Positions 1 through 64,000 of a stretch of DNA of 64,000 bases are shown piece after piece. The stretch covers positions 2,229,001 to 2,293,000 of the forward strand of contig NZ_CP097562.1 in assembly GCF_000487995.2 (NCBI RefSeq). The letters are read 5' to 3'. The DNA comes from Mucispirillum schaedleri ASF457. GTDB taxonomy: Bacteria > Chrysiogenota > Deferribacteres > Deferribacterales > Mucispirillaceae. The position numbers were made by a program, and so were the translations under genes. The notes beneath the pieces were generated by a model that saw only the letters and a program-made list of their open reading frames with translations, was not told where the DNA came from and ran no database searches. The first letter of the stretch is position 1; each line of letters opens with the position of its first letter.

Positions 1-2
1 AT

Positions 3-2051
3 CCTGTATTAGAAGCAGATTATCCAGTTTATAAGAATATCCGTATTACATGTTATTACTTTTTAAAACAGTATAAGAATATTGAAAAAATTGCAGATAA
101 TATTACAGATACTAATATTACACCTATTATTGCAGATAGTTTTATTATGAGCGGTAAAAATAACAAAGCTAAAAATTATATTAAGGAACTGCCGAAAAAT
201 GATATTTACTATCTGCTGACTGCTAAAATGGATATATCAGATGGCAGGCTTGCAAATGCCAGTGATAAGATTATGAATATTAAAAGTGATAATGAAAAGT
301 TATCATTACTTTTTTATGCAGTAAGTGATAAGTTTGATAAAGTAACACCTGCATTTTTACAGAGTTTTAAGTTTAAAGACAGGGTTAATAATGACTATGT
401 ATATTTTTATACAGGTCTTAAATATTTTGAATATAAAGACTATGCAAACTCTATGCTTTTCTTTTCCATGATAGGCTTTAATAAAGAATTGATTAATTCA
501 TCATACTTTTATCAAGGTATGGCAAGCCTGCAGTTAGATATAAACAGAGCAGAGTATAATTTTAATAAGTTTGTAAATACTGGAAGCGATACTGAAAAAC
601 TTATGCTTGCAAAATTTATGCTTTCCCAGATTTATTTCTTAAAATCTAAATATGATGAAGCACTTATGCTTGTAGATGACTGCACGGCTCAATACTGCGA
701 AGTGTTAAAAGGCGATTTATATCTTGCTTTAAATAATGAAGAAAAAGCATTTGAATATGTAAAAAATAAAACTGATGACAGGTCAAGGCTTATTAGAGCT
801 AATGTTTACTATAATGATAAAAAATATAAAAGTGCTGTTGCAGAACTTGTAAAAATTAAAAAATCAACACCAGATTCTGAATTTTTACTTATGATGAGCC
901 TTTTTAAAGAAAAACGAGTGCTGGATGCAGAAAAAATTATGAAAAACAATAAAGAGGATATTCGCATATTTTCTAATGGTATTCAGCAGCTTATATTAGC
1001 AGGGGAAGGCAGGAAAGCTCTTGCTTATATGGAAGGTTTAAAAGATTTATCGCCAGAATTTAAGCTTGAAAGAGCAAAACTTTTAGCAGCATATAATAAA
1101 ATAAAAGAAGCAAAAGCAGATTATAACTCACTTATTATATCAGGCAGCTATCTTTATGAATCATTAAATGGACTTTTTGAAATTGCTAAAAATGAGAAAA
1201 AAGGCAAGTCATTTATAGATGAAAAACTGAGCTTTATAGAAAAAAGCAGTGAATTTGAAAATAAAGATATGATTATTTCTAAGTTTGCTGCTTATTCTTT
1301 GGAAGTCAATTCGCCAAACACCGCTATTGGCTATGTAAACTTTTTTATGGATAATTATCCCCAGTCTAAATATTATCCAGATGTTCTTGAAACAAGGGCA
1401 AAACTTTTCCGCTTAACAGGCAGATATGACAACTGTATTGCTGATGCAGATAAAATCATCTCAAAAGGTGGAGATATGGCAGAAGATGCTTTATTTATGA
1501 AAGCAGAGTGCATGGAAAATATTAATAAAAATAAGGCTATGGATATATATAAAGAAGTTGCAAAAACAAGCAAAAGATTTTCAAAGCCAGCTTACAGCAG
1601 AGTGGCAGGGCTTAGTAATAGTGCAGAAGATGTGCTTTGGGCATCAGAAAATTTAAAGCAGGGCTCACCAAATCTCTGGCAGGCAGGGTATTTAAGGTTT
1701 ATAGATTTATCAGATAAAAAAGACTTTGATAAACATGCAGCATATATTGAAGAAATGGCAAAAACATCCACACCAGCAGTCCGCTCTGCATCATTATGGC
1801 GTATTGGAAAAAATCAGTTTGAAAATGGCAAAGTGGAAGATGCGGCAGCTAGTTTTATGAAAGGCTATTATCTTTTTCCTAATGAAAAATATGCTGCGGA
1901 GAACTTAATTGGTGCAAAAGCATCTTATACAAAAAGGAAAATGAAAAAAGAATTAGCAGTTGTAGAAAATATGCTGAAAAATTATAATATAAAAAATGAA
2001 AAGTCTACTTCAAATCAAAAAGTGAATATTAGTAGAAAAAATAATAAATAA
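3..2051 (+). CDS. TPR-repeat protein, 5' end outside window
   Basis: The reading frame is open from the first bases of the window, so the ATG at 147 is probably internal and the true start lies upstream. The visible 683 codons are lysine-, asparagine- and alanine-rich helical repeats of about 34 residues, typical of tetratricopeptide repeats (for example the segments around AEKIMKNN and YLFPNEKYAAENL). No enzymatic motif is visible. The stop is 14 bp before a TolQ/ExbB gene with its own AGGAGG site, so this is probably the first visible gene of a TonB/Tol operon. TPR proteins often accompany such systems as periplasmic scaffolds. That role is inferred from position, since the N-terminal signal region cannot be seen. 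Confidence 0.8.
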   Translation, partial: PVLEADYPVYKNIRITCYYFLKQYKNIEKIADNITDTNITPIIADSFIMSGKNNKAKNYIKELPKNDIYYLLTAKMDISDGRLANASDKIMNIKSDNEKLSLLFYAVSDKFDKVTPAFLQSFKFKDRVNNDYVYFYTGLKYFEYKDYANSMLFFSMIGFNKELINSSYFYQGMASLQLDINRAEYNFNKFVNTGSDTEKLMLAKFMLSQIYFLKSKYDEALMLVDDCTAQYCEVLKGDLYLALNNEEKAFEYVKNKTDDRSRLIRANVYYNDKKYKSAVAELVKIKKSTPDSEFLLMMSLFKEKRVLDAEKIMKNNKEDIRIFSNGIQQLILAGEGRKALAYMEGLKDLSPEFKLERAKLLAAYNKIKEAKADYNSLIISGSYLYESLNGLFEIAKNEKKGKSFIDEKLSFIEKSSEFENKDMIISKFAAYSLEVNSPNTAIGYVNFFMDNYPQSKYYPDVLETRAKLFRLTGRYDNCIADADKIISKGGDMAEDALFMKAECMENINKNKAMDIYKEVAKTSKRFSKPAYSRVAGLSNSAEDVLWASENLKQGSPNLWQAGYLRFIDLSDKKDFDKHAAYIEEMAKTSTPAVRSASLWRIGKNQFENGKVEDAAASFMKGYYLFPNEKYAAENLIGAKASYTKRKMKKELAVVENMLKNYNIKNEKSTSNQKVNISRKNNK

Positions 2052-2065
2052 TTTAGGAGGATAAG

Positions 2066-2674
2066 ATGTGGGAATTAATACAGAAAGGTGGTATTACAAT
2101 GTATCCCATCATATTACTTTCTGTTATAGCTTTGGCAGTGTTTTTAGAAAGACTTATTAGTCTTCGTAAAGAAAAATATGTCCCTAAAGCATTTTATGAA
2201 CAGCTTGTTAGTCTTTTAAAAAAGAGAAATATAAATGAAGCAGTAGAAGTATGTAAAGCTGATAAATCAGCTCTTGCAAGAATATCTGAAACTATTATAA
2301 CTAATACTGATTTACCATTATCAAGGCTTTTAGAAGTGGCAGAAGAATCTGGCAGAAATGAGGCAGCAAAGTTAGATAAATTTCTGCCATCATTACAGAC
2401 TATTGTTGCTATTGCACCACTGCTTGGTCTTTTAGGCACAGTTTTAGGTATGATTAAAATATTTGATGTAATAGCATTGCAGGGCACAGGAAATGCAGAA
2501 GCATTATCATCAGGTATTGCAGAAGCTCTGCTTACTACTGCTGCCGGGCTTGTTGTTGCTATTCCAGCACAAATTTTTTATTTTATTGCAAAAGCCAGAG
2601 CAGATGCAATAGGGGTGGCATTAGAAAAAGCATCATCAGAAGTAATGAACCTGCTTTTTAAAGAACATGAATAA
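2066..2674 (+). CDS. MotA/TolQ/ExbB proton channel family protein
   Basis: This 202-aa protein has three membrane segments (about residues 12-30, 108-130 and 150-172). Between them it carries the conserved family region with LPSLQTIVAIAPLLGLLGTV and the later LLTTAAGLVVAIPA. Length and motifs match ExbB/TolQ, the inner-membrane proton channel that energises TonB or TolA. A strong AGGAGG precedes the ATG. Next come an ExbD/TolR gene and a TonB-like gene, forming a complete energy-transduction module. ExbB and TolQ cannot be separated by sequence alone. The TonB-type domain of the third gene favours ExbB. Confidence 0.93.
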   Translation: MWELIQKGGITMYPIILLSVIALAVFLERLISLRKEKYVPKAFYEQLVSLLKKRNINEAVEVCKADKSALARISETIITNTDLPLSRLLEVAEESGRNEAAKLDKFLPSLQTIVAIAPLLGLLGTVLGMIKIFDVIALQGTGNAEALSSGIAEALLTTAAGLVVAIPAQIFYFIAKARADAIGVALEKASSEVMNLLFKEHE

Positions 2675-2692
2675 TAATATTTAGGTTAGTAT

Positions 2693-3097
2693 ATGCGTTT
2701 TCGTAATGAAAAAAAAGATACAAATATTATGATTAATATTACTTCACTAATTGATGTAGTCTTTATTCTGCTTATATTTTTTGCAGTAACTACATCATTT
2801 GTTACACCATCATCTATTAAGGTGGATTTACCAAAAGCAAAAGGCGAGGCAGTGGAGGAAAAGAAAAATATCCGCATAGCTGTTGACAGCACTGGTGCTT
2901 TATTTTTAGATGGTGAAGCTGTAAAAGATGAAGAACTTGAAAGCAAACTGAAAGTATTAAAAGATGTAAATCCTGAAGCACTTATAGTTATAGAAGCAGA
3001 TGAAAAATCTCTCCATGGTAAAGTAGTATTTGTAATAGATAAGGCAAAAAGTGCAGATTATACAAGGTTTGCAATAGCTACTGAGGAAGTAAAATAG
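2693..3097 (+). CDS. Biopolymer transport protein ExbD/TolR
   Basis: This 134-aa protein has one N-terminal membrane helix (about residues 14-36). It contains the family signature INITSLIDVVFILLIFF, including the proton-path aspartate (about D22). A small periplasmic domain with the typical pattern IRIAVDSTGALFLDGEAV follows. It partners the preceding ExbB/TolQ channel, and the next gene begins 3 bp after its stop, implying translational coupling. ExbD is preferred over TolR because of the TonB-like neighbour. Confidence 0.93.
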   Translation: MRFRNEKKDTNIMINITSLIDVVFILLIFFAVTTSFVTPSSIKVDLPKAKGEAVEEKKNIRIAVDSTGALFLDGEAVKDEELESKLKVLKDVNPEALIVIEADEKSLHGKVVFVIDKAKSADYTRFAIATEEVK

Positions 3098-3100
3098 GCT

Positions 3101-3970
3101 GTGCGTTTACTTGCTGTTTTATTAGTTGTATCACTTGCTGTTCATTTAGGTTTACTTGCTGTTCCTTTATCTGAAAAAAAACTGGAAAAAAAGGAAGTAA
3201 TACCAGTATCTATTGTGGACTATAAAACATTAGAGCAGAAAAAAGAACAGCCAGAAAAACAGAAGAAACCAAAGCCAAAACCTGTAGAGAAAAAGGCTGA
3301 AACAAAAAAAGATGTGAAGCAGGAGCCTAAAAAAGAAGTAAAAAAAGAAACTGCCAGTGTGGAAACTAAAAAGGCGGCAGATGCAAAACAGCAGGTAGAA
3401 AATAATAAAATACAGGAAAAACCTTTCCGTCCGCAAGGTGCAGATGACCCACTTGTGCTTCCAGATATTAATGTGCCGCTTACACCAAATAAAACTCTGC
3501 CAGAAATAGCTGTGCCTGATGTGCCAAAACCAAATATTAACAAGCAATTAGAAACAGCAGAAAACAAAAAAAATATTGATATATCAAAAGAACTTTCATC
3601 TTTAAGTGAAGCACAAAAAGAAATGCAGGTAGAAAATAGTATTGCGAGTGAAGTGCAGAAAGAAACAGTAAAGGCAGAAGATGCTGTAAAAGGTAATATT
3701 TATAATTTTGATATTGCACCAGCAGGAAACAGAAAGGTTGTTTATCTTCCGCCAGACCCTGTTTTTGCCCTTGCAAATGATACAAAAGTTACAGTCCGCT
3801 TTAATATAGATAAGGCAGGGAATACATTTAATATTATTTTTATTACACGCAGTTCCATAGATGTGGAAAAATTAGCTTCTGACTATGTAAGCCGTATGAA
3901 GTTTGATGCAATTATTGAAAACAGGGAAGATTTTGCACAAATTACAATGCAGTTTAAAGTTCAAAGATAA
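3101..3970 (+). CDS. TonB-family energy transducer
   Basis: Translation appears to begin at a GTG 3 bp after the ExbD stop. The 289-aa protein has a single N-terminal membrane anchor (residues 2-22) and a long Lys/Pro/Glu-rich periplasmic spacer (about 45-130). It ends in an alpha/beta domain of about 75 residues that starts near VVYLPPDP and contains VTVRFNIDKAGN, typical of TonB_C. TonB couples the inner-membrane proton gradient to outer-membrane receptors. The receptor served is not in the window. TolA is the alternative, but the YPP-like entry and the ID..G pattern fit TonB better. Confidence 0.85.
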   Translation: MRLLAVLLVVSLAVHLGLLAVPLSEKKLEKKEVIPVSIVDYKTLEQKKEQPEKQKKPKPKPVEKKAETKKDVKQEPKKEVKKETASVETKKAADAKQQVENNKIQEKPFRPQGADDPLVLPDINVPLTPNKTLPEIAVPDVPKPNINKQLETAENKKNIDISKELSSLSEAQKEMQVENSIASEVQKETVKAEDAVKGNIYNFDIAPAGNRKVVYLPPDPVFALANDTKVTVRFNIDKAGNTFNIIFITRSSIDVEKLASDYVSRMKFDAIIENREDFAQITMQFKVQR

Positions 3971-4029
3971 TATTCTTATTTATTTTAAGCATTATATCAA
4001 ATGTATAAATGCAAAATTATCACTTATTG

Positions 4030-4256
4030 CAGTTATTTTGAGCCTGTTTTTCAAGGTGAAAAATCTAGATTATTTATATTACAGCAGTGTATAATATATT
4101 TAAATTATCTAATTGCAGATACTTCGCTTAAAAATCAAGCTCAGTATGACTAGTGTAGGGACAGGAAGTCCCGTCTGAAAGTAAGCGAAGGGGCATTTAC
4201 TGCTACCAAGCGTGTTTTAAAAAATACAGGGATGTATTTTTTAAGAAAATATAAAT
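4030..4256 (-). repeat. Dispersed ~228-bp intergenic repeat, reverse copy
   Basis: Read on the minus strand, this stretch matches the tandem repeat units at 30341-30889 along nearly its whole length. It has the hairpin with arms AAAAAATACA / TGTATTTTTT, then TTTTAAAACACGC, then GTCATACTGAGC, GCGAAGTATCT, a TTTAAATATATTAT block, and AGATTTTTCACC with GGCTCAAAA. The middle (4140-4200) is diverged. It fills the 490-bp gap between tonB and purL together with the purL promoter. No gene is visible here. Confidence 0.8.
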
Positions 4257-4377
4257 TTATTTACTTAGCCTTATCACTCTGAATATGATTTCATTTTATA
4301 TCTGCATGTTATATAATTCAATAAATTAAAAATTGTTTTTATAATTTATAAAAATACCTGTTATTTTTATTTTCTAT

Positions 4378-4406
4378 TTGAAAAAAAATAAAAATATCAT
4401 TATAAT
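4378..4406 (+). promoter_or_regulatory. Sigma-70-type promoter of purL
   Basis: A TTGAAA box (4378-4383) and a perfect TATAAT (4401-4406) are separated by 17 bp and lie 56 bp before the purL ATG. It is the best match in the gap. Confidence 0.6.
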
Positions 4407-4461
4407 ACCTTTTTTAAAAAAATGCTGAAAATATTATTAAATAATATTGGGAGTATATATT

Positions 4462-7400
4462 ATGGCTGTCAATCGTATCTATGTTACAAAAAGAAATGAG
4501 CATGCTGTTGAAGCATTAAGGCTTTTTAATATGCTTAAAAATGATGAATCAATTTCAGGGCTTGAAAAACTTACTATATTAAATAGATATGATGTGGAAG
4601 GCTTAAATGATGAACAGTTAAAGGAAACTCTTAATACTGTATTTTCTGAGCCTATGGTTGATGATATATATTTAGAAACATATCCTTTTGGCAGCAGTAA
4701 ATATTTTTCTGTGGAGTATCTGCCCGGTCAGTATGACCAAAGGTCAGACAGTGCAGAGCAGTGTATAAAAGTTATGACAGGGGCTGAAAAAGTAACTGTA
4801 AGATGTGCTAAAACTTATGTGTTAGAAGGCAGTATTAGTGATGATGATGTTAAAAAAGTTATTAGTATTTTAGTTAATACTATTGACCAGAGAATTGCTT
4901 TAGAATTAAAGCCAGAAACTCTTGCATTAATTATGCCAGAGCCTGCACCTGTAAAAGAAGTAGATGGTTTTATAAATATGAATGAAAGCGAGCTTAATGG
5001 TTTAATATTATCCATGGGGCTTGCTATGAATATTGATGATATTAAGTTTTCTCAAAATTATTTTAAAAATCAGGAAAAAAGAAACCCGACTGAAACAGAG
5101 TTAAAGCTGCTTGATACATACTGGTCTGACCATTGCAGACATACCACATTTAATACTATTTTAGAAGATATTAAAATAGAAGACGGAAAATACAGCCGAT
5201 TATTCAATGAAGTATTAGAAAAATACTATACTATGCGTAAAGAAATATATGGGGAAAGTATTAAAAACAAGCCTGTTTCTTTAATGGATATGGCAGTAAT
5301 TGGTGCAAAAGATGCAAAAAGAAAAGGGCTGTTGAATAATTTAGAAGAAAGTGAAGAAAATAATGCATGCTCTATTGAGATAGATGTAAATATAGATGGT
5401 AGAAAAGAGCCATGGCTTTTACAGTTTAAAAATGAAACTCATAACCACCCTACAGAAATTGAGCCATTTGGTGGTGCTGCAACTTGTGTAGGCGGTGCAA
5501 TCCGTGACCCGCTTTCTGGCAGAGCTTATGTATATCAGTCTATGCGTATTACTGGTGGTGCAGACCCTAGAATGCCAGTGGACGATTACTTAAAAGGCAA
5601 AAAACTGCCACAGAGAAAAATAGTTCAGGATGCTGCAAAAGGCTTTTCATCTTATGGCAACCAAATAGGGCTTACAACAGGATATGTTCAGGAATTTTAT
5701 CATAATGGATTTACTGCTAAAAGGCTTGAAACTGGTGCAGTAATAGGTGCATGCCCTAAAAAAGCAGTCCGAAGAGAAAGCCCAAGTGTTAATGATTTAA
5801 TTATACTTCTTGGTGGCAGAACTGGCAGAGATGGGGTAGGTGGTGCAACAGGCTCATCAAAAGAGCATGATGCATCATCTATTGAAATATGCGGAGCAGA
5901 AGTGCAGAAAGGTAATGCACCAGAAGAACATAAAATACAACGGCTTTTCAGAAAAGAAAATGTTTCTGCAATGATTAAAAAATGCAACGATTTTGGAGCA
6001 GGTGGAGTTGCTGTTGCAATAGGCGAACTTGCTGATGGGTTAGAGATAGACTTAAATAAAGTGCCAAAAAAATATGAAGGTTTGACAGGCACAGAAACAG
6101 CACTTTCAGAATCTCAGGAGCGTATGGCTGTTGTTATTGATGCAGCTGATTTAGAAAGCTTTATAAACGAGTGCCGCAAAGAAAATTTAGAAGCAACTCT
6201 TGTTGCAAAAGTTACTGACAGCAAAAGGCTTAAAATGGTGCATGATGGGAAAATAATAGTAGATATATCAAGAGAATTTCTTGATTCTGCAGGGGTAGCA
6301 AGATACCAAAAAGCATATATTTCAAGCCCTGAAAAAACAAACTATATAGAAAATAAAAAATGCGGCTCATTTAAAGAGCTTGTTGAAAATACATTATCAG
6401 ATTTAAATGTATGCTCTCAAAAAGGGCTGGTAGAAATGTTTGACTCTACTATCGGAGCATCAAGTGTTGTAACACCATTTGGCGGTAAAACTGGCAATAC
6501 ACCTGCTCAAAGTATGGTTGCAAAAATACCAGTGCAAAGTGGGGATACAACAACTGTTTCTATTATGGCTTCAGGTTATAATCCATTTATTATGGAGTGG
6601 AGCCCATTTCATGGTGCTTATTTTGCAGTTGTGGAATCTGTTGCAAAAATTGCATCAGCAGGTGGCAGACTTGAAGATATCCGCCTTTCATTTCAGGAAT
6701 ATTTTGAAAGGCTTATGCAGGATGAAAAACGCTGGGGCAAACCAGCAGCTGCATTACTTGGAGCATTAAAGGTTCAGTATGATTTAGGACTTGCAGCAAT
6801 AGGCGGTAAAGACAGTATGTCTGGCACATTTAAAGACAGTGATACAGGCAGAGAAATAAATGTTCCGCCTACGCTGATATCTTTTGCAGCAGCTCCAGCT
6901 GATTTATCAAATATAGTAACTAACCAGATAGAGTTAGACGGCGGAAATGTATATTTATTAAAAACTCCACTTTCAAGTGATGATTTATTAGATATTAAAG
7001 CATTTAAAGAAAACTTAAAAACATTAGAAAAATTAATTGCAGATAAGGTTGTAAAAACAGTGCATACTGTTACAAACGGCGGTGTTATAGAAGCACTTGT
7101 AAAAATGGCTTTTGGTAATATGGCAGGTCTTAATATTAAAAATATCTCACTTAATGAATTATCATTCCCATTTTACGGCAGTTTTTTAATACAGACTAAA
7201 AAAAGCTATGATATTAAAGGCATTAATAATATTACAGAAATTGCAGAGTTAAATCATAATCAGGAATTATCATATAATAATGAAAAAGTTTCATTAGCAG
7301 ATGCTCTTGTGTTGTGGCAAAGTCCATTAGAGCATATTTTTCCAAGTAAAGTGTCTGGTGAAAGTATCATCATTAAACCGCAGGATTATTTGCAGAGAAG

Positions 7401-8241
7401 CAGTTTGAAAAAAGCAAAAGTTATTATTAAACCACAGGTGACAGTGCTTGCTTTACCCGGAACAAATTGTGAATATGATACTAAGCGTATTTTTGAGCAT
7501 GCTGGCAGCCGCACTGTTGAGCCATTTATTTTTAGAAATATGTGTGTAGAAGATGCTTATTCATCATGTAATGAGTTTGCAGAATTAGTAAATAAATCAC
7601 AAATATTAGTTCTTCCCGGTGGATTTAGTGCAGGGGATGAGCCTGAGGGTTCTGGTAAATTTTATGTATCAGTTTTGAAAAATGATAAAGTAAGAAAGGC
7701 TGTTGATGATTTAATTAATAAGAGAGACGGCTTGATTATAGGTATATGCAACGGTTTTCAGGCATTAATTAAAACAGGTATATTAACTTATGGTCATATT
7801 TGTGATTTAAGTGAAGAAGATGCAACTCTTTCTTTTAATACAATAGGCAGACATGTTTCTCAAATGGTGCATACAAGAGTAACATCTCTTAATTCACCAT
7901 GGATGAATTTAAGAAATATAGGTGAAATAGATATTGTTCCCGTATCACATGGCGAGGGCAGGTTTACAGCTCCGCAGAAATTGATTGACAAACTTTTTGA
8001 AAATGGTCAGGTATTGTTCCAGTATACTGATTTAGCAGGAAATATTACAATGGATTCTCCGTATAATCCTAACGGCTCTGTAATGGCGATAGAGGGTATC
8101 TGTTCGCCATGCGGCAGAGCGTTAGGCAAAATGGGGCACAGTGAGCGTTTTGGTAATGGTGTTCATATTAACAATAATTATGGCAATATGAACCAGCGTT
8201 TATTTGAAGCCGGTGTGAAATATTTTACAGGAGAAGAATAA
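4462..8241 (+). CDS. purL: Phosphoribosylformylglycinamidine synthase, single-chain (PurL with glutaminase domain)
   Basis: The enzyme converts FGAR, glutamine and ATP to FGAM, the fourth step of de novo purine synthesis. The ATG at 4462 is preferred over an in-frame TTG at 4447 because GGGAG (4449-4453) sits 8 bp before it, giving 1259 aa. The synthetase half contains FKNETHNHPTEIEPFGGAAT with the catalytic histidine, and a second ATP-grasp-like repeat with GGKTGNTPAQSM. The C-terminal class I glutaminase domain has ALPGTNCEYD, VLPGGFSAGD, the nucleophile cysteine in GICNGFQAL (about residue 1096) and a downstream SHGEGRF histidine. The N-terminal half resembles the clostridial-type single-chain clade. 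The gene is complete. Confidence 0.96.
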   Translation: MAVNRIYVTKRNEHAVEALRLFNMLKNDESISGLEKLTILNRYDVEGLNDEQLKETLNTVFSEPMVDDIYLETYPFGSSKYFSVEYLPGQYDQRSDSAEQCIKVMTGAEKVTVRCAKTYVLEGSISDDDVKKVISILVNTIDQRIALELKPETLALIMPEPAPVKEVDGFINMNESELNGLILSMGLAMNIDDIKFSQNYFKNQEKRNPTETELKLLDTYWSDHCRHTTFNTILEDIKIEDGKYSRLFNEVLEKYYTMRKEIYGESIKNKPVSLMDMAVIGAKDAKRKGLLNNLEESEENNACSIEIDVNIDGRKEPWLLQFKNETHNHPTEIEPFGGAATCVGGAIRDPLSGRAYVYQSMRITGGADPRMPVDDYLKGKKLPQRKIVQDAAKGFSSYGNQIGLTTGYVQEFYHNGFTAKRLETGAVIGACPKKAVRRESPSVNDLIILLGGRTGRDGVGGATGSSKEHDASSIEICGAEVQKGNAPEEHKIQRLFRKENVSAMIKKCNDFGAGGVAVAIGELADGLEIDLNKVPKKYEGLTGTETALSESQERMAVVIDAADLESFINECRKENLEATLVAKVTDSKRLKMVHDGKIIVDISREFLDSAGVARYQKAYISSPEKTNYIENKKCGSFKELVENTLSDLNVCSQKGLVEMFDSTIGASSVVTPFGGKTGNTPAQSMVAKIPVQSGDTTTVSIMASGYNPFIMEWSPFHGAYFAVVESVAKIASAGGRLEDIRLSFQEYFERLMQDEKRWGKPAAALLGALKVQYDLGLAAIGGKDSMSGTFKDSDTGREINVPPTLISFAAAPADLSNIVTNQIELDGGNVYLLKTPLSSDDLLDIKAFKENLKTLEKLIADKVVKTVHTVTNGGVIEALVKMAFGNMAGLNIKNISLNELSFPFYGSFLIQTKKSYDIKGINNITEIAELNHNQELSYNNEKVSLADALVLWQSPLEHIFPSKVSGESIIIKPQDYLQRSSLKKAKVIIKPQVTVLALPGTNCEYDTKRIFEHAGSRTVEPFIFRNMCVEDAYSSCNEFAELVNKSQILVLPGGFSAGDEPEGSGKFYVSVLKNDKVRKAVDDLINKRDGLIIGICNGFQALIKTGILTYGHICDLSEEDATLSFNTIGRHVSQMVHTRVTSLNSPWMNLRNIGEIDIVPVSHGEGRFTAPQKLIDKLFENGQVLFQYTDLAGNITMDSPYNPNGSVMAIEGICSPCGRALGKMGHSERFGNGVHINNNYGNMNQRLFEAGVKYFTGEE

Positions 8242-8260
8242 ATATAGAAACGAGGTAAAA

Positions 8261-9646
8261 ATGAGTAGTTATCCATTAATTATTCAAGGTGGTATGGGTA
8301 TAGCAGTAAGCAGCTATCATCTTGCAAAGGCTGTTTCTATGGCTGGTCAGCTTGGTGTTGTTTCTGGCACAGCAATTGATGCAGTAATGGCTATGCGTCT
8401 TCATTATGGTGATATTTTAGGGAATGTTAGAAGAAGTTTAAATAACTTTCCTGTTAAAGAAATAGGTCAGCAGATGATAGATAAGTTTTATAACACTAAT
8501 AATAAAATTAAGCAGATGTTTAAATTTACTATGCCGTCACTTAATATGAGTCAGGAAAAAGAAAATGAAATAGTTACTGCTAATTTTTCAGAAATATTTT
8601 TAGCAAAAGAAGGTCATAAAGGCATTGTTGGCATAAATTTTTTAGAAAAGATACAGTTTCCTAATTTAGCAGGAATATATGGTGCTTTGCTTGCAGGTAT
8701 TGATTATATTATTATGGGTGCAGGTATTCCAAAAGAGATACCTGCTGTTATAGAAAAACTTACAAGGCATGAAAAAGTAGAATATACATGTAATGTGGAA
8801 AATGCAAAAGAGCCTAAAAAAATGGTTTTTGACCCATCAAGGTTTGGTCTTTCTAATTTAAAATTAAAACGCCCTAAATTTCTTGCTATTATTTCATCAA
8901 ATATTTTAGCAGCTACTTTAATGAAAAAATCACCAGTATCACCAGACGGTTTTATTATAGAAGGTCATCAGGCTGGCGGTCATAATGCTCCACCAAGAGT
9001 ATCAGGCGTATTTAATGAAAATGGCGAGCCATTATATGGCGAAAAAGATATTGTAGATTTAGAAAAAGTAAAAGAATTAAATGTCCCTTTCTGGCTTGCA
9101 GGCTCTTACGGCACAAAAGAAGGGCTTAAAAAGGCATTAGCAGCAGGTGCAGCAGGTATTCAGGCAGGAACAGTTTTTGCTTTTACAAAAGAAGCAGGCT
9201 TTACTGATGATATAAAGCAGAAAGTAATTTCGTCTGATAGTATTAATATAAAAACAGACCCGCTTGCTTCTCCAACAGGGTTTCCATTTAAAGTGGCAGA
9301 TATTGCAGGTTCTTTATCAGATAATGAAATATATAATAAAAGACAGCGTGTATGCAACCTTGGATATTTACGCACAGCATATGAAAAAGATGATGGCTCA
9401 ATAGGTTACAGGTGTGCAGCAGAGCCTGTTGAAATGTATGTAAAAAAGGGCGGCAGAGAAGAAAATACAAGGGGCAGAAAATGCTTATGTAATGCATTAA
9501 TGGCAGCTGCAGGTTTCCCTTTAACATGTAAATCAGGTGAAGAAGAAAAGCCGCTTATAACAATGGGAGATGATTATAAATCTGTAATCAGCAGACCTTA
9601 TGGATACAGTGCTGAAGATGTGGTAAAAGAAATCACAGGTAAGTAG
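8261..9646 (+). CDS. Nitronate monooxygenase / 2-nitropropane dioxygenase family flavoprotein
   Basis: This 461-aa TIM-barrel flavoprotein begins 19 bp after purL with GAGG before the ATG. Family signatures are the N-terminal PLIIQGGMGIAVS, the FMN-site motif EGHQAGGHNAP and the phosphate-binding region AAGAAGIQAGTVFAF. At 461 aa it is longer than classical NMOs (about 320-380). The extra C-terminal part has a cysteine-rich segment (RGRKCLCNALM, and CNLGYLR upstream) seen in a larger bacterial subfamily. The likely reaction is FMN-dependent oxidation of alkyl nitronates or a related enoyl/FMN chemistry. The physiological substrate is unknown. It is probably co-transcribed with purL, and a terminator follows at 9693. 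Confidence 0.85.
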   Translation: MSSYPLIIQGGMGIAVSSYHLAKAVSMAGQLGVVSGTAIDAVMAMRLHYGDILGNVRRSLNNFPVKEIGQQMIDKFYNTNNKIKQMFKFTMPSLNMSQEKENEIVTANFSEIFLAKEGHKGIVGINFLEKIQFPNLAGIYGALLAGIDYIIMGAGIPKEIPAVIEKLTRHEKVEYTCNVENAKEPKKMVFDPSRFGLSNLKLKRPKFLAIISSNILAATLMKKSPVSPDGFIIEGHQAGGHNAPPRVSGVFNENGEPLYGEKDIVDLEKVKELNVPFWLAGSYGTKEGLKKALAAGAAGIQAGTVFAFTKEAGFTDDIKQKVISSDSINIKTDPLASPTGFPFKVADIAGSLSDNEIYNKRQRVCNLGYLRTAYEKDDGSIGYRCAAEPVEMYVKKGGREENTRGRKCLCNALMAAAGFPLTCKSGEEEKPLITMGDDYKSVISRPYGYSAEDVVKEITGK

Positions 9647-9692
9647 TGCTGTAAACTATTTATATTGTTCAATTTATTTCAATTTTAATGTT

Positions 9693-9729
9693 GTCTGAAA
9701 GGGTGTTAAACCTTTTCAGACATTTTTTT
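9693..9729 (+). terminator. Rho-independent terminator after purL-NMO
   Basis: GTCTGAAAGG pairs with CCTTTTCAGAC (one bulged A) and is followed directly by a run of seven T. It lies 46 bp after the NMO stop. Confidence 0.85.
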
Positions 9730-9841
9730 AAAACTTTTTATGAAAAAAAATGTTAAAAATCACTGTATTTTTTTTATTTTTTATGATAAAATAATCGCTT
9801 ATAAAAATACCAAATAATATGAAATATGGGGAATTAGTATT

Positions 9842-11134
9842 GTGGAAATAATTCAGCAGCTTTTAAATGGTTTAACTGTGGGCGGCATTTATGCACTTAT
9901 TGCTCTTGGTTATACTATGGTTTATGGTATCATCAAGTTAATTAATTTTGCACATGGTGATATTTTTATGATAGGTGCTTTTGCAGGCTTTTTTGCTATC
10001 ACTTTAATTACAGATTTATTTATCGGCACATTTTTAGCATCATCTGTTGGTGCATTTATTTCAGAATATAAGTTGATAGCGGCTATATTATCATCTATTA
10101 TTTTCTGCGGTCTGCTGGGGATTTTTGTTGAGCGTGTTGCATACAGACCATTAAGAGAAGGTTCGCCTAAAACGATTATAGGCTCAGCTGTAGGGCTTGC
10201 TTTTATTATATTTGCAGCAGTTTTTGGAAAAGGCAGCTTTCAAATGGATACAGCACTATTATTTCTTGTTATTCTTGGTATGTTATCTATCTTATCATTT
10301 GCTTATATTAGATATGCAGGCAATAATATTAAATCTTTAAATAAAGAAAATATTAACCAAAAAATTATATTTTATACTGTTTTATATGTTACAGCACTTG
10401 TTATATTAGCATATCTTGCATGGTATTTTGATATAGAGATTATGGTATTTTTATCATTTGCTTTTGTTCTGCTTGTTTACTGGCTTGTAGTCAGCAGAGT
10501 AAAATCAACAAATGCAGGCGGCAATTCTCGTATTAATGCCTTAATAAGTGCTATTGGTATGTCTATGATACTTTCAAATATGGTAATGCTTTTAAGAGGC
10601 ACAAGTGACCAGCCTTATAGAATGGGATTTTTTACAGGCACTATTAATATTGGTTCATTTAGTGTTTCTTCATTACAAATATTTATTATTGCATTTTCAT
10701 TTATTTTAATGGGAATATTATTTTATATTATCCATAAAACAAAATTTGGGCTTTCTATGCGAGCTGTATCATATAATTTAAATGCTGCAAGGCTTATGGG
10801 TATAAACCCTGATAAAGTTATTGCTATGACATTTGTAATAGGCTCAGCATTAGCAGGGGTTGCAGGTGTGCTTGTCGGCACATATTATCAGTCAGTAAGC
10901 CCAAATATTGGTATGATGTATGGTTTAAAAGCCTTTGTTGCTGCAGTATTAGGCGGTATAGGCAGTATTCCCGGTGCTGTTGTTGGCGGCATTATTTTAG
11001 GTATTGCAGAAGTTGTTGGTATTGCATTTTTATCATCATCTTATAAAGATGCAATAGCTTTTGGTATATTAATACTTATTCTTATAATCAAGCCAACAGG
11101 TATATTTGGCAAAACAATGAAAGAGAAGGTGTAA
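9842..11134 (+). CDS. livH: Branched-chain amino acid ABC transporter permease, LivH type, enlarged
   Basis: A GTG start is chosen because GGGGA lies about 10 bp upstream. The protein opens with the LivH signature LLNGLTVGGIYALIALGYTM. It later has ISAIGMSMILSNMVML and the EAA-like cytoplasmic region around AARLMGINPDKVIAMTF. It is 430 aa, against about 300 for typical LivH. The surplus lies around residues 60-220 as extra hydrophobic segments that split the usual N-terminal helices. It forms the membrane channel with LivM and is followed 1 bp later by livM. Uptake of leucine/isoleucine/valine is inferred from the family, and related substrates such as urea or short amides are possible. Confidence 0.9.
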   Translation: MEIIQQLLNGLTVGGIYALIALGYTMVYGIIKLINFAHGDIFMIGAFAGFFAITLITDLFIGTFLASSVGAFISEYKLIAAILSSIIFCGLLGIFVERVAYRPLREGSPKTIIGSAVGLAFIIFAAVFGKGSFQMDTALLFLVILGMLSILSFAYIRYAGNNIKSLNKENINQKIIFYTVLYVTALVILAYLAWYFDIEIMVFLSFAFVLLVYWLVVSRVKSTNAGGNSRINALISAIGMSMILSNMVMLLRGTSDQPYRMGFFTGTINIGSFSVSSLQIFIIAFSFILMGILFYIIHKTKFGLSMRAVSYNLNAARLMGINPDKVIAMTFVIGSALAGVAGVLVGTYYQSVSPNIGMMYGLKAFVAAVLGGIGSIPGAVVGGIILGIAEVVGIAFLSSSYKDAIAFGILILILIIKPTGIFGKTMKEKV

Positions 11135-11135
11135 T

Positions 11136-11972
11136 ATGAGTATAGATATTGTTAATATATTAATATTTTCTGGTATTAATATTATTACAGTTTTAGGGCT
11201 TAATTTAATTACTGGTGTTACTGGACAGCTTTCTTTAGGACATTCTGCATTTTTCAGTATTGGTGCATATACATCAGCTCTTTTAATGTTAATGCTAGGT
11301 GTTCCTTTTGGTGCAGCATTAGTTATTGCTACATTAATGGCAGGTTTAATAGGCGGTTTATTTGGTATACCAATACTCAGACTTCGCGGTGATTATCTTG
11401 CTATTGCTACACTTGGTTTTTGTGAGATAGTCCGTGTTGTAATTTTAAATTTAAAAGTAACTATTCATGGATCAGAAAAACTGCTTTCAACAAGTTTAGG
11501 TGGCATTCCGGGCAATACTAATCTTATATTAGTGCTTTGCCTTGTAGTGCTTGCTACATTATTTATGATAGCATTAGAACGCTCAAAATTTGGACTTGCT
11601 CTTAGAAGTATCAGAGAAGATGAAGTCGCATCTCAAATGATGGGTATAGATATTGCCCGCCATAAAATATTATCATTTGCAATAGGCTCAGCATTTGCAG
11701 GGCTTGGCGGTGCTTTATATGCAAGCTATATGACAGTAATAAGCCCGGGAGATTTTGGATTTATGCGTTCTATTGAAATGCTTTGTATGCTTGTTTTAGG
11801 TGGTATGGGCAGTATTGTTGGTGTTATTGCTGGCACAACAGTTTTAACAGCTATACCAGAATTATTAAGATTTGCTCAGGAATATAGAATGATAATGTAT
11901 GGTATTGTTTTAATATTTATGATGGTATTTCGCCCAAGAGGACTTTTTGGCAGTATTAGAGTAAATGTGTAG
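11136..11972 (+). CDS. livM: Branched-chain amino acid ABC transporter permease LivM
   Basis: This 278-aa polytopic protein has the LivM hallmarks LNLITGVTGQLSLGHSAFF near residue 20, IPILRLRGDYLAIATLGF, and the ATPase-contact region RSIREDEVASQMMGIDI. Eight or more hydrophobic segments are visible. It sits in the order livH-livM-livG-livF with gaps of 1-15 bp, so the four genes almost certainly form one operon. Confidence 0.95.
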   Translation: MSIDIVNILIFSGINIITVLGLNLITGVTGQLSLGHSAFFSIGAYTSALLMLMLGVPFGAALVIATLMAGLIGGLFGIPILRLRGDYLAIATLGFCEIVRVVILNLKVTIHGSEKLLSTSLGGIPGNTNLILVLCLVVLATLFMIALERSKFGLALRSIREDEVASQMMGIDIARHKILSFAIGSAFAGLGGALYASYMTVISPGDFGFMRSIEMLCMLVLGGMGSIVGVIAGTTVLTAIPELLRFAQEYRMIMYGIVLIFMMVFRPRGLFGSIRVNV

Positions 11973-11987
11973 AGTTGGTGGTATGAT

Positions 11988-12761
11988 ATGTCAGATAATA
12001 CAATATTAGAATTACAAAATGTATCATTAACATTTGGCGGCTTAAAGGCAGTAAGCGATGTAAACTTTAAAATGAAAAATAATGAAATTTTAAGCCTTAT
12101 AGGTCCAAACGGTGCAGGCAAAACTTCTACTTTTAACTTAATTACAGGTGTATATACTGCAACAAGCGGTGATATATTATATAAAGGTAAAAATTTAAAA
12201 AAATATAAACCACATCAGATTACTAATCTGGGTATTGCAAGAACATTTCAAAATATCAGGCTTTTTAAACAGTTGACAGTGCTTGAAAATATTATGCTTG
12301 CTATGGACCACAGGCGAAAAATAAACTTTTTCTCATCTTTATTACCGTTTGGTGCAGGTAAAAAAGAATTTGAAAATACAAGAGAACAGGCTGTTGAATA
12401 TTTAAAATATGCAAATTTAGCAGAGTATAAAGACCAGAGAGCAGAAAATTTATCTTATGGTAAACAAAGAGAGCTTGAAATATGCCGTGCTATTGCAACA
12501 GGTGCAGATTTACTTTTATTAGATGAGCCTGCTGCAGGTTTAAATCCGTCAGAAACGGCAGGGCTTATGGAAAATATTAGAAATATTAAAAATAATTTAA
12601 ATAAGTCAATATTTTTAATTGAGCATGATATGAAGCTTGTTATGGGTATATCAGATAGAATTGTTGTGTTTGATTATGGTCAGAAGATTGCTGAAGGCAC
12701 AGCTGAAGAAATAAGGAATAATCCTGCTGTTATTAAAGCATATTTAGGAAAGGGGGAATAA
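11988..12761 (+). CDS. livG: Branched-chain amino acid ABC transporter ATP-binding protein LivG
   Basis: This 257-aa ABC ATPase has Walker A GPNGAGKTS, the LivG-specific TFQNIRLFK, signature region LSYGKQRELEICRAIATGAD, Walker B LLLLDEPAAGLNP and the H-loop in IEHDMKLV. Length and motifs match LivG. It powers import through LivHM together with LivF, whose gene begins 1 bp after this stop. Confidence 0.96.
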   Translation: MSDNTILELQNVSLTFGGLKAVSDVNFKMKNNEILSLIGPNGAGKTSTFNLITGVYTATSGDILYKGKNLKKYKPHQITNLGIARTFQNIRLFKQLTVLENIMLAMDHRRKINFFSSLLPFGAGKKEFENTREQAVEYLKYANLAEYKDQRAENLSYGKQRELEICRAIATGADLLLLDEPAAGLNPSETAGLMENIRNIKNNLNKSIFLIEHDMKLVMGISDRIVVFDYGQKIAEGTAEEIRNNPAVIKAYLGKGE

Positions 12762-12762
12762 T

Positions 12763-13467
12763 ATGTTAAAACTTAATTCTATCCAGACTAAATATGGCAG
12801 TATATATGCACTTAAAGGTATAGATTTAGTAGTAAATCAAGGGGAAATTGTAACTATTATTGGTGCTAATGGTGCAGGAAAAAGCACAACATTAAACACT
12901 ATATCCGGGTTAGTCCGCTCTATTTCAGGAAGTATTGAATTTAATGGGGTAGATATTACTCACATGCCTACAGATAAAATTGTTGAAAGCGGGCTTATTC
13001 AAGTGCCAGAAGGCAGGGAAATATTTCCAAACTTAACAGTTATGGAAAACCTTAAATTAGGTGCTTTTTTAAGAAAAGATAAGCAAGGCATAAAAGAAGA
13101 TATAGAAAAAGTTACAACATTTTTTCCACGCCTTGCAGAGCGTTTTAGTCAGCTTGGCGGCACATTATCTGGTGGCGAACAGCAGATGCTGGCAATTGCA
13201 AGAGCATTAATGAGTAAACCAAAATTATTATTAATGGATGAGCCTTCTTTAGGGTTAGCACCTATATTTGTGCAGGATATTTTTAATATTGTTCAAAAGA
13301 TTAATGAGCAGGGCACAACAGTATTACTTGTAGAGCAGAATGCAACACTTGCTCTTTCTATTGCTCATAGAGGCTATGTAATGGAAACAGGCAATATAGT
13401 AATGGAAGATAAAGCATGCAATTTAATGGATAATGAAAGTGTAAAAGCTGCATATCTTGGTTTTTAA
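12763..13467 (+). CDS. livF: Branched-chain amino acid ABC transporter ATP-binding protein LivF
   Basis: This 234-aa ABC ATPase has Walker A GANGAGKSTT, the LivF motif VPEGREIFPNLTV, signature LSGGEQQMLAIARALM, Walker B LLLMDEPSLGLAP and VEQNATLAL. It is the last gene of the liv operon. No LivJ/K-type periplasmic binding protein lies before livH or after livF, so the substrate-binding subunit must be encoded elsewhere. Confidence 0.96.
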   Translation: MLKLNSIQTKYGSIYALKGIDLVVNQGEIVTIIGANGAGKSTTLNTISGLVRSISGSIEFNGVDITHMPTDKIVESGLIQVPEGREIFPNLTVMENLKLGAFLRKDKQGIKEDIEKVTTFFPRLAERFSQLGGTLSGGEQQMLAIARALMSKPKLLLMDEPSLGLAPIFVQDIFNIVQKINEQGTTVLLVEQNATLALSIAHRGYVMETGNIVMEDKACNLMDNESVKAAYLGF

Positions 13468-13642
13468 CAAACTGAAATTATATTATAATCATAATTATTT
13501 TACTAACAGAAAAGTTTTAATGCTTTTATATAAAATTTATAATTGGATGTTTATTATGGAAATATATTAATATTGCAGCAGTTCTATATTTTTATGTATT
13601 TTTAATAATACATTGTAAAATATAAAATGACGGGTTAAATAT

Positions 13643-13657
13643 ATACTATTTTAGTAT
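13643..13657. promoter_or_regulatory. Small perfect palindrome upstream of lipoprotein gene
   Basis: ATACTA-TTT-TAGTAT is an exact inverted repeat 35 bp before the lipoprotein ATG, inside the 224-bp gap after livF. It could be an operator or may be chance in AT-rich DNA. Nothing else stands out in this gap. Confidence 0.25.
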
Positions 13658-13691
13658 TTTATAAATAATAAACTTATGATAGGAAAAATTA

Positions 13692-14417
13692 ATGAAAAAA
13701 ATATTTTTATTATTTAGTATTGCAGTATTTTTGTATTTATTTACAGGATGTTTGGAAGAAACATCATTATTTAATGCAGATTTTCCACCATTTAATAATA
13801 TTCCAGATAAATTTCAAGGTTTTTCAGGCACATATAAGGTCACATTTTTTGGTTCAGAATTTACAAGGGGAAATATTGTTAGTAATGCAGAACTGCTTAA
13901 TACATATAATGATTATTATGTTACTAATAACTGCCAGAAAGCTAAGGAGCTTTTCCCTGATATTATCAATAAAAATGGAAAAAATCAATGTGATGAATCT
14001 ACGGAAATTAATTTATTAACTGATAATGCAGTCATATATGTATTTAATAATCAAATTTCTTTAAAGATAAAAATACAGGCAGCAAAGGGCATAGCATATA
14101 AATATTTAACTTATAAATACCAGTATATTACTTTTGCCCCATCTGATGATTTAAAGGGTAATGAAATAGAAGAATATTATTATGATTCAGTAAATAATGA
14201 TATATCTGTTACAGCATATAAACACTCAGATGATAACCATATGATTACAAAACAAGATGAAAAAACTGTTAAAATAGAAGTAATTTATAATAGAAAAGAT
14301 ATTAATCTGGATACACCAGGCGATAGTATAAATGTTAAAACAAAAAATACATTTATACTAGAAAAATTAGATAATAATACTATTGAACTTATCAATAATA
14401 ATGATTATTCTTTTTAA
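13692..14417 (+). CDS. Hypothetical lipoprotein
   Basis: This 241-aa protein has a type II signal peptide: charged MKK, a hydrophobic stretch to about residue 18, and lipobox LFTGC with the acylated cysteine near residue 19. The mature part is acidic and rich in Asn, Asp and Tyr, with predicted beta character and no motif I recognise. GGAAAAA before the ATG is a weak ribosome site. It stands alone between the liv operon and the IS element. Function unknown; location in the inner or outer membrane is inferred only from the lipobox. Confidence 0.75.
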   Translation: MKKIFLLFSIAVFLYLFTGCLEETSLFNADFPPFNNIPDKFQGFSGTYKVTFFGSEFTRGNIVSNAELLNTYNDYYVTNNCQKAKELFPDIINKNGKNQCDESTEINLLTDNAVIYVFNNQISLKIKIQAAKGIAYKYLTYKYQYITFAPSDDLKGNEIEEYYYDSVNNDISVTAYKHSDDNHMITKQDEKTVKIEVIYNRKDINLDTPGDSINVKTKNTFILEKLDNNTIELINNNDYSF

Positions 14418-14507
14418 TATTCATTTAATAAATTTTTATAAAATATTAAAATATCTATATTTATGAACTTACCCAAAAAAGTTGGACAAGCCATATAAGG
14501 AGATTAT

Positions 14508-15060
14508 ATGGTAAGAAAATACAGCTATGAGTTTAAGAAGTTTATAGTTTATAGTGACAGTCTTAGAAAGCGGTATAATGAGTGCCAGTGAATTATCAAG
14601 ACGCTTAAAAATACATAAAGGAGTAGTATGCAGAATATATAATAAATATAAGTGTTTAGGAGATGAAGGTTTAAAATATACCTACACTCGTAAAAAATAT
14701 ACAATTGAATTTAAAATAAAAGTGTTAAAGTATAAGTTAGAAAATAATTTAACTTATGAACAGGCATCATTACACTTTAATATTCCATCATCTAAAGTAA
14801 TATATGACTGGAATAAGTTTTGCAGTAAGTTTATTGGAGATAATATGTCAGATAAGAATATCCTGAACATTAAAAAGAGTAAACACTCAAACTCTACTGA
14901 TATTAAACTCACTAAATCAGAGTATAGTGAAGAAGTAAGACAATTAAAAGAGAGAATATCAGAACTTGAAAAAGAGCTTTATTACAAGTCAGCGGAGACT
15001 GCATATTTAAAAAAGCTGGAAGCCTTAATGCAGGAGAAGCAGGAGAAAAGACAGAAATAA
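14508..15060 (+). pseudogene. IS3-family transposase orfA, frameshifted
   Basis: The gene should start at ATG 14508, preceded by AAGGAG, and read VRKYSYEFKKFIV then TVLESGIMSASELSRR. A 7-bp tandem duplication, TTTATAG twice at 14541-14554, shifts the frame by one base after KKF, so the start is separated from the rest. Removing one copy restores a continuous protein of about 181 aa with a helix-turn-helix domain and a C-terminal coiled coil (LKERISELEKELYYKSAETA). Ending at 15060, it could feed orfB by -1 frameshifting near GAAAAG, because the -1 frame is open across the junction. The damage probably abolishes transposase synthesis. Confidence 0.85.
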
Positions 15061-15062
15061 TA

Positions 15063-15886
15063 ATGTCATTAAGGCAATACTACAAATTAGATACTCTGTT
15101 GTTAGCAAGTAATATGAAACGAAGCACATACTATTATAATATTAAAATGCTTATAAAATAGATAAATATGCATCAGCGAAGACAGCAATATTAGAGATAT
15201 ATGAAAAGTCTAATAAGACTTACGGCTATCCAAGAATATCAAAGGCATTAGAGAAACTGGGTTATACTTATGACAGGAAGACCGTGTATAAATTGATGAA
15301 AGAACTAAAAATATCATCAATAATCAGAATTAAAAGGAGGTATAAAAGAGGTAAACTAAGCTGTATATGTGAGAATAAATTAAATAGAGAATTTACAAGT
15401 GATAGACCATGTTTAAAATGGGTAACAGATGTAACAGAGATAAAAATAAATAATGAGAAGTTGAACTTATCAGTCATAATGGATTTATATAACAGAGAAG
15501 TCAAAGCATACAGCATAAGTAAATATAATAATGAAGATATGGTAATTGATAGTTTAAAGCAGGCAATATGTAAGACACAAGATTTAACAGGTTTAATGAT
15601 ACATTCAGACCAGGGTATATTATATCAGGCTAATCAATTTAGAAAGTTATTAAAGGAAAATAATATAGAGCAGAGTATGTCAAGGCGTGGCAACTGCTAT
15701 GATAATGCTGTTATGGAAAGTTTCTTTGCTACTTTAAAATGTGAATTTGTTTATATAAACAAATTTGAAAATACTGAACAGTTTAAATATGAACTTGAAA
15801 AATATATTGATTTCTATAATAATTACAGAATCAAAGCCAATGGACTTACTCCATTACAGGATAATAAATTTATTAAGGTGGCTTAG
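15063..15886 (+). pseudogene. IS3-family transposase orfB (DDE integrase), frameshifted
   Basis: From ATG 15063 the frame reads MSLRQYYKLDTLLLASNMKR to KMLIK, then stops at 15156-15161. The protein resumes in another frame as KIDKYASAKTAILEIYEKS, consistent with loss of one base near 15150. The rest is intact: TYGYPRI, then the DDE triad in WVTDVTEIK, IHSDQG and DNAVMESFFATLKCE. The family cleaves and joins IS ends in cis. This copy is unlikely to make an active protein, although the catalytic core itself is unbroken. Confidence 0.85.
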
Positions 15887-15942
15887 TTCAAAATTTTCGG
15901 GTAAGTTCATTCATATACCTTAAATTATCAAAAAAATAGTTG

Positions 15943-15971
15943 TTGTATTAAATTAAAAACAGGTATATAAT
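15943..15971 (+). promoter_or_regulatory. Sigma-70-type promoter of mgsA
   Basis: TTGTAT and TATAAT are separated by 17 bp, 43 bp before the mgsA start and just outside the IS right end. Confidence 0.5.
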
Positions 15972-16013
15972 CATTTATTTAAAATAATATATCTATAAGG
16001 AGTTATTTAAGGT

Positions 16014-16469
16014 ATGAAAAAAATCAAATCTATTGGTCTTGTAGCTCATGATGCAAGAAAAAGAGATATGGTGGAATGGGTAGAATTTAACTACAAAAGA
16101 TTAATGCCACATAAATTAATATGTACAGGCACAACTGGCCGTTTAGTAGAAGAAGTATTTTTACGCAGAGAGCCAGATAAAGCATCTGATATTATTAAGT
16201 TAAAATCAGGTCCACTTGGCGGCGACCAGCAAATGGGCTCTTTAATAGCAAGTGGGCATGTAGATATTTTAATATTTTTTATAGACCCTATGACTACTCA
16301 GCCACATGATGTGGATATTAAAGCATTAGAGCGTTTATGTTCAGTGTATAATGTAGTAATCGCATGCACTCGTTCAACTGCAGATTTTGTTATATCTTCT
16401 CACCTTTTTGAAGAAGATTATGAGCCTGTAACTATTGATTATACAAACTACCTTACTCGTAATGTATAA
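16014..16469 (+). CDS. mgsA: Methylglyoxal synthase
   Basis: This 151-aa cytosolic enzyme converts dihydroxyacetone phosphate to methylglyoxal and phosphate, a bypass of lower glycolysis when phosphate is limiting. Diagnostic motifs are IGLVAHDARKRDMVEW with the conserved histidine, CTGTTGRLV, GPLGGDQQMG with the catalytic aspartate, and DPMTTQPHDVDIKAL. Length matches the family and AAGGAG precedes the ATG. It is a single gene with its own likely promoter. Confidence 0.97.
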   Translation: MKKIKSIGLVAHDARKRDMVEWVEFNYKRLMPHKLICTGTTGRLVEEVFLRREPDKASDIIKLKSGPLGGDQQMGSLIASGHVDILIFFIDPMTTQPHDVDIKALERLCSVYNVVIACTRSTADFVISSHLFEEDYEPVTIDYTNYLTRNV

Positions 16470-16550
16470 TTTTTTCAGCTTTATTTGTAACTATTCATAT
16501 ATTAATGCGTCTTATGCTTTATAGGATATAGGTATTATAAGGAGTTACAA

Positions 16551-16979
16551 ATGAAGCACATATCTTTTTTACTATTACTTTTCAGTATTTTTCTTGCAGG
16601 TGTAAATTTTGCAATGGCAGATGATTTTTATTACAGTGGTTCGCCATCATATAATCCATACAATGGTTATACAGTTATGAGCCTGCCACCACCACCTCCA
16701 ATGAGCTCTGTGCCTTTTTATGTTAGAGATGATTATGATGATTATATAGAAGATTATTATAAATGTATATTAGGTTATGAGTATAAAGGTCTAACTTGCA
16801 GATATTGGAGAAATTATGCAGAAAAAAATGGTTTTTATCAAAAAACTACACCAATTCAGGGCAGTAATACTCAAAATAATATGCAGAATAATAGTAATAC
16901 TAAACCAAATAATAATCAAAATACTCAGCAAACTGACAGTGTTAAGAATGTGCCTGAGCCATATACCCCTCAGCATTAA
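16551..16979 (+). CDS. Small secreted Pro/Asn/Gln-rich protein
   Basis: This 142-aa protein begins with a clear signal peptide (residues 1-24, cleavage after AMA), and AAGGAG precedes the ATG. The mature part is low complexity: a PPPPPP-like patch, a DYDDYIEDYY acidic-tyrosine patch with two cysteines around CILGYEYKGLTC, then an Asn/Gln-rich tail. No family is recognised. It is a probable periplasmic or surface protein and is followed at once by a terminator. Confidence 0.7.
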   Translation: MKHISFLLLLFSIFLAGVNFAMADDFYYSGSPSYNPYNGYTVMSLPPPPPMSSVPFYVRDDYDDYIEDYYKCILGYEYKGLTCRYWRNYAEKNGFYQKTTPIQGSNTQNNMQNNSNTKPNNNQNTQQTDSVKNVPEPYTPQH

Positions 16980-16986
16980 GTTTTAT

Positions 16987-17022
16987 AGCTGCTGAAAATC
17001 AAATTGTTTCAGCAGCTTTTTT
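16987..17022 (+). terminator. Rho-independent terminator
   Basis: AGCTGCTGAAA and TTTCAGCAGCT form a perfect 11-bp stem with a 9-nt loop, followed by a T run. It ends the mgsA-side transcripts before the lptG-like gene. Confidence 0.92.
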
Positions 17023-17089
17023 AATTGAATTATTTTTATTTTTATAGTATAAGTCCTTGTAGTTTTATCAAAAATATTCAGGGTTATTT

Positions 17090-18175
17090 GTGAGTAAATT
17101 CAGCTTGTATTTATTAAAATTATTTTTGAAAAATTTAGCTGTTGTATCTTTATTTGTTATGATACTTCTGTGGCTTTCTTCTGCTTATGGAAACCTTAAT
17201 ATATTAGACGGATATGACTATTCTGCTGTTGATTTTATTGTGGTAGGGATATACAGTACGATTTTGGGAATTAATCCTATTATACCGATAATTATTTCTG
17301 TAAGTATTATTGTTACAATGATAATACTCATGCGTAGTAATGAGCTGCTTGCATATATGGTTATAGGCGGCTCTCTTGCAAGGCTTTCTATTCCCCTTGT
17401 TTTAATAGGTGTAGTTATAAGCTCTTTTATGTTGTTTATGGACTATAAGGCTGTTCCAGAAGTACGTGAAGTCCGTGAAAATATGTTAAAAACTATGCGT
17501 GATATGCCTGTATCAAATAATGCCAGTGGCTTTTATGATACATGGTTTTTAGATAAAAATCAGGTTATTACCCATATATCTCTTGTTTCTATATCAGAAA
17601 AAACTATCTATGGTGTTGATGAATATATATTAGATAAAAATGGCAGAATATCTAATATTAATAAAACAGAAAAACTTGTAAAAGAAGATGATAAGTGGGT
17701 TGCATATAATACTCAGCAGATGAGTATATTAAGCAATCCGCCTGAAATTAAACATATTGATAGAAATGTATTAAATGATGATTCGTGGGACAGGCTTATA
17801 TCTATATCTACCAGTGATATTCGTGCATATACACCTACTGAGTTATATACATTAATACAGCTTTTCAGAGAAAAGGGTATAAATACTGATACATTAGAGC
17901 TTAATTTATACTATAAATTTGCCTATGCAGTTTCTGTTATAGTTTTGATTATTTTGCTTTATCCTATATCTATTAATTTTTCAAGAAATTATTCTATTGT
18001 AAAAAATGCGTCTCTTACATTTTCAATTTCACTTGTATTTATATTAGTGCAGCACAGCAGCCGCTCACTTGGTTCAAGTGGGATTATACCCCCAATTGCT
18101 GCAACATTTGGACCTATTATCATATTTTTATGTATTGGAATATTTCTAATATATTATAGAAGTCTTGCAAAATAA
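17090..18175 (+). CDS. LptF/LptG family permease (YjgP/YjgQ)
   Basis: This 361-aa protein has six membrane segments, three N-terminal (about 12-35, 50-80, 97-118) and three C-terminal (about 275-355), around a periplasmic beta-jellyroll-like domain. This is the LptF/G layout. Family features are MRSNELLAYMVIGGSLAR (the coupling helix contacting the LptB ATPase) and the C-terminal SRSLGSSGIIPPIAA. Start is a GTG at 17090. LptFG extract LPS from the inner membrane for export. Only one of the pair is here, and assignment to F or G is uncertain. It lies upstream of glycan-transfer genes. Confidence 0.9.
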   Translation: MSKFSLYLLKLFLKNLAVVSLFVMILLWLSSAYGNLNILDGYDYSAVDFIVVGIYSTILGINPIIPIIISVSIIVTMIILMRSNELLAYMVIGGSLARLSIPLVLIGVVISSFMLFMDYKAVPEVREVRENMLKTMRDMPVSNNASGFYDTWFLDKNQVITHISLVSISEKTIYGVDEYILDKNGRISNINKTEKLVKEDDKWVAYNTQQMSILSNPPEIKHIDRNVLNDDSWDRLISISTSDIRAYTPTELYTLIQLFREKGINTDTLELNLYYKFAYAVSVIVLIILLYPISINFSRNYSIVKNASLTFSISLVFILVQHSSRSLGSSGIIPPIAATFGPIIIFLCIGIFLIYYRSLAK

Positions 18176-18251
18176 AATATGAAAACTAGAAAACTCTTTT
18201 ACTTATCAATAAAATATGGTATATAATTTTGGTAATTAAATGGAGGAATAA

Positions 18252-19187
18252 ATGGGGCAAAAGTTAAAGTTTGCAGTTCGTCTTTTAGTTAGTATTTTTT
18301 TGCTTGGTATTTTAATATATATTGCAGGTCCTGCACAAATATATAAGGAATTAATAAACAGCAGACTAGATTATAATTTTGCAGGCTTCATTTTAATATT
18401 AACAGGCACTTTTGTTGCTGTATACCGCTGGTATATAATTATGAATGAGCTTGATTTTCCTAAAACTCCATTTTTATTTTATTTTAAAAGTTATTTCAGG
18501 GGTATATTTTTTAATCAGCTGCTGCCTTCATCTATTGGCGGCGATGCTGTTAAAGTAATAGATACAGCAAAACAGTTAGGATGTAAAAAACGGGAAGCAT
18601 TTGTTGGTGTATTAATAGACAGAGGGCTTGGTATTGCAGGTATTTTCCTTTTAAACCTTATTTTTAACAATATGGCACAAGGTTTTCTGCCAAAATCAAG
18701 CTATTATATATTAAATATAATATCTTTTTCTGGGACAGCAGGTTTTATTGTTTTTATGTTTTTGCATAAAATAGAATATTTAAACAGATTTAAATTTTAT
18801 CAAGTTATAAGTATTCCATCAAAAGCACTATGGACTGTTATGGCTGGTTTTAAAAAAACTTTTTTGCAGGTAATCTTGTCATTATCTATACATATATTTA
18901 CTTTTGCAGGTGTATATATGATAGCAAGGGCTTTTGGGGTGGATTTGCCGCTCTATGCTTTTATGGTAATAATGCCGCCTGTAATACTGCTTACAATTAT
19001 CCCTATTTCGCTTGCAGGCTGGGGTGTTAGAGAAGTCAGTATGGTAAGCCTTTTAAGTTATTCTGGTATTGCTCAGGAAACTGCTTTATCTATATCTATT
19101 ATTTTTGGATTTACTTATGTAATACAAGGTCTTCTTGGATTATATTTTTTTATAAACAGTAAAAAGGAGATAAATAATGAAAGTTGA
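18252..19187 (+). CDS. YbhN/AglD-like flippase-type membrane protein
   Basis: This 311-aa protein with about eight membrane helices belongs to the UPF0104 / lysylphosphatidylglycerol-synthase-TM superfamily. Landmarks are YFRGIFFNQLLPSSIGGDAV, GVLIDRGLGIAGIF and IPISLAGWGVREVSMVSL. A strong GGAGG precedes the ATG. In cell-envelope clusters such proteins are linked to lipid or polyprenyl-linked glycan movement. It overlaps the following glycosyltransferase gene by 11 bp, indicating coupled translation and a common pathway. Substrate unknown. Confidence 0.85.
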   Translation: MGQKLKFAVRLLVSIFLLGILIYIAGPAQIYKELINSRLDYNFAGFILILTGTFVAVYRWYIIMNELDFPKTPFLFYFKSYFRGIFFNQLLPSSIGGDAVKVIDTAKQLGCKKREAFVGVLIDRGLGIAGIFLLNLIFNNMAQGFLPKSSYYILNIISFSGTAGFIVFMFLHKIEYLNRFKFYQVISIPSKALWTVMAGFKKTFLQVILSLSIHIFTFAGVYMIARAFGVDLPLYAFMVIMPPVILLTIIPISLAGWGVREVSMVSLLSYSGIAQETALSISIIFGFTYVIQGLLGLYFFINSKKEINNES

Positions 19188-20382
19188 TACAATGAGATTT
19201 GTAGATAAATATTTTGGAGTGCCACTTTGTTTGATTGGCACTGCCATTTTTAAGATTTTTGGACGACCTAAAAAAAATGTTAAGCCTAAAAATATACTTT
19301 TTATAGAGCTTTCAGAAATGGGTAGTGCAATACTTGTAGACCCTGCTATGCAGAAAGCAAAAAAGGCTTTTGATGCAGACTTATTTTTCTTAATATTTAA
19401 AAAAAATAAACCATCATTACAGCTTTTAAATACGGTAGATGATAAAAATATTTTTACAATCAATGCAGATGGTATCATTTCTCTTATTAAAGATACATGG
19501 AAGTTTTTATTTTGGGCGAGAAAAAGAAAAATAGATACTTGTATAGATTTAGAATTATTTTCACGATATTCTGGTCTTTTAGCAGGTTTTGCAGGTGCAG
19601 ATAACATAGTTGCATTTAATAATTTTCATGGGGAAGGTCTTTATAAAGGCAATATGGTTACTCATAAAGTCATGTATAACAGCCATATACATATATCCAA
19701 AAATTTTATAGCTATGGTTAATGCTCTTATGTCTGATAAAAAAGAACTGCCTTATTCTAAAACGAAAATATATGACAGTGAAATAGTGCTTAGAAAAGCA
19801 GAAATAAGCGAAGAATTGAAAGAAAAGGTAGCCGCAAAGATACAAAGGATTATACCAGAATATAATGGGGGGGGGAATAAACTTATTTTAATAAACCCTA
19901 ATGCAAGCGAGCTTTTGCCACAAAGAAGGTGGGACAAGAATAAATATAAAGATTTAATAAATAGAATATTAGAAGAATATAAAGATGTGTATGTATTAAT
20001 TACTGGTGCTCCTAATGAGAAAAAGGAAGCAGAACAGCTTGCGCATCAGTGCGGGGATAGATGTTTCAGCTTTGCTGGTGCTGTAAAATTTTCAGAATTA
20101 ATTGGTTTGTATGAATTATCTAAAATTATGATAACAAATGATTCAGGTCCTGCACATTTTGCGGCAGTTACAAGTATGCCAACAATAGTTATATTTGGTC
20201 CAGAAACACCAGCATTATACAGCTCCCTTGGTAAAACAAGACCAGTATATGCTAACCTTGCATGCTCTCCGTGTGTTAGTGCTGCAAACCACAGAAAAAC
20301 TCCATGTAAAGATAATGTATGCCTGCAAATGATTACAGTTGATGAAGTATTTAATGTATTTAAGGAAGAATATAATGGATAA
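19177..20382 (+). CDS. Glycosyltransferase family 9 (heptosyltransferase-like), with a G9 tract
   Basis: This 401-aa protein has a Rossmann N-domain (KPKNILFIELSEMGSAILVD) and a C-domain with LINPNASELLPQRRWDKNKY, VLITGAPNEKKEAEQL and MITNDSGPAHFAAV. The last is the GT9 nucleotide-sugar site seen in WaaC/WaaF. It would transfer a heptose or similar sugar to LPS core. The linker between domains is encoded by nine consecutive G (Gly231-233, NGGGN), very unusual in this AT-rich sequence. Slippage there would truncate the enzyme. GGAG sits before the ATG inside the upstream gene. The next gene overlaps by 8 bp. Confidence 0.92.
   Translation: MKVDTMRFVDKYFGVPLCLIGTAIFKIFGRPKKNVKPKNILFIELSEMGSAILVDPAMQKAKKAFDADLFFLIFKKNKPSLQLLNTVDDKNIFTINADGIISLIKDTWKFLFWARKRKIDTCIDLELFSRYSGLLAGFAGADNIVAFNNFHGEGLYKGNMVTHKVMYNSHIHISKNFIAMVNALMSDKKELPYSKTKIYDSEIVLRKAEISEELKEKVAAKIQRIIPEYNGGGNKLILINPNASELLPQRRWDKNKYKDLINRILEEYKDVYVLITGAPNEKKEAEQLAHQCGDRCFSFAGAVKFSELIGLYELSKIMITNDSGPAHFAAVTSMPTIVIFGPETPALYSSLGKTRPVYANLACSPCVSAANHRKTPCKDNVCLQMITVDEVFNVFKEEYNG
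19867..19875 (+). repeat. Poly-G (G9) tract inside the GT9 gene
   Basis: Nine consecutive G encode Gly-Gly-Gly in frame. Long G runs in AT-rich genomes are classic sites of slipped-strand phase variation. Here the ON frame is present. Confidence 0.75.
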
Positions 20383-21796
20383 GTCAGTAGTTAAGCTAAA
20401 TCAGCGGACAATATTAGCGATTTTAATAGTTTTCAGTATTTTACAGGCACTTTATAATGCTCTTTTGCCTATTTATCTTGATGAAGCATATTACTGGGTA
20501 TGGGCAATGCGTCCAGAATTCAGCTATTATGACCATCCTGGTATGGTTGCCTGGATGATTTATCCATTTACATTTATAGCAAATAATGAGTTTACTATTC
20601 GCTTATCTACTGTAATTGCAATGTCTGTTACAGTATGGTATCTCGTGAAAGTCAGTTTAGAAGCATTTCAGAATGATGAAGAAAAAAATACTGCATGGTA
20701 TGTATTTTTTATTTTTATTGCAAATCCTGCAGTGCATATGGGTTATGTTTTTATTACACCAGATTCACCGCTTATGATGTTCTGGGCAGCTGGTCTTTAC
20801 TATACATTTATGGCATTAAAATATGGCAAAACTAAGGATTTTATTATATCAGGTTTTCTTGTGGGAGCTATGATGCTTAGTAAGTATGCAGGTATTTTAT
20901 TTCCTGCTGCTGTATTTTTATATATATTAATATGCAGGCGTGATGTATTAAAAGATTACAGACTTTGGGTTTCGCTTATTATTGCAATACTCTGCCTTTT
21001 TCCTATTTTTTACTGGAATTATCAGTATGACTGGATAAGTATAAAGTTTCAGTATGAGCATGGCACAAGTTCTGGTTTTTCATTTGCAGGCTGGGATTTT
21101 ATTCTTTTTATATTAGGTAGTTTATTTGTTATACCTACACCTGTTTTTGGCTATGTATTTTTAAAATATTTATGGCTTAAAGATTATCTTCATAATAAAG
21201 AAGTGTTGTTTTTTATCTTTTTAGCTCTAGTTCCAATGCTTTTCTTTTTTTATAAAGGTTTTTTTAAGAAAATGGAGCTTAACTGGATTATTCCTGCATT
21301 TATTTCAAGTATTATATTAATAGGTTATGCTGTTGCAAAGTATAATATGAAAAAAACATTTAAATATGGTATTATTTTTTCATTAGTTTTAGTTGTTATA
21401 TTAAAACTTGCACCTGTGCTGCCTTTTCCAGCACATTTAAATATTGCTGAAAGGCTTATAGGATATAAAGAAGCTGTAATTCAGTTTGAAAAATATATTA
21501 AAGATGATGATTTAATATTCAGCAACCATTTAACTACTGCATCAATGCTTACTTTTTATCTGCCAGAGCATCCATTAACTCATATTAATGTTCCGTCAAG
21601 ATTTAGTCAGTATACTATATGGGATGAAACTGATGGGATATTTAATTATGATAAAGAAGGGGTATATTTTGGCAAAGATGATGCATATAATTTTTTAAAA
21701 GAAAAATACAGCTCTGTCATACCTTTGGAAGTGATAAAAGTAACTCCATATAATGCTTTTGAAAAAACATTTTATGTATACAGATGTATTCCTTAA
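20375..21796 (+). CDS. ArnT/PMT-like (GT-C fold) membrane glycosyltransferase
   Basis: The start is ATG 20375 (AAGGAAG upstream), giving 473 aa; an in-frame codon at 20339 lies deep in the previous gene. About ten membrane helices are visible. The first periplasmic loop holds the catalytic acidic motif IYLDEAYYWVWA followed by SYYDHPGMVAW, the PMT_2/GT83-type signature. Such enzymes move a sugar from a polyprenyl phosphate carrier onto lipid A, glycans or proteins on the periplasmic side. It forms an overlapping operon with the YbhN-like and GT9 genes, which suggests LPS or glycolipid modification. The exact acceptor is unknown. Confidence 0.88.
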   Translation: MDKSVVKLNQRTILAILIVFSILQALYNALLPIYLDEAYYWVWAMRPEFSYYDHPGMVAWMIYPFTFIANNEFTIRLSTVIAMSVTVWYLVKVSLEAFQNDEEKNTAWYVFFIFIANPAVHMGYVFITPDSPLMMFWAAGLYYTFMALKYGKTKDFIISGFLVGAMMLSKYAGILFPAAVFLYILICRRDVLKDYRLWVSLIIAILCLFPIFYWNYQYDWISIKFQYEHGTSSGFSFAGWDFILFILGSLFVIPTPVFGYVFLKYLWLKDYLHNKEVLFFIFLALVPMLFFFYKGFFKKMELNWIIPAFISSIILIGYAVAKYNMKKTFKYGIIFSLVLVVILKLAPVLPFPAHLNIAERLIGYKEAVIQFEKYIKDDDLIFSNHLTTASMLTFYLPEHPLTHINVPSRFSQYTIWDETDGIFNYDKEGVYFGKDDAYNFLKEKYSSVIPLEVIKVTPYNAFEKTFYVYRCIP

Positions 21797-21797
21797 A

Positions 21798-23486
21798 TTA
21801 TTTTACATAAAATGAGCCATATTTACTTATTTCTATAATAGATTTATCACTTATATTATTTTTCCAGATAATATGAGTGATATTATCATGAATATCATTA
21901 TTTTTTATAGAATTAGAACGAGTATGGTAAAAATAGCTGCATTTTTTATTATATTCATTTAAGCACAGGTTAGTAAAGTTGTCTTTTCCTATATTTTTTA
22001 TTTTTATATAGTTATTTTTGCCACCAAAAACAGTAATAGAGCCATAATCAAATACTTTTACACCATATTTTGCAGCTGTTGGCATAAAATTATAACGAAA
22101 TCCAGCTTCACTTCCTTGATAAAATATTTCTTTTTTATTATTTGAAAAAACAATAAACCCTTTATCTTGTGGAGAAATTTCAGGAAAGATATATTTAGGT
22201 GGCTTTTCTGCAGGATAGAAAATAATTAAAAGGCTTAAAAGTGATAGTATTTTTTTTCTGCCAGTCATAAACAAAGTCCAAACAGTAAAGAATATAGTAA
22301 AAGCCATTATATAAAACGGAATTGTTTTAAAAATAAAGCTGAAATATGTTATTTTAGCAATAAAATATACCATATTATTTGATATATTTTCTATTATTAA
22401 AAGTGGGGCGGCTGCTGTATTTGGAGCAATTAAAGCAAAAATTGCAAAAAGAATATGCAGATATATAACTGGCGAAACAATCATTGTGGATAATATACTT
22501 AAATGGTTAGTTGTGCCAAAAACATACATAGAAAGGGGAGCTGTAATTAATGTGGCAGCAGTTCCTGTAATAATTGCAGTTTTAATAATACCATATCCAG
22601 ATTTCATCATATAAATAATGCCAAAAACTGCACCAAAAGACATTAAAAATGATATATTATTAATAGATGCAGGTGATACAAGTAAAAATAATCCTGCAAT
22701 AAATAAAATAAATTTTTTAGAATTAACCTTTAAATCAAAAACATAAGCCATCATAATAATTGCTGCAAAAATAGAAGCACGGATAACTGTAATATTAAAG
22801 CCGCCCAGCATAATTAAAAATAATGCACCGAATGATGCAGCGATAAAGCGTATTTTTAAAGGCAGGAAAAAAAGCACAGATAAAAAGATAGCTGTAACTA
22901 TTGCTACATGGCTTCCACTCATAGAAAGCAGGTGAAAAAGTCCTGATATAGTGTAAGCATCTTTTAAATTATCACTGATAAATTTTTTATCGCCTAAAAT
23001 TAATGCTTGTGCAACAGTGATTTTCCCGCCAGAAGAATAAAATAAGTAGTTTGACATATCACTTCTAAACTGAAGTATTTTAGAGATAACAGGTGCTTGA
23101 AAAACAGAAAGTTTGCCGTCATATATATATACTGGCTTAAAAAATGGTTTTGATTTTTCTTTATCTATATAAAAATTGCCAAATAAAATATTACCGGGGA
23201 ATATTTTAATATTTTTATTAATGTAACATTTACCACTTCCAAACTGAACTGAATTAATTTTTTCATATTCTACTGTATCTACAACTATAAAGTAAGAATT
23301 GATAGTTAAATGTATTACTATAAAAACTAATGCAAAAAATAAATTGTAAGGTTTATTTATTGTAAAAATAACAGCTGATAAGCCAGTTATTATAAAAAGT
23401 ATTTTAGAAAATGGATACAGCAGTGCAGAAATAACAGCAAGTATTAAAAATATATAAGTTTTTGGTATCTTTTTTATTTTTTCCAT
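21798..23486 (-). CDS. comEC: ComEC/Rec2-type DNA-uptake channel, lacking a recognisable metallo-lactamase domain
   Basis: This 562-aa polytopic protein has the Competence domain core, including HLLSMSGSHVAIVTAIFL with the conserved SGSH-like motif, and a run of helices through residue 400. ComEC forms the inner-membrane channel for single-stranded DNA in natural transformation. Full-length homologues are about 700-800 aa and end in a metallo-beta-lactamase-like domain. Here the C-terminal part is only about 130 residues and shows no HxHxDH motif. The N-terminal OB-like region (about 60-150) is present. Its stop lies 1 bp from the convergent glycosyltransferase stop. No other competence genes are in the window. 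Confidence 0.85.
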   Translation of the reverse strand: MEKIKKIPKTYIFLILAVISALLYPFSKILFIITGLSAVIFTINKPYNLFFALVFIVIHLTINSYFIVVDTVEYEKINSVQFGSGKCYINKNIKIFPGNILFGNFYIDKEKSKPFFKPVYIYDGKLSVFQAPVISKILQFRSDMSNYLFYSSGGKITVAQALILGDKKFISDNLKDAYTISGLFHLLSMSGSHVAIVTAIFLSVLFFLPLKIRFIAASFGALFLIMLGGFNITVIRASIFAAIIMMAYVFDLKVNSKKFILFIAGLFLLVSPASINNISFLMSFGAVFGIIYMMKSGYGIIKTAIITGTAATLITAPLSMYVFGTTNHLSILSTMIVSPVIYLHILFAIFALIAPNTAAAPLLIIENISNNMVYFIAKITYFSFIFKTIPFYIMAFTIFFTVWTLFMTGRKKILSLLSLLIIFYPAEKPPKYIFPEISPQDKGFIVFSNNKKEIFYQGSEAGFRYNFMPTAAKYGVKVFDYGSITVFGGKNNYIKIKNIGKDNFTNLCLNEYNKKCSYFYHTRSNSIKNNDIHDNITHIIWKNNISDKSIIEISKYGSFYVK

Positions 23487-23589
23487 ATTTTATTATATAA
23501 AAGAATAAAAAATATTAAAAGTAATAATTTTGGCGAATTATATTGTCTCTTTAATTTATATAATATAAAAATGAGAAAACAACAGTAAA

Positions 23590-23800
23590 TGGCAGTTAAC
23601 TTACTCAAAAATACAACTTGTCATCCTTAGCTTGTTTCCGTGTCATATATATAATTAAGATTTTTCGCCTTAAAATCAGGCTCAAAATGACTGGTAGTGT
23701 GAAAACTGTGGACTTACTTAAAAAACTTATACTAATACACATAATGAATATAGCAGGAGAGTGCAAAGCAAATAAGGTCATACTGAGCTTTATTTATAAG
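23590..23800 (+). repeat. Degenerate copy of the dispersed ~228-bp repeat
   Basis: The 329-bp gap between the two minus-strand genes holds no credible gene. It contains ATTAAGATTTTTCGCC followed by GGCTCAAAATGAC (23655-23695), and a separate GTCATACTGAGC (23778-23789). Both are landmarks of the repeat at 30341-30889, here scrambled and decayed. Confidence 0.5.
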
Positions 23801-23815
23801 CGATGTATCTGTATT

Positions 23816-24967
23816 TTATTTAAATCCTGCCACAATAGCATTTTTTGCACTTTTTATAAGCATAGAAAATGCAGTAGAAAGTATTTCTTTTGATTTATCA
23901 TCAAGCTGGTTTATTTTCTTTCCTATTTTTACAGCATTTGCAAAAATGTTTTCTGCCATTTCTGAAAAAGATTTTGCCTTTGATGCCCCTATTACTTCCC
24001 ATAGTAAATCAATAAACTGCTCTCTTTGCTCTATTGTCATATCATTAAGCCACTGCCTGAGAGTAGTATCTATTAATTGAGAGCTTGATGTTGTGCCTTC
24101 CATTTTTACAAAATCAGGTCCAAGCACTTCCCATGAATAAGGGTCATGCTGCATAATAAGTGTTTCGTTGCTTTTTATAACTATATACTCTTCTTCATGT
24201 TCTAAAAGCATACCTATAATAGAAGTCTGTGGAACAATAGTATCTATTTTATCCTGCATAGCATTATATTCTTTTGTTTTAAGTCTGCTTGATTTAAAAC
24301 CCGGTCCGTCATTATTATATACTTTTATAATTCTATCCTGCACACTTTTATCAATATATAGTGAGGAATAAACTGCCAGATTGCCGCCTTTTGAATGTCC
24401 GCCTATATGCAAAGGCATATTTATCAGGGAAGAAACTGTTTCAAGATATTTTAATGCTTCAACCTGTGCAGGCACTTTATCCATAAAGCTCATATTAAAA
24501 TCTTCTTTCCAGCCAACAAGGCTTGTATCTGTTCCGCGGTAGGCAATATAGGCAGTATTGTCTTCCATAATAATAGTTATAGCAGCAAACTGAGTTTCTA
24601 TATTTTCATCATATTTATCAACATAATACATTAGCTTCATATTACCAAATCGTTTTGAATTAGCAAGTTTTACAGCCATTTCAATATCTTTTGATATTTT
24701 CACATGATGATTTTCGTCTGTTTGTATATTCATATCAGCAACTGCATCATGTATTGTAATATATTTTTTTTCTGATGAATTATCCTGTGTAAATAAGCCT
24801 GTAAATTTATTTGATATAGATGGTTTTGTATAGGAAAGTTCTGGCACAATATTTTTGAATGTAAGGTATACAAGGTTTGAAAGTATTAAGTTATCAACAT
24901 TGTTGAAAGGTGCCTGCACTACATTTAAATCTCCCCGCCATAAAATATAATCTTCAATATTTGCCAT
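23816..24967 (-). CDS. DUF2974 (Mbeg1-like) alpha/beta-hydrolase
   Basis: This 383-aa protein opens with NIEDYILWRGDL, typical of DUF2974. It contains AAITIIMEDNTAYIAYRGTD and the nucleophile elbow GGHSKGGNLAVYSS (serine near residue 195), a lipase class 3-like site, then NDGPGF. No signal peptide is visible, so it is likely cytosolic. A hydrolase activity on lipids or esters is inferred from the GxSxG-like elbow, but no substrate is known for this group. GAGAG precedes the ATG on the minus strand. Confidence 0.8.
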   Translation of the reverse strand: MANIEDYILWRGDLNVVQAPFNNVDNLILSNLVYLTFKNIVPELSYTKPSISNKFTGLFTQDNSSEKKYITIHDAVADMNIQTDENHHVKISKDIEMAVKLANSKRFGNMKLMYYVDKYDENIETQFAAITIIMEDNTAYIAYRGTDTSLVGWKEDFNMSFMDKVPAQVEALKYLETVSSLINMPLHIGGHSKGGNLAVYSSLYIDKSVQDRIIKVYNNDGPGFKSSRLKTKEYNAMQDKIDTIVPQTSIIGMLLEHEEEYIVIKSNETLIMQHDPYSWEVLGPDFVKMEGTTSSSQLIDTTLRQWLNDMTIEQREQFIDLLWEVIGASKAKSFSEMAENIFANAVKIGKKINQLDDKSKEILSTAFSMLIKSAKNAIVAGFK

Positions 24968-25020
24968 AAGTGTATCTCTCTTATAATCTTTATATAAAAA
25001 AGTAAATATTATATTGATTA

Positions 25021-25049
25021 CTGCCTTATAGTTTATTTTTATAAGGCAG
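25021..25049 (-). terminator. Hairpin after metQ
   Basis: CTGCCTTATA and TATAAGGCAG form a perfect 10-bp stem 9 bp beyond the metQ stop. There is no long U run, so it is a weak terminator or a 3'-end stabiliser. Confidence 0.55.
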
Positions 25050-25057
25050 CATATTTA

Positions 25058-25858
25058 TTAATTTAAAGGAATTACTACACCATTATAAGTATCTTGAATA
25101 TACTGTTTTACAGGTTCGCTTTTTAATATTTCAATAATTTTTTGTATTTGCGGATTATTTAAATCTTGTTCTCTGACTGCAACAATATTGCCAAAAGTAG
25201 AAGCAGAATGAGATGAGTTTGATTCGCCTACGATTACTTTATCAAGGACACCTGCACCAAGAGCATAGTTGCCGTTAATAACTGCAAAATCTAAATCAGG
25301 CAGGCTTACAGGCAGTTGAGCAGCTTCCATTGCTTTAATAATTATGTTTTTAGGGTTATCAATAATATCAAGTTCTGTTGCTTCAAAGCCTTTATTTTTA
25401 TTGATTTTTAATATACCAAGGTCATCAAGCAGTAATAATGCTCTTGCTCCATTTGTAGGGTCATTTGGTATGCCAATAATTGCACCATTTTTTATATCTT
25501 CAATATTTGAGCTTTTTCCTGCATATATACCTAATGGTTCAAAATGGATTTTGCCAGCAGAAACAAGGTGATTTTTTAACTTATTTTTTTTGTTAAAATC
25601 TATTAAATATGGTTCATGCTGCATATAGTTTGCCTGAATATCGTTACTGTCTAATGCAGTATTTGGGATAATGTAATCACTCATTTCCAAAACTTTTACT
25701 TTTATACCAGCTTTTTCAAAATAAGGCTGAGCAAAATAAAGTATTTCAGCATGTGGTGTAGGTGAAGCACCTATAATTATTTCATTTGCTGATTGTTTTT
25801 TACATCCAGCAGTTACAGCAAGTGCTGCAAATGATAAAATTAACAATATTTTTTTCAT
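25058..25858 (-). CDS. metQ: Methionine ABC transporter substrate-binding lipoprotein MetQ
   Basis: This 266-aa protein has a lipoprotein signal ending VTAGC (cysteine near residue 19). The NlpA/MetQ core follows: IIIGASPTPHAEIL, DIQANYMQHEPYL and IPNDPTNGARALLLL. It delivers D/L-methionine to MetI-MetN. It is the last gene of a metN-metI-metQ operon, 22 bp after metI. GGAG lies before the ATG. Confidence 0.95.
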   Translation of the reverse strand: MKKILLILSFAALAVTAGCKKQSANEIIIGASPTPHAEILYFAQPYFEKAGIKVKVLEMSDYIIPNTALDSNDIQANYMQHEPYLIDFNKKNKLKNHLVSAGKIHFEPLGIYAGKSSNIEDIKNGAIIGIPNDPTNGARALLLLDDLGILKINKNKGFEATELDIIDNPKNIIIKAMEAAQLPVSLPDLDFAVINGNYALGAGVLDKVIVGESNSSHSASTFGNIVAVREQDLNNPQIQKIIEILKSEPVKQYIQDTYNGVVIPLN

Positions 25859-25880
25859 TATTAATTCTCCTTACAATTTA

Positions 25881-26552
25881 TTAATTTCTATTTCTTTTAT
25901 CAGCTTTAAAAGCCCAGATATTGCATAACAACTGGATAAGCACAACAAGTATAATAAGCAGAATAACTGTGCTGTATCGCATTGATTCAATATATCTTTG
26001 GTAGCCATAAGTAATGGCAATATTTCCAAGACCGCCTGCACCAATTATACCAGTAATTGCAGTGTAGCTTAATATTGTAATAGAGCTTATGGAAAGCCCT
26101 CTGATTAAAGATGGCTTGCTTTCTACAAGCATTACTTTTGTAATAATCTGGAAATTTGAAGCACCCATACATTTTGCTGCTTCAACAAGCCCTCTGTCTA
26201 CTTCTTCTATACTTTGTTCTACAATTCTTGCAACAAATGGAGTAGCTGCAATAATTAGTGGGATATTTGCAGCATTTGGTCCAATAGATGTGCCAGCTAT
26301 AAGCCTTGTAAAAGGCACAATAAAAACCATAAGTATAACAAAAGGGACACTTCTTAATATATTTACAACCCAGCCTGCTGCATAGTTAAAGGTAGGAGAT
26401 GAAGCTATTCCGCCTTTTTTAGTAATAGAAAGAGCAACACCAAGTGGAACCCCTAAAAGATAAGAAAAGAAAGTGGATACCACAGTCATATATATAGTTT
26501 CCCATGTAGCTTTTATCAGTAAAGCTCCATACTGGTCAATAAATGCTTCCAT
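25881..26552 (-). CDS. metI: Methionine ABC transporter permease MetI
   Basis: This 223-aa protein has five membrane helices and the typical starts ATWETIYMTVVSTFFSYLLG, NILRSVPFVILMVFIVP and the EAA loop EVDRGLVEAAKCMGASNFQI. It is the MetNI channel subunit. The metN stop is 2 bp upstream, indicating one transcript. Confidence 0.95.
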   Translation of the reverse strand: MEAFIDQYGALLIKATWETIYMTVVSTFFSYLLGVPLGVALSITKKGGIASSPTFNYAAGWVVNILRSVPFVILMVFIVPFTRLIAGTSIGPNAANIPLIIAATPFVARIVEQSIEEVDRGLVEAAKCMGASNFQIITKVMLVESKPSLIRGLSISSITILSYTAITGIIGAGGLGNIAITYGYQRYIESMRYSTVILLIILVVLIQLLCNIWAFKADKRNRN

Positions 26553-26554
26553 AA

Positions 26555-27295
26555 TTATATATCCTCCATACCTAAAAGCATTTTAGTTACATCATGGGAA
26601 GGATTTGTAAATACATCTTTTGTAAGCCCCATTTCTACAAATCTTCCTTCATTAATAACAGCAACTTTATTGCATATTGCTTTTACCGCAGACATTTCAT
26701 GAGTGATAATGATAATGGTAGTATTAAGGCGTTTATTAATTTCTTTTAAAAGGTTAAGCACCTGTTTTGTAGTAAGAGCATCTAATGCACTTGTTGGCTC
26801 ATCACATAATAATGCTTCTGGGTTTGTAGCAAGGGCTCTGGCAATAGCCACTCTCTGCCTTTGCCCCCCTGAAAGCTGAGTTGGATAAAAATCTGCTTTA
26901 TCATCAATGTTTACAAGTATTAAAAGTTCCTGCACTCTTTTTTTGATTTGACTTTTTTCCATTCCAGCTATTTCCATAGGAAAAGCAACATTTTTTGCAA
27001 CAGTTTCCTGCATTAAAAGATTATAGTGCTGGAATACTACCCCCATTTTTCTTCTGGCTTTTCTAAGTTCCTGATGGTTCAGCGTAAGTATATCGTTGCC
27101 ATCAATAAATATACTGCCGCTGTCAGGTCTTTCTAAAAGTGTAATGCACCTAAGCAGTGTAGATTTACCTGCTCCGCTCATGCCAATAATGCCAAAAATA
27201 TCCCCATCATACATTTCTATATTAATATCATTAAGAGCAGTTACTTTGCCGTTTTTACCATTAAATCTTTTTGATAGGTTATCAATTTTAATCAT
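26555..27295 (-). CDS. metN: Methionine ABC transporter ATP-binding protein MetN, short form
   Basis: This ABC ATPase has Walker A GMSGAGKSTLLRC, signature LSGGQRQRVAIARAL, Walker B ALLCDEPTSALD and the H-loop in ITHEMSAV. The ATG at 27295 gives MIKIDNLSKRF, the usual family start; an in-frame TTG at 27316 would overlap the GGAG. It is 246 aa and stops after the nucleotide-binding domain, missing the C-terminal NIL/ACT domain that senses methionine in E. coli MetN (343 aa). Feedback inhibition by intracellular methionine is therefore probably absent. First gene of metNIQ. Confidence 0.92.
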   Translation of the reverse strand: MIKIDNLSKRFNGKNGKVTALNDINIEMYDGDIFGIIGMSGAGKSTLLRCITLLERPDSGSIFIDGNDILTLNHQELRKARRKMGVVFQHYNLLMQETVAKNVAFPMEIAGMEKSQIKKRVQELLILVNIDDKADFYPTQLSGGQRQRVAIARALATNPEALLCDEPTSALDALTTKQVLNLLKEINKRLNTTIIIITHEMSAVKAICNKVAVINEGRFVEMGLTKDVFTNPSHDVTKMLLGMEDI

Positions 27296-27334
27296 CTTTT
27301 TGCTAAACAGCTCCAAATTAAGAAATAATTATTT

Positions 27335-27363
27335 ACTATATATATTCTTGCCTATACAGTCAA
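27335..27363 (-). promoter_or_regulatory. Sigma-70-type promoter of metNIQ
   Basis: On the minus strand TTGACT (27363-27358) and TATAGT (27340-27335) are 17 bp apart, 40 bp before the metN ATG. Confidence 0.65.
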
Positions 27364-27367
27364 TAAA

Positions 27368-27387
27368 AAAATTTGCGGGCAAATTTT
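27368..27387. promoter_or_regulatory. Perfect 20-bp palindrome upstream of metN -35 box
   Basis: AAAATTTGC-GG-GCAAATTTT lies 4 bp upstream of the metN -35 element, an activator-like position. It is a candidate operator. The regulator is unknown. Confidence 0.4.
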
Positions 27388-27510
27388 ACTAATCATTTTG
27401 CCATATATATTTTATTTCATGAACTGTTTCTCTTTTCTCATTATTTTTGTTGGAAATATTATCTTTATAAAAAATCATTTGATAAAAATTTTAAACTGCT
27501 TTAAAAATTT

Positions 27511-27543
27511 ACCCTCTGCATAAATTGGATGCTGGCAGAGGGT
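27511..27543. other. GC-rich stem-loop between metN and modA
   Basis: ACCCTCTGC and GCAGAGGGT form a perfect 9-bp stem with a 15-nt loop in otherwise very AT-rich DNA. No gene ends here and no T run follows. It may be part of a small RNA, a 5' leader or a transcription insulator between divergent operons. Confidence 0.4.
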
Positions 27544-27586
27544 TAAAGCAAAAATTGGAGTTAAATATTGGGAAACTAACTTTAAT

Positions 27587-27612
27587 ATCGTTATATATTA
27601 AAATATATATAG
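27587..27612 (+). promoter_or_regulatory. Candidate ModE-like site 1
   Basis: ATCGTTATATA, six bases, then TATATATAG resembles the ModE inverted repeat (CGTTATATA half-site) known upstream of molybdate genes. The second half is imperfect. It lies upstream of the modA promoter. Confidence 0.35.
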
Positions 27613-27666
27613 TGTCAATAAGAAAATGAAAAAATAATTAATATATTAAAAAAACAATAGTTTCTA

Positions 27667-27695
27667 TTGACTTTACAGTTAGTAAGTGATATATA
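27667..27695 (+). promoter_or_regulatory. Sigma-70-type promoter of modABC with overlapping inverted repeat
   Basis: TTGACT and TATATA are spaced by 17 bp and lie 29 bp before the modA ATG. An imperfect inverted repeat at 27686-27710 (GTGATATATA to AATATTACG) covers the -10, as a repressor site would. Confidence 0.55.
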
Positions 27696-27723
27696 TTAAA
27701 AAATATTACGAAAGGAGATAATT

Positions 27724-28479
27724 ATGAAAAAGTTATTCATTTTTTTAGTTTCATTGCTTATAATAATACCTGCTGTTTCATTTGCAGCAGATAAAGTTAT
27801 AGTTTTTGCAGCATCATCTACTACTAATATGATAGATGAAGTTTTAGCTGTTTATAATAAAAAAGGCGGCAATGCTTATGGAAGCTATGCTGCTTCTGGT
27901 GCATTAGCTAAGCAGATACAGTCTGGTGCTCCAGCAGGCATTTTTATATCAGCAAATAAAGAGTGGATGGATAAGCTTGAAAAAGAAGGTTCAGTAGATG
28001 AAAGCAGCCGCAAAAATCTTTTTGGCAATAAACTTGTTTTGATAACTAATAAAAAAAATAATATAAAAGTTGATTTCAGCAAAAAAGTAGATTTTACATC
28101 TATTTTACAAAATGAAAAACTGGTTATAGGTGCTCCAGAAAGTGTGCCTGCAGGGCAGTATGCAAAACAGTCTTTTACAAAATTAGGATATTGGGATAGT
28201 CTGCAAAAAAATATTGTAACAGCAGCAAATGTTAGAGATGCACTTGCTTTTGTTTCCCGTGGAGAAGCATTATTAGGTGTTGTTTTTGGAACAGATGCAG
28301 CTGCTGATAAAAATGTTACAGTAGTGGCAGAGTTTCCAGAAAATACTCATAATGATATAAGCTATCCTGTTGCAGTAATAAAAGATAACAGCAATCAGGA
28401 AGTGAAAAAACTTTATAACTTTTTAATAAGTGATGAAGCAAAAAAAATCTATGAAAAATATGGATTTAAAGTTTATTAA
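27724..28479 (+). CDS. modA: Molybdate ABC transporter substrate-binding protein ModA
   Basis: This 251-aa periplasmic protein has a signal peptide cleaved after SFA. The oxyanion-binding motifs include VIVFAASSTTNMIDEV, YAASGALAKQI and GAPESVPAGQYAKQ. It binds molybdate or tungstate for ModBC. AAAGGAG precedes the ATG. The imported metal is needed for the DMSO-reductase-family enzyme at 41841, which links the two loci. Confidence 0.96.
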   Translation: MKKLFIFLVSLLIIIPAVSFAADKVIVFAASSTTNMIDEVLAVYNKKGGNAYGSYAASGALAKQIQSGAPAGIFISANKEWMDKLEKEGSVDESSRKNLFGNKLVLITNKKNNIKVDFSKKVDFTSILQNEKLVIGAPESVPAGQYAKQSFTKLGYWDSLQKNIVTAANVRDALAFVSRGEALLGVVFGTDAAADKNVTVVAEFPENTHNDISYPVAVIKDNSNQEVKKLYNFLISDEAKKIYEKYGFKVY

Positions 28480-28499
28480 AATATAATATTAAGTGCAGA

Positions 28500-29213
28500 A
28501 TGTTAGAGATTTTTACTTTAAGCCAAGCAGAGCTATCTGCTGTAAAATTAAGTATTCTTGTTGGGTTTTGGTCAGTTGCAGCAAGCCTGCCATTTGGTAT
28601 ATTTTTTGGCTGGCTTTTAGCACGGTATGATTTTTTAGGCAAATCTATACTTGACGGGTTTCTGCATCTGCCCCTTGTTGTGCCGCCAGTTGTAACAGGC
28701 TATATTCTTTTAATACTTTTTGGCAGAAAAAATGGTGTGTTTGGCCCATGGCTTTATGATATATTTGGAATTTCTTTTGCTTTTAACTGGAAAGGTGCAG
28801 CTCTTGCCAGTGCTGTTGTATCATTTCCTTTAATGGTGCGTGCTGTAAGGCTTTCTATTGAATCTATTGATACAGGACTTGAGCAGGCAGCTAAAACACT
28901 AGGGGCAGGGTATATGAAAATATTTTTTACTATTACATTTCCCCTTGCATTACCCGGTATTATATCTGGTATAGTGCTTGCTTTTGCACGCAGTCTTGGA
29001 GAGTTTGGAGCAACTGTTACATTTGTTGGAAATACACAAGGAGCAACACAGACACTTCCACTTGCACTTTCAGCTGTTTTGCAGGTGCCTGATAGTGAAT
29101 TTTATGCTGCCCGCCTTGCAGTAATTTCATTAGTTATAGCTTTCAGCTCATTGATAATTTCTGAATATTTTGCTTGCAGGGCAAAAAAATATAAGCAGTC
29201 TGGCAGGATATAA
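28500..29213 (+). CDS. modB: Molybdate ABC transporter permease ModB
   Basis: This 237-aa protein has five membrane helices, with LHLPLVVPPVVTGYILL, the EAA loop LEQAAKTLGAGYMKIFF and LARSLGEFGATVTFVGN, which are diagnostic of ModB. It starts 20 bp after modA, and its stop overlaps the modC ATG in TAATG. Confidence 0.95.
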   Translation: MLEIFTLSQAELSAVKLSILVGFWSVAASLPFGIFFGWLLARYDFLGKSILDGFLHLPLVVPPVVTGYILLILFGRKNGVFGPWLYDIFGISFAFNWKGAALASAVVSFPLMVRAVRLSIESIDTGLEQAAKTLGAGYMKIFFTITFPLALPGIISGIVLAFARSLGEFGATVTFVGNTQGATQTLPLALSAVLQVPDSEFYAARLAVISLVIAFSSLIISEYFACRAKKYKQSGRI

Positions 29214-30298
29214 TGTTTAAAATAGATGTAGAGAAACAGCTTGGAAATATTTTAATAAAATGCAGCTTTGAGATAGCTAAACCATGTATAACAGCAATAT
29301 GCGGTTGTTCTGGGGCAGGCAAAACAAGTATTATTAATATGGCAGCAGGCTTAATTACTCCAGATAAAGGCATTATTTCATATAATGGCAGAGAGTTTTA
29401 TAATTCAGAAAAAAAAATAAATATACCTGCAAATAAAAGGTTTACAGGCTGTGTTTTTCAAGAATCAAGGCTTTTTCCAAATATGAAAGTTAAGAAAAAT
29501 CTGCTTTATGGTATGATGAGAAAAAGTCCGTCTTCTTTAAACTGTAATTTAGATGATGTATGTTCTCTTCTTGGTATTTCTCATCTGCTTGAAAGATACC
29601 CGCAGAATTTATCAGGCGGTGAAAAACAGCGTGTAGCAATAGGCAGAGCACTTCTTTCAAACCCTGAAATACTTTTAATGGATGAACCACTTGCATCTCT
29701 TGATGAAATAAGGCGGTCTGAATTAATTTCATACATAAATCTTATTCAAAAGCATTATAAACTGCCTGTATTATATGTTACTCATTCTGTAGATGAAATA
29801 CTGCAGCTTGCTGATATGGCTTTATATATGGAGCAGGGTGTATCAAAATATTTTGGCAGTGTAGTAGATGTATTAAACAATGCTGCAATAAAAGCAAACC
29901 GTCATAACAGTTTTAATACTATATTTGAAGGTGAAGTAGAAAAATATGATGAAGAAAGCAGCACTGCATTAATCAAGTTTGGCGGCGGATATGTGGAATC
30001 ATCATGTGAAAAGGTGGAAAATGGCAGGAAAATAAGATTTTCAGTAAATATTCATGATGTAGTTTTAAGCATTAAGCAGCCAGAAGGCATAAGTATCCGT
30101 AATATATACAAAGGTAAAGTTATAGAGATAGTAAAACAGCCTAATAATTTTTATGATATTTTAATAGATATTGGTGATAAAATATGGGCAAGAATATCAA
30201 AAGGTGCATATAGCGAGCTTGATATTATAGAAGAAAGTATAATTTTTGTAATGATTAAAAGTGCCGCTATTTCAGATACTTTAAAATTAGTTCATTAA
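29213..30298 (+). CDS. modC: Molybdate ABC transporter ATP-binding protein ModC
   Basis: This 361-aa protein has Walker A GCSGAGKTSIINM, Q-loop FQESRLFPNM, signature LSGGEKQRVAIGRALL, Walker B ILLMDEPLASLD and the H-loop in YVTHSVDE. The C-terminal about 130 residues resemble the Mop/TOBE molybdate-sensing region (YKGKVIEIVKQPNNFYDILI). Length matches E. coli ModC. Last gene of modABC. Confidence 0.95.
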   Translation: MFKIDVEKQLGNILIKCSFEIAKPCITAICGCSGAGKTSIINMAAGLITPDKGIISYNGREFYNSEKKINIPANKRFTGCVFQESRLFPNMKVKKNLLYGMMRKSPSSLNCNLDDVCSLLGISHLLERYPQNLSGGEKQRVAIGRALLSNPEILLMDEPLASLDEIRRSELISYINLIQKHYKLPVLYVTHSVDEILQLADMALYMEQGVSKYFGSVVDVLNNAAIKANRHNSFNTIFEGEVEKYDEESSTALIKFGGGYVESSCEKVENGRKIRFSVNIHDVVLSIKQPEGISIRNIYKGKVIEIVKQPNNFYDILIDIGDKIWARISKGAYSELDIIEESIIFVMIKSAAISDTLKLVH

Positions 30299-30340
30299 AA
30301 TGGTGTTTATTAATTTTATATTGGACTTATCAAAATAAAT

Positions 30341-30889
30341 TTATATTAAAAAATTCATCCGTGAATTTTTTAAAACACGCTCTGCCGAAGCAGGTTCGGC
30401 TATCGCTCACTAAAGACGGCTCGTCCTGAGCCTGCTTCCCTGTCATACTGAGCCTGCAAGGCGAAGTATCTAAAAAGCTGGATAGTTTAAATATATTATG
30501 CACTGCTTAAATATATATAATTTAGATTTTTCACCTGTAAAATTGGGCTCAAAATGAACTTAATAAGTTTATATTAAAAAATACATCCTTGTATTTTTTA
30601 AAACACGCTCTGCCGAAACAAGTTCGGCTATCGCTCACTAAAGACGGCTCGTCCTGAGCCTGCTTCCCTGTCATACTGAGCCTGCAAGGCGAAGTATCTA
30701 AAAAGCTGGATAGTTTAAATATATTATGCACTGCTTAAATATATATAATTTAGATTTTTCACCTGTAAAATTGGGCTCAAAATGAACTTAATAAGTTTAT
30801 ATTAAAAAATTCATCCGTGAATTTTTTGAAACACACTCTGCCGAAGCAGGTTAGGCTATCGCTTACTAAAGATGGCTCGTCCTGAGCCT
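30341..30889 (+). repeat. Tandem array of a 228-bp repeat (2.4 copies)
   Basis: Units begin at 30341, 30569 and 30797, exactly 228 bp apart. The third is cut after GTCCTGAGCCTA, where an IS-end sequence starts. Each unit opens with a hairpin whose arms co-vary: AATTCA/TGAATT in units 1 and 3, AATACA/TGTATT in unit 2. GCCGAA/TTCGGC, GTCATACTGAGC and GCGAAGTATC follow. The U-rich hairpin could end transcription from modC. No protein is supported. Diverged copies lie at 4030-4256, 23590-23800 and 41361-41400. Confidence 0.9.
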
Positions 30890-30890
30890 A

Positions 30891-30912
30891 TGAACTTACA
30901 CAAAAAAATATA
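30891..30912 (+). mobile_element. Solo IS3-type inverted-repeat end
   Basis: TGAACTTACACAAAAAAATA matches the left end of the IS at 14464 (TGAACTTACCCAAAAAAGTT) and abruptly interrupts the third 228-bp repeat unit. No transposase sequence follows. The rest of the gap to 31006 is AT-rich and contains only the presumed kinase promoter region. Confidence 0.6.
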
Positions 30913-31006
30913 CAAAGTAAAATTTACCTGCTTTTTTAGGGTATTATTTTATTTGTATGTAAAATTTCTTATTAACAATCTTATAAATATATGTTAAAAT
31001 AGACAT

Positions 31007-33316
31007 ATGAAAAAAATATTTATTAGCGAAGTAATTAAGTATGCATTGATTATCAGCATAAGTGTTATTGCATTAGTATGGGCGTCTCTTTCTCGTTTAA
31101 CTATGGCGACCCTTGAACGCACACTTGAGAGTTATCTTCAAAGCAGTATAAATATTATTGATTATGATAAATCTCAGCATAATATGATGTTAAATGAATA
31201 TAAATCATCTACATTAGTAACAGCGTCAGATATTGCTCTTTTAATAAAAGCTGATAACTCTTATTTAACAAATCAAGCCAAACTTAATGAACTCCGCAGA
31301 ACATTAAAATTAGATGAAATCTTGGTTACTGATGTTAATATGCAGATAGTGGCATTATCATCTTCTAATGCAGCTATACAGTCAAGCTGTGTCCATTTTA
31401 ATGATTTTGTTTCAGGGATACATCAAAATAATTTTCAAAAATATACAGAGCCTTCTTTTTGCGATAGATATAAAGAGTTTATGCAATATACAGGTGTTTC
31501 AAGACTTGATAAAAATGGTATTATAATAACAGGAAGAAAAAGTTCTAATATAAGCAGTATTAATAAATCATCTATAATGGATAATTTATCATCTATATAT
31601 TCTATATATAAAAATGGTTTTATTGTGGTTATAGATAAAAATTTGCATACAATTATCAGTTATAAGGATAATAAATTTTTAGGAATAAATATTGCTGATT
31701 TAGGTTTAAATATTGACGCTCTGCGTTCATCAATGGATGTATCAAAAGTAATGCTTGAAGGATATGATGCTTTTGCACTGTTAAGAGACAGTGGTGATTA
31801 TTCATTTATCGCTGTTGCATTTAAAAAAGATGTATATTCTAGTGTATATGTATATTTATTTATAATTATTATATCTATTGCTTTAATGGTAATTTTTATG
31901 CAGTTATTTATGCTGCAGGTTGTAAATCAGCATATTATCAGTGGAATATCATATATTATATGCTGCTTAGACTCCATAACAAAAGATAATCTTGATACTA
32001 AGGTTGAATTGAATACATGTGATGAGTTTTCAATTCTTTCAGACAGTATTAATTCTATGGTAAGTCGTTTACGCAATCTTCTTTTATCTGAAAAACAGCT
32101 TGTGCAGGAAAAAGCATATCTTGCTGCTGTAAAAGGTGATTTTTTAGCTATGATGAGCCATGAAATAAGGACACCTTTAAATGTTATTATTGGTATGGCA
32201 CAGATTGGTATGCGTTCTAATTTTGATGATAATAAAAAAAGAGATACTTTTGCTGATATTAATATGGCATCTACTCACTTATTAGGGCTTTTAAATGACA
32301 TATTAGATATATCAAAAATTGATGCTGGAAAATTAGTATTGTCAAATTATCCATTTTCCATAGAAGAAGATATTACTTATTTGCAGCTTTTAATATCAGC
32401 AAAAGCTCGTGAGCAGGAATTATCACTGCTTGTAGAAACAGATGGTATTGAAAATGTTATTGTTAATGGCGATAAATTAAGGCTTAATCAAGTATTACTA
32501 AATCTGTTATCTAATGCTATGAAGTTTACAGAAAAAAACAAACAGATTACATTATCAGTAAAAGTGCTTAATAAAACAGATGAAAATATTTCTATTCGCT
32601 TTATGGTAGTAGATGAAGGGATAGGAATGAGCAGGGAAAAACTTGATAAAATATTTAATCCTTTTGAGCAGGCAGATACAAGTATTACAAGAAGTTTTGG
32701 TGGAACTGGTTTAGGGCTTAGTATTTCTAAAAGTATAGTAGAATTAATGGGTGGAAAAATTAATGTAGAAAGTAAACTTGGTCAGGGCAGCCGTTTTTGG
32801 TTTGATGTTACTTTTGATTATGGTGTATTAGATAATGCAGACAGCAGTGAAACTTCTTTATTAGAAGAAGGCTCGCTTTCTCAATACAGAGCGTTAATAG
32901 TTGATGATGCATTACTAAATAGAAAAATACTTTATACATTTTTAGAAAAAACAGGTATAAAAATGGAGGAAGCTGCAAGTGGTGAAGAAGCTATTGAAAA
33001 ATATATGGATTCACCAGTGGGCTTCTATAACATAATATTTATGGATATTCATATGCCTAATATGAATGGCTATGAAACTGCTGAAAAAATAAGGCGTTCT
33101 AATAAAATGGACGCTTTAACAGTCCCTATTATAGCTGTTACTGCTGATGCTTTTAAAGAAACAGAAGAAAGAGTTTTATTGTGTGGTATGAATGGGTTTA
33201 TTTTCAAACCACTAAATTTTGCAAAACTTAGCGATGTTGTGAAAAAAGTATTAGGCAATCAGTTAAATACAAATGAAAGAATAATGGTATGGAATAAAAT
33301 TAATAATCTTGATTAA
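31007..33316 (+). CDS. Hybrid sensor histidine kinase/response regulator
   Basis: This 769-aa protein has membrane helices at about 9-30 and 280-303 that bracket a roughly 250-residue extracytoplasmic sensor region. A HAMP-like segment follows. HisKA has the H-box MSHEIRTPLNVIIGMAQ (His near 385), then N-box LLNLLSNAMKFT, DEGIGMS and GGTGLGLSIS. A C-terminal receiver (about 630-750) has DD in LIVDDALLNRK, the phospho-Asp in FMDIHMPNMNGYE and the lysine in FIFKPLN. It would autophosphorylate and pass phosphate to its own receiver. No output domain or cognate regulator is adjacent and its signal is unknown. It ends just before ribBA. Confidence 0.94.
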   Translation: MKKIFISEVIKYALIISISVIALVWASLSRLTMATLERTLESYLQSSINIIDYDKSQHNMMLNEYKSSTLVTASDIALLIKADNSYLTNQAKLNELRRTLKLDEILVTDVNMQIVALSSSNAAIQSSCVHFNDFVSGIHQNNFQKYTEPSFCDRYKEFMQYTGVSRLDKNGIIITGRKSSNISSINKSSIMDNLSSIYSIYKNGFIVVIDKNLHTIISYKDNKFLGINIADLGLNIDALRSSMDVSKVMLEGYDAFALLRDSGDYSFIAVAFKKDVYSSVYVYLFIIIISIALMVIFMQLFMLQVVNQHIISGISYIICCLDSITKDNLDTKVELNTCDEFSILSDSINSMVSRLRNLLLSEKQLVQEKAYLAAVKGDFLAMMSHEIRTPLNVIIGMAQIGMRSNFDDNKKRDTFADINMASTHLLGLLNDILDISKIDAGKLVLSNYPFSIEEDITYLQLLISAKAREQELSLLVETDGIENVIVNGDKLRLNQVLLNLLSNAMKFTEKNKQITLSVKVLNKTDENISIRFMVVDEGIGMSREKLDKIFNPFEQADTSITRSFGGTGLGLSISKSIVELMGGKINVESKLGQGSRFWFDVTFDYGVLDNADSSETSLLEEGSLSQYRALIVDDALLNRKILYTFLEKTGIKMEEAASGEEAIEKYMDSPVGFYNIIFMDIHMPNMNGYETAEKIRRSNKMDALTVPIIAVTADAFKETEERVLLCGMNGFIFKPLNFAKLSDVVKKVLGNQLNTNERIMVWNKINNLD

Positions 33317-33335
33317 GGGTTTGGAGTATTGTTTA

Positions 33336-34421
33336 ATGGAAAGAGTTAGAGTTTCAGCAGAAACTGCTGTTCAAATTATAAAAAATGGTGGTATGCTTAT
33401 ACTTACTGATGATGAAACAAGAGAAAATGAAGGTGATTTAGTTGTAGCTTCAGAGTTTATTACAGCTGAGCACATTAATTTTATGGCAAAATACGGCAAA
33501 GGTTTAATTTGTGTAAGCCTGCCAGCAGAAAGATGTGATGAACTGCAGCTTTCAGCTATGGTGCAGGAAAATACATGTAAGTTTGGCACAGCATTTACTG
33601 TTTCTGTGGAAGCAAGGGAAGGGGTAACAACGGGTATTTCTGCCTATGACAGAGCAGTTACTATTAAAACATTGATTAATCCTAATGCTACATTTAGAGA
33701 TATAGTAACACCCGGTCATATGTTCCCACTAAGAGCAAAAAAAGGCGGCGTTCTTGTCCGTGCTGGTCAGACAGAAGGTTCTTATGATTTAGCAAGAATG
33801 GCAGGACTTTATCCAAGTGGTGTAATTTGTGAAATTATGGATGATGATGGTTCTATGGCAAGAATGCCTAGACTTGTAGAATTTGCAAAAGAGCATAATA
33901 TTAAAATTGTTACTGTGGCAGATTTAATTAAATACAGGCTTGAGCATGAGCCTATTGTTCAGGAAATAGAAACAGCACTTATGCCTTCAGCTTATGGCAG
34001 TTTTAGTATTAAAGGTTTTTTAAATACAAGTGATGAAAAAGAAGCTGTTGCCATAATTAAAGGCGATATTTCAGGCGATGAGCCTGTATATGTGAGAGTT
34101 CATTCTCAATGTTTGACAGGTGATATTTTTGCGTCATCAGTATGCGGCTGCGGCACAAAACTTCATAATGCACTTCATATAATAGAGCAAAAAGGCAGGG
34201 GTGTAGTGCTTTATATTTATAAAGATACATCAAAAACTGGTTTTTTAAGCTCACCAGAGGGAATGTTAAGCCCCCATAGTCCTAATGAAACAAATGCAGA
34301 AGGGTTTGGTTTTGGTGCTATGTGTTTAAGAATGTTAGGGCTTAAGAAAATTAAATTATTAGGAAGCAGCCCAAAAACATTAAATCTTCTTGCCAGTTAT
34401 GGATTAGAAATAGTTGAATAA
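33336..34421 (+). CDS. ribB: RibBA-like 3,4-dihydroxy-2-butanone-4-phosphate synthase with degenerate GTP cyclohydrolase II domain
   Basis: ATG 33336 is chosen over 33309 because GGAG sits 10 bp upstream, giving 361 aa. Residues 1-200 are a complete DHBP synthase (TDDETRENEGDLVVASEF, TPGHMFPLRAKKGGVLVRAG, RAGQTEGSYDLARMAG, GVICEIMDDDG), which makes the four-carbon precursor of riboflavin. The C-terminal part keeps the zinc cysteines of GTP cyclohydrolase II (SQCLTGDIFASSVCGCG). It lacks the catalytic GRGIGL-type stretch, replaced by TSKTGFLSSPEGM. Only the ribB activity is therefore expected; a separate RibA is predicted elsewhere. Confidence 0.88.
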   Translation: MERVRVSAETAVQIIKNGGMLILTDDETRENEGDLVVASEFITAEHINFMAKYGKGLICVSLPAERCDELQLSAMVQENTCKFGTAFTVSVEAREGVTTGISAYDRAVTIKTLINPNATFRDIVTPGHMFPLRAKKGGVLVRAGQTEGSYDLARMAGLYPSGVICEIMDDDGSMARMPRLVEFAKEHNIKIVTVADLIKYRLEHEPIVQEIETALMPSAYGSFSIKGFLNTSDEKEAVAIIKGDISGDEPVYVRVHSQCLTGDIFASSVCGCGTKLHNALHIIEQKGRGVVLYIYKDTSKTGFLSSPEGMLSPHSPNETNAEGFGFGAMCLRMLGLKKIKLLGSSPKTLNLLASYGLEIVE

Positions 34422-34463
34422 TTTTTAGTGTAAATTTTACTTTTCTTTTTATTTTTTCAAATT

Positions 34464-34480
34464 TTGGCTTGATATTTGCT
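34464..34480 (+). promoter_or_regulatory. Sigma-54 (-24/-12) promoter of the fliK-flgD-flgE genes
   Basis: TTGGCTTGATATTTGCT has the GG and GC dinucleotides separated by exactly 10 bp, matching TGGC-N8-TTGC. It lies 25 bp before the fliK start, as expected for RpoN-controlled hook genes. Confidence 0.7.
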
Positions 34481-34505
34481 TGTATTGCAGTGTGGAGGTT
34501 TGATT

Positions 34506-36821
34506 ATGATGAATTTCAACACTGTAAACAAAGCAAATACTGCCCAGTCTTTATTGCCATCTTTTTCAGAAACTACTGATATATCAGGAAAATCTTTCCA
34601 ATCTATTTTTAAAACTGTGAAAGATAATTCTTATGATAATTCTTTAAATCCATACAGCAGAAAAGATAATAATTACCAATCATATTAGGAAAATAATTCT
34701 TATTCTGATACAAAAAAACACAGCAGCAAAGTATCAGAAAGCAAATACAGCAGGGATAATAATGACTATAACAGCAGAGATGATAAAAGATATAGTCAGG
34801 ATAAAGAAAATTATGAAGCAGTGGAAAGAGCTGTATATAGAGATGACAGTCCGTCAAGCAAAAACATAAAAGATACAAATACAATTCAAGAGCAGAATAT
34901 ATTTGAAAGAAAAGATTTTAAAGCTGTGCAGAATAGTCAGGCAGAAACAGGCAGTAATAAAGGTATTGTTTATAATCAGGAAATTGTATCAAACCAAGAT
35001 ATGCAGTTAGAAGCTAATCAGGAAGATACTATATCTTTTAAAGATATTTTAGCACTGCTTCAAACAACAGTGAAAAATAATACTGGTGAAGAATCAGCAA
35101 ATGAGGAATCAGCAGCACAGGAAAATATTAATTTATTAACAGATACAAATACAGATACCAATATTAATACTGATATTAATAATAATATTAATATTAATAC
35201 CAATACTAATACTAATACTAATACTAATACTAATACTAATACTAATGATGATACATTATTGCAGAATATTAATACAGCAGTATCTGAGCTGAATATTCCT
35301 GATGATTTAAAAATAAAGTTTCATAATTTTATTTCATTACTTAAAAATATAGAGCAGCCTGATTTACAGGGATTTGTAGAATATATTGGTGCATTATCTG
35401 AAGATATAAATATATCAGATATTAATGTGGAAAATATTTCACTTGAAGAAATTTCTGAAAAAATATTAGGTGTAGAAACAGACAGCGGTTCATTAGAAAA
35501 AGCATATACAGCATTGCAGGAAAAAATTTCAGAGTTTACAAATCTGCCAAAAGAAAGTTATGTAGATATAGTTGAAACAGAAAAAACTGAAATTAAAGAT
35601 ATAATTACTTCTTTAACAAATGATAAACCAGAAAATACAGAAATTATTAATAACCTTTCTGCTTTAATAGATGAGGCTGTAAAAGAAACTGCTTTACCAT
35701 CAAATAATGAAAAATTAGAGCTTGCTAAAAATATTATTACGGTAGTTAAAGCTGCTGCAGAAAATATTTTATCTCAGCCTGATACTGTATCATCTGATAA
35801 TATATTAGAAAATACTTCTGCAGAAAAAGAAGCAGTAGTTATAGATAATGAAATTTCTGGTGATTATGTAAAACAAACAGCACAGTTAGATGAAGATAAT
35901 ACTTTATTTAAACAGTCGTCTGATAAAAAAATATTACAGGATACTGCAAAAGATACATTTAAAGATGTTGTTACAGAAAATATGCAGGATAGTGCAAAAG
36001 AAAGTGCAAAAAAAATTGTCAAAGAAACACTTAAAGATGTTGTGAAAGAAATTATGAAAGATACTATTAAAGATACAGCTAAACAGGCAGATACTATTTC
36101 AGTAAAAGATGTGCAGAAGGAATTTAAAACAGCTAATGTGGAAGTTACTGAAAGTTTAAGAGGTGAACATAATGCAAAAGCTGAAATAAAAGCACAAACT
36201 GTTAATTTGGCAGAAACAGATAAAAATTTACAAAATAATTTAAACCAGAAAGAAATGATGATGGTTAAAAATAATGCAGAGGAAAATTTTTCTACATCTC
36301 AAAATGATAAGGGAAATAATTTCAATTATTTTCTAAAATCATCAGCTGAAGTGCAGTCAAAATACGATACAGCTCAAAGCAAAGAAACTCAAGCTCCATA
36401 TAATATGAAAGAGCCACGAGATATTGAAAGGCTTGTCCGCACAATGCAGTCATCAGTTAGTAAAGGTCAGTCAAAATTAACTGTTGTATTAACACCTGAA
36501 AATTTAGGCAGAATGCAGATACAGTTAAGTGAAAGCGGCGGTAAGATTACTGCAAAATTTTTATCAGATAATGAGAGCAGCCATAAATTAATAATGGCTC
36601 AAAGTGATTTGTTAAAAAACCAGTTATCAGAAAAAGGTATTGTAGTTGATAATATGGAGTTTGCATTTAATGATGCTATGAGTAAGCAGCAAAATAATGA
36701 TGAGCATGGCAGGAAAACTTCTAAACAAAACCAGAAAGGCAAAAATTTTAGAAATCAGGAAGATAATTTAGAAGTTGGCACAGAAGTTGCTAATAATAAA
36801 CCAACAGGCATATATGCCTAA
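34506..36821 (+). pseudogene. fliK: Flagellar hook-length control protein FliK, interrupted by an in-frame amber codon
   Basis: ATG 34506 follows GGAGG by 7 bp. The frame runs 60 codons to TAG at 34686, then continues open in the same frame to 36821. The intact protein would be about 771 aa. The middle is low complexity (Asn-Thr hexanucleotide repeats, Asp/Lys helices). The C-terminal Flg_hook domain is well conserved (LTVVLTPENLGRMQIQLSES, FLSDNESSHKLIM, QLSEKGIVVDNMEF). FliK measures the hook and switches export specificity. A single C-to-T change (CAG to TAG) would explain the stop. Internal GTG 34821 has no good ribosome site, so only readthrough, restart or reversion would give a C-domain. 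It could also be a sequencing error. Confidence 0.8.
35202..35246 (+). repeat. Hexanucleotide AATACT repeat (7.5 copies) in fliK
   Basis: Seven perfect AATACT units plus AAT encode alternating Asn-Thr. Copy-number change would lengthen or shorten the FliK linker without shifting the frame. Confidence 0.85.
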
Positions 36822-36836
36822 GATAAGAGGAAAAAA

Positions 36837-37616
36837 ATGCAACCACATTTATTCGGGCAAATGGAGCCAACAACAATTAATCAGCAGAAGAACAAAACAG
36901 ATAAGGGTGTAGGTAAATCTGAGCTTGACCAACAGGATTTTTTAAAACTGCTTGTTACTCAGTTGCAGAATCAAGACCCTTTAAACCCAACTGACCAAGC
37001 TGAATTTATGAGTCAAACAACAGCATTTTCTCAATTAAATGAGATGACAAGTATGAATTCAAGTTTAGAAAAAATGCTTGAGTTGTTAAGTATGCAGGCT
37101 TATAACAACAGTTCACTAACAGCTGGTGCTGGTTTTATTGGTAAAGAAATTGAATATCAAACTAATACTGTAACAGTTGGTGGCGACAGCTTGAAAAATA
37201 TTTCTTTCTATCTTGATGGTGACGCATTATCAGAAAAAACTCAAATCAATATTTATAATGAAGAGGGTGCATGTGTTGCTATTGTAAAACCAGATAAAAA
37301 CTTAACATCAGGACAGAATACTATCCACTGGGACGGAAAAGGTGTTGGTGGTGTTGAAGTTCCAGACGGCACTTATTACTTTGAAGTGGAAGCTTTTAAT
37401 TCAGCTGGTGAAAAAGTGGCTGTTCAGGAATACGGCACAGGTGTTGTTAAAGGTGTTAAAATGTCAAATGGAGTGCTTTACTTTGATATTGGTGAGGGTG
37501 TTGTATCTAGTGAATATGTTTACTCTGTTAGGGAGCCGGGTTCTTCTGGTGAAAATAATAATGATTCATCAAATGGTGACTCTGCTGGCAGTGATAAAGA
37601 TAAGAAAACAAATTAA
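36837..37616 (+). CDS. flgD: Flagellar hook capping protein FlgD
   Basis: This 259-aa protein has the FlgD N-terminal signature DFLKLLVTQLQNQDPLNPTD followed by QAEFMSQTTAFSQLNEM. The C-terminal FlgD-Ig/Tudor-like domain includes NIYNEEGACV, NTIHWDGKGVGGVEVPDGTY and a Ser/Asn/Asp-rich tail. FlgD caps the growing hook and guides polymerisation of FlgE, encoded next. GAGG precedes the ATG, 15 bp after fliK. Confidence 0.95.
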   Translation: MQPHLFGQMEPTTINQQKNKTDKGVGKSELDQQDFLKLLVTQLQNQDPLNPTDQAEFMSQTTAFSQLNEMTSMNSSLEKMLELLSMQAYNNSSLTAGAGFIGKEIEYQTNTVTVGGDSLKNISFYLDGDALSEKTQINIYNEEGACVAIVKPDKNLTSGQNTIHWDGKGVGGVEVPDGTYYFEVEAFNSAGEKVAVQEYGTGVVKGVKMSNGVLYFDIGEGVVSSEYVYSVREPGSSGENNNDSSNGDSAGSDKDKKTN

Positions 37617-37645
37617 TTAAAAAAATAAATAATAAAGTTAAGTAT

Positions 37646-37681
37646 ACAGATAAGTTTGAATGGAGCGTCAAATTTATCTGT
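37646..37681 (+). promoter_or_regulatory. Stem-loop in the flgE leader
   Basis: ACAGATAAGTTTGA and TCAAATTTATCTGT form a 14-bp stem with one G-U pair and an 8-nt loop, ending 9 bp before the flgE GGAGG. It may control translation or mRNA stability of the abundant hook subunit. Confidence 0.5.
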
Positions 37682-37702
37682 CAGGCATTCGGAGGTGCTT
37701 TT

Positions 37703-40700
37703 ATGTTAAGGTCAATGTATAATGCAGTAAGTGGATTGGATGGAAATCAAAAAGCTATGGATGTTTTAGGTAACAACATTGCAAATGTAAATACAATAGG
37801 TTTCAAAATGGGTCGTGCTGTATTTCAGGACTTGATGAGCCAAACATTAATTGGAGGTAAAACTCCAACTGATTCAAGAGGTGGTATCAACCCTCGTCAA
37901 GTTGGTAATGGTGTTTATTTAGCAGCAGTAGATAATATATTTACTTCTGGTGTGTTAAAATCTACTAACAGCACAACAGATTTAGCAATTCAGGGAGCTG
38001 GTTTTTTTGTAGTCCGTGGTGAAGGTGTAAATGAAAACTTTTATACAAGAGCTGGTGACTTTAACTTTGATAATACTAATACATTAACAACCCCATCAGG
38101 TTACAGGGTTCAAGGGTGGATGTCTAACCCAGATACTGGTGAATTAAACAAGCAGGTGGGTGTGGGTGATATTGTTTTAGGGACAAATTATCAGGTGATG
38201 AAACCAAAAGCATCAACAAAAATTAATATGTCAGGTGCATTAGATACTACTGCAACAGCTTCAACAGTAACTTATGGCAAACTTTTAACTCAAGCTTCTG
38301 CTAAACAGGATATTAATACAATGCTTAGTTCTGGTGGTGCTGCTATGGATTTAGCAGATGGGGAAAAAGTAAGAATTTCTGCAAATCCATCTCTTTATAC
38401 TCCAATGAGCCAGTTATCTGATAAAAATGGCACATCGTTAGGAGTTAGTGAACTTAATGGTAATGTTACTTTTAGAATTAATGGTTCATCTTATTCTTTA
38501 AACTATAATTCTCTTGGTGGCGGCTCTTTAAATGATGGTAAATATACTACAATTGAGGATTTTCTGCAGGAAGTAAACAATATTTTTATGCAGGCAACAA
38601 AAGAACATGTTGATACAGCTACTAACACAGCAGGAACTCCAATTGCAACAATGACTTTTAAAGATGGTAAATTTGCTATTGAGGCAAACTATGGTCATCA
38701 GTTTGAAATTAATGGCATCAGCGGTTCATCTAAATTAGCCGCACTTCTTTCTCCACTTGCGACTACATATAATGCAGGTAAAACAGAATATTCTTCTGAA
38801 TTAACTTATCAAAAAGAAGTAACATATAAAGAAGATTTTACTTCTGTTGAACAGTTAACAGATAGAATTACAAACTCTATCAATGGTGGAGTTGTGCCAG
38901 GTGGTTTCAGTGCTGAATTTTTGGAAAATGATTTTGGCTTAGAAGAAGGTGAAGGAATATCATTTAATGATATTACAGTTTATGACCCTGTAACAAATTC
39001 TGCAATAGCAACTTTACAAATAGGGCCTTTTACATATACTGAAACTGTAAATCCTACTATTAGAAACCAATTCCATACTATTCAGGAATTAGGCAGATTA
39101 ATAACAGATGAAGTTAATAATGCATTGCAAAATTCTGGTGTTGCTAATCTTACTACAAAAGTATCTTTTGGACTTGATGGCAACAGATTAAGCTTTTCAG
39201 TAACAGGTGCAAGTCATTCAATATCATTTGGGGAAAGCACTCTGCATCAGGCGATAGGCAGCACTGCTCAGCCTAACACATATTTAAAAATGATTTTTGA
39301 CAACTCATTAAATACTTATGGTGCAAATAATGTTGTTACACCTAAACAGTTAAATGATGCAGTGTCTACTGTTGATATTGAAGCAATAGCTGGTAAAGGC
39401 AGAATAGTTTATAATTTTGAAGATACAGATGACAATACACTTGTTGATATGTCTACAAATAAACTTCACATGCAGAATAAAGAAAATCTTATATTCAGAA
39501 TTCAAGGTATGACAAACCCTATTATTTTAGAATACAATACAGCTGGAACTGCTGTTACTCCTCCTGCAACTGCATCGTTTTCAAGTTCTGCAACACTAGC
39601 AACAGCATTACAAACTGCAATTAATGCTGCAGGTGGTAATTTTATAGGTGCAACTGTTGCATATAATCAAGCAACTAATGAGTTTACAGTAACCGCTGCA
39701 GCTGGTCAAACTATAGCTTTTACAAGAATAGAAACTACTGCTAAAACTCCATTTTTACAGGAAATGTTATCAAATGGTTTAGTAGGGCAGACTATTTCAG
39801 ACCAAGGTTATACTATAGATGGTGAATCAAATATTGTAGATAATATTACAGGTCTTGATATTACAAAAGCAAATAAAGGTGAAATCTTTAATGAAAATAT
39901 GTTTGAAGGAAATGTTACTGGCACATTGGGTATAGGTAAATCATTTACTTCTAAACAGTTTTTAACAACTGCTGATGAAACAACATTGATGATGAACCTT
40001 TTTGATGAAAATGGTAACTATATGAACTTTGTAGAAAACCAATCTACACTGGAAATTAAAGGAAGTATCAATAATGAGCAAATTACTAATAATGGCTATT
40101 TTTCAATAGGTGCTACAAGTTCACTTGCAGATTATATGCTTGCTATTGAAAAATTTGTAGATTTAAATGGCGGCCATAATACTTTTGATAATGTTACAAT
40201 AGAAAATGGAGTTATCAAAGTAGTTGGAGAAAAGGGTAAAAGAAATAATCTTGATTATTTAACTATTACTGCAACAGGCGGTTCTGAAACATCTAATATG
40301 ATTTTTAATAACACTATGCAGGGCACAGCAACTGCAGCAACTGGCGGTATAGCTTATAGAACTATGGAAATATATGATGAACAGGGCAATAAGCATAATA
40401 TTAATTTTACATACAGCTTATGGAATGAAGAATTAAATGAATGGAGAATGGAAATAGAGACAGACGACCCATTAAATGATGTTGCAATTAATGGAGCAAG
40501 CCAAAATGAACTTATTATAAGGTTTAATGCTGATGGAACTTTAAGCCATATGTATGACAGATTTACTACTCCATCAAAAGTAATATCCAACCCTACACTT
40601 AGGTTCTCTGCTGCAAATGGGACAAATATTATTGACCCAATAGCCTTAAACTTAGGAACAGCAGGTGAAAATGATGGATTATCAATAGCTGCAAATGGTG

Positions 40701-41095
40701 GAGGCATTACAAGAGCATCAACAGATGGTTATACTGTTGGCGACCTTGAAAATAGAATGTTTAACCCTGCAGGTGAGATTATCGGAACATATACAAATGG
40801 TCAGACACGAGTATTAGGTCAAATTGCTCTGGCAACTTTCGTAAACGAAAGAGGTTTGGAAAAAGTGGGTGATACTATGTTTCAGGCAACAGGTGCATCT
40901 GGTCAAGCAACAATAGGCGAGCCTATCACAGGTGACAGAGGTGAAATTGCAGCATCTATGCTTGAAAATTCAAATGTTGATTTATCAACAGAACTTGTAA
41001 ATATGATAACAACTCAAAGAGCATATCAATCAAACTCTAAAGTTATCTCTACCTCCGATGAGATGATTCAAGAGTTACTTAACATGAAGCGTTAA
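37703..41095 (+). CDS. flgE: Flagellar hook protein FlgE, very long
   Basis: The N-terminus (MLRSMYNAVSGLDGNQKAMD, LGNNIANVNTIGFK) and C-terminus (LENSNVDLSTELVNMITTQR, then AYQSNSKVISTSDEMI) are the helical D0 segments of hook and rod proteins. GAGFFVV, FYTRAGDFNFD and VLGQIALATFVNERGLEKVG are D1 motifs. At 1130 aa it is nearly three times E. coli FlgE (402 aa). The extra 600-700 residues form Thr/Asn-rich beta domains exposed on the hook surface. GGAGG precedes the ATG. It forms the flexible joint of the flagellum and is likely controlled with flgD. Confidence 0.94.
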   Translation: MLRSMYNAVSGLDGNQKAMDVLGNNIANVNTIGFKMGRAVFQDLMSQTLIGGKTPTDSRGGINPRQVGNGVYLAAVDNIFTSGVLKSTNSTTDLAIQGAGFFVVRGEGVNENFYTRAGDFNFDNTNTLTTPSGYRVQGWMSNPDTGELNKQVGVGDIVLGTNYQVMKPKASTKINMSGALDTTATASTVTYGKLLTQASAKQDINTMLSSGGAAMDLADGEKVRISANPSLYTPMSQLSDKNGTSLGVSELNGNVTFRINGSSYSLNYNSLGGGSLNDGKYTTIEDFLQEVNNIFMQATKEHVDTATNTAGTPIATMTFKDGKFAIEANYGHQFEINGISGSSKLAALLSPLATTYNAGKTEYSSELTYQKEVTYKEDFTSVEQLTDRITNSINGGVVPGGFSAEFLENDFGLEEGEGISFNDITVYDPVTNSAIATLQIGPFTYTETVNPTIRNQFHTIQELGRLITDEVNNALQNSGVANLTTKVSFGLDGNRLSFSVTGASHSISFGESTLHQAIGSTAQPNTYLKMIFDNSLNTYGANNVVTPKQLNDAVSTVDIEAIAGKGRIVYNFEDTDDNTLVDMSTNKLHMQNKENLIFRIQGMTNPIILEYNTAGTAVTPPATASFSSSATLATALQTAINAAGGNFIGATVAYNQATNEFTVTAAAGQTIAFTRIETTAKTPFLQEMLSNGLVGQTISDQGYTIDGESNIVDNITGLDITKANKGEIFNENMFEGNVTGTLGIGKSFTSKQFLTTADETTLMMNLFDENGNYMNFVENQSTLEIKGSINNEQITNNGYFSIGATSSLADYMLAIEKFVDLNGGHNTFDNVTIENGVIKVVGEKGKRNNLDYLTITATGGSETSNMIFNNTMQGTATAATGGIAYRTMEIYDEQGNKHNINFTYSLWNEELNEWRMEIETDDPLNDVAINGASQNELIIRFNADGTLSHMYDRFTTPSKVISNPTLRFSAANGTNIIDPIALNLGTAGENDGLSIAANGGGITRASTDGYTVGDLENRMFNPAGEIIGTYTNGQTRVLGQIALATFVNERGLEKVGDTMFQATGASGQATIGEPITGDRGEIAASMLENSNVDLSTELVNMITTQRAYQSNSKVISTSDEMIQELLNMKR

Positions 41096-41119
41096 GATAG
41101 ATAGTTGATTAAAATATTT

Positions 41120-41157
41120 CCTTAGGATAAGCCATTCGCTCCGGCTGGTCCTAGGGG
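41120..41157 (+). other. GC-rich stem-loop after flgE
   Basis: CCTTAGGA pairs with TCCTAGGG and an inner AGCC with GGCT. It lies 25 bp after flgE but lacks a T run. It is the first of two strong hairpins in a GC-richer 160-bp island, with CAAAGC/GCTTTG and AGCATTT/AAATGCT pairings between them. Confidence 0.5.
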
Positions 41158-41224
41158 ATTTCAAAGCATTTTCCGCAAAAGAGAAACAACTCAGTGTCGG
41201 GCTTTGATTCGCATATGAAATGCT

Positions 41225-41259
41225 GGGGTGTGAGTGTATACGCGCATGTACTTCACCCC
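41225..41259 (+). other. Second GC-rich stem-loop in the flgE 3' region
   Basis: GGGGTG and CACCCC enclose a further stem (GTGTAT/ATGTAC with wobble pairs) around CGCG. Together with the hairpin at 41120 it suggests a structured RNA about 150 nt long that I cannot assign to a known family. It is not tmRNA, SRP RNA or tRNA. Confidence 0.45.
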
Positions 41260-41310
41260 CTCATTTCTATTTCATAATTTCATTTATAATCCAGTGGTTT
41301 CATTTTTATA

Positions 41311-41333
41311 TTGAACTTTTTTGGGTAAGTTCA
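41311..41333 (-). mobile_element. Solo IS3-type inverted-repeat end
   Basis: On the minus strand it reads TGAACTTACCCAAAAAAGTT, identical over 20 bases to the left end of the IS at 14464. No transposase remains nearby, and it is the trace of a lost copy or a recombination scar. Confidence 0.7.
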
Positions 41334-41360
41334 TTTTATAATATCTATAAAACCATTCCC

Positions 41361-41400
41361 TTATGTCATATTAAGCCATAAGGCGAAATATCTAAAATGG
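41361..41400 (+). repeat. Fragment of the dispersed 228-bp repeat
   Basis: TTATGTCATATTAAGCC and AAGGCGAAATATCTAAAA match the repeat core GTCATACTGAGCC..AAGGCGAAGTATCTAAAA with substitutions. The rest of the gap (41401-41728) is AT-rich with nothing I can identify. Confidence 0.55.
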
Positions 41401-41729
41401 TAATATTATAAAATTTTTGCAAATATAAATAATTAATATTCTAGATTATTTGCTATGCTCATAATAGGCAATGGGTTGTATGGATTTATGGTAAAATTTT
41501 TTATAACCGTTTTATATTTTTCATTCATATTACATATTAAAAAAGAAATTATAATAAAACTTACATAGTTAAGCATAACTTTATGGTATTTTTTAAAAAA
41601 AAAATAATCAGTAATTATTTTCTTCAGCTAGATATTCAAAGCCTATATCTGCATATAATTTTTGTTTAATAAAAAGATTAAAATTGTCTTAATTATTGAT
41701 AATATTAAATAAAAAAAACTGCATTTATA

Positions 41730-41757
41730 TTGACAAAAGTATTATATTTGTTAAATT
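41730..41757 (+). promoter_or_regulatory. Candidate promoter of the molybdoreductase operon
   Basis: TTGACA (41730-41735) is followed 16 bp later by TAAATT. TTGAT-N4-TTAAA at 41696-41709 and TTGAT-N4-ATTTA at 41782-41795 are half-matches to an FNR box, plausible for an anaerobic reductase but weak. Confidence 0.35.
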
Positions 41758-41840
41758 TGCAGAAAAAGTGTAATTTATAAGTTGATAAAGATTTATTTTT
41801 GAGTATATTAAAGATACAAAAAAACTTGGAGGCAAAGAAG

Positions 41841-44800
41841 ATGGGAAAAGAAACTAATGTTTTAAAATCATTAGAAGAAAGCTCAGTGTCAAGACGATCC
41901 TTTTTAAAAGGCCTTGCAGCAATGGGTGCCATTGGTGCTGTGGCTGGCTGCTCTAAAGACAGCGGTTCAGAAATCATATATGGGGGGGGGAATTTAGGAA
42001 ATGTAATATCTCCCGAAGACCTTTCTAACCCAAAAATCTATTACACATCCTGCGTTCATAACTGTGGCACAGGCATTCGCTGTGTTTCAAAATTACATGT
42101 AGTAAATGGAAGAATAGTCCGAGTTACATCAGATGACAGCGATTATGCATTTGATGGAACTTATAGAAATAAAGAGCAGTATAACGATGCTCGTTCATTA
42201 ACCTGCCCTAAGGGTAGAGCTATTAAATACCGTGCTCATCATCCTGCAAAGCTTCGCTACGCTTTAAAGCAGACTAAGGGGCGGGGTGACTTATCTGGCT
42301 TTATTAGAATTCCTGTTGATGAAGCCTTAAAAGAAATTGCAACAAAATATAGAAAAACTGTTGAAAGGTATGGTCCTGGTGCAGTCCATAATATTTATGG
42401 CACATCAGGCGGTTACAGCAGTCAGGGAACTTATGCAAGTTACAGCTCTACAAGGTCTGCACTTACTCCAGCTGGAGCAAGAGGCGGCTATGGAGACTAC
42501 AGTTATTATCAATATCACTTTGGCTCAGTTATTGTAGGTCACCCAGGTTCATGTGGTGCATATACTAAATCATCAAATGTTTCATGGCAGTTTCCTGCAA
42601 TTGCAGGCGTTGTAAAAAATGTTGTTTCTTGGGGAGCAAATATTCTTACAACAGTAAACTCTGCCAGCTGGTCTTATATTAGAGCATTTGAAAAATTAAA
42701 AGAACGCGGTGGCAGAGCATGGTTTATTGGACCAGAACTTACAGATACTGGTGTTACATGCCATACTGACTGGATACAATCTCGTAACTATACAGATGTT
42801 GCATTAATTATGGGTATGCTTTATGAAATGCTTGTAAATACATTTGATTCAAATGGTGCAATAAAAAAATCATCTAAAGCATTAGATATAGATTATATAG
42901 ATACAATGGTGCATGGTTTCTTTGCATCTCCAGAATACTATGTTAATACAACTACTGGTCAAATAGTAAAAGAAAAACCAGCTGATACTACTGGTTATCG
43001 TCATATAGAAGCTGTTGAAGCAGGTAAATGTTTAGCATCATACATATTAGGTGGAAATGCAGCACTTATTGGAAACCCAAAATATAATGCAAACTCTACA
43101 AACTATACAGCAAAAAAATATCATGAATTCAGCAATAATATGCCAAGGGTTGGTAAAGTATCTTGGAAAGTAACAAAAGGTGCAGGAACTGAATATCAAT
43201 ATAAAAAAGATTTTAATGTGCCAAAAACTCCAGAATGGGCTGAAAAAATTACTGGTGTTCCAGCAGCTAAAATAAGAGAGCTTGCAAATATGTATACAGA
43301 CCCAGAACAGCACCCAATATTTAATGAATGGGCTGGCGGCACACAAAAGCAGTTAAATGGTTCTATCCAGCTTTGGGCAATTACTGCACTTATGGCTATC
43401 ACAAAAACATTTGGTTTAAGCGGTGAAACTTTTAGTGGTGCATGGGCTACTACAAACTCTCGTGGTCCAGTTGCAGATACTGATACTAATAATTACCTTG
43501 ATTTTTCATCAATTACTGTTGGTAATGCTGGAACTACTGCAAATAGTTCTAATGACTATACAGGTGAAGTATCTATTTCTGATAGGACAGTTAATAGTAT
43601 TTCATGTAAAGAATGGTTTAATGGTATTAAGATAGCTTTCAAAGACTATCTAACTCCAGAAAGAGGCTATACTGGTGAAAATATTCCAGACTGGGATATG
43701 AGTAAAAGATATTATTCAAATGACGGTGGTGTTAAATCACTTGTGATGTTTGAAAGAGATACTACAAATAAAGACCAACTTCAAACAGAAGTAATAAATG
43801 GTAAAACATACTATAAAGTAAAAAAAGATGCAAACGGTAATCCAATATTTTCAGGTATCCGTATGATATTAAATGCTGGTGGTGCAATTATGGTTAACCA
43901 GCACATGAATACAAATGATTTAACTGCAATGTATAAAGCAATACCTGCATTAAACTCACAAGAAGGAGGCGGCTATACTAATGCAGACAGCCTTTGCCTT
44001 GTAACATTTGATTTATTTATGTCACCAACTGCAAGATATATGGACTATGTATTGCCAGCAGTTTCTCAACTTGAAGCAGTAGGCAGGGAAGTATTTGGCG
44101 GTCAGTATAAAGCAATGTATAGACCACCTGTTGTAGAACCATTAGGTGATGCTCTTGACAGCTGGACAATGACTTATAAAGCATGGGTTGCTCAAAGCCA
44201 GCTTGGTGAAATAAGTTATGGTGAAAGAACTACAACAGGTATTAGTGCTGCTCCAAGTAAATATACTAATAATTCAAGCTTTAAACCTATAAGAAATTAT
44301 TTTGATGCAGAAGTGGATAAAGCAACTGCGGACCCTGCTTCAAAATACTATGGTATGACAAGAGATGAAGTTTATGGTGCACAATTTACACCTGCTAAAA
44401 ATAATGATGAATATATCTGCACTTCGTTATATGAAACAAAAGGAACAACTACAAGCTGGGCTCGTGGTGACAGCGATACATCAGAAGGTGCCCGTAACAA
44501 TATTTCACAAGTTGGTCAAATTAGAAAGAACCTTGATACATATCTTAAAGGAGATATGACAGCTCCATTTATATTTACAACGGAAAATAGTGTCCAAAAT
44601 AAATTTGATGGAAGCACATATTTAAGTGCTGCAAACAGTGAAGCTTCTTTGCTTGATACTTCTTCAAGACCAGAAATGTCTGGTAAATTCCAAATTTATA
44701 ATGGCAGAGTTCAGTGGGATTATGAACATGCTTTTGAAAAATACCATGGATGGCTGCCTGCTGAAAATCGCGGACAGGAAAATAAAGACCCAGAAGGTGA

Positions 44801-45479
44801 TTTAAAAGTTTATCCAATACCAATGTATTTTAACTTTGAAGACTGTTTCAAAGAATCTTACAATGGTTTTAAAAAGGTGGATTCTGCTACTGGTAAAGCA
44901 CAAGCTGGTCCAAATGCAGCATTTTTTGCAGGAACAGGAAGAGACAAACCTCTTACAATGAGCACAACTCATGATAGATTTAGAGTTCACTCTACCCATG
45001 ATGAAAACCCACTTTTACGAGAGCTTAACCATAGAACTATAAACGGTGGCTGGGCAAGTGGTAATGACTGGAAAGAATACTGCATAGTTCCAGAAAGACA
45101 AACAGTAAATTCTGCAGCTGCTTATGAATCACCTATGATAAGCTCTGCAATTTATAACAAAAACAGAGAAACTGCATCATGGCATGAGATATGGATAAAT
45201 ACTCAGGATGCAGCAGAACGCGGTATTACTGACGGTATGCTTTGCCGTGTAGAAAACCCTATTGGTAAAATAAGAGTTATTGCTCGTGTTACAGACCGTT
45301 GTATTCCGGGACATTTAAACCTGCACCAAGGTGGCTGGTATGACCCTAATACTGACGGAGTAGATGATGGTGGTAATGCTAATACATTAATAGCATCAAC
45401 TCCATCAAGATATGACCATGGTAACGCTCAGCAGTCTGCTTATGTTATCATTAAACCTGAAACAGAATTTAATATATAA
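41841..45479 (+). CDS. DMSO reductase-family molybdopterin oxidoreductase, catalytic subunit, Tat lipoprotein, with G9 tract
   Basis: ATG 41841 is preceded by GGAGG at 8 bp, giving 1212 aa (an in-frame codon at 41799 lacks a site). The leader holds a twin-arginine motif SRRSFLKG (R18-R19) and a lipobox AVAGC (C37), so the protein is probably Tat-exported and acylated. A 4Fe-4S cysteine cluster follows (SCVHNCGTGIRC and a later LTCPKG). The molybdopterin domain has KLHVVNGRIVRVTSDD, SWGANILTTVNSASW and the C-terminal WINTQDAAERGITDG with HQGGWYDP. Nine G at 41982-41990 encode Gly48-50 right after the leader, so slippage would switch the enzyme off. The terminal acceptor (DMSO, TMAO, nitrate, selenate or other) cannot be told from sequence. 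Confidence 0.9.
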   Translation: MGKETNVLKSLEESSVSRRSFLKGLAAMGAIGAVAGCSKDSGSEIIYGGGNLGNVISPEDLSNPKIYYTSCVHNCGTGIRCVSKLHVVNGRIVRVTSDDSDYAFDGTYRNKEQYNDARSLTCPKGRAIKYRAHHPAKLRYALKQTKGRGDLSGFIRIPVDEALKEIATKYRKTVERYGPGAVHNIYGTSGGYSSQGTYASYSSTRSALTPAGARGGYGDYSYYQYHFGSVIVGHPGSCGAYTKSSNVSWQFPAIAGVVKNVVSWGANILTTVNSASWSYIRAFEKLKERGGRAWFIGPELTDTGVTCHTDWIQSRNYTDVALIMGMLYEMLVNTFDSNGAIKKSSKALDIDYIDTMVHGFFASPEYYVNTTTGQIVKEKPADTTGYRHIEAVEAGKCLASYILGGNAALIGNPKYNANSTNYTAKKYHEFSNNMPRVGKVSWKVTKGAGTEYQYKKDFNVPKTPEWAEKITGVPAAKIRELANMYTDPEQHPIFNEWAGGTQKQLNGSIQLWAITALMAITKTFGLSGETFSGAWATTNSRGPVADTDTNNYLDFSSITVGNAGTTANSSNDYTGEVSISDRTVNSISCKEWFNGIKIAFKDYLTPERGYTGENIPDWDMSKRYYSNDGGVKSLVMFERDTTNKDQLQTEVINGKTYYKVKKDANGNPIFSGIRMILNAGGAIMVNQHMNTNDLTAMYKAIPALNSQEGGGYTNADSLCLVTFDLFMSPTARYMDYVLPAVSQLEAVGREVFGGQYKAMYRPPVVEPLGDALDSWTMTYKAWVAQSQLGEISYGERTTTGISAAPSKYTNNSSFKPIRNYFDAEVDKATADPASKYYGMTRDEVYGAQFTPAKNNDEYICTSLYETKGTTTSWARGDSDTSEGARNNISQVGQIRKNLDTYLKGDMTAPFIFTTENSVQNKFDGSTYLSAANSEASLLDTSSRPEMSGKFQIYNGRVQWDYEHAFEKYHGWLPAENRGQENKDPEGDLKVYPIPMYFNFEDCFKESYNGFKKVDSATGKAQAGPNAAFFAGTGRDKPLTMSTTHDRFRVHSTHDENPLLRELNHRTINGGWASGNDWKEYCIVPERQTVNSAAAYESPMISSAIYNKNRETASWHEIWINTQDAAERGITDGMLCRVENPIGKIRVIARVTDRCIPGHLNLHQGGWYDPNTDGVDDGGNANTLIASTPSRYDHGNAQQSAYVIIKPETEFNI
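41982..41990 (+). repeat. Poly-G (G9) tract inside the molybdoreductase gene
   Basis: Nine consecutive G encode Gly-Gly-Gly in frame immediately after the export leader. It is the same length and coding as the tract in the GT9 gene at 19867. Confidence 0.75.
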
Positions 45480-45490
45480 AGGATACGATT

Positions 45491-46126
45491 ATGGCTATAG
45501 AAAAAATACAATATGCTTTTTATTTTGACCAAACAAGATGTATGTCATGTAATTCCTGCACAGTAGCATGTAAAGACTGGAATCAAGTAGAGCCGGGACC
45601 TGTTGCATGGCGTAAACAGTTTACTTATGAAAAAGATGGTGGATTTTTCCCATTATCTATGGGCTGCAATCACTGTGAAGAGCCTGCATGTAAAAATGTA
45701 TGTCCATATAATGCTATCATTAAAACAGATGATGGTATTGTATATGTTAACAGGGACTTATGTCAGGGAGCATTAAGCTGTATTTCTGCATGTCCATTTG
45801 CAAAACCACAAATAGCTTTAGATAAACAAGAGCCAAACGCATTTGAAAGCTGGAAAGTTCAACACCCTATGCAGAAATGTGATATGTGTAAAGAAAGACT
45901 TGATAAAGGTGAAAAACCAGCATGTGTTGCAAGCTGTGTAGGAAGAGCATTAGATTTTGGCACAAAAGATTATATATTAAGCACATATCGTAGTGCTGTT
46001 CAGCTTAATTATAGTGATTTCCCTTATGCTTATGTAAATAATACTAATGATACTAAGCCATCTTTCTATGTAAAGAAAAAAACATCAATTAGTGTAACAA
46101 AAGCATCAAGCAATTATGTAAAATAA
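45491..46126 (+). CDS. DmsB-type four-cluster ferredoxin subunit
   Basis: This 211-aa iron-sulfur protein has four cysteine groups: CMSCNSCTVACKDW, CNHCEEPACKNVCP, CQGALSCISACPF and CDMCKERLDKGEKPACVASC. They bind four 4Fe-4S clusters, as in DmsB. There is no signal peptide, so it would be exported with the Tat-borne catalytic subunit. It carries electrons to the molybdenum site. It starts 11 bp after the catalytic gene. No DmsC/NrfD membrane anchor is encoded in the cluster. Confidence 0.94.
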   Translation: MAIEKIQYAFYFDQTRCMSCNSCTVACKDWNQVEPGPVAWRKQFTYEKDGGFFPLSMGCNHCEEPACKNVCPYNAIIKTDDGIVYVNRDLCQGALSCISACPFAKPQIALDKQEPNAFESWKVQHPMQKCDMCKERLDKGEKPACVASCVGRALDFGTKDYILSTYRSAVQLNYSDFPYAYVNNTNDTKPSFYVKKKTSISVTKASSNYVK

Positions 46127-46130
46127 ATAA

Positions 46131-46150
46131 AAGGGAGCTAAAACTCCCTT
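46131..46150 (+). promoter_or_regulatory. Intercistronic hairpin between ferredoxin and chaperone genes
   Basis: AAGGGAG and CTCCCTT form a perfect 7-bp stem with a 6-nt loop, no T run. It probably stabilises or partly attenuates the transcript so that the chaperone is made in lower amounts. Confidence 0.5.
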
Positions 46151-46169
46151 AGTGAAAAGGTATAAAATA

Positions 46170-46856
46170 ATGGAAAGCTCTTTAAAAAGTGAAATTCATT
46201 CGGCAAGAGGCAGTGTTTATTTATTTTTAAGAAACTGTTTGTATGATATGCCAAATGAAACATTTTATAAAATGATAGAAGATATGTTGTCTCAGTTAAG
46301 TCAGGTTGTAAATGGAAGTGAAAATAAAGATATGAAAAATGGCTATAATGGGATGCTTAACTTTATAAATACAATAAATAGTATATCTGGAAAAGAGTTA
46401 GATGAATTAAATCTGCATATCAGCAGAGAATATACATCATGCTTATGTTTACCAGGAACTGCACAGCAGGAAGAATCCTATTATATTTCTGAGGACCATA
46501 TATTAAAACAAGAGTCAAATGATGATATGATTAAACTGTTCCATAAATATGGATTTTCAATATCAGCAGAATTGCAGGCGGATTATGATAATGTTTGCAT
46601 AGAGCTGGCATTTATGAGCAAACTTGCATATATGAGTGCAGATACAGAAAATAAAGATGAATACTATAATCTAATATTAGAGCAGTTAAATTTTCATAAA
46701 AATCACTTTGATAAATGGATATACCATTTTTATGATAAATTAATAGGGCAAAAGATAATAGAAAGCAAATTATACAGATATATTGCTGAATTTTCCAAAG
46801 GTTTTATACGAGAAGATAAACTGCTGCTTGAAGACTTAAACAGCAGCAATAACTAA
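46170..46856 (+). CDS. TorD/DmsD-family molybdoenzyme maturation chaperone
   Basis: ATG 46170 has AAAAGG 9 bp upstream, whereas the GTG at 46152 abuts the hairpin and has no site. The 228-aa, mostly helical protein has the TorD-like pattern LNLHISREYTSCLCLPGTAQ (loop with Pro-Gly), EESYYISEDHILKQES and the later AELQADYDNVCIELAFMSKL. Such chaperones bind the Tat leader until the molybdenum cofactor is inserted. Its place inside the reductase operon supports service to the 41841 product. Confidence 0.85.
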   Translation: MESSLKSEIHSARGSVYLFLRNCLYDMPNETFYKMIEDMLSQLSQVVNGSENKDMKNGYNGMLNFINTINSISGKELDELNLHISREYTSCLCLPGTAQQEESYYISEDHILKQESNDDMIKLFHKYGFSISAELQADYDNVCIELAFMSKLAYMSADTENKDEYYNLILEQLNFHKNHFDKWIYHFYDKLIGQKIIESKLYRYIAEFSKGFIREDKLLLEDLNSSNN

Positions 46857-46873
46857 TTAAGGAGCCAATGCCT

Positions 46874-48409
46874 ATGAAACGGCTGATGTTAAATACATTA
46901 TGTATGTTAGCTTTTGTGTTCCCAGCATATTCCTATGTTGGCGATTCTTATGTAACCCCAGACAGCTGGAGCAGACATGTGAATGCCAATGGTATCAAAG
47001 CAAGCCTTAATGGTCTCAGCTTTGGAGATACAGGCATATTAAAAATAGGGTTAACAACAAGAGCTGCATTTAAATTTGGAGAAGATGAAGACTGGTCAAT
47101 TTATCAGTATGCCCGTCTGAGATTAAGTGAAACGAAACTAGGTCAAGGCACAGTGAATGTAAACTTAAATATTCGTGGAGCTTATGACAGTCTTCCAGAT
47201 ATTGGTGGCAGCACAATGGACGGCCAGTCATCAATCTATTCAGGAAGTTCATATAACCAGTTTTATGACGGCTTATATACTTCCCGCAAATATGATGAAT
47301 ATACCCGCTTAAATGGTAAATATGATGGTAATTTTAGAATATATCAGGCTAATGTAGAGTTTAAAGGAGTAGTGCCGTATACAGATATAACAGCAGGCAG
47401 AATATATTTAAACAATCTAGATATGTATAAAATAGACGGCGGCAGTTTCCATTTTGATACCTGTGACTATTTTAAGCTTGATATATACGGCGGTCTGCCT
47501 GTCAGCTATTACAGCAATTTAAAAACATCTTTAATAGGAGCAGCGATAGAAGTTCCAGTAACGATAAGCGGCACAAAAATCAGAGCCGAGTATAACTACT
47601 TTATACATGAAGATGGCGGAGACTTTAACACCCATACTGCCAGAGGCAGAATAGACCAGAGCTTATCCTTTCCCGATATAATATCATCCAATATCTATCT
47701 GGAAGGCGCCATAATAGGTAAAGCTATGCTTTATGAAGCAGGTCTGGATGCGAATATAGATATAAGCCGCACAGGCATATCAGCCTACATAGCAGGTCAG
47801 TATGATAAGAATAAAGGCGATATAAACCCGTATATATCCATGTATGAAAATATGTTAGGCGGCAGCAGTGAATATGTAATGGGCGGAGTAATGGTTACAC
47901 AGGGAATAACTGACTATTTAATATTAGGAATAGGCTGGGAAACACGATTTAATTTCAGTGAAAGCTATGGCGACAGAGACTACCAGAGAGTATTCGGCAA
48001 TATAGACCTTGTGGGTTTACTCCATAAAAACAATTATTTAAGTTTAATAGTAGACTGGTATGATGTAGCAGCATATAAGAGACAGGACAGCAATTCTAAA
48101 GTAATGGGAGGTTTTCGTATAACTCAGGTATTTACAGAGAGACTAGAAGCATGGGCAGGAGTAAATGTTCAGAACTATCAGTATAGAAACAGCCCAATAA
48201 AATCCTACCCGCAGTATGGAGAAGATATGGTTAGTTTACAAGACAGAAATGAAAATACCACAATGGCATATATTGGAGCGATGTATCGCCCAATAGACTG
48301 GTGTGTGTTACAGGTTGATTATAGTTATGAATATGCAGACCTTTTTAAAAGTGCTGACTTACAGCCAGATATTCATACATTAAGTATCTGGGCAAACTTT
48401 ATCTGGTAG
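46874..48409 (+). CDS. Outer-membrane beta-barrel protein of the reductase operon
   Basis: ATG 46874 (GGAG at 9 bp) is preferred over 46868. The 511-aa protein has a signal peptide ending AYS. Alternating hydrophobic/aromatic strands then run throughout, ending in a C-terminal tryptophan (LSIWANFIW) as BAM-assembled barrels do. About 20 strands can be counted loosely. It is directly followed by a multiheme cytochrome gene. By analogy with DmsF/MtrB in Shewanella extracellular DMSO respiration it could be the sheath of an electron conduit. It could also be an unrelated porin. No sequence signature of MtrB is recognisable by eye. Confidence 0.7.
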   Translation: MKRLMLNTLCMLAFVFPAYSYVGDSYVTPDSWSRHVNANGIKASLNGLSFGDTGILKIGLTTRAAFKFGEDEDWSIYQYARLRLSETKLGQGTVNVNLNIRGAYDSLPDIGGSTMDGQSSIYSGSSYNQFYDGLYTSRKYDEYTRLNGKYDGNFRIYQANVEFKGVVPYTDITAGRIYLNNLDMYKIDGGSFHFDTCDYFKLDIYGGLPVSYYSNLKTSLIGAAIEVPVTISGTKIRAEYNYFIHEDGGDFNTHTARGRIDQSLSFPDIISSNIYLEGAIIGKAMLYEAGLDANIDISRTGISAYIAGQYDKNKGDINPYISMYENMLGGSSEYVMGGVMVTQGITDYLILGIGWETRFNFSESYGDRDYQRVFGNIDLVGLLHKNNYLSLIVDWYDVAAYKRQDSNSKVMGGFRITQVFTERLEAWAGVNVQNYQYRNSPIKSYPQYGEDMVSLQDRNENTTMAYIGAMYRPIDWCVLQVDYSYEYADLFKSADLQPDIHTLSIWANFIW

Positions 48410-48418
48410 GTGCATAAT

Positions 48419-48910
48419 ATGAAAAAGAATTTATTACTAATCATCTTATTATTTCTTCTTACAGCAGGTGTAACATCAGCAGTAGATTCCACTAAGCCGT
48501 CTACCCATAACAGCAGCTGGGAGCAGAAGCATGGTCAGGCAGCCAAAACTAATATGAGCGAATGCATAATGTGCCATGAAGAACGAGTAGAATGTATATC
48601 CTGTCATGAAGATACTGCTCCAAGAAACCATACAGTAACCTTTGTGAATAAAACACACGGGTTAGAATCCAGATGGAACAGAACAACATGTCAGACATGT
48701 CATAAAGAAGATTTCTGTGACAGCTGTCATGAGACATCCTATCCAATGAGCCATGCCCGAGCAGGATTTGTATCAGGAGCAGGCTCCCACTGTGGCACAA
48801 GCTGTGTAGTTCCCGTAGGCAGCTGGAATAACACCCCATCTAAAAACTGTCTTGTATGTCACAAAACAAGACCTGTAACAAAATCAGGTGCTCTGCATAC
48901 TGTGAAGTAA
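48419..48910 (+). CDS. Periplasmic pentaheme c-type cytochrome
   Basis: ATG 48419 with TAGG 8 bp upstream gives 163 aa. A signal peptide (cleavage near TSA) is followed by five CXXCH haem sites: CIMCH, CISCH, CQTCH, CDSCH and CLVCH. A further CGTSC pair lacks the histidine. Several distal histidines (HGQ, NHT, HGL, SHAR, LHT) could be sixth ligands. It would carry electrons between a quinol dehydrogenase and the reductase, taking the place of a DmsC-type anchor. Whether five haems suffice to cross the outer membrane with the barrel is open. Confidence 0.92.
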   Translation: MKKNLLLIILLFLLTAGVTSAVDSTKPSTHNSSWEQKHGQAAKTNMSECIMCHEERVECISCHEDTAPRNHTVTFVNKTHGLESRWNRTTCQTCHKEDFCDSCHETSYPMSHARAGFVSGAGSHCGTSCVVPVGSWNNTPSKNCLVCHKTRPVTKSGALHTVK

Positions 48911-48916
48911 TAATAG

Positions 48917-48935
48917 TATCTATTTCAAATAGATA
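48917..48935. other. Perfect palindrome after the cytochrome gene
   Basis: TATCTATTT-C-AAATAGATA is an exact 19-bp inverted repeat 6 bp after the cytochrome stop. It is an AT-rich hairpin or a binding site. Confidence 0.35.
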
Positions 48936-48953
48936 ACTAAATATAATAAACAA

Positions 48954-48976
48954 ACCGCCTTAATATTTAAGGCGGT
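48954..48976 (+). terminator. Hairpin ending the molybdoreductase operon
   Basis: ACCGCCTTAA and TTAAGGCGGT form a perfect 10-bp stem with a 3-nt loop. The following U tract is poor but the A-rich 5' side would serve on the other strand. Nothing else is identified up to the small gene at 49268. Confidence 0.65.
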
Positions 48977-49267
48977 ATATTCAAAGTATACAATTTTGCA
49001 TATATTGTGTCAAATGCATTAATTAATTCTTTTTTATATTTTGAATTAGTTTTAAAAAATTAGATAAGCAGAATTAATTAAAAATGTAGTTTTACCTACA
49101 CTTTCCAAGATGCAGGCGGGTTTCTGCTTATTTCTGCTTTATTACTGCTGCTGCAAATATTACACAAAATATTATAAAGCAGTTAGTGCAGATAAAATAT
49201 TTCTTGCAATTACTATTCCTGCAATGTATATACATTTATATAAAAAAATTTAAAAAGGATACAAATT

Positions 49268-49465
49268 ATGAGACTTTTATTAGCTATATTCTTGCCATTT
49301 TTAGTGTTTTTTACAATAGGCAGACCATTTGCAGGGATTATTTGTTTAATTTTGCAAATTACATTAATAGGCTGGCTTCCAGCTGCTCTTTGGGCTGTTT
49401 ATGCTTTAAGTCAATATAAGACTGATAAAAAGATTAAACAGGCAATGCAGTCTCAATCAAATTAA
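49268..49465 (+). CDS. YqaE/Pmp3-family small membrane protein
   Basis: This 65-aa protein has two membrane helices and the family core FFTIGRPFAGIICLILQITL with GWLPAALWAVYAL. AAAAGGA precedes the ATG. Pmp3/YqaE proteins are linked to membrane-potential or osmotic stress in other organisms. The role here is unknown. Single gene with its own terminator. Confidence 0.85.
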   Translation: MRLLLAIFLPFLVFFTIGRPFAGIICLILQITLIGWLPAALWAVYALSQYKTDKKIKQAMQSQSN

Positions 49466-49480
49466 ATAAGTTTAAAAATC

Positions 49481-49510
49481 AAAAAGAGAGTTAAGAAGCT
49501 CTCTTTTTTT
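49481..49510 (+). terminator. Rho-independent terminator after YqaE-like gene
   Basis: AAAAAGAGAG and CTCTCTTTTT pair over 10 bp, with an 8-nt loop and a U tract of seven or more. The following 410 bp up to hcp is AT-rich, with only the hcp promoter recognisable. Confidence 0.9.
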
Positions 49511-49865
49511 AAAAAATCAGCAGTCAAAAATGCTGCACTGCTTAAAACTATGTAACTCTATCTAAAATATTCACATTTATTATATATTAATTTATTTGAT
49601 AAGTCAGGAATTTATTTCCTGCATCACCCCCTATTTTTTGAGTAAAACTTTAAAATTATATAAATATAGCTGTTAAACAAAAAAATAAGTTTAAAGTAGA
49701 AATATTTTATAAAAAATTATAGTAAATAAACAAAAACCGCTTTTATATTTTTAGTATAAAAATGACTATTTATGCCATAAATGAGCTTTTTTCCTATATA
49801 TATAAAATAGTTACAGTATTTTAAAATAAAAAAATTTTTTTGGGGGAATAATGTAATAAATTCTA

Positions 49866-49896
49866 TTGACTATATAATTTACTAGTGTTAACATAT
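49866..49896 (+). promoter_or_regulatory. Sigma-70-type promoter of hcp
   Basis: TTGACT (49866) and TATAAT (49891) are 19 bp apart, slightly long. An ideal AAGGAGG ribosome site follows at 49909. Strong expression fits the high amounts of Hcp made by T6SS. Confidence 0.5.
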
Positions 49897-49923
49897 TAGA
49901 TATAATAAAAAGGAGGTATATAT

Positions 49924-50433
49924 ATGAGCAGTCCCGTATATATAAAAATTGAAGGAGCTACACAAGGTTTAATTACAAGTGGAGCGTCAACAGAAGACAG
50001 TATAGGCAATCGTTATCAAGCAGGTCATGAAGATGAAATATTGGCACAGGAAGTAACCCATGTAGTAACAGTTCCAACAGACCCACAAAGTGGTCAGCCA
50101 AGTGGCCAAAGAGTTCATAAGCCATTTGTGTTTACCTGCTCATTAAATAAATCAGTTCCTCTTTTATATAATGCCTTAACAAAAGGCGAAAAACTTAATA
50201 GTGTAGAAGTTCACTGGTATAGAACAGCAACAGGTGGCGGTCAGGAACACTTTTTTTCAACAATTTTTGAAGATGCAGTAATAACAGACATATCATTAGT
50301 AATGCCTAATGCACAAGACCCATCTAACAGTGATAAGACAGAACAGTTTCAAGTAAGTCTTAACTATCGTAAAATTGTCTGGGAGCATGTAGCCAGTGGA
50401 ACAAGCGGCAGTGATGACTGGAGAAATGCTTAA
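49924..50433 (+). CDS. hcp: Type VI secretion tube protein Hcp
   Basis: This 169-aa protein has the Hcp fold motifs PVYIKIEGATQGLITSGAST, HKPFVFTCSLNKSVPLLYNA, LNSVEVHWYR and the FEDAVITDISL strand pair. Hcp hexamers stack into the inner tube that carries effectors. AAGGAGG precedes the ATG. It heads the island hcp-PAAR-like-vgrG-effector. Sheath and baseplate genes are not in the window, so this is an auxiliary or satellite cluster. Confidence 0.95.
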   Translation: MSSPVYIKIEGATQGLITSGASTEDSIGNRYQAGHEDEILAQEVTHVVTVPTDPQSGQPSGQRVHKPFVFTCSLNKSVPLLYNALTKGEKLNSVEVHWYRTATGGGQEHFFSTIFEDAVITDISLVMPNAQDPSNSDKTEQFQVSLNYRKIVWEHVASGTSGSDDWRNA

Positions 50434-50470
50434 TACATCTGTATAGTAACATAATTATATATTATAATAA

Positions 50471-50500
50471 GGGTTGAAGTATAATAATTTACTTTAACCC
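50471..50500 (+). promoter_or_regulatory. Stem-loop between hcp and the PAAR-like gene
   Basis: GGGTTGAAGTA and TACTTTAACCC pair over about 11 bp with one G-U pair and no T run. It probably protects hcp mRNA or partly attenuates, so that tube subunit exceeds tip proteins. Confidence 0.55.
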
Positions 50501-50518
50501 AATATGCAGGTGTGTATT

Positions 50519-50860
50519 ATGAAACCATTATTAGAAAATGATAAGCTGGTATGTGCTCATCAAGGAATAGTGCAGTTAAAATCAGATAAAGGTAAAGATT
50601 TATTAGTAGATGATAATGGAGTAATAACAGAAAGCGACCTGATGAATTCTCCAATAAGTGGTTGCAGCCACAACATATTAGGTGTCCCCAAGCCCTGCAC
50701 AAAAATAGTTCAAATTCCACCCAATGCATTAAGTGAAACATTAGAAGTTAATGGCGAGAGAGTAGTTTTAGAAGATATGGTAAGTATGATAATGACAGAT
50801 AATGGAGTTCCACTTCAATTACAAGGCAGTCAGGAGAAATCATTAGAGTTAGATAAGTAG
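50519..50860 (+). CDS. PAAR-like (DUF4280-type) T6SS tip protein
   Basis: ATG 50519 is preferred over 50504 because AGGTG lies 7-8 bp upstream, giving 113 aa. The pattern resembles PAAR-like spike-tip proteins: LVCAHQGIVQLKS, a paired GCSHNILGVPKPCTKIVQIP with conserved Cys/Pro, then NGERVVLEDM. It would sharpen the VgrG spike and help load the effector. It sits between hcp and vgrG. Identification is by pattern and context, and the family call is moderately certain. Confidence 0.65.
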   Translation: MKPLLENDKLVCAHQGIVQLKSDKGKDLLVDDNGVITESDLMNSPISGCSHNILGVPKPCTKIVQIPPNALSETLEVNGERVVLEDMVSMIMTDNGVPLQLQGSQEKSLELDK

Positions 50861-50900
50861 TAGTATATATAATATAGTTTTTTATAGGGGGTGATTACTT

Positions 50901-53321
50901 ATGTCATCATCTAATCAAGTATCAGAGTTAATCTTTACAGGCAGGGAAATAGATAACTATAAATTCCGAGTAGTAGAAGCCAGGATATTAGAGCGTTTAG
51001 ATTATCCCTTTGAAATAGAGTGTATATGCTATTATGAAAGCATAAACAACGAGCCTGATGAAAAAACTGGTGTAAGTAATCTAATAGATAGAAATATTCG
51101 TCTTTATTTGAACGACCCATCCTATACTAATAATAAAAATCGTCCATTACAAAGTAAACTTTTTATAGGAGTAGTAAGTGAGATAATTTATTTAGGCAAT
51201 AAGGAACTTCCGTCCAATTATTCTACAAATAATAAATATTATTACCGTTTTAAATTAAATTCCCAGTTAATAAGATTAAGCTATAATAGAGCATACAGAA
51301 TATATAACAATAAAAGTGTGTTAGAAGTATTAAATCATTTATTTGAAAGGTCAAGAGGAGCAATAAGCGTTCAGATAGATTTTTCGCGAGTTCAGAATTA
51401 TTTTCCAGTAGAAGAGTATATAACCCAGTATAATGAAAGTGATTTAGATTTTTTATTACGACTATGCAGCAGATATGGTATATATATATCTGAAAGTGAT
51501 AAAGGCATTAATTTTTATGATTCAGTATATAAGGCAGATTTCAGCACAAGTAATAATGAATATGTTAATGAAGAAGTAAGTAAACATGTAATGTATCCTT
51601 ATAACCCATCCAGTGATAATTATTTATCAAGCCACTGTATATCAAGCATAGAGTATGGAATAAGAGGAAGAAACTTATGGAGTATCTTCAGCACATCAGA
51701 ATCCAGTAACCCATCAAGACATCAAGCAGGTATCAGTGAAAATTACTGGGATACAAGGGAGATAGATAACCGAGATAAAGTAACAACTTATGCATCAAAT
51801 ATAAATAATTATCACCCAAGTTTTACTAATATAAATTATCAAAATGGTTTACAGTTTCAAGCCACATTAAATGTATTAAGTAATCATATAGAATCATTGA
51901 ATATAAAAGCCAGAAGCAATATATTAGAGTTAAATACCAATGATGTAATAACGATAACTAATATAGAGGGCAGAGAATCAAGTTATAAGATAATCGTTAT
52001 AGTTCATTATTATCATGATAAAAGTGAGCAGGGTGGCAGAATATTAGAGCATGAGCCGTCTTTATATTCGATGTATAGCAATGAATTATCATTAATCCCC
52101 AATACAATGCCTTATGCAATGAAAGTAATAGAGAAACCACGAGCCTTAGGTATTACGACAGGAGTAGTAACAGGCAATAGTGAAGATATAAACAGTGAAA
52201 GAAACAGTATAGTAGTAGATGATTATGGCAGAGTAAGAGTTCAGTTTGCCAGTAATGTTGTTCAGGGCAGATATGATGAGGAAGTATTCAGCGGCAAATA
52301 TTTATTTACACACAGCTGTTATTTAAGATATACCAGCCCTGCTGCCAGCAGCCATTCAGGATTTATAGCAGTTCCTCGTGTAGGAGATGAGGTAGTAGTA
52401 AGTTTTATAGACGGCGACCCTGACAGGCCAATAATCACAGGCAGTTTATATAATCATGAAACTCCATCACTTATTCAAAATGAGATACTGTTGAATAAAC
52501 ATAAGACATCTTTATCCTCAAAAACGGTGGGATTAAATGAGAGAGGCAGAAATGAGCTGACAATGAGTAATCTTCCTAATAGTGAAGAAATCTATTTGAA
52601 AGCAGAAAGGGATTATAAAGAGTTAGTGCAGAATGACTATGAGCAGAGTATCTTAAATAACAAGACAAGCAAAGTAAGCGGCATTCATAATGAAAGTATA
52701 TTACAGTCACATATCCAGAATATAGCAGGTTTAAAAGATGTAAATGTAGGCGGCGAATATTTAACAGTAGTAGCATTAAGCAAGGATACAGCAGTAGGGT
52801 TATCTAATACCTTAAATGTGGGTGCAGAAAATACACTTCGTGTAGCAGGAGACAGCAAAGAAAGTGTAGGCAGGGATAAAAATGTAAATGTGGCTGGAGA
52901 TTATACAGTAAGTGTGGACGGAGAATATGAACACACAATTAGAGGTAATTTAGAAAATAGTGTATTAGGTAGTATAGATATAACAAGTGATGCAGGTATA
53001 AATATATCCAGCGACAGCCATTATAATATGACAGTAGGCACGGATATTGATATTTATGCAGAACGAAATACTACTATGCAGAGCAAAAGGCATTTATCAT
53101 TACATTCTAATTCTTCTGATATGCAGTTTAATAATTTAGATATAATTACTGGTGATATGTTATCATTATATTCTAAAGGTAAATTTCAAATTAAAGTCAG
53201 TGATGATATTTCTATATTTTCTGATGGAAGTAACATAATTTTTCAAATAAAAGATATGGAAGTTATTTTTAATGAAAATGGAGTAGATATTAATAATGGT
53301 TCATTATCAATAAAAAAATAA
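50901..53321 (+). CDS. vgrG: Type VI secretion spike protein VgrG
   Basis: This 806-aa protein has a gp27-like N-terminal half (EARILERLDYPFEIEC, ITQYNESDLDFLLRLCSRYG). The gp5 OB-fold follows (DDYGRVRVQFASN, PRVGDEVVVSFIDGDPDRPI, TGSLYN). From about residue 600 a repeat-rich beta-helix runs with VG/AG spaced motifs (NVGGEYL, VAGDYTVSVDGEYEHTI). It forms the trimeric puncturing spike and carries the downstream effector. GGGGG lies 8-10 bp before the ATG. No toxic extension is evident at its C-terminus, so the effectors are separate proteins. Confidence 0.95.
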   Translation: MSSSNQVSELIFTGREIDNYKFRVVEARILERLDYPFEIECICYYESINNEPDEKTGVSNLIDRNIRLYLNDPSYTNNKNRPLQSKLFIGVVSEIIYLGNKELPSNYSTNNKYYYRFKLNSQLIRLSYNRAYRIYNNKSVLEVLNHLFERSRGAISVQIDFSRVQNYFPVEEYITQYNESDLDFLLRLCSRYGIYISESDKGINFYDSVYKADFSTSNNEYVNEEVSKHVMYPYNPSSDNYLSSHCISSIEYGIRGRNLWSIFSTSESSNPSRHQAGISENYWDTREIDNRDKVTTYASNINNYHPSFTNINYQNGLQFQATLNVLSNHIESLNIKARSNILELNTNDVITITNIEGRESSYKIIVIVHYYHDKSEQGGRILEHEPSLYSMYSNELSLIPNTMPYAMKVIEKPRALGITTGVVTGNSEDINSERNSIVVDDYGRVRVQFASNVVQGRYDEEVFSGKYLFTHSCYLRYTSPAASSHSGFIAVPRVGDEVVVSFIDGDPDRPIITGSLYNHETPSLIQNEILLNKHKTSLSSKTVGLNERGRNELTMSNLPNSEEIYLKAERDYKELVQNDYEQSILNNKTSKVSGIHNESILQSHIQNIAGLKDVNVGGEYLTVVALSKDTAVGLSNTLNVGAENTLRVAGDSKESVGRDKNVNVAGDYTVSVDGEYEHTIRGNLENSVLGSIDITSDAGINISSDSHYNMTVGTDIDIYAERNTTMQSKRHLSLHSNSSDMQFNNLDIITGDMLSLYSKGKFQIKVSDDISIFSDGSNIIFQIKDMEVIFNENGVDINNGSLSIKK

Positions 53322-53334
53322 GTTGGAGTTATCT

Positions 53335-54600
53335 ATGAATAATAATACTATTAATTTTTCTGATTATGATACAGTACTTGATATATATACAGTAATAGCC
53401 GAAAAATATATTTTATTTACAGATAAAGATTTAATTGATTTATCAATGAAAGATAATAAACAATACTCTGCATTTGGCATAACTATACCCAATAAGATTA
53501 TTAAAGAGTCAATCAATTATTTAAATGCAGATAAAAGTATATTTTCAAATATTGTTAGAAAATATCCATATATTCAATTAATATTACTTTATTGGATGTA
53601 TAATAAAATGTATGAAGTAGACAAAAAAAAAGGTGGAATAATTGATGGGGAGATATATGATTTTCAATATGAAACAATCAAATATACATATTTTGTATAC
53701 CCATTTGAAATATATGACAATATTGCAAAGCGTTTAGATTATGGTAAATATTATGATTTGGAGTTAGTTAGTAAATATATTCAACAATTTGAGAGAAAAA
53801 CAATAAAAGTTCGTGATTTCTCTAATAAATATAACATAATTTCTTACAGTGCTGATGATATAAATGCAGTATTATTATATGATAAGTTAGAGTATTTCAG
53901 TATATATGATTTAGTCTATGATAGTCTGTATGCAATTATATTAAGCAGTTTTTTTGGAGCAGCTGTTAATGGCAGTCAAAAGTTATTATTACCAATAAAC
54001 CAGTCAGATTTTAAATATGAAGAGTATAGTTATAAGGCACTTTATAAAACATTAAGAAGTATTTATCCTAAAGCGAAGGATACAATTATTAAGTTAGTAT
54101 GTAAATATCCTATCCTTGATAAAGAAAATAGTTTGATTGTAAAAAGTAAACCCAGTGAATTTTTTAATGAATCCACATTTACAGGAAGTGAGTTTGACAA
54201 TAAAATTTTTAATATGGGCATAGGTTATGATGAAGCCTATGAAATATCAGCTAGAAGTGTAGAATATGCACAGGCAAATAGTTGGGGAGATGTAGAATTA
54301 TATGAAAATTATTTGATTGAATGTGCACAAAGCTTATGTCCACCTTATAAAAAAGATGGTTATTTTTCATATAAAGAATATGAAGAAGCTACAGGCTCTT
54401 TTTTTTATGCAAGTCATAATTTTGCATCATATTCTCCATCATTTTATTTATATAGATATTTACGAGGTTATATTTGGCGAGGTCAAAGCTATAGTTATAA
54501 TGAATATCGTTTAATTAATAGAATATATGCATATTTATATAGAAAATATTCAGGTTTACAATTAATGACCCTATTGTTCATAAATGCTTATTGCAGATAA
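53335..54600 (+). CDS. Unknown T6SS-linked protein (candidate effector adaptor)
   Basis: ATG 53335 has GGAG about 7 bp upstream, giving 421-422 aa. The protein is tyrosine- and isoleucine-rich, has no signal peptide and shows no family I recognise. It is fixed between vgrG and the large effector. Part of it (N-terminal 170 residues) is duplicated in the array at 58581-59061. T6SS adaptor or chaperone genes of the Tap/DUF4123, DUF1795 or DUF2169 types occupy the same slot in other species, so an effector-loading role is inferred from position only. Confidence 0.6.
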   Translation: MNNNTINFSDYDTVLDIYTVIAEKYILFTDKDLIDLSMKDNKQYSAFGITIPNKIIKESINYLNADKSIFSNIVRKYPYIQLILLYWMYNKMYEVDKKKGGIIDGEIYDFQYETIKYTYFVYPFEIYDNIAKRLDYGKYYDLELVSKYIQQFERKTIKVRDFSNKYNIISYSADDINAVLLYDKLEYFSIYDLVYDSLYAIILSSFFGAAVNGSQKLLLPINQSDFKYEEYSYKALYKTLRSIYPKAKDTIIKLVCKYPILDKENSLIVKSKPSEFFNESTFTGSEFDNKIFNMGIGYDEAYEISARSVEYAQANSWGDVELYENYLIECAQSLCPPYKKDGYFSYKEYEEATGSFFYASHNFASYSPSFYLYRYLRGYIWRGQSYSYNEYRLINRIYAYLYRKYSGLQLMTLLFINAYCR

Positions 54601-54609
54601 GGTGTAAAT

Positions 54610-57600
54610 ATGAAAAATATCAATTTATCTATTGAAGACTTTAGTGAGTTATCATATGCTTTAATTAAGCAGGAAGAAGTGGTTGCAGACAAAAAATTTG
54701 ATGGTCATATGTATTCAGATACAGAGAATAAAATAACTATAGGCATAGGTTTCAATATAGAGGCAAATGGTATTCTCCCTATAATTTGTGCTAAGAAGAT
54801 GAATTTATTAGTAAGTCCATCTACAAACAAATCTTATATATTAAGTGAAATTTTGGTTAATAAAACTGATGAAGAGGTTATTAATAAGATTGTAAATTGT
54901 ATTCACTCTGTAATCAAAGAATTTCATAGTAATAATAGAATATATGCAAATGATAAGCAGGATTTAACTATAACTGTATCACAAGTACCACAGGAGGCTA
55001 TTGATTATATTAATAGAACCATACAAACTACACCATCATCAAAAGCAAAGAAACAGAAGAAACAGCAGACATTAAAACAAAATATAAGAAATGGTGATAC
55101 AAAGCATTCAAGAGCTTTACAATTGGAAAAAGCAGTAAATAAAAAAATTAGTGATACTATAACCCAGATAAATAGTAGTAAACAATATGCAAAACATTAT
55201 GAAACATTTGAATTAATATTAACATCAGAAGATGCAAAAGAAATATTTATATTTTTATCAAGAAGATTTCATGGAGACTTAATTAATAGTTTATTATCTG
55301 GTAAAAATGGATTAAAAGTATTTAAAGATGGTCAATTAAATGAATATTCTAAATTAATAATTTCTTTTCTATGTGGTCATTATCAAATGCCTGCAAAATT
55401 TAATAAATATAATGACCCAACAGACTTTTTTCATAATGCAATAAATAAAAACAATAGTAGATTTTTAACATGGTTTGGTATTCGCTATTATATAGATTTA
55501 GTTTCAGCAAGTAAAAATAAACAATATAATAGCTATATCAAACGCAGGTTACATGAAGCAGCATTATTTGAGTTGGTGGAAAGAAAAGAAAATGGAACAA
55601 TAGATATGTATCAAACATCTAAAGATATATTTACTCATTTAAATATAATATTTAAGTTTATTAAATCAGATGATAATGTTCCATTATATGGTTATAAGAA
55701 TAAAACATTTTTGGAATTTATTACAACTCATAATTATAGTCACTTAATAGATAAAGTTGCTGCAAATAAAAAAAATAATATATCTTTTTCTACAAATGAA
55801 GAATATTCATCTGTTTTTAAAAATGTTACTAAAATTCAGGATTTAAAAAATTGTCTTCATGATAGTATGAGTATTGATGAAAATAAGTATTTTCAATCAA
55901 TTTTAGATTTTGCAAAACATGATGACATTTTTAAACCATTTTTACTTTATATAAATGAAAAATTCAGCAAGAATATATTAAATATTGGTTTTAAGTTAAA
56001 TGAGATTTATGTAGTTTCTAATACTAATTTAAAAGATTTTCAAAACCTTTTAAAAAAATATTTTAATAGTGAAAGCACTGAACAGAAGAATATTTTATTA
56101 ATATCACAATTAAACTGGGGAATGCATCAAAGGTTTGATAATTTATTAGATGAATATGAGCAGCAAACTATAATACTATATTTATTAAAAAATAAAGAGC
56201 ATGTATTAACAATGGATAATATATCTAAAAACAATTTTAGAATTTTATTATATGATGATAATGAATCTATTAATGCAGTAGTTTTAGCAGGAAAATATAC
56301 ATTAATTAATGATGATAACGATGAAAAAATATTGTATCAGCATGAAGAAAGCAAGGAAATACAGGCAGAGTATTTGCCTAATGAAAATATTTTTACAATA
56401 ATCCATCAAGAAACTAAAGTATCATTGCGTAACTTTTTCCCTAGTAAGTTTCATGCAGGAATAATCTTATCTAATCAAGAAGAAATAAAAGAAGACCAAA
56501 CAGCAGTATCTCAAGTTGGAGAGATAAGCATTACAATTGAATTTATACTTGATGAAACAGTAAATACTGGTGAAATAGAAAAAAAGAAATATTACTTATA
56601 CAATGTAAAAACTCAAGAATTAATAGATGGAATTGTGGAAGTATGTGGAGATACTGCGTCGGCTTGTTTTAAAATAAATGCAGATACTGATGATATATCA
56701 AATACAAAATTAATATTTAGTTTTTATAAAAAAGATTTTTCAGATAAAAAAGAAGCTAATATAAAATCACATGATACAATTATATTAGATAAAGCAACTA
56801 GGGAAAGTAAAGAGACCACTGTCAATGCATTAATAAATAAAGGTGATATTTCAGGATTTATAAGAGGAGTAGAATTGTTTGAACCAACAAAAGACAATCT
56901 CCCAGATATTGACTCTTATATGGAAACAGAATATAAATTTAAAGCAACAACATCTGGTGTAGTTAATACTGATTATATTAAGTGGTGTTATGCAGTATTG
57001 ACAAACAGTGAGTATAGGGGTAAAGTAAAAATAAGCACTGTATCAGAACAAATATCCCAAACAGGAGAAGAAATTACATTTAAACCAAAAGATATATTAA
57101 GTGACAGCAGTAAAAAGAAACTGGAAAATAAAGACATATCATCAAAATTATATATATTTGCTTATATGAAAAGTCCTGCATATAATACAAAACATGGAAA
57201 AACACATGTATTGTTGCTAAATAAGAGTTTATTTAATAGCATAAAGCCAGTAATAGTACTAGATGCAGGGCATGGTATTGTTGAAGAACAAAATGGAACA
57301 AAAAAATATAAGGGAGCAATTTATCCAAAAAATTTAAATTATGGAGATCCTAAACTGTTAATAGTGGAAGATATTGTTGCATTTGATTTTGTGCAAATAT
57401 TGCATAGTAGGTTGCATGCTCTTAATAATTATAATGTAGAGTTAACACGTAAAACTGATAAATATATATATAATAAAGATAGAGCTAAATATACATCTAA
57501 TATAGCACAAAAATATCCGAATGCAAATATTATATTTCTTTCTATACATTTGAATAGTTCAGAAGAAATAGAGCTTTCAGATAATAGTAGTGGTATAGAA

Positions 57601-57891
57601 TTTTTATATAATGATTCAAGTGAAAAATTAAAAAAAGAAAACATTAAAATAATTGATTGTATTAAATTATCTTTAGATAATAGTGAAAATAAATATTATT
57701 TTAGAAAATCTTTTAAAAAAGTTACTGAAAAAGTAACTGTATTAAAAGAAAATACTGTTCCAGCAGTATTGCTAGAGTTGGGTTTTGTGAATAATAAACG
57801 TGATAGAGAAAACCTACTAGATGATTGTTATCTAAATTTATTAGCAAATGATATAATAAATGGCATAAATAAATATTTTGAGGTGAAATAA
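54610..57891 (+). CDS. T6SS peptidoglycan hydrolase effector: T4-lysozyme-like N-terminus and Amidase_3 C-terminus
   Basis: This 1093-aa protein starts with a T4-lysozyme/GH24-like segment (glutamates in IKQEEVV near 22, then MYSDTENKITIGIGFN). Helical elements such as YIKRRLHEAALFELV end the fold near residue 330. A long spacer with a beta-rich Ig-like region (about 640-860) leads to an N-acetylmuramoyl-L-alanine amidase: VIVLDAGHG, the zinc Glu in LIVEDIVAFDF, SIHLNS and the catalytic Glu in LLELGFVNN. It would cut both the glycan chain and the stem peptide bond in the target periplasm. No signal peptide, as expected for T6SS cargo. Its body (codons from 55000) is repeated downstream. Confidence 0.85.
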   Translation: MKNINLSIEDFSELSYALIKQEEVVADKKFDGHMYSDTENKITIGIGFNIEANGILPIICAKKMNLLVSPSTNKSYILSEILVNKTDEEVINKIVNCIHSVIKEFHSNNRIYANDKQDLTITVSQVPQEAIDYINRTIQTTPSSKAKKQKKQQTLKQNIRNGDTKHSRALQLEKAVNKKISDTITQINSSKQYAKHYETFELILTSEDAKEIFIFLSRRFHGDLINSLLSGKNGLKVFKDGQLNEYSKLIISFLCGHYQMPAKFNKYNDPTDFFHNAINKNNSRFLTWFGIRYYIDLVSASKNKQYNSYIKRRLHEAALFELVERKENGTIDMYQTSKDIFTHLNIIFKFIKSDDNVPLYGYKNKTFLEFITTHNYSHLIDKVAANKKNNISFSTNEEYSSVFKNVTKIQDLKNCLHDSMSIDENKYFQSILDFAKHDDIFKPFLLYINEKFSKNILNIGFKLNEIYVVSNTNLKDFQNLLKKYFNSESTEQKNILLISQLNWGMHQRFDNLLDEYEQQTIILYLLKNKEHVLTMDNISKNNFRILLYDDNESINAVVLAGKYTLINDDNDEKILYQHEESKEIQAEYLPNENIFTIIHQETKVSLRNFFPSKFHAGIILSNQEEIKEDQTAVSQVGEISITIEFILDETVNTGEIEKKKYYLYNVKTQELIDGIVEVCGDTASACFKINADTDDISNTKLIFSFYKKDFSDKKEANIKSHDTIILDKATRESKETTVNALINKGDISGFIRGVELFEPTKDNLPDIDSYMETEYKFKATTSGVVNTDYIKWCYAVLTNSEYRGKVKISTVSEQISQTGEEITFKPKDILSDSSKKKLENKDISSKLYIFAYMKSPAYNTKHGKTHVLLLNKSLFNSIKPVIVLDAGHGIVEEQNGTKKYKGAIYPKNLNYGDPKLLIVEDIVAFDFVQILHSRLHALNNYNVELTRKTDKYIYNKDRAKYTSNIAQKYPNANIIFLSIHLNSSEEIELSDNSSGIEFLYNDSSEKLKKENIKIIDCIKLSLDNSENKYYFRKSFKKVTEKVTVLKENTVPAVLLELGFVNNKRDRENLLDDCYLNLLANDIINGINKYFEVK
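55000..57208 (+). repeat. 2.2-kb near-identical direct repeat, copy A (effector body)
   Basis: This segment matches 59062-61270 at an offset of 4062 bp. By protein comparison I see only one substitution (DISSK against DISAK, near 57140). Left junction is a GCT shared by both flanks; right junction is AACACAT, where the amidase tip begins. The 3' part also recurs at 63355-63610. Confidence 0.9.
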
Positions 57892-58532
57892 TGTTTCAAA
57901 GAATATGCTTAGTTGCTATATTGTTTATTTTTTCATTGTTTAATGTGTATGCATCAAATAATGACAAAATAATTACAAATATGGATAGTGTGTATAACAA
58001 TTTTAGGGATATACAAAAAGTTTTTACACAAAATAGTGTTATTGAGGCTATTGAATATTATGATAAATATTTTGTTCAATCTTACCAATTTTTAAATAAA
58101 AGAAATATTGATAAATCAAAGCTTTTATCACAAATGCTTGAAGATGAAAAAAGTTTTAGTGAAGGTGATGATTTGTTGCAAGAGATACCAACAGATATTT
58201 CTAATTTTTTATATGTATATCCTCTAAAAAATCTATCTTTTTTATTTATCAATGAGATGAATTCCTCCTTACAAGATAATGTATTAAGTCCAGTGATTGA
58301 TTTGAAAAAAGCAATTGATATTGATTTAGAATATACTGGTAAATATCAGATATCAAGTATAAATGCTTATTTATCAGGATATTTATTATTTATTTATTCT
58401 CGTTTCGTATATAATTATAATATCAATAATTATATAGAAGATTATCGTCATAATTTAAGTAAATATAAAAAATATATTTCTAAAAAAAATTATAATTTAT
58501 ATTTTAGCACTATAAATTTATTAGGACAATAG
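57891..58532 (+). CDS. Secreted candidate immunity protein for the amidase effector
   Basis: This 213-aa protein has a signal peptide cleaved after VYA. The mature part is helical and Tyr/Asn/Asp-rich with no recognised domain. Its ATG overlaps the effector stop (TAATG), so the two are translated together. A periplasmic protein coupled to a peptidoglycan-hydrolase effector is the standard layout for an immunity partner. That function is inferred, not seen in sequence. Confidence 0.7.
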   Translation: MFQRICLVAILFIFSLFNVYASNNDKIITNMDSVYNNFRDIQKVFTQNSVIEAIEYYDKYFVQSYQFLNKRNIDKSKLLSQMLEDEKSFSEGDDLLQEIPTDISNFLYVYPLKNLSFLFINEMNSSLQDNVLSPVIDLKKAIDIDLEYTGKYQISSINAYLSGYLLFIYSRFVYNYNINNYIEDYRHNLSKYKKYISKKNYNLYFSTINLLGQ

Positions 58533-58580
58533 ATACAGTTATATAATTACAATGAAATGTAGCATCAGTTAGTTTTCAAT

Positions 58581-59061
58581 TATATACAGTAATAGCCAAA
58601 AAATATATTCTATTTACAGATAAAGATTTAATTGATTTATCAATGAAAGATAATAAACAATACTCTGCATTTGGCATAACTATACCCAATAAGATTATTA
58701 AAGAGTCAATCAATTATTTAAATGCAGATAAAAGTATATTTTCAAATATTGTTAGAAAATACCCGTATATTCAATTAATATTACTTTATTGGATGTATAA
58801 TAAAATGTATGAAGTAGACAAAAAAAAGGTGGAATAATTGATGGGGAGATATATAATTCTATATATGATTTTCAATATGAAACAATCAAATATACATATT
58901 TTGTATACCCATTTGAAATATATGATAATATTGCAAAGCATTTAGATTATGGTAAATATTATGATTTGAAGTTAGTTAGCAAATATATTCAACAATTTGA
59001 GAGAAAAACAATAAAAGTTCGTGATTTCTCTAATAAATATAACATAATTTCTTACAGTGCT
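58581..59061 (+). pseudogene. Truncated, frameshifted copy of the 53335 gene
   Basis: It matches 53384-53853 closely but lacks the start codon region. One A is lost from an A9 tract (now A8 near 58820-58827), giving a stop at 58835, and 12 bp is gained near 58855. It is joined at a GCT microhomology to effector copy B, deleting the last 250 codons of the 53335 gene and the first 130 of the effector. Confidence 0.85.
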
Positions 59062-61875
59062 ATTGATTATATTAATAGAACCATACAAACTACACCATCA
59101 TCAAAAGCAAAGAAACAGAAGAAACAGCAGACATTAAAACAAAATATAAGAAATGGTGATACAAAGCATTCAAGAGCTTTACAATTGGAAAAAGCAGTAA
59201 ATAAAAAAATTAGTGATACTATAACCCAGATAAATAGTAGTAAACAATATGCAAAACATTATGAAACATTTGAATTAATATTAACATCAGAAGATGCAAA
59301 AGAAATATTTATATTTTTATCAAGAAGATTTCATGGAGACTTAATTAATAGTTTATTATCTGGTAAAAATGGATTAAAAGTATTTAAAGATGGTCAATTA
59401 AATGAATATTCTAAATTAATAATTTCTTTTCTATGTGGTCATTATCAAATGCCTGCAAAATTTAATAAATATAATGACCCAACAGACTTTTTTCATAATG
59501 CAATAAATAAAAACAATAGTAGATTTTTAACATGGTTTGGTATTCGCTATTATATAGATTTAGTTTCAGCAAGTAAAAATAAACAATATAATAGCTATAT
59601 CAAACGCAGGTTACATGAAGCAGCATTATTTGAGTTGGTGGAAAGAAAAGAAAATGGAACAATAGATATGTATCAAACATCTAAAGATATATTTACTCAT
59701 TTAAATATAATATTTAAGTTTATTAAATCAGATGATAATGTTCCATTATATGGTTATAAGAATAAAACATTTTTGGAATTTATTACAACTCATAATTATA
59801 GTCACTTAATAGATAAAGTTGCTGCAAATAAAAAAAATAATATATCTTTTTCTACAAATGAAGAATATTCATCTGTTTTTAAAAATGTTACTAAAATTCA
59901 GGATTTAAAAAATTGTCTTCATGATAGTATGAGTATTGATGAAAATAAGTATTTTCAATCAATTTTAGATTTTGCAAAACATGATGACATTTTTAAACCA
60001 TTTTTACTTTATATAAATGAAAAATTCAGCAAGAATATATTAAATATTGGTTTTAAGTTAAATGAGATTTATGTAGTTTCTAATACTAATTTAAAAGATT
60101 TTCAAAACCTTTTAAAAAAATATTTTAATAGTGAAAGCACTGAACAGAAGAATATTTTATTAATATCACAATTAAACTGGGGAATGCATCAAAGGTTTGA
60201 TAATTTATTAGATGAATATGAGCAGCAAACTATAATACTATATTTATTAAAAAATAAAGAGCATGTATTAACAATGGATAATATATCTAAAAACAATTTT
60301 AGAATTTTATTATATGATGATAATGAATCTATTAATGCAGTAGTTTTAGCAGGAAAATATACATTAATTAATGATGATAACGATGAAAAAATATTGTATC
60401 AGCATGAAGAAAGCAAGGAAATACAGGCAGAGTATTTGCCTAATGAAAATATTTTTACAATAATCCATCAAGAAACTAAAGTATCATTGCGTAACTTTTT
60501 CCCTAGTAAGTTTCATGCAGGAATAATCTTATCTAATCAAGAAGAAATAAAAGAAGACCAAACAGCAGTATCTCAAGTTGGAGAGATAAGCATTACAATT
60601 GAATTTATACTTGATGAAACAGTAAATACTGGTGAAATAGAAAAAAAGAAATATTACTTATACAATGTAAAAACTCAAGAATTAATAGATGGAATTGTGG
60701 AAGTATGTGGAGATACTGCGTCGGCTTGTTTTAAAATAAATGCAGATACTGATGATATATCAAATACAAAATTAATATTTAGTTTTTATAAAAAAGATTT
60801 TTCAGATAAAAAAGAAGCTAATATAAAATCACATGATACAATTATATTAGATAAAGCAACTAGGGAAAGTAAAGAGACCACTGTCAATGCATTAATAAAT
60901 AAAGGTGATATTTCAGGATTTATAAGAGGAGTAGAATTGTTTGAACCAACAAAAGACAATCTCCCAGATATTGACTCTTATATGGAAACAGAATATAAAT
61001 TTAAAGCAACAACATCTGGTGTAGTTAATACTGATTATATTAAGTGGTGTTATGCAGTATTGACAAACAGTGAGTATAGGGGTAAAGTAAAAATAAGCAC
61101 TGTATCAGAACAAATATCCCAAACAGGAGAAGAAATTACATTTAAACCAAAAGATATATTAAGTGACAGCAGTAAAAAGAAACTGGAAAATAAAGACATA
61201 TCAGCAAAATTATATATATTTGCTTATATGAAAAGTCCTGCATATAATACAAAACATGGAAAAACACATAGTGTATGTAAGGTTAAAAGCAATGTAAAAA
61301 TAGAGGAAAAACTATCAGAACATTTTTCTTTGAGTGAATTAGTTAATACAAGTTATACAGAACATCTTGAAGAGAATAGACAATATGCAATGGAAGAAGA
61401 TAATTATTTAAAACTTACACAGTTGTGTACAGATATTCTTGAGCCTATAAGAACATATATTAATGGTGGCAATAGTGCTGGTAAAAAATCTATAATAATT
61501 ACTAGTGGTGTAAGATGCCCAGAACTTAATGATGCAATTAAGGGAAGTAGTAAAACAAGTCAACATATGTTTTGTGAAGCTGTAGATTTTGTTTTAGATG
61601 CGAAAGATGAGTCAGAACGAAAAGATAAATTAGTATCATTATTTAAAGATATATATAATAAAAAAGTGGATAATTTAGATATTAATAATATTTATCAATG
61701 TATAATAGAAAGAAATAAGAGTGGTTCGTATTGGTTACATATTGGTTTGAAAACACAAAATAGACAAAATCAATCAACTAGTTTTACAGTTATGGTTCAA
61801 ATTAATAATGATGCAGATTTTATAAAAATAAAATATGATGGGAGTAAAGATTTTTTTACTAAACATAAATTTTAA
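58966..61875 (+). pseudogene. Headless effector copy B with an M15-peptidase tip (silent cassette candidate)
   Basis: The open frame has only a TTG at 58966 without a ribosome site. Its first 32 codons derive from the 53335 copy, then the effector body follows (59062 on). The lysozyme-like catalytic motif is missing. After KHGKTH the sequence leaves the amidase version and becomes an M15-type zinc peptidase: FSLSELVNTSYTEHLEENRQ, LTQLCTDILEPIRTYI, IITSGVRCPELN, the ligands in TSQHMFCEAVDFVL (His, Asp) and SYWLHIGLK (His). M15 enzymes cut D-amino-acid peptide cross-links. It is probably not expressed as is, but could be joined to the intact head by recombination. Confidence 0.8.
59062..61270 (+). 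repeat. 2.2-kb near-identical direct repeat, copy B
   Basis: Same orientation as copy A. Exact recombination between A and B would remove 4062 bp and place the M15 tip on the full-length effector. Confidence 0.9.
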
Positions 61876-61892
61876 TAATAAGGAGAGAAGTT

Positions 61893-62552
61893 ATGTTAAA
61901 ATATTTATTAATTCTTTTATTATTGCCTAGTTACTTATATGCGGTAGATTGTGGAGATGGTTATGAATGGAGAGCAAAAGTAACAGTGAAAAATTTCCAT
62001 GAATATGAAGAATGTATGTCAGAAGCAGAAATTAAAGAAGGTAAAATGTTTACTAATAAAACTTCTATAAGTGATGTCCACAATACATACTTTGTATCTC
62101 ATAAACAACAAGATGAATGTATTCAACTTAATGAATATTTGGCAGAAGATAATGAAATTTCAACAGGAAAATCTTTTTCAGAGTTAATAAAAATCAAATT
62201 TGATAAAACTAAAGCAAAATACGACAAAAAAGAACAAAGATATGTAATGGAAGTTAAATCAAAAAATACTTTTCAACAGATTATATTTTATCCAAATAAA
62301 ACTATAAAAGAAGCATTTAAGTTGTATAATAAAAATGTTTATAAACTATTTGGTGGTGTTCCTGATAATAATACACAGTTGATTCGTTCTTGGTATGAAC
62401 CATTTGATTTTTATAGTTGTTTCTGGTATGAAAAAAATAAATTATTTGAAGTAGATGGACCAAATGATTATAGAGTGGATAGAATGTATATGGAAGATAA
62501 AACAGGTGTGTATGTTTACCAACAAGATTGTAGTGCAAACGATCTTTTGTAA
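61893..62552 (+). CDS. Secreted candidate immunity protein for the M15 tip
   Basis: This 219-aa protein has a signal peptide cleaved after LYA, with GGAGAG before the ATG, 17 bp after the M15 tip. The mature part is charged, with six cysteines that could form disulfides (CGDGYEW, ECMS, ECIQL, SCFWY, DCSA). It is unlike the 57891 protein, as expected if each immunity protein matches a different tip. No domain recognised. The role is inferred from position and export. Confidence 0.65.
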   Translation: MLKYLLILLLLPSYLYAVDCGDGYEWRAKVTVKNFHEYEECMSEAEIKEGKMFTNKTSISDVHNTYFVSHKQQDECIQLNEYLAEDNEISTGKSFSELIKIKFDKTKAKYDKKEQRYVMEVKSKNTFQQIIFYPNKTIKEAFKLYNKNVYKLFGGVPDNNTQLIRSWYEPFDFYSCFWYEKNKLFEVDGPNDYRVDRMYMEDKTGVYVYQQDCSANDLL

Positions 62553-62628
62553 TTTCTTATATATAGTTAGATAGTTTCTTATTAGGTAGCAGTAAAAATT
62601 ATTGCTAAATAAGAAATGAGTTCTATTT

Positions 62629-62936
62629 GAATTAGTAACATATGGTAACAATGGAGACAAGGTTATCAATGTTTATGTAGACAATAAAGATAAAGATAGA
62701 GATACAGTTATTAAACTAATGGAGAAAAAAATTTAGAATTGGGTGCATCCAAAGTATCTAAACATTGTCTTTCTGATTTTTCAACATTGAATGTTTTAGA
62801 TATTGGATTGGGTGAAATGAATGATATAGAAAAAGAGAATTGCCGTGAAATTGTTGAAAAATATGAAAAGCAAGGAATATTGAAATTTATTAATGAGAGC
62901 AAACAAAATTGCTATCATTTAGAAATATATCAATAA
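62629..62936 (+). pseudogene. Broken toxin-tip fragment, M15-like
   Basis: The first part reads ELVTYGNNGDKVINVYV to LMEKK, then stops. Adding one A to the A7 tract near 62725 joins it to NLELGASKVSKHCLSDF and the frame of 62739-62936. SKH with DIGL 14 residues on, plus a terminal CYHLEIYQ, recall the S-x-H..D and final histidine of M15 peptidases. Only the C-terminal third of a tip remains and it lacks a start. The preceding 75 bp after the immunity gene hold nothing I recognise. Confidence 0.55.
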
Positions 62937-62948
62937 AAGAGGTGTGTT

Positions 62949-63350
62949 ATGAAAGTTTTTTTTATTATTTTTATTGTAATGTTTAGTGTGAATGTGTATG
63001 CAGAAGTAAAAACTATTGATTGCAGTGTAAATACTATGGTGGAATTTGGTATATCAGGTGCATATATTAAACATATCAAACAAGAACAAGGTGAAGATGC
63101 ATTTTATACTATAGCAGATGACCAAAACAACTATTCATCTAATGCTTTAAGTTATGCAGAACAAAATAAAATAAAAATGATATATGTAAATTTATATGAA
63201 ATAGATACAGTAGTTTTTAAAAATGCTAAACAAGAGTTAAAAGTTCCAACAGAAGGTAATGACTGGACTATATGGCTTTGTGGTAAAGGAAAAGAACCAA
63301 AAAAATCAATGATTATTGATGCAGTAGAAAATGCACAAAAATATTTTTAA
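62949..63350 (+). CDS. Third secreted candidate immunity protein
   Basis: This 133-aa protein has a signal peptide cleaved after VYA, with AGAGGTG before the ATG, directly after the broken tip. The short mature domain (about 115 aa) has two cysteines (DCSV, WLCG) and no recognised family. It keeps an intact frame although its toxin partner is ruined, a pattern common in orphan immunity genes that protect against neighbours' toxins. Function inferred. Confidence 0.6.
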   Translation: MKVFFIIFIVMFSVNVYAEVKTIDCSVNTMVEFGISGAYIKHIKQEQGEDAFYTIADDQNNYSSNALSYAEQNKIKMIYVNLYEIDTVVFKNAKQELKVPTEGNDWTIWLCGKGKEPKKSMIIDAVENAQKYF

Positions 63351-63354
63351 TTTT

Positions 63355-64000
63355 TATGTGGAGATACTGCGTCGGCTTGTTTTAAAATAAATGCAGATAC
63401 TGATGATATATCAAATACAAAATTAATATTTAGTTTTTATAAAAAAGATTTTTCAGATAAAAAAGAAGCTAATATAAAATCATATGATACAATTATATTA
63501 GATAAAGCGACTAGGTAAAGTAAAGAAACCACTGTAGTAAAAAGAAACTGGAAAATAAAGACATATCATCAAAATTATACATATTTGCTTATATGAAAAG
63601 CCCTGCATATAATACAAAACATGGAAAAACACATAGTGTATGTAAGGTTAAAAGCAATGTAAAAATAGAGGAAAAACTATCAGAACATTTTTCTTTGAGT
63701 GAATTAGTTAATACAAGTTATACAGAACATCTTGAAGAGAATAGACAATATGCAATGGAAGAAGATAATTATTTAAAACTTACACAGTTGTGTACAGATA
63801 TTCTTGAGCCTATAAGAACATATATTAATGGTGGCAATAGTGCTGGTAAAAAATCTATAATAATTACTAGTGGTGTAAGATGCCTACCACTTAATATCAA
63901 AGTCAAAGGAAGCTCCACAAGTCAACATATGTTTTGTGAAGCTGTGGACTTTGTTTTAAGTGCGAAAGATATGTCAGAACAAAGAGATAAGTTAGTGTCA
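63355..64000 (+). pseudogene. Effector-body fragment C with a variant M15 tip, continues beyond window
   Basis: From 63355 it matches copy A 56642 onward. It carries a stop (GGG to GTA-A change in ACTAGGTAA near 63516) and a 286-bp internal deletion at 63535 that shifts the frame. It then follows copy B through the M15 tip start. About 63880 on it departs from copy B (LPLNIKVKGSSTSQHMFC against PELNDAIKGSSKTSQHMF), keeping the His and Asp ligands. From ATG 63593 the frame is open to the window end. This is a further orphan tip cassette of mosaic origin. Confidence 0.75.

Follow-up and report, generated by a model that had tools for sequence, protein, structure and literature searches.

A G9 tract in a GT9 glycosyltransferase gene of Mucispirillum schaedleri as a candidate contingency locus within a genome-wide set of poly-G/C tracts

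The window analyzed here is a 64-kb stretch (C1:2229001-2293000) of the M. schaedleri genome, which consists of a single contig, C1, of 2,347,083 bases. On its forward strand lies a gene for a heptosyltransferase-like GT9 glycosyltransferase (19177..20382), whose 401-aa product matched PF01075 at 1.6e-21 with ~77-78 bits (77.2 against a curated cut-off of 22) and thus belongs to the GT9 family. The gene is intact, and therefore ON, at a run of nine G residues (19867..19875, forward strand), a candidate slippage site that reads GGG GGG GGG in phase with the codons of the ORF and encodes Gly231-Gly232-Gly233. The initial annotation had reported this tract and likened it in length and Gly-Gly-Gly coding to a tract in a reductase gene. 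Its position proved exact and the likeness was confirmed, the second tract being an equally in-phase G9 at 41982..41990 (forward strand) in a TAT/molybdopterin DMSO-reductase-like gene (41799-45479) that is also ON. These are the two G runs of ≥6 in the window, where the next longest run is 5. An Rfam search of the window gave no match.

The GT9 gene is part of a cluster of forward-strand genes that starts with an LptG-like LPS export permease (17090..18175; 145 bits with TIGR04408, below its cut-off of 240), continues with a flippase-like membrane protein (LPG_synthase_TM/TIGR00374; 18252..19187) and the GT9 gene, and closes with a PMT_2 (ArnT/GT39-type) glycosyltransferase (20375..21796), after which comes a convergent comEC. 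Four sister species share this arrangement, with 74-94% identity of the encoded proteins. The overlapping operon described earlier was borne out at both junctions: the flippase-like gene and the start of the GT9 gene share 11 nt, and the start of PMT_2 overlaps the GT9 stop by 8 nt (20375-20382, ATGGATAA). The latter overlap is kept in the four sister species and reads ATGGATAG in two relatives. Close orthologs of the GT9 protein were found only in Mucispirillum genomes, and an IMG/VR scan with the flanking pattern returned no further copies of the locus. Transposase-like ORFs (helix-turn-helix plus integrase-like, IS3-type by eye) occupy 14554-15886 of the window, ~1.2 kb upstream of the lptG-like gene.

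The initial annotation had proposed a role in the LPS core or another glycan. The GT9 protein scored below every NCBIfam heptosyltransferase equivalog cut-off (TIGR02195, 60/134.6; TIGR02201, 54.6/170.2; TIGR02193, 37/185.3) and so is not supported as one of the LPS inner-core heptosyltransferases WaaC/WaaF/WaaQ. The best-fitting GT9 pair of the genome, encoded by adjacent genes at C1:1394223-1395914, reached 145 and 102 bits, lies at no listed tract and, judged by these scores, provides better inner-core candidates than the tract-bearing GT9 of the window. Because of the sub-cut-off scores and the better pair elsewhere, the LPS-core half of the proposal is not supported, and the protein is better described as a putative accessory GT9. 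The other half, a role in an envelope glycan, is reasonable because of the neighboring genes, which point to an envelope glycolipid pathway. The protein shares its family with the structurally solved WaaF/WaaC enzymes (PDB 1psw, 2gt1, 2h1h), with which its C-terminal domain, containing the N-D-S-G motif, can be aligned, but unlike them it stays under all the heptosyltransferase equivalog cut-offs.

The placement of the tract in an interdomain linker was upheld by two lines of evidence. Homology of the C-terminal half to solved GT9 structures begins at residue 234-249 (residue 244 by comparison with WaaF and residue 234 with 3tov). In addition, an AF2 model built with five close homologs (mean pLDDT of 49, usable at residues 210-320 only) contains a locally confident part with a helix at 212-225, a loop at 226-235 that holds the tract and a strand at 236-240. 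Homology and model together support a position between the domains, just before the predicted C-terminal nucleotide-sugar domain. A change of the tract by one unit in either direction truncates the product: the computed lengths are 233 aa for G7, 237 for G8, 234 for G10 and 238 for G11, compared with 401 aa for G9. The truncated forms (233-238 aa) all stop before the D-S-G-P motif at residues 322-325. Because the C-terminal domain of GT9 enzymes binds the nucleotide sugar, such truncation would be expected to abolish activity.

Slippage had also been predicted to exert a polar effect on the next glycosyltransferase. The truncation of GT9 was computed and the PMT_2 start does overlap, whereas polarity itself remains a deduction from this arrangement. 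The overlap makes it likely that PMT_2 is translationally coupled to GT9 and hence exposed to polarity, and an off-frame tract should uncouple it.

The presence of the G9 tract in the GT9 gene is not due to chance. With a first-order Markov model built from 12 unbiased stretches of the same genome (234 kb; P(G|G)=0.170, P(C|C)=0.166), 0.38 G/C runs of ≥9 are expected genome-wide and 43 are present; for the 64-kb window the corresponding numbers are 0.01 and 2. The length distribution in the whole genome is bimodal, with 6 runs of G8, 34 of G9, 7 of G10 and 2 of G11, and in the 856 kb that were examined for lengths 5-11 the counts were 128, 11, 4, 6, 33, 8 and 2, with the second peak at 9. PhasomeIt calls G/C runs of ≥7 (PMC6321876), and the GT9 tract, a G9 lying in phase inside a reading frame, exceeds this cut-off. 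The tract is thus far longer than chance predicts and belongs to a non-random genomic set.

This set comprises about 45 poly-G/C tracts, distributed over promoter spacers and genes with envelope, surface, restriction-modification (RM) or sensory functions. Glycan genes that hold a tract or directly follow one include two GT9s, a GT2 and two MBOAT acyltransferases, and a hexapeptide acyltransferase adjoins a short tract-bearing ORF. Four tracts (acyltransferase region, GT2, MBOAT and GT9) lie within 11 kb in a glycan locus (C1:1451584-1461989) that adjoins RgpF-like, GT2 and aminotransferase genes. Other tract-linked enzymes are two sulfatase-fold proteins, an ATP-grasp protein and four DMSO-reductase-like molybdoenzymes. 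One of the sulfatase-fold genes (L055:10284-12305) has two separate in-frame C9 tracts (C1:2207165 and 2208095), so that this one gene could be switched independently at two sites. Adhesin-like proteins are represented by two PKD and two Big_2 proteins, and the remainder includes an M66 peptidase that has a lectin domain, HsdS, VgrG, an AcrB-type pump, a methyl-accepting chemotaxis protein and two histidine-kinase-type proteins. Under the estimate of ~30 tract-bearing genes among ~2,100, the presence of tracts in 2 of the 6 GT9s and in both MBOATs of the genome has a chance of ~0.003 and ~0.0002, respectively. The chromosomal spread of the tracts is uneven: after a run at position 608, no G/C run of ≥9 occurs in C1:617-585471, and the remaining contig holds 42.

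At least eight tracts are located in promoter spacers. These poly-C runs (8-11) lie between -35 and -10 boxes of near-perfect sigma-70 type that have ≤1 mismatch in 12 relative to TTGACA/TATAAT and a spacing of 14-17 (C1:863232, 1217453, 1327554, 1567066, 1791309, 1805198, 1933225 and 1982876); random positions passed the same test at 0.0013 per site. The tract at C1:1217453 precedes a GtrII-type glucosyltransferase, and most of the downstream genes that were scanned had no Pfam match. Phase-variable promoters with homopolymer spacers are known from Neisseria porA and opc and from Bordetella fim. They resemble these eight or more tracts and differ from the GT9 tract, which is translational rather than promoter-borne.

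Lengths and coding states differed between species at other tracts of the set. The M. schaedleri gene for HsdS, the specificity subunit of a type I RM system, has a tract between its two target-recognition domains (C1:680945; L076:4261-4268) that is C8 and OFF, and the 206-aa product is cut down to one target-recognition domain, whereas in two sister species the tract is G9 and ON and the protein is full length (386 aa in G006 and 395 aa in G003). Phase-variable HsdS subunits of type I RM systems are known, NgoAV being an example with a similar tract between target-recognition domains; the M. schaedleri tract, at a locus separate from GT9, is a candidate for phase-variable DNA specificity. A tract in an outer-membrane-like protein is 9 and ON in M. 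schaedleri (370 aa) and G006 (373 aa) but 10 and OFF in G003 (26 aa). Two tracts, one in an MBOAT gene and the G9 of the second tract-bearing GT9 (C1:1461989), are ON at 9 in each of the three species compared, and the GT2 tract is present in two of the three. These ON/OFF differences are evidence of switching for the class of tracts and not for the GT9 tract of the window. Phase variation, as originally proposed, is therefore strongly supported for the genome and the genus by the length spectrum, the gene set, the promoter spacers and the interspecies states, with the GT9 tract itself a candidate site.

Similar differences were found among the reductases. In each of the four DMSO-reductase-like genes the G9 falls at approximately codon 52-61, a short way past the region of the TAT signal; the frame is open in the window copy and closed at G9 in the copies at C1:608, C1:1014143 and C1:1070453 (L057, L064 and L065). 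The sister species contain similar paralogs in mixed ON and OFF states. Phase variation of respiratory reductases would be out of the ordinary.

We also compared the site of the GT9 tract with its orthologs. The four sister-species GT9s are 87-92% identical to that of M. schaedleri and lack the tract. At 19864..19878 (forward strand), where the window GT9 has N-G-G-G-N, they encode K-R-G-D or K-K-G-D, one codon shorter, and no G/C run of ≥7 occurs in the 8-13 kb around these sister loci. The tract was thus gained in the M. schaedleri lineage or, less simply, lost in all others, and does not represent a long-conserved switch.

Taken together, we consider the GT9 G9 tract to be very probably a simple-sequence contingency locus and one member of the set of ~45 sites; slippage at this locus and a glycan phenotype are what we infer from the sequence. 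Its origin would be a short proto-tract that grew, in the M. schaedleri lineage, within a linker tolerant of length change. Slippage of the polymerase during replication would add or remove one G. With G9, and likewise with G6 or G12, the frame would be kept and full-length GT9 made (ON). With G7, G8, G10 or G11, the N-terminal acceptor-side domain alone would be produced, without the C-terminal nucleotide-sugar-binding domain (OFF), and translation would end >400 nt short of the overlapping start of PMT_2, which would lower PMT_2 expression. A population would then mix cells that carry out one step, or two steps linked to each other, of an accessory pathway for an envelope glycan with cells that do not.

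An alternative is that the tract is recent and neutral, a proto-tract in the tolerant linker having expanded under a genome-wide poly-G tendency, so that GT9 switching would have no selected role. This is consistent with the restriction of the tract to the M. schaedleri lineage and with the gain and loss of tracts elsewhere, as for GT2, but does not account for the uneven distribution by function seen in the GT9s and MBOATs, for promoter-spacer tracts far above chance or for a first 585 kb of the contig that holds just one tract, and we regard it as unlikely.

An error of assembly or sequencing, with a true tract of another length or none at all, is conceivable because homopolymers are error-prone. 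However, the GT9 ORF is open at exactly G9, unlike at the neighboring lengths, and three separately assembled species display the same G9-peaked spectrum: in regions chosen around their own tracts, G003 had 0, 0, 0, 21, 7 and 1 runs of lengths 6-11 and G006 had 0, 0, 1, 27 and 3 of lengths 6-10. Such an error is therefore very improbable. Selection for the Gly-Gly-Gly linker itself, for instance for hinge flexibility, with incidental coding by G9, would suit the interdomain position but is the least probable explanation, since GGG is the rarest glycine codon (8.9% of Gly codons) and yet encodes 17 of 105 Gly-Gly-Gly tripeptides as G9 in the sampled ORFs, a sample enriched for tract regions, compared with 0.07 expected from codon usage, an excess of poly-G DNA rather than of polyglycine; moreover, the sister linkers read K-R-G or K-K-G, and many tracts are read in frames other than Gly or lie outside genes.

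The contingency-locus interpretation invites comparison with Campylobacter jejuni, which is without functional mismatch repair. Loss of mismatch repair was considered as an explanation for the abundance of tracts in Mucispirillum and rejected, as MutS1 and MutL are intact in M. schaedleri and in most of the genus. In C. jejuni, tracts switch at 1e-4 to 1.6e-3 per division and are held mainly at G9/G10 by an insertion bias at G8 and a deletion bias at G11 (PMC8355987). The Mucispirillum length spectrum has the same shape, which suggests that the same dynamics operate. The poly-G/C loci of C. jejuni, in LOS, capsule and flagellar glycan genes, also share with those of Mucispirillum the type of tract, the prevalence of G9/G10, a location mostly in ORFs with an intergenic minority, surface-glycan targets and possible polarity on downstream genes (PMC8355987; PMC6321876). 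They differ in that C. jejuni belongs to another phylum and Mucispirillum, for which switching is predicted, has MutS and MutL. Because these genes are intact, the switching rate is uncertain; they may keep slippage at G9 low and the rate below that of C. jejuni.

Loci of this kind are already known in other bacteria and are newly noticed in Mucispirillum. We found no substantive description of phase variation in this genus in the literature searched (subscription papers were outside the search), and the words phase, homopolymer, lipopolysaccharide and frameshift are absent from the main text of the published genome description (PMC5285517). In Mucispirillum, which belongs to the Deferribacterota and lives as a commensal in the gut, the tracts probably form an undescribed phasome of ~45 poly-G/C switches, translational as well as promoter-spacer, in the presence of intact mismatch-repair genes. 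Such a phasome would extend beyond glycans to RM specificity, sensors and DMSO-reductase-like paralogs, with the GT9 switch recruited after the species split.

M. schaedleri is an abundant mucus-associated commensal of mice that has been linked to inflammation models and to protection from infection. Should the surface glycans, adhesins, RM specificity and respiratory reductases of this species flip randomly, isogenic colonies would differ to host, phage and competitors, and work in mice that assumes a uniform strain would call for genotyping at ~45 sites. It would also add a phylum with intact mismatch-repair genes to the users of poly-G contingency loci. When the phylum was surveyed by counting overlapping 9-mers, a count that takes in a small number of very long runs at the ends of contigs, most genera outside the Mucispirillum family had 0-9 tract matches, and 16-69 were found in near-complete Mucispirillum genomes, in two genomes of the same family and in a few other lineages.

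Follow-up and report, generated by a model that had tools for sequence, protein, structure and literature searches.

A nine-G tract as the probable switch of a reductase gene in a family of constant-variable-constant operons of Mucispirillum

Phase variation is mostly associated with surface antigens and restriction systems. In the 64-kb stretch of the Mucispirillum schaedleri genome analyzed here (the window), a run of exactly nine Gs at 41982–41990 follows the export leader of a respiratory molybdoenzyme, raising the question of whether a terminal reductase may be turned on and off by the same means. We find it probable, with good confidence, that the tract switches a phase-variable gene belonging to a family of constant-variable-constant reductase operons. 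Enzymes of energy metabolism would then appear to be switched like surface antigens in a gut bacterium that lives in mucus and whose available electron acceptors change with inflammation.

The tract and its operon

Both the count and the position of the nine Gs behind the leader, as given in the initial annotation, were reproduced. The tract makes up codons 48–50 (Gly48–Gly50) of the open reading frame 41841–45479, which encodes 1,212 amino acids counted from the ATG, and it adjoins the 3′ end of the Tat-lipoprotein leader MGKETNVLKSLEESSVSRRSFLKGLAAMGAIGAVAGCSKDSGSEIIY. The claim that any slip truncates the subunit agreed with the computed translation: a tract of G8 leads to a stop after 51 amino acids and one of G10 to a stop after 62, and a change by one unit would abolish the product of the window gene. 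As the sequence contains no in-frame start for 273 codons past the tract, the OFF state would lose the Fe–S and Mo-binding parts; leaderless translation of the window gene in that state was ruled out on the same ground.

The tract had also been called unlikely by chance, and the counts bear this out. Given the base composition, Markov models predict 0.01–0.03 nine-base runs of G or C for the window, in which we found two, and 0.3–0.9 for the whole single-contig 2.35-Mb genome, in which 43 runs of length at least nine are present. Run lengths within the window are non-monotonic, with three G5, no G6–G8, and two G9. The tract is far beyond chance, yet it belongs to a class found throughout the genome. 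Rfam gave no matches within the window at gathering scores. The operon consists of the following parts:

41374–41990, + strand: constant 5′ module with promoter region, leader, and tract (DNA alignment to other operons)
41841–41981, + strand: constant leader with the Tat motif SRRSFLK (aa 17–23) and a lipobox of VAG followed by C37 (paralogue comparison)
41841–45479, + strand: DmsA/YnfE-like molybdoenzyme catalytic subunit, ON (in frame) at G9 (Pfam, NCBIfam)
41982–41990, + strand: G9 tract, the proposed switch and the junction of constant leader and variable body (sequence, comparison with paralogues)
42051–42206, + strand: Cys71, Cys75, Cys81, and Cys122, probable [4Fe-4S] ligands just 3′ of the tract (analogy with DmsA)
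42501–42503, + strand: Ser221 (GDYS), aligned with the Mo-ligand region of the DMSO reductase 1eu1
45491–46126, + strand: DmsB-like Fe–S subunit, variable part (Pfam/NCBIfam profiles)
46152–46856, + strand: TorD/DmsD-type chaperone, variable part (Pfam/NCBIfam profiles)
46868–48409, + strand: outer-membrane beta-barrel, constant part (DNA alignment, predicted fold)
48410–48910, + strand: pentaheme c-type cytochrome, constant part, with five CxxCH (motif count)

The earlier identification of a respiratory molybdoenzyme held, as Pfam and NCBIfam profiles assign the body to the DmsA/YnfE molybdoenzyme family. The molybdopterin and dinucleotide-binding domains (PF00384 and PF01568) scored above their cut-offs, while the DmsA/YnfE subfamily model TIGR02166 gave 256 bits against a curated cut-off of 777.7; judged by its sequence, the protein is a divergent DmsA/YnfE relative, and a score of 256 bits does not assign a substrate. 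DMSO and TMAO reductases with solved structures can be aligned to the body, and the GDYS serine falls at a position that we take to be the Mo ligand in the DMSO reductase family. By analogy with DmsA, the four cysteines listed above probably bind a [4Fe-4S] cluster.

For the location of the enzyme, we considered the lipobox, the lack of a DmsC-type anchor in the window operon, and the operon content. The barrel gene encodes a 513-aa protein predicted to form a beta-barrel of ~22 strands (AlphaFold, mean pLDDT 68), and its structural matches are outer-membrane barrels in general (best VIA-align match with Z 19.3, rmsd 3.8, and 353 aligned). In Shewanella, the DmsEFAB operon joins a DmsA molybdoenzyme, a DmsB Fe–S subunit, an outer-membrane protein, and a c-type cytochrome (PMC11302344). 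The Mucispirillum operon has the same four component types, the set expected of an extracellular reductase, including the outer-membrane barrel and multiheme cytochrome that characterize a DmsEFAB-type system. It differs in gene order, in a cytochrome carrying five hemes in 166 aa, in being multicopy, and in the tract within the catalytic gene. Furthermore, the Mucispirillum barrel has no match in Pfam, and there is no MtrB-type barrel among the 50 fold matches listed, an absence that does not count as evidence. By this analogy, the product is likely a terminal reductase anchored at the cell surface and supplied by a shared barrel–cytochrome conduit. Against a surface location, the lipobox of several paralogues reads MYGC and is not canonical.

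Reading frames, orthologue states, and selection

The window gene belongs to one of four paralogous operons in the genome. When relatives were searched with the protein, near-identical leaders were found on several paralogues, with the frames of leader and body split exactly at the tract; across the tract genes of the genus, the constant leader is ~60–95% identical. In total, we found 38 leader-plus-tract genes in Mucispirillaceae (22, 11, and 5, the last five from genome G002; one relative alone has 11), all with tracts of G8, G9, or G10. Thirteen were in frame and 25 out of frame, a share of 34% versus the 33% expected under random phase, whereas related leader-bearing molybdoenzymes lacking the tract were in frame in 26 of 26 cases. 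Fisher's test on this difference gave P = 2.6e-8, a value that serves only as a guide, since genes from one family and from related species are partly dependent observations. The comparison genomes are mostly metagenome bins. A scan of contigs with the leader gave matches in uncultured Mucispirillum bins and Candidatus Mucispirillum faecigallinarum, with no sister strain of the window genome among them, and viral contigs searched with the leader contained no copy.

Homopolymers are the commonest error type of long-read assemblies, and the out-of-frame tracts could be sequencing or assembly artefacts, with the true tracts all in frame. The contigs of G002 break at the repeats, which fits this explanation. 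Against it, out-of-frame tracts are present in several independent assemblies, including NODE-named ones of the short-read type; their share equals the two thirds expected by random phase; many other tracts of the window genome are in frame; and the bases beside the tract also differ among orthologues from different assemblies. We therefore regard assembly error as quite unlikely.

The states of orthologous genes gave a more detailed picture. In the window orthologue group, the gene is ON at G9 in the window genome (G000) and in G008 and OFF in G002, G004, and G011. The G002 copy has G9 with one A fewer after the tract, such that G10 would restore the frame, while the G004 copy has G8 and would be restored by G9; the OFF orthologues of the ON window gene include ones that are 91 and 88% identical to it. 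In the group of the operon at C1:1014k, the gene is OFF at G9 in G000, G003, G004, and G011 and ON at G10 in G009, in agreement with the frame arithmetic for that group. In some orthologue groups, all members were seen OFF. The tract is thus not fixed at nine between species, where lengths of 8, 9, and 10 occur; this variation in length and frame is established between species, not strains.

These offsets bear on the possibility that programmed ribosomal or transcriptional slippage yields the full protein at any tract length and there is no genetic switch. Constant low-level frameshifting would also explain purifying selection on OFF bodies (see below). The offset, however, differs among orthologues (+1, –1, or none), whereas a programmed signal should keep one; as it is not conserved, programmed frameshifting is disfavored and we consider it highly improbable.

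Three of the four copies in the window genome are out of frame, as would be seen if the OFF genes were ordinary decaying pseudogenes and the window gene the sole working copy. Yet the bodies of ~860–1,200 codons are open in all full-length OFF copies, the tract is the only frame break, and orthologues of the OFF genes are ON in other genomes. Pairs of OFF/OFF orthologues show dN/dS of 0.13–0.32 over ~1,000 codons, and such purifying selection implies that the OFF genes are in use at some time. With this, decay of the OFF copies is barely credible.

Tract, frames, orthologue differences, and selection come directly from the sequences, and we infer switching within a strain from them. Phase variation of the catalytic subunit, as first proposed, gained cross-species support from the frames, the orthologue states, and the purifying selection; taken together, the sequences strongly support phase variation by tract slippage.

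Constant ends and variable cores

All four operons share the gene order dmsA-dmsB-chaperone-barrel-pentaheme cytochrome. Their 5′ DNA similarity covers the promoter region and the leader and ends at 41990 of the window in three of three comparisons; the identity of the 5′ module is 82.5% to the operon at C1:1, 87.8% to that at C1:1014k (from 41333), and 86% to that at C1:1070k (from 41823). The tracts of these three operons lie at C1:608, C1:1014143, and C1:1070453, respectively. The 3′ module of ~2.0 kb, consisting of the barrel and the cytochrome, matches its counterparts in the other operons at 98.7–99.2% identity, and the window barrel gene on its own is 97–99.5% identical in DNA to the other three. 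Between these constant ends, the paralogous operons differ strongly: identities are ~34–41% for the A subunit, 46–64% for the B subunit, and 24–32% for the chaperone. This layout, like the barrel fold, was taken from the sequences themselves.

The two kinds of parts have contrasting histories. Barrel copies from the same genome share 97.1–99.8% identity and those from different genomes at most 92.6%, a pattern that we read as the mark of concerted evolution. The A bodies show the opposite pattern: orthologues in other species (up to 97%) resemble them more closely than do paralogues from their own genome. In the slot behind a PstS-like gene, G003, G004, and G009 each carry a different module, the three being non-orthologous, and EF-P lies downstream of the slot in G003 and G004. 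In the slot behind oxaloacetate-decarboxylase-like genes, G003 and G004 have the same module type and G000 has a different one. The neighboring genes, whose names at both slots are our own reading of the sequences, show cassette exchange at conserved slots between species.

With such a layout, the tract might be mainly a recombination junction at which whole variable modules are exchanged between constant ends, slippage being secondary. The 5′ similarity stopping exactly at the tract, the homogenized 3′ module, and the species-specific non-orthologous modules at the PstS/EF-P and oxaloacetate-decarboxylase slots are in line with this. Exchange alone nevertheless leaves the G8/G9/G10 frame differences within orthologue groups unexplained, and as the exchange was detected by comparing species, it may be very rare within a strain. 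We consider it unlikely that recombination is the main role of the tract.

Under the preferred reading of the tract as a slippage switch, the loss or gain of one base at replication would join or separate the frames of the constant Tat-lipoprotein leader and the variable catalytic body. Each operon would be ON or OFF independently and heritably, and in OFF cells, translation would stop a few codons past the leader. Slippage would change which reductase the cell displays, and recombination between the constant ends, a slower process, would do so as well. In its broadest form, to which we give an even chance, the model is a respiration variation system resembling antigenic variation: constant-variable-constant reductase cassettes would occupy fixed slots, the G tract at the constant/variable boundary of each would switch it independently of the others, and recombination between the homogenized ends would now and then exchange cassettes, with the population displaying many combinations of surface reductases.

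Metabolic bet-hedging is one possible benefit. As the enzyme looks like a surface-exposed lipoprotein, escape from immunity, phages, or competitors may be another, and the locus makes it testable whether respiration is switched at random for bet-hedging or reductases are varied because of their surface exposure. If the model is true, annotation and activity tests of single clones understate what the species can respire.

The open-access literature searched contained nothing direct on phase-variable respiratory reductases and no joint report of Mucispirillum and reductase phase variation, in keeping with the suggestion that such variation of a terminal reductase is rarely reported. Respiration-related precedents are thin, with a MenA gene carrying a G tract in a Campylobacter list; a review of phase variation does not mention reductases or respiration, and glpK of Mycobacterium tuberculosis provides a metabolic precedent (PMC11868660). 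Loy et al. (2017) described an uncharacterized DMSO-reductase-like system of M. schaedleri that is up-regulated in inflammation and 32–36% identical to DMSO, tetrathionate, and TMAO reductases, making no mention of phase, homopolymers, or frameshifts (PMC5285517); that system possibly belongs to the tract-bearing family.

The imperfect inverted repeat AAGATTAAAATTGTCTT at 41674–41690 of the window is found upstream of nearly all aligned reductase paralogues and is possibly a regulator site common to them. At L084:3241–4761, a fifth barrel paralogue (58% identical) has an in-frame G9 of its own (3967–3975); the genes behind it encode a pentaheme cytochrome and a lipoprotein carrying two CxxCH, with no reductase.

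The wider set of tracts

Reading the stretches around each tract, we found 49 tracts of length at least eight in the genome (6 G8, 33 G9, 8 G10, and 2 G11), with a peak at nine. The genes affected encode glycosyltransferases, MBOAT acyltransferases, sulfatase-domain proteins, PKD and Big_2 surface proteins, a type I restriction specificity protein, sensors, and an M66 peptidase. The contingency loci of Campylobacter, Helicobacter, and Neisseria have G tracts of ~8–11 in coding regions or promoter spacers, number many per genome, and target glycosyltransferase, surface, and restriction genes (PMC6321876, PMC2823697, PMC3234257). Mucispirillum resembles them in its mononucleotide tracts, many loci, and target classes and differs in that the set includes respiratory reductases; the picture is that of a contingency-locus-rich genome. 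Loss of MutS as the cause of the long tracts was ruled out by a full-length gene with an open frame of 859 codons, and the intact MutS may keep switching rates moderate.

Nine-G matches number 16–55 per Mucispirillum genome, except for two in one 57%-complete bin, and 0–9 in most other Deferribacterales, with exceptions in families f1 and f4. Outside Mucispirillaceae, genomes G043 and G024 from another family of the same order have 417 and 53 matches, some of the runs much longer than nine, and possibly represent a further contingency-locus-rich lineage or an assembly artefact.

Several individual tracts stand out. The second G9 of the window (19867–19875) lies in frame in a GT9 (heptosyltransferase-like) gene at 19177–20382 on the + strand, a candidate phase-variable LPS gene. 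Poly-C tracts (C8–C11) are placed between TTGACA and TATAAT-like boxes with a spacing of 14–17 bp, and these are candidate promoters whose strength would change with tract length:

L067:4033–4042, promoter-spacer poly-C tract
L077:3954–3962, promoter-spacer poly-C tract
L079:4055–4063, promoter-spacer poly-C tract
L085:12567–12575, promoter-spacer poly-C tract
L088:4010–4019, promoter-spacer poly-C tract
L089:3999–4006, promoter-spacer poly-C tract
L091:4026–4036, promoter-spacer poly-C tract
L092:3977–3985, promoter-spacer poly-C tract

A similar TTGACA-C10-TATTTT element at L090:13994–14003 lies ~170 bp upstream of uvrB. The HsdS (type I restriction specificity) gene at L064:3365–4563 is split at a G8 tract (3946–3953), making the locus a candidate phase-variable restriction-modification system, and a VgrG-like type VI secretion gene begins just past a G9 tract at L096:4026–4034.
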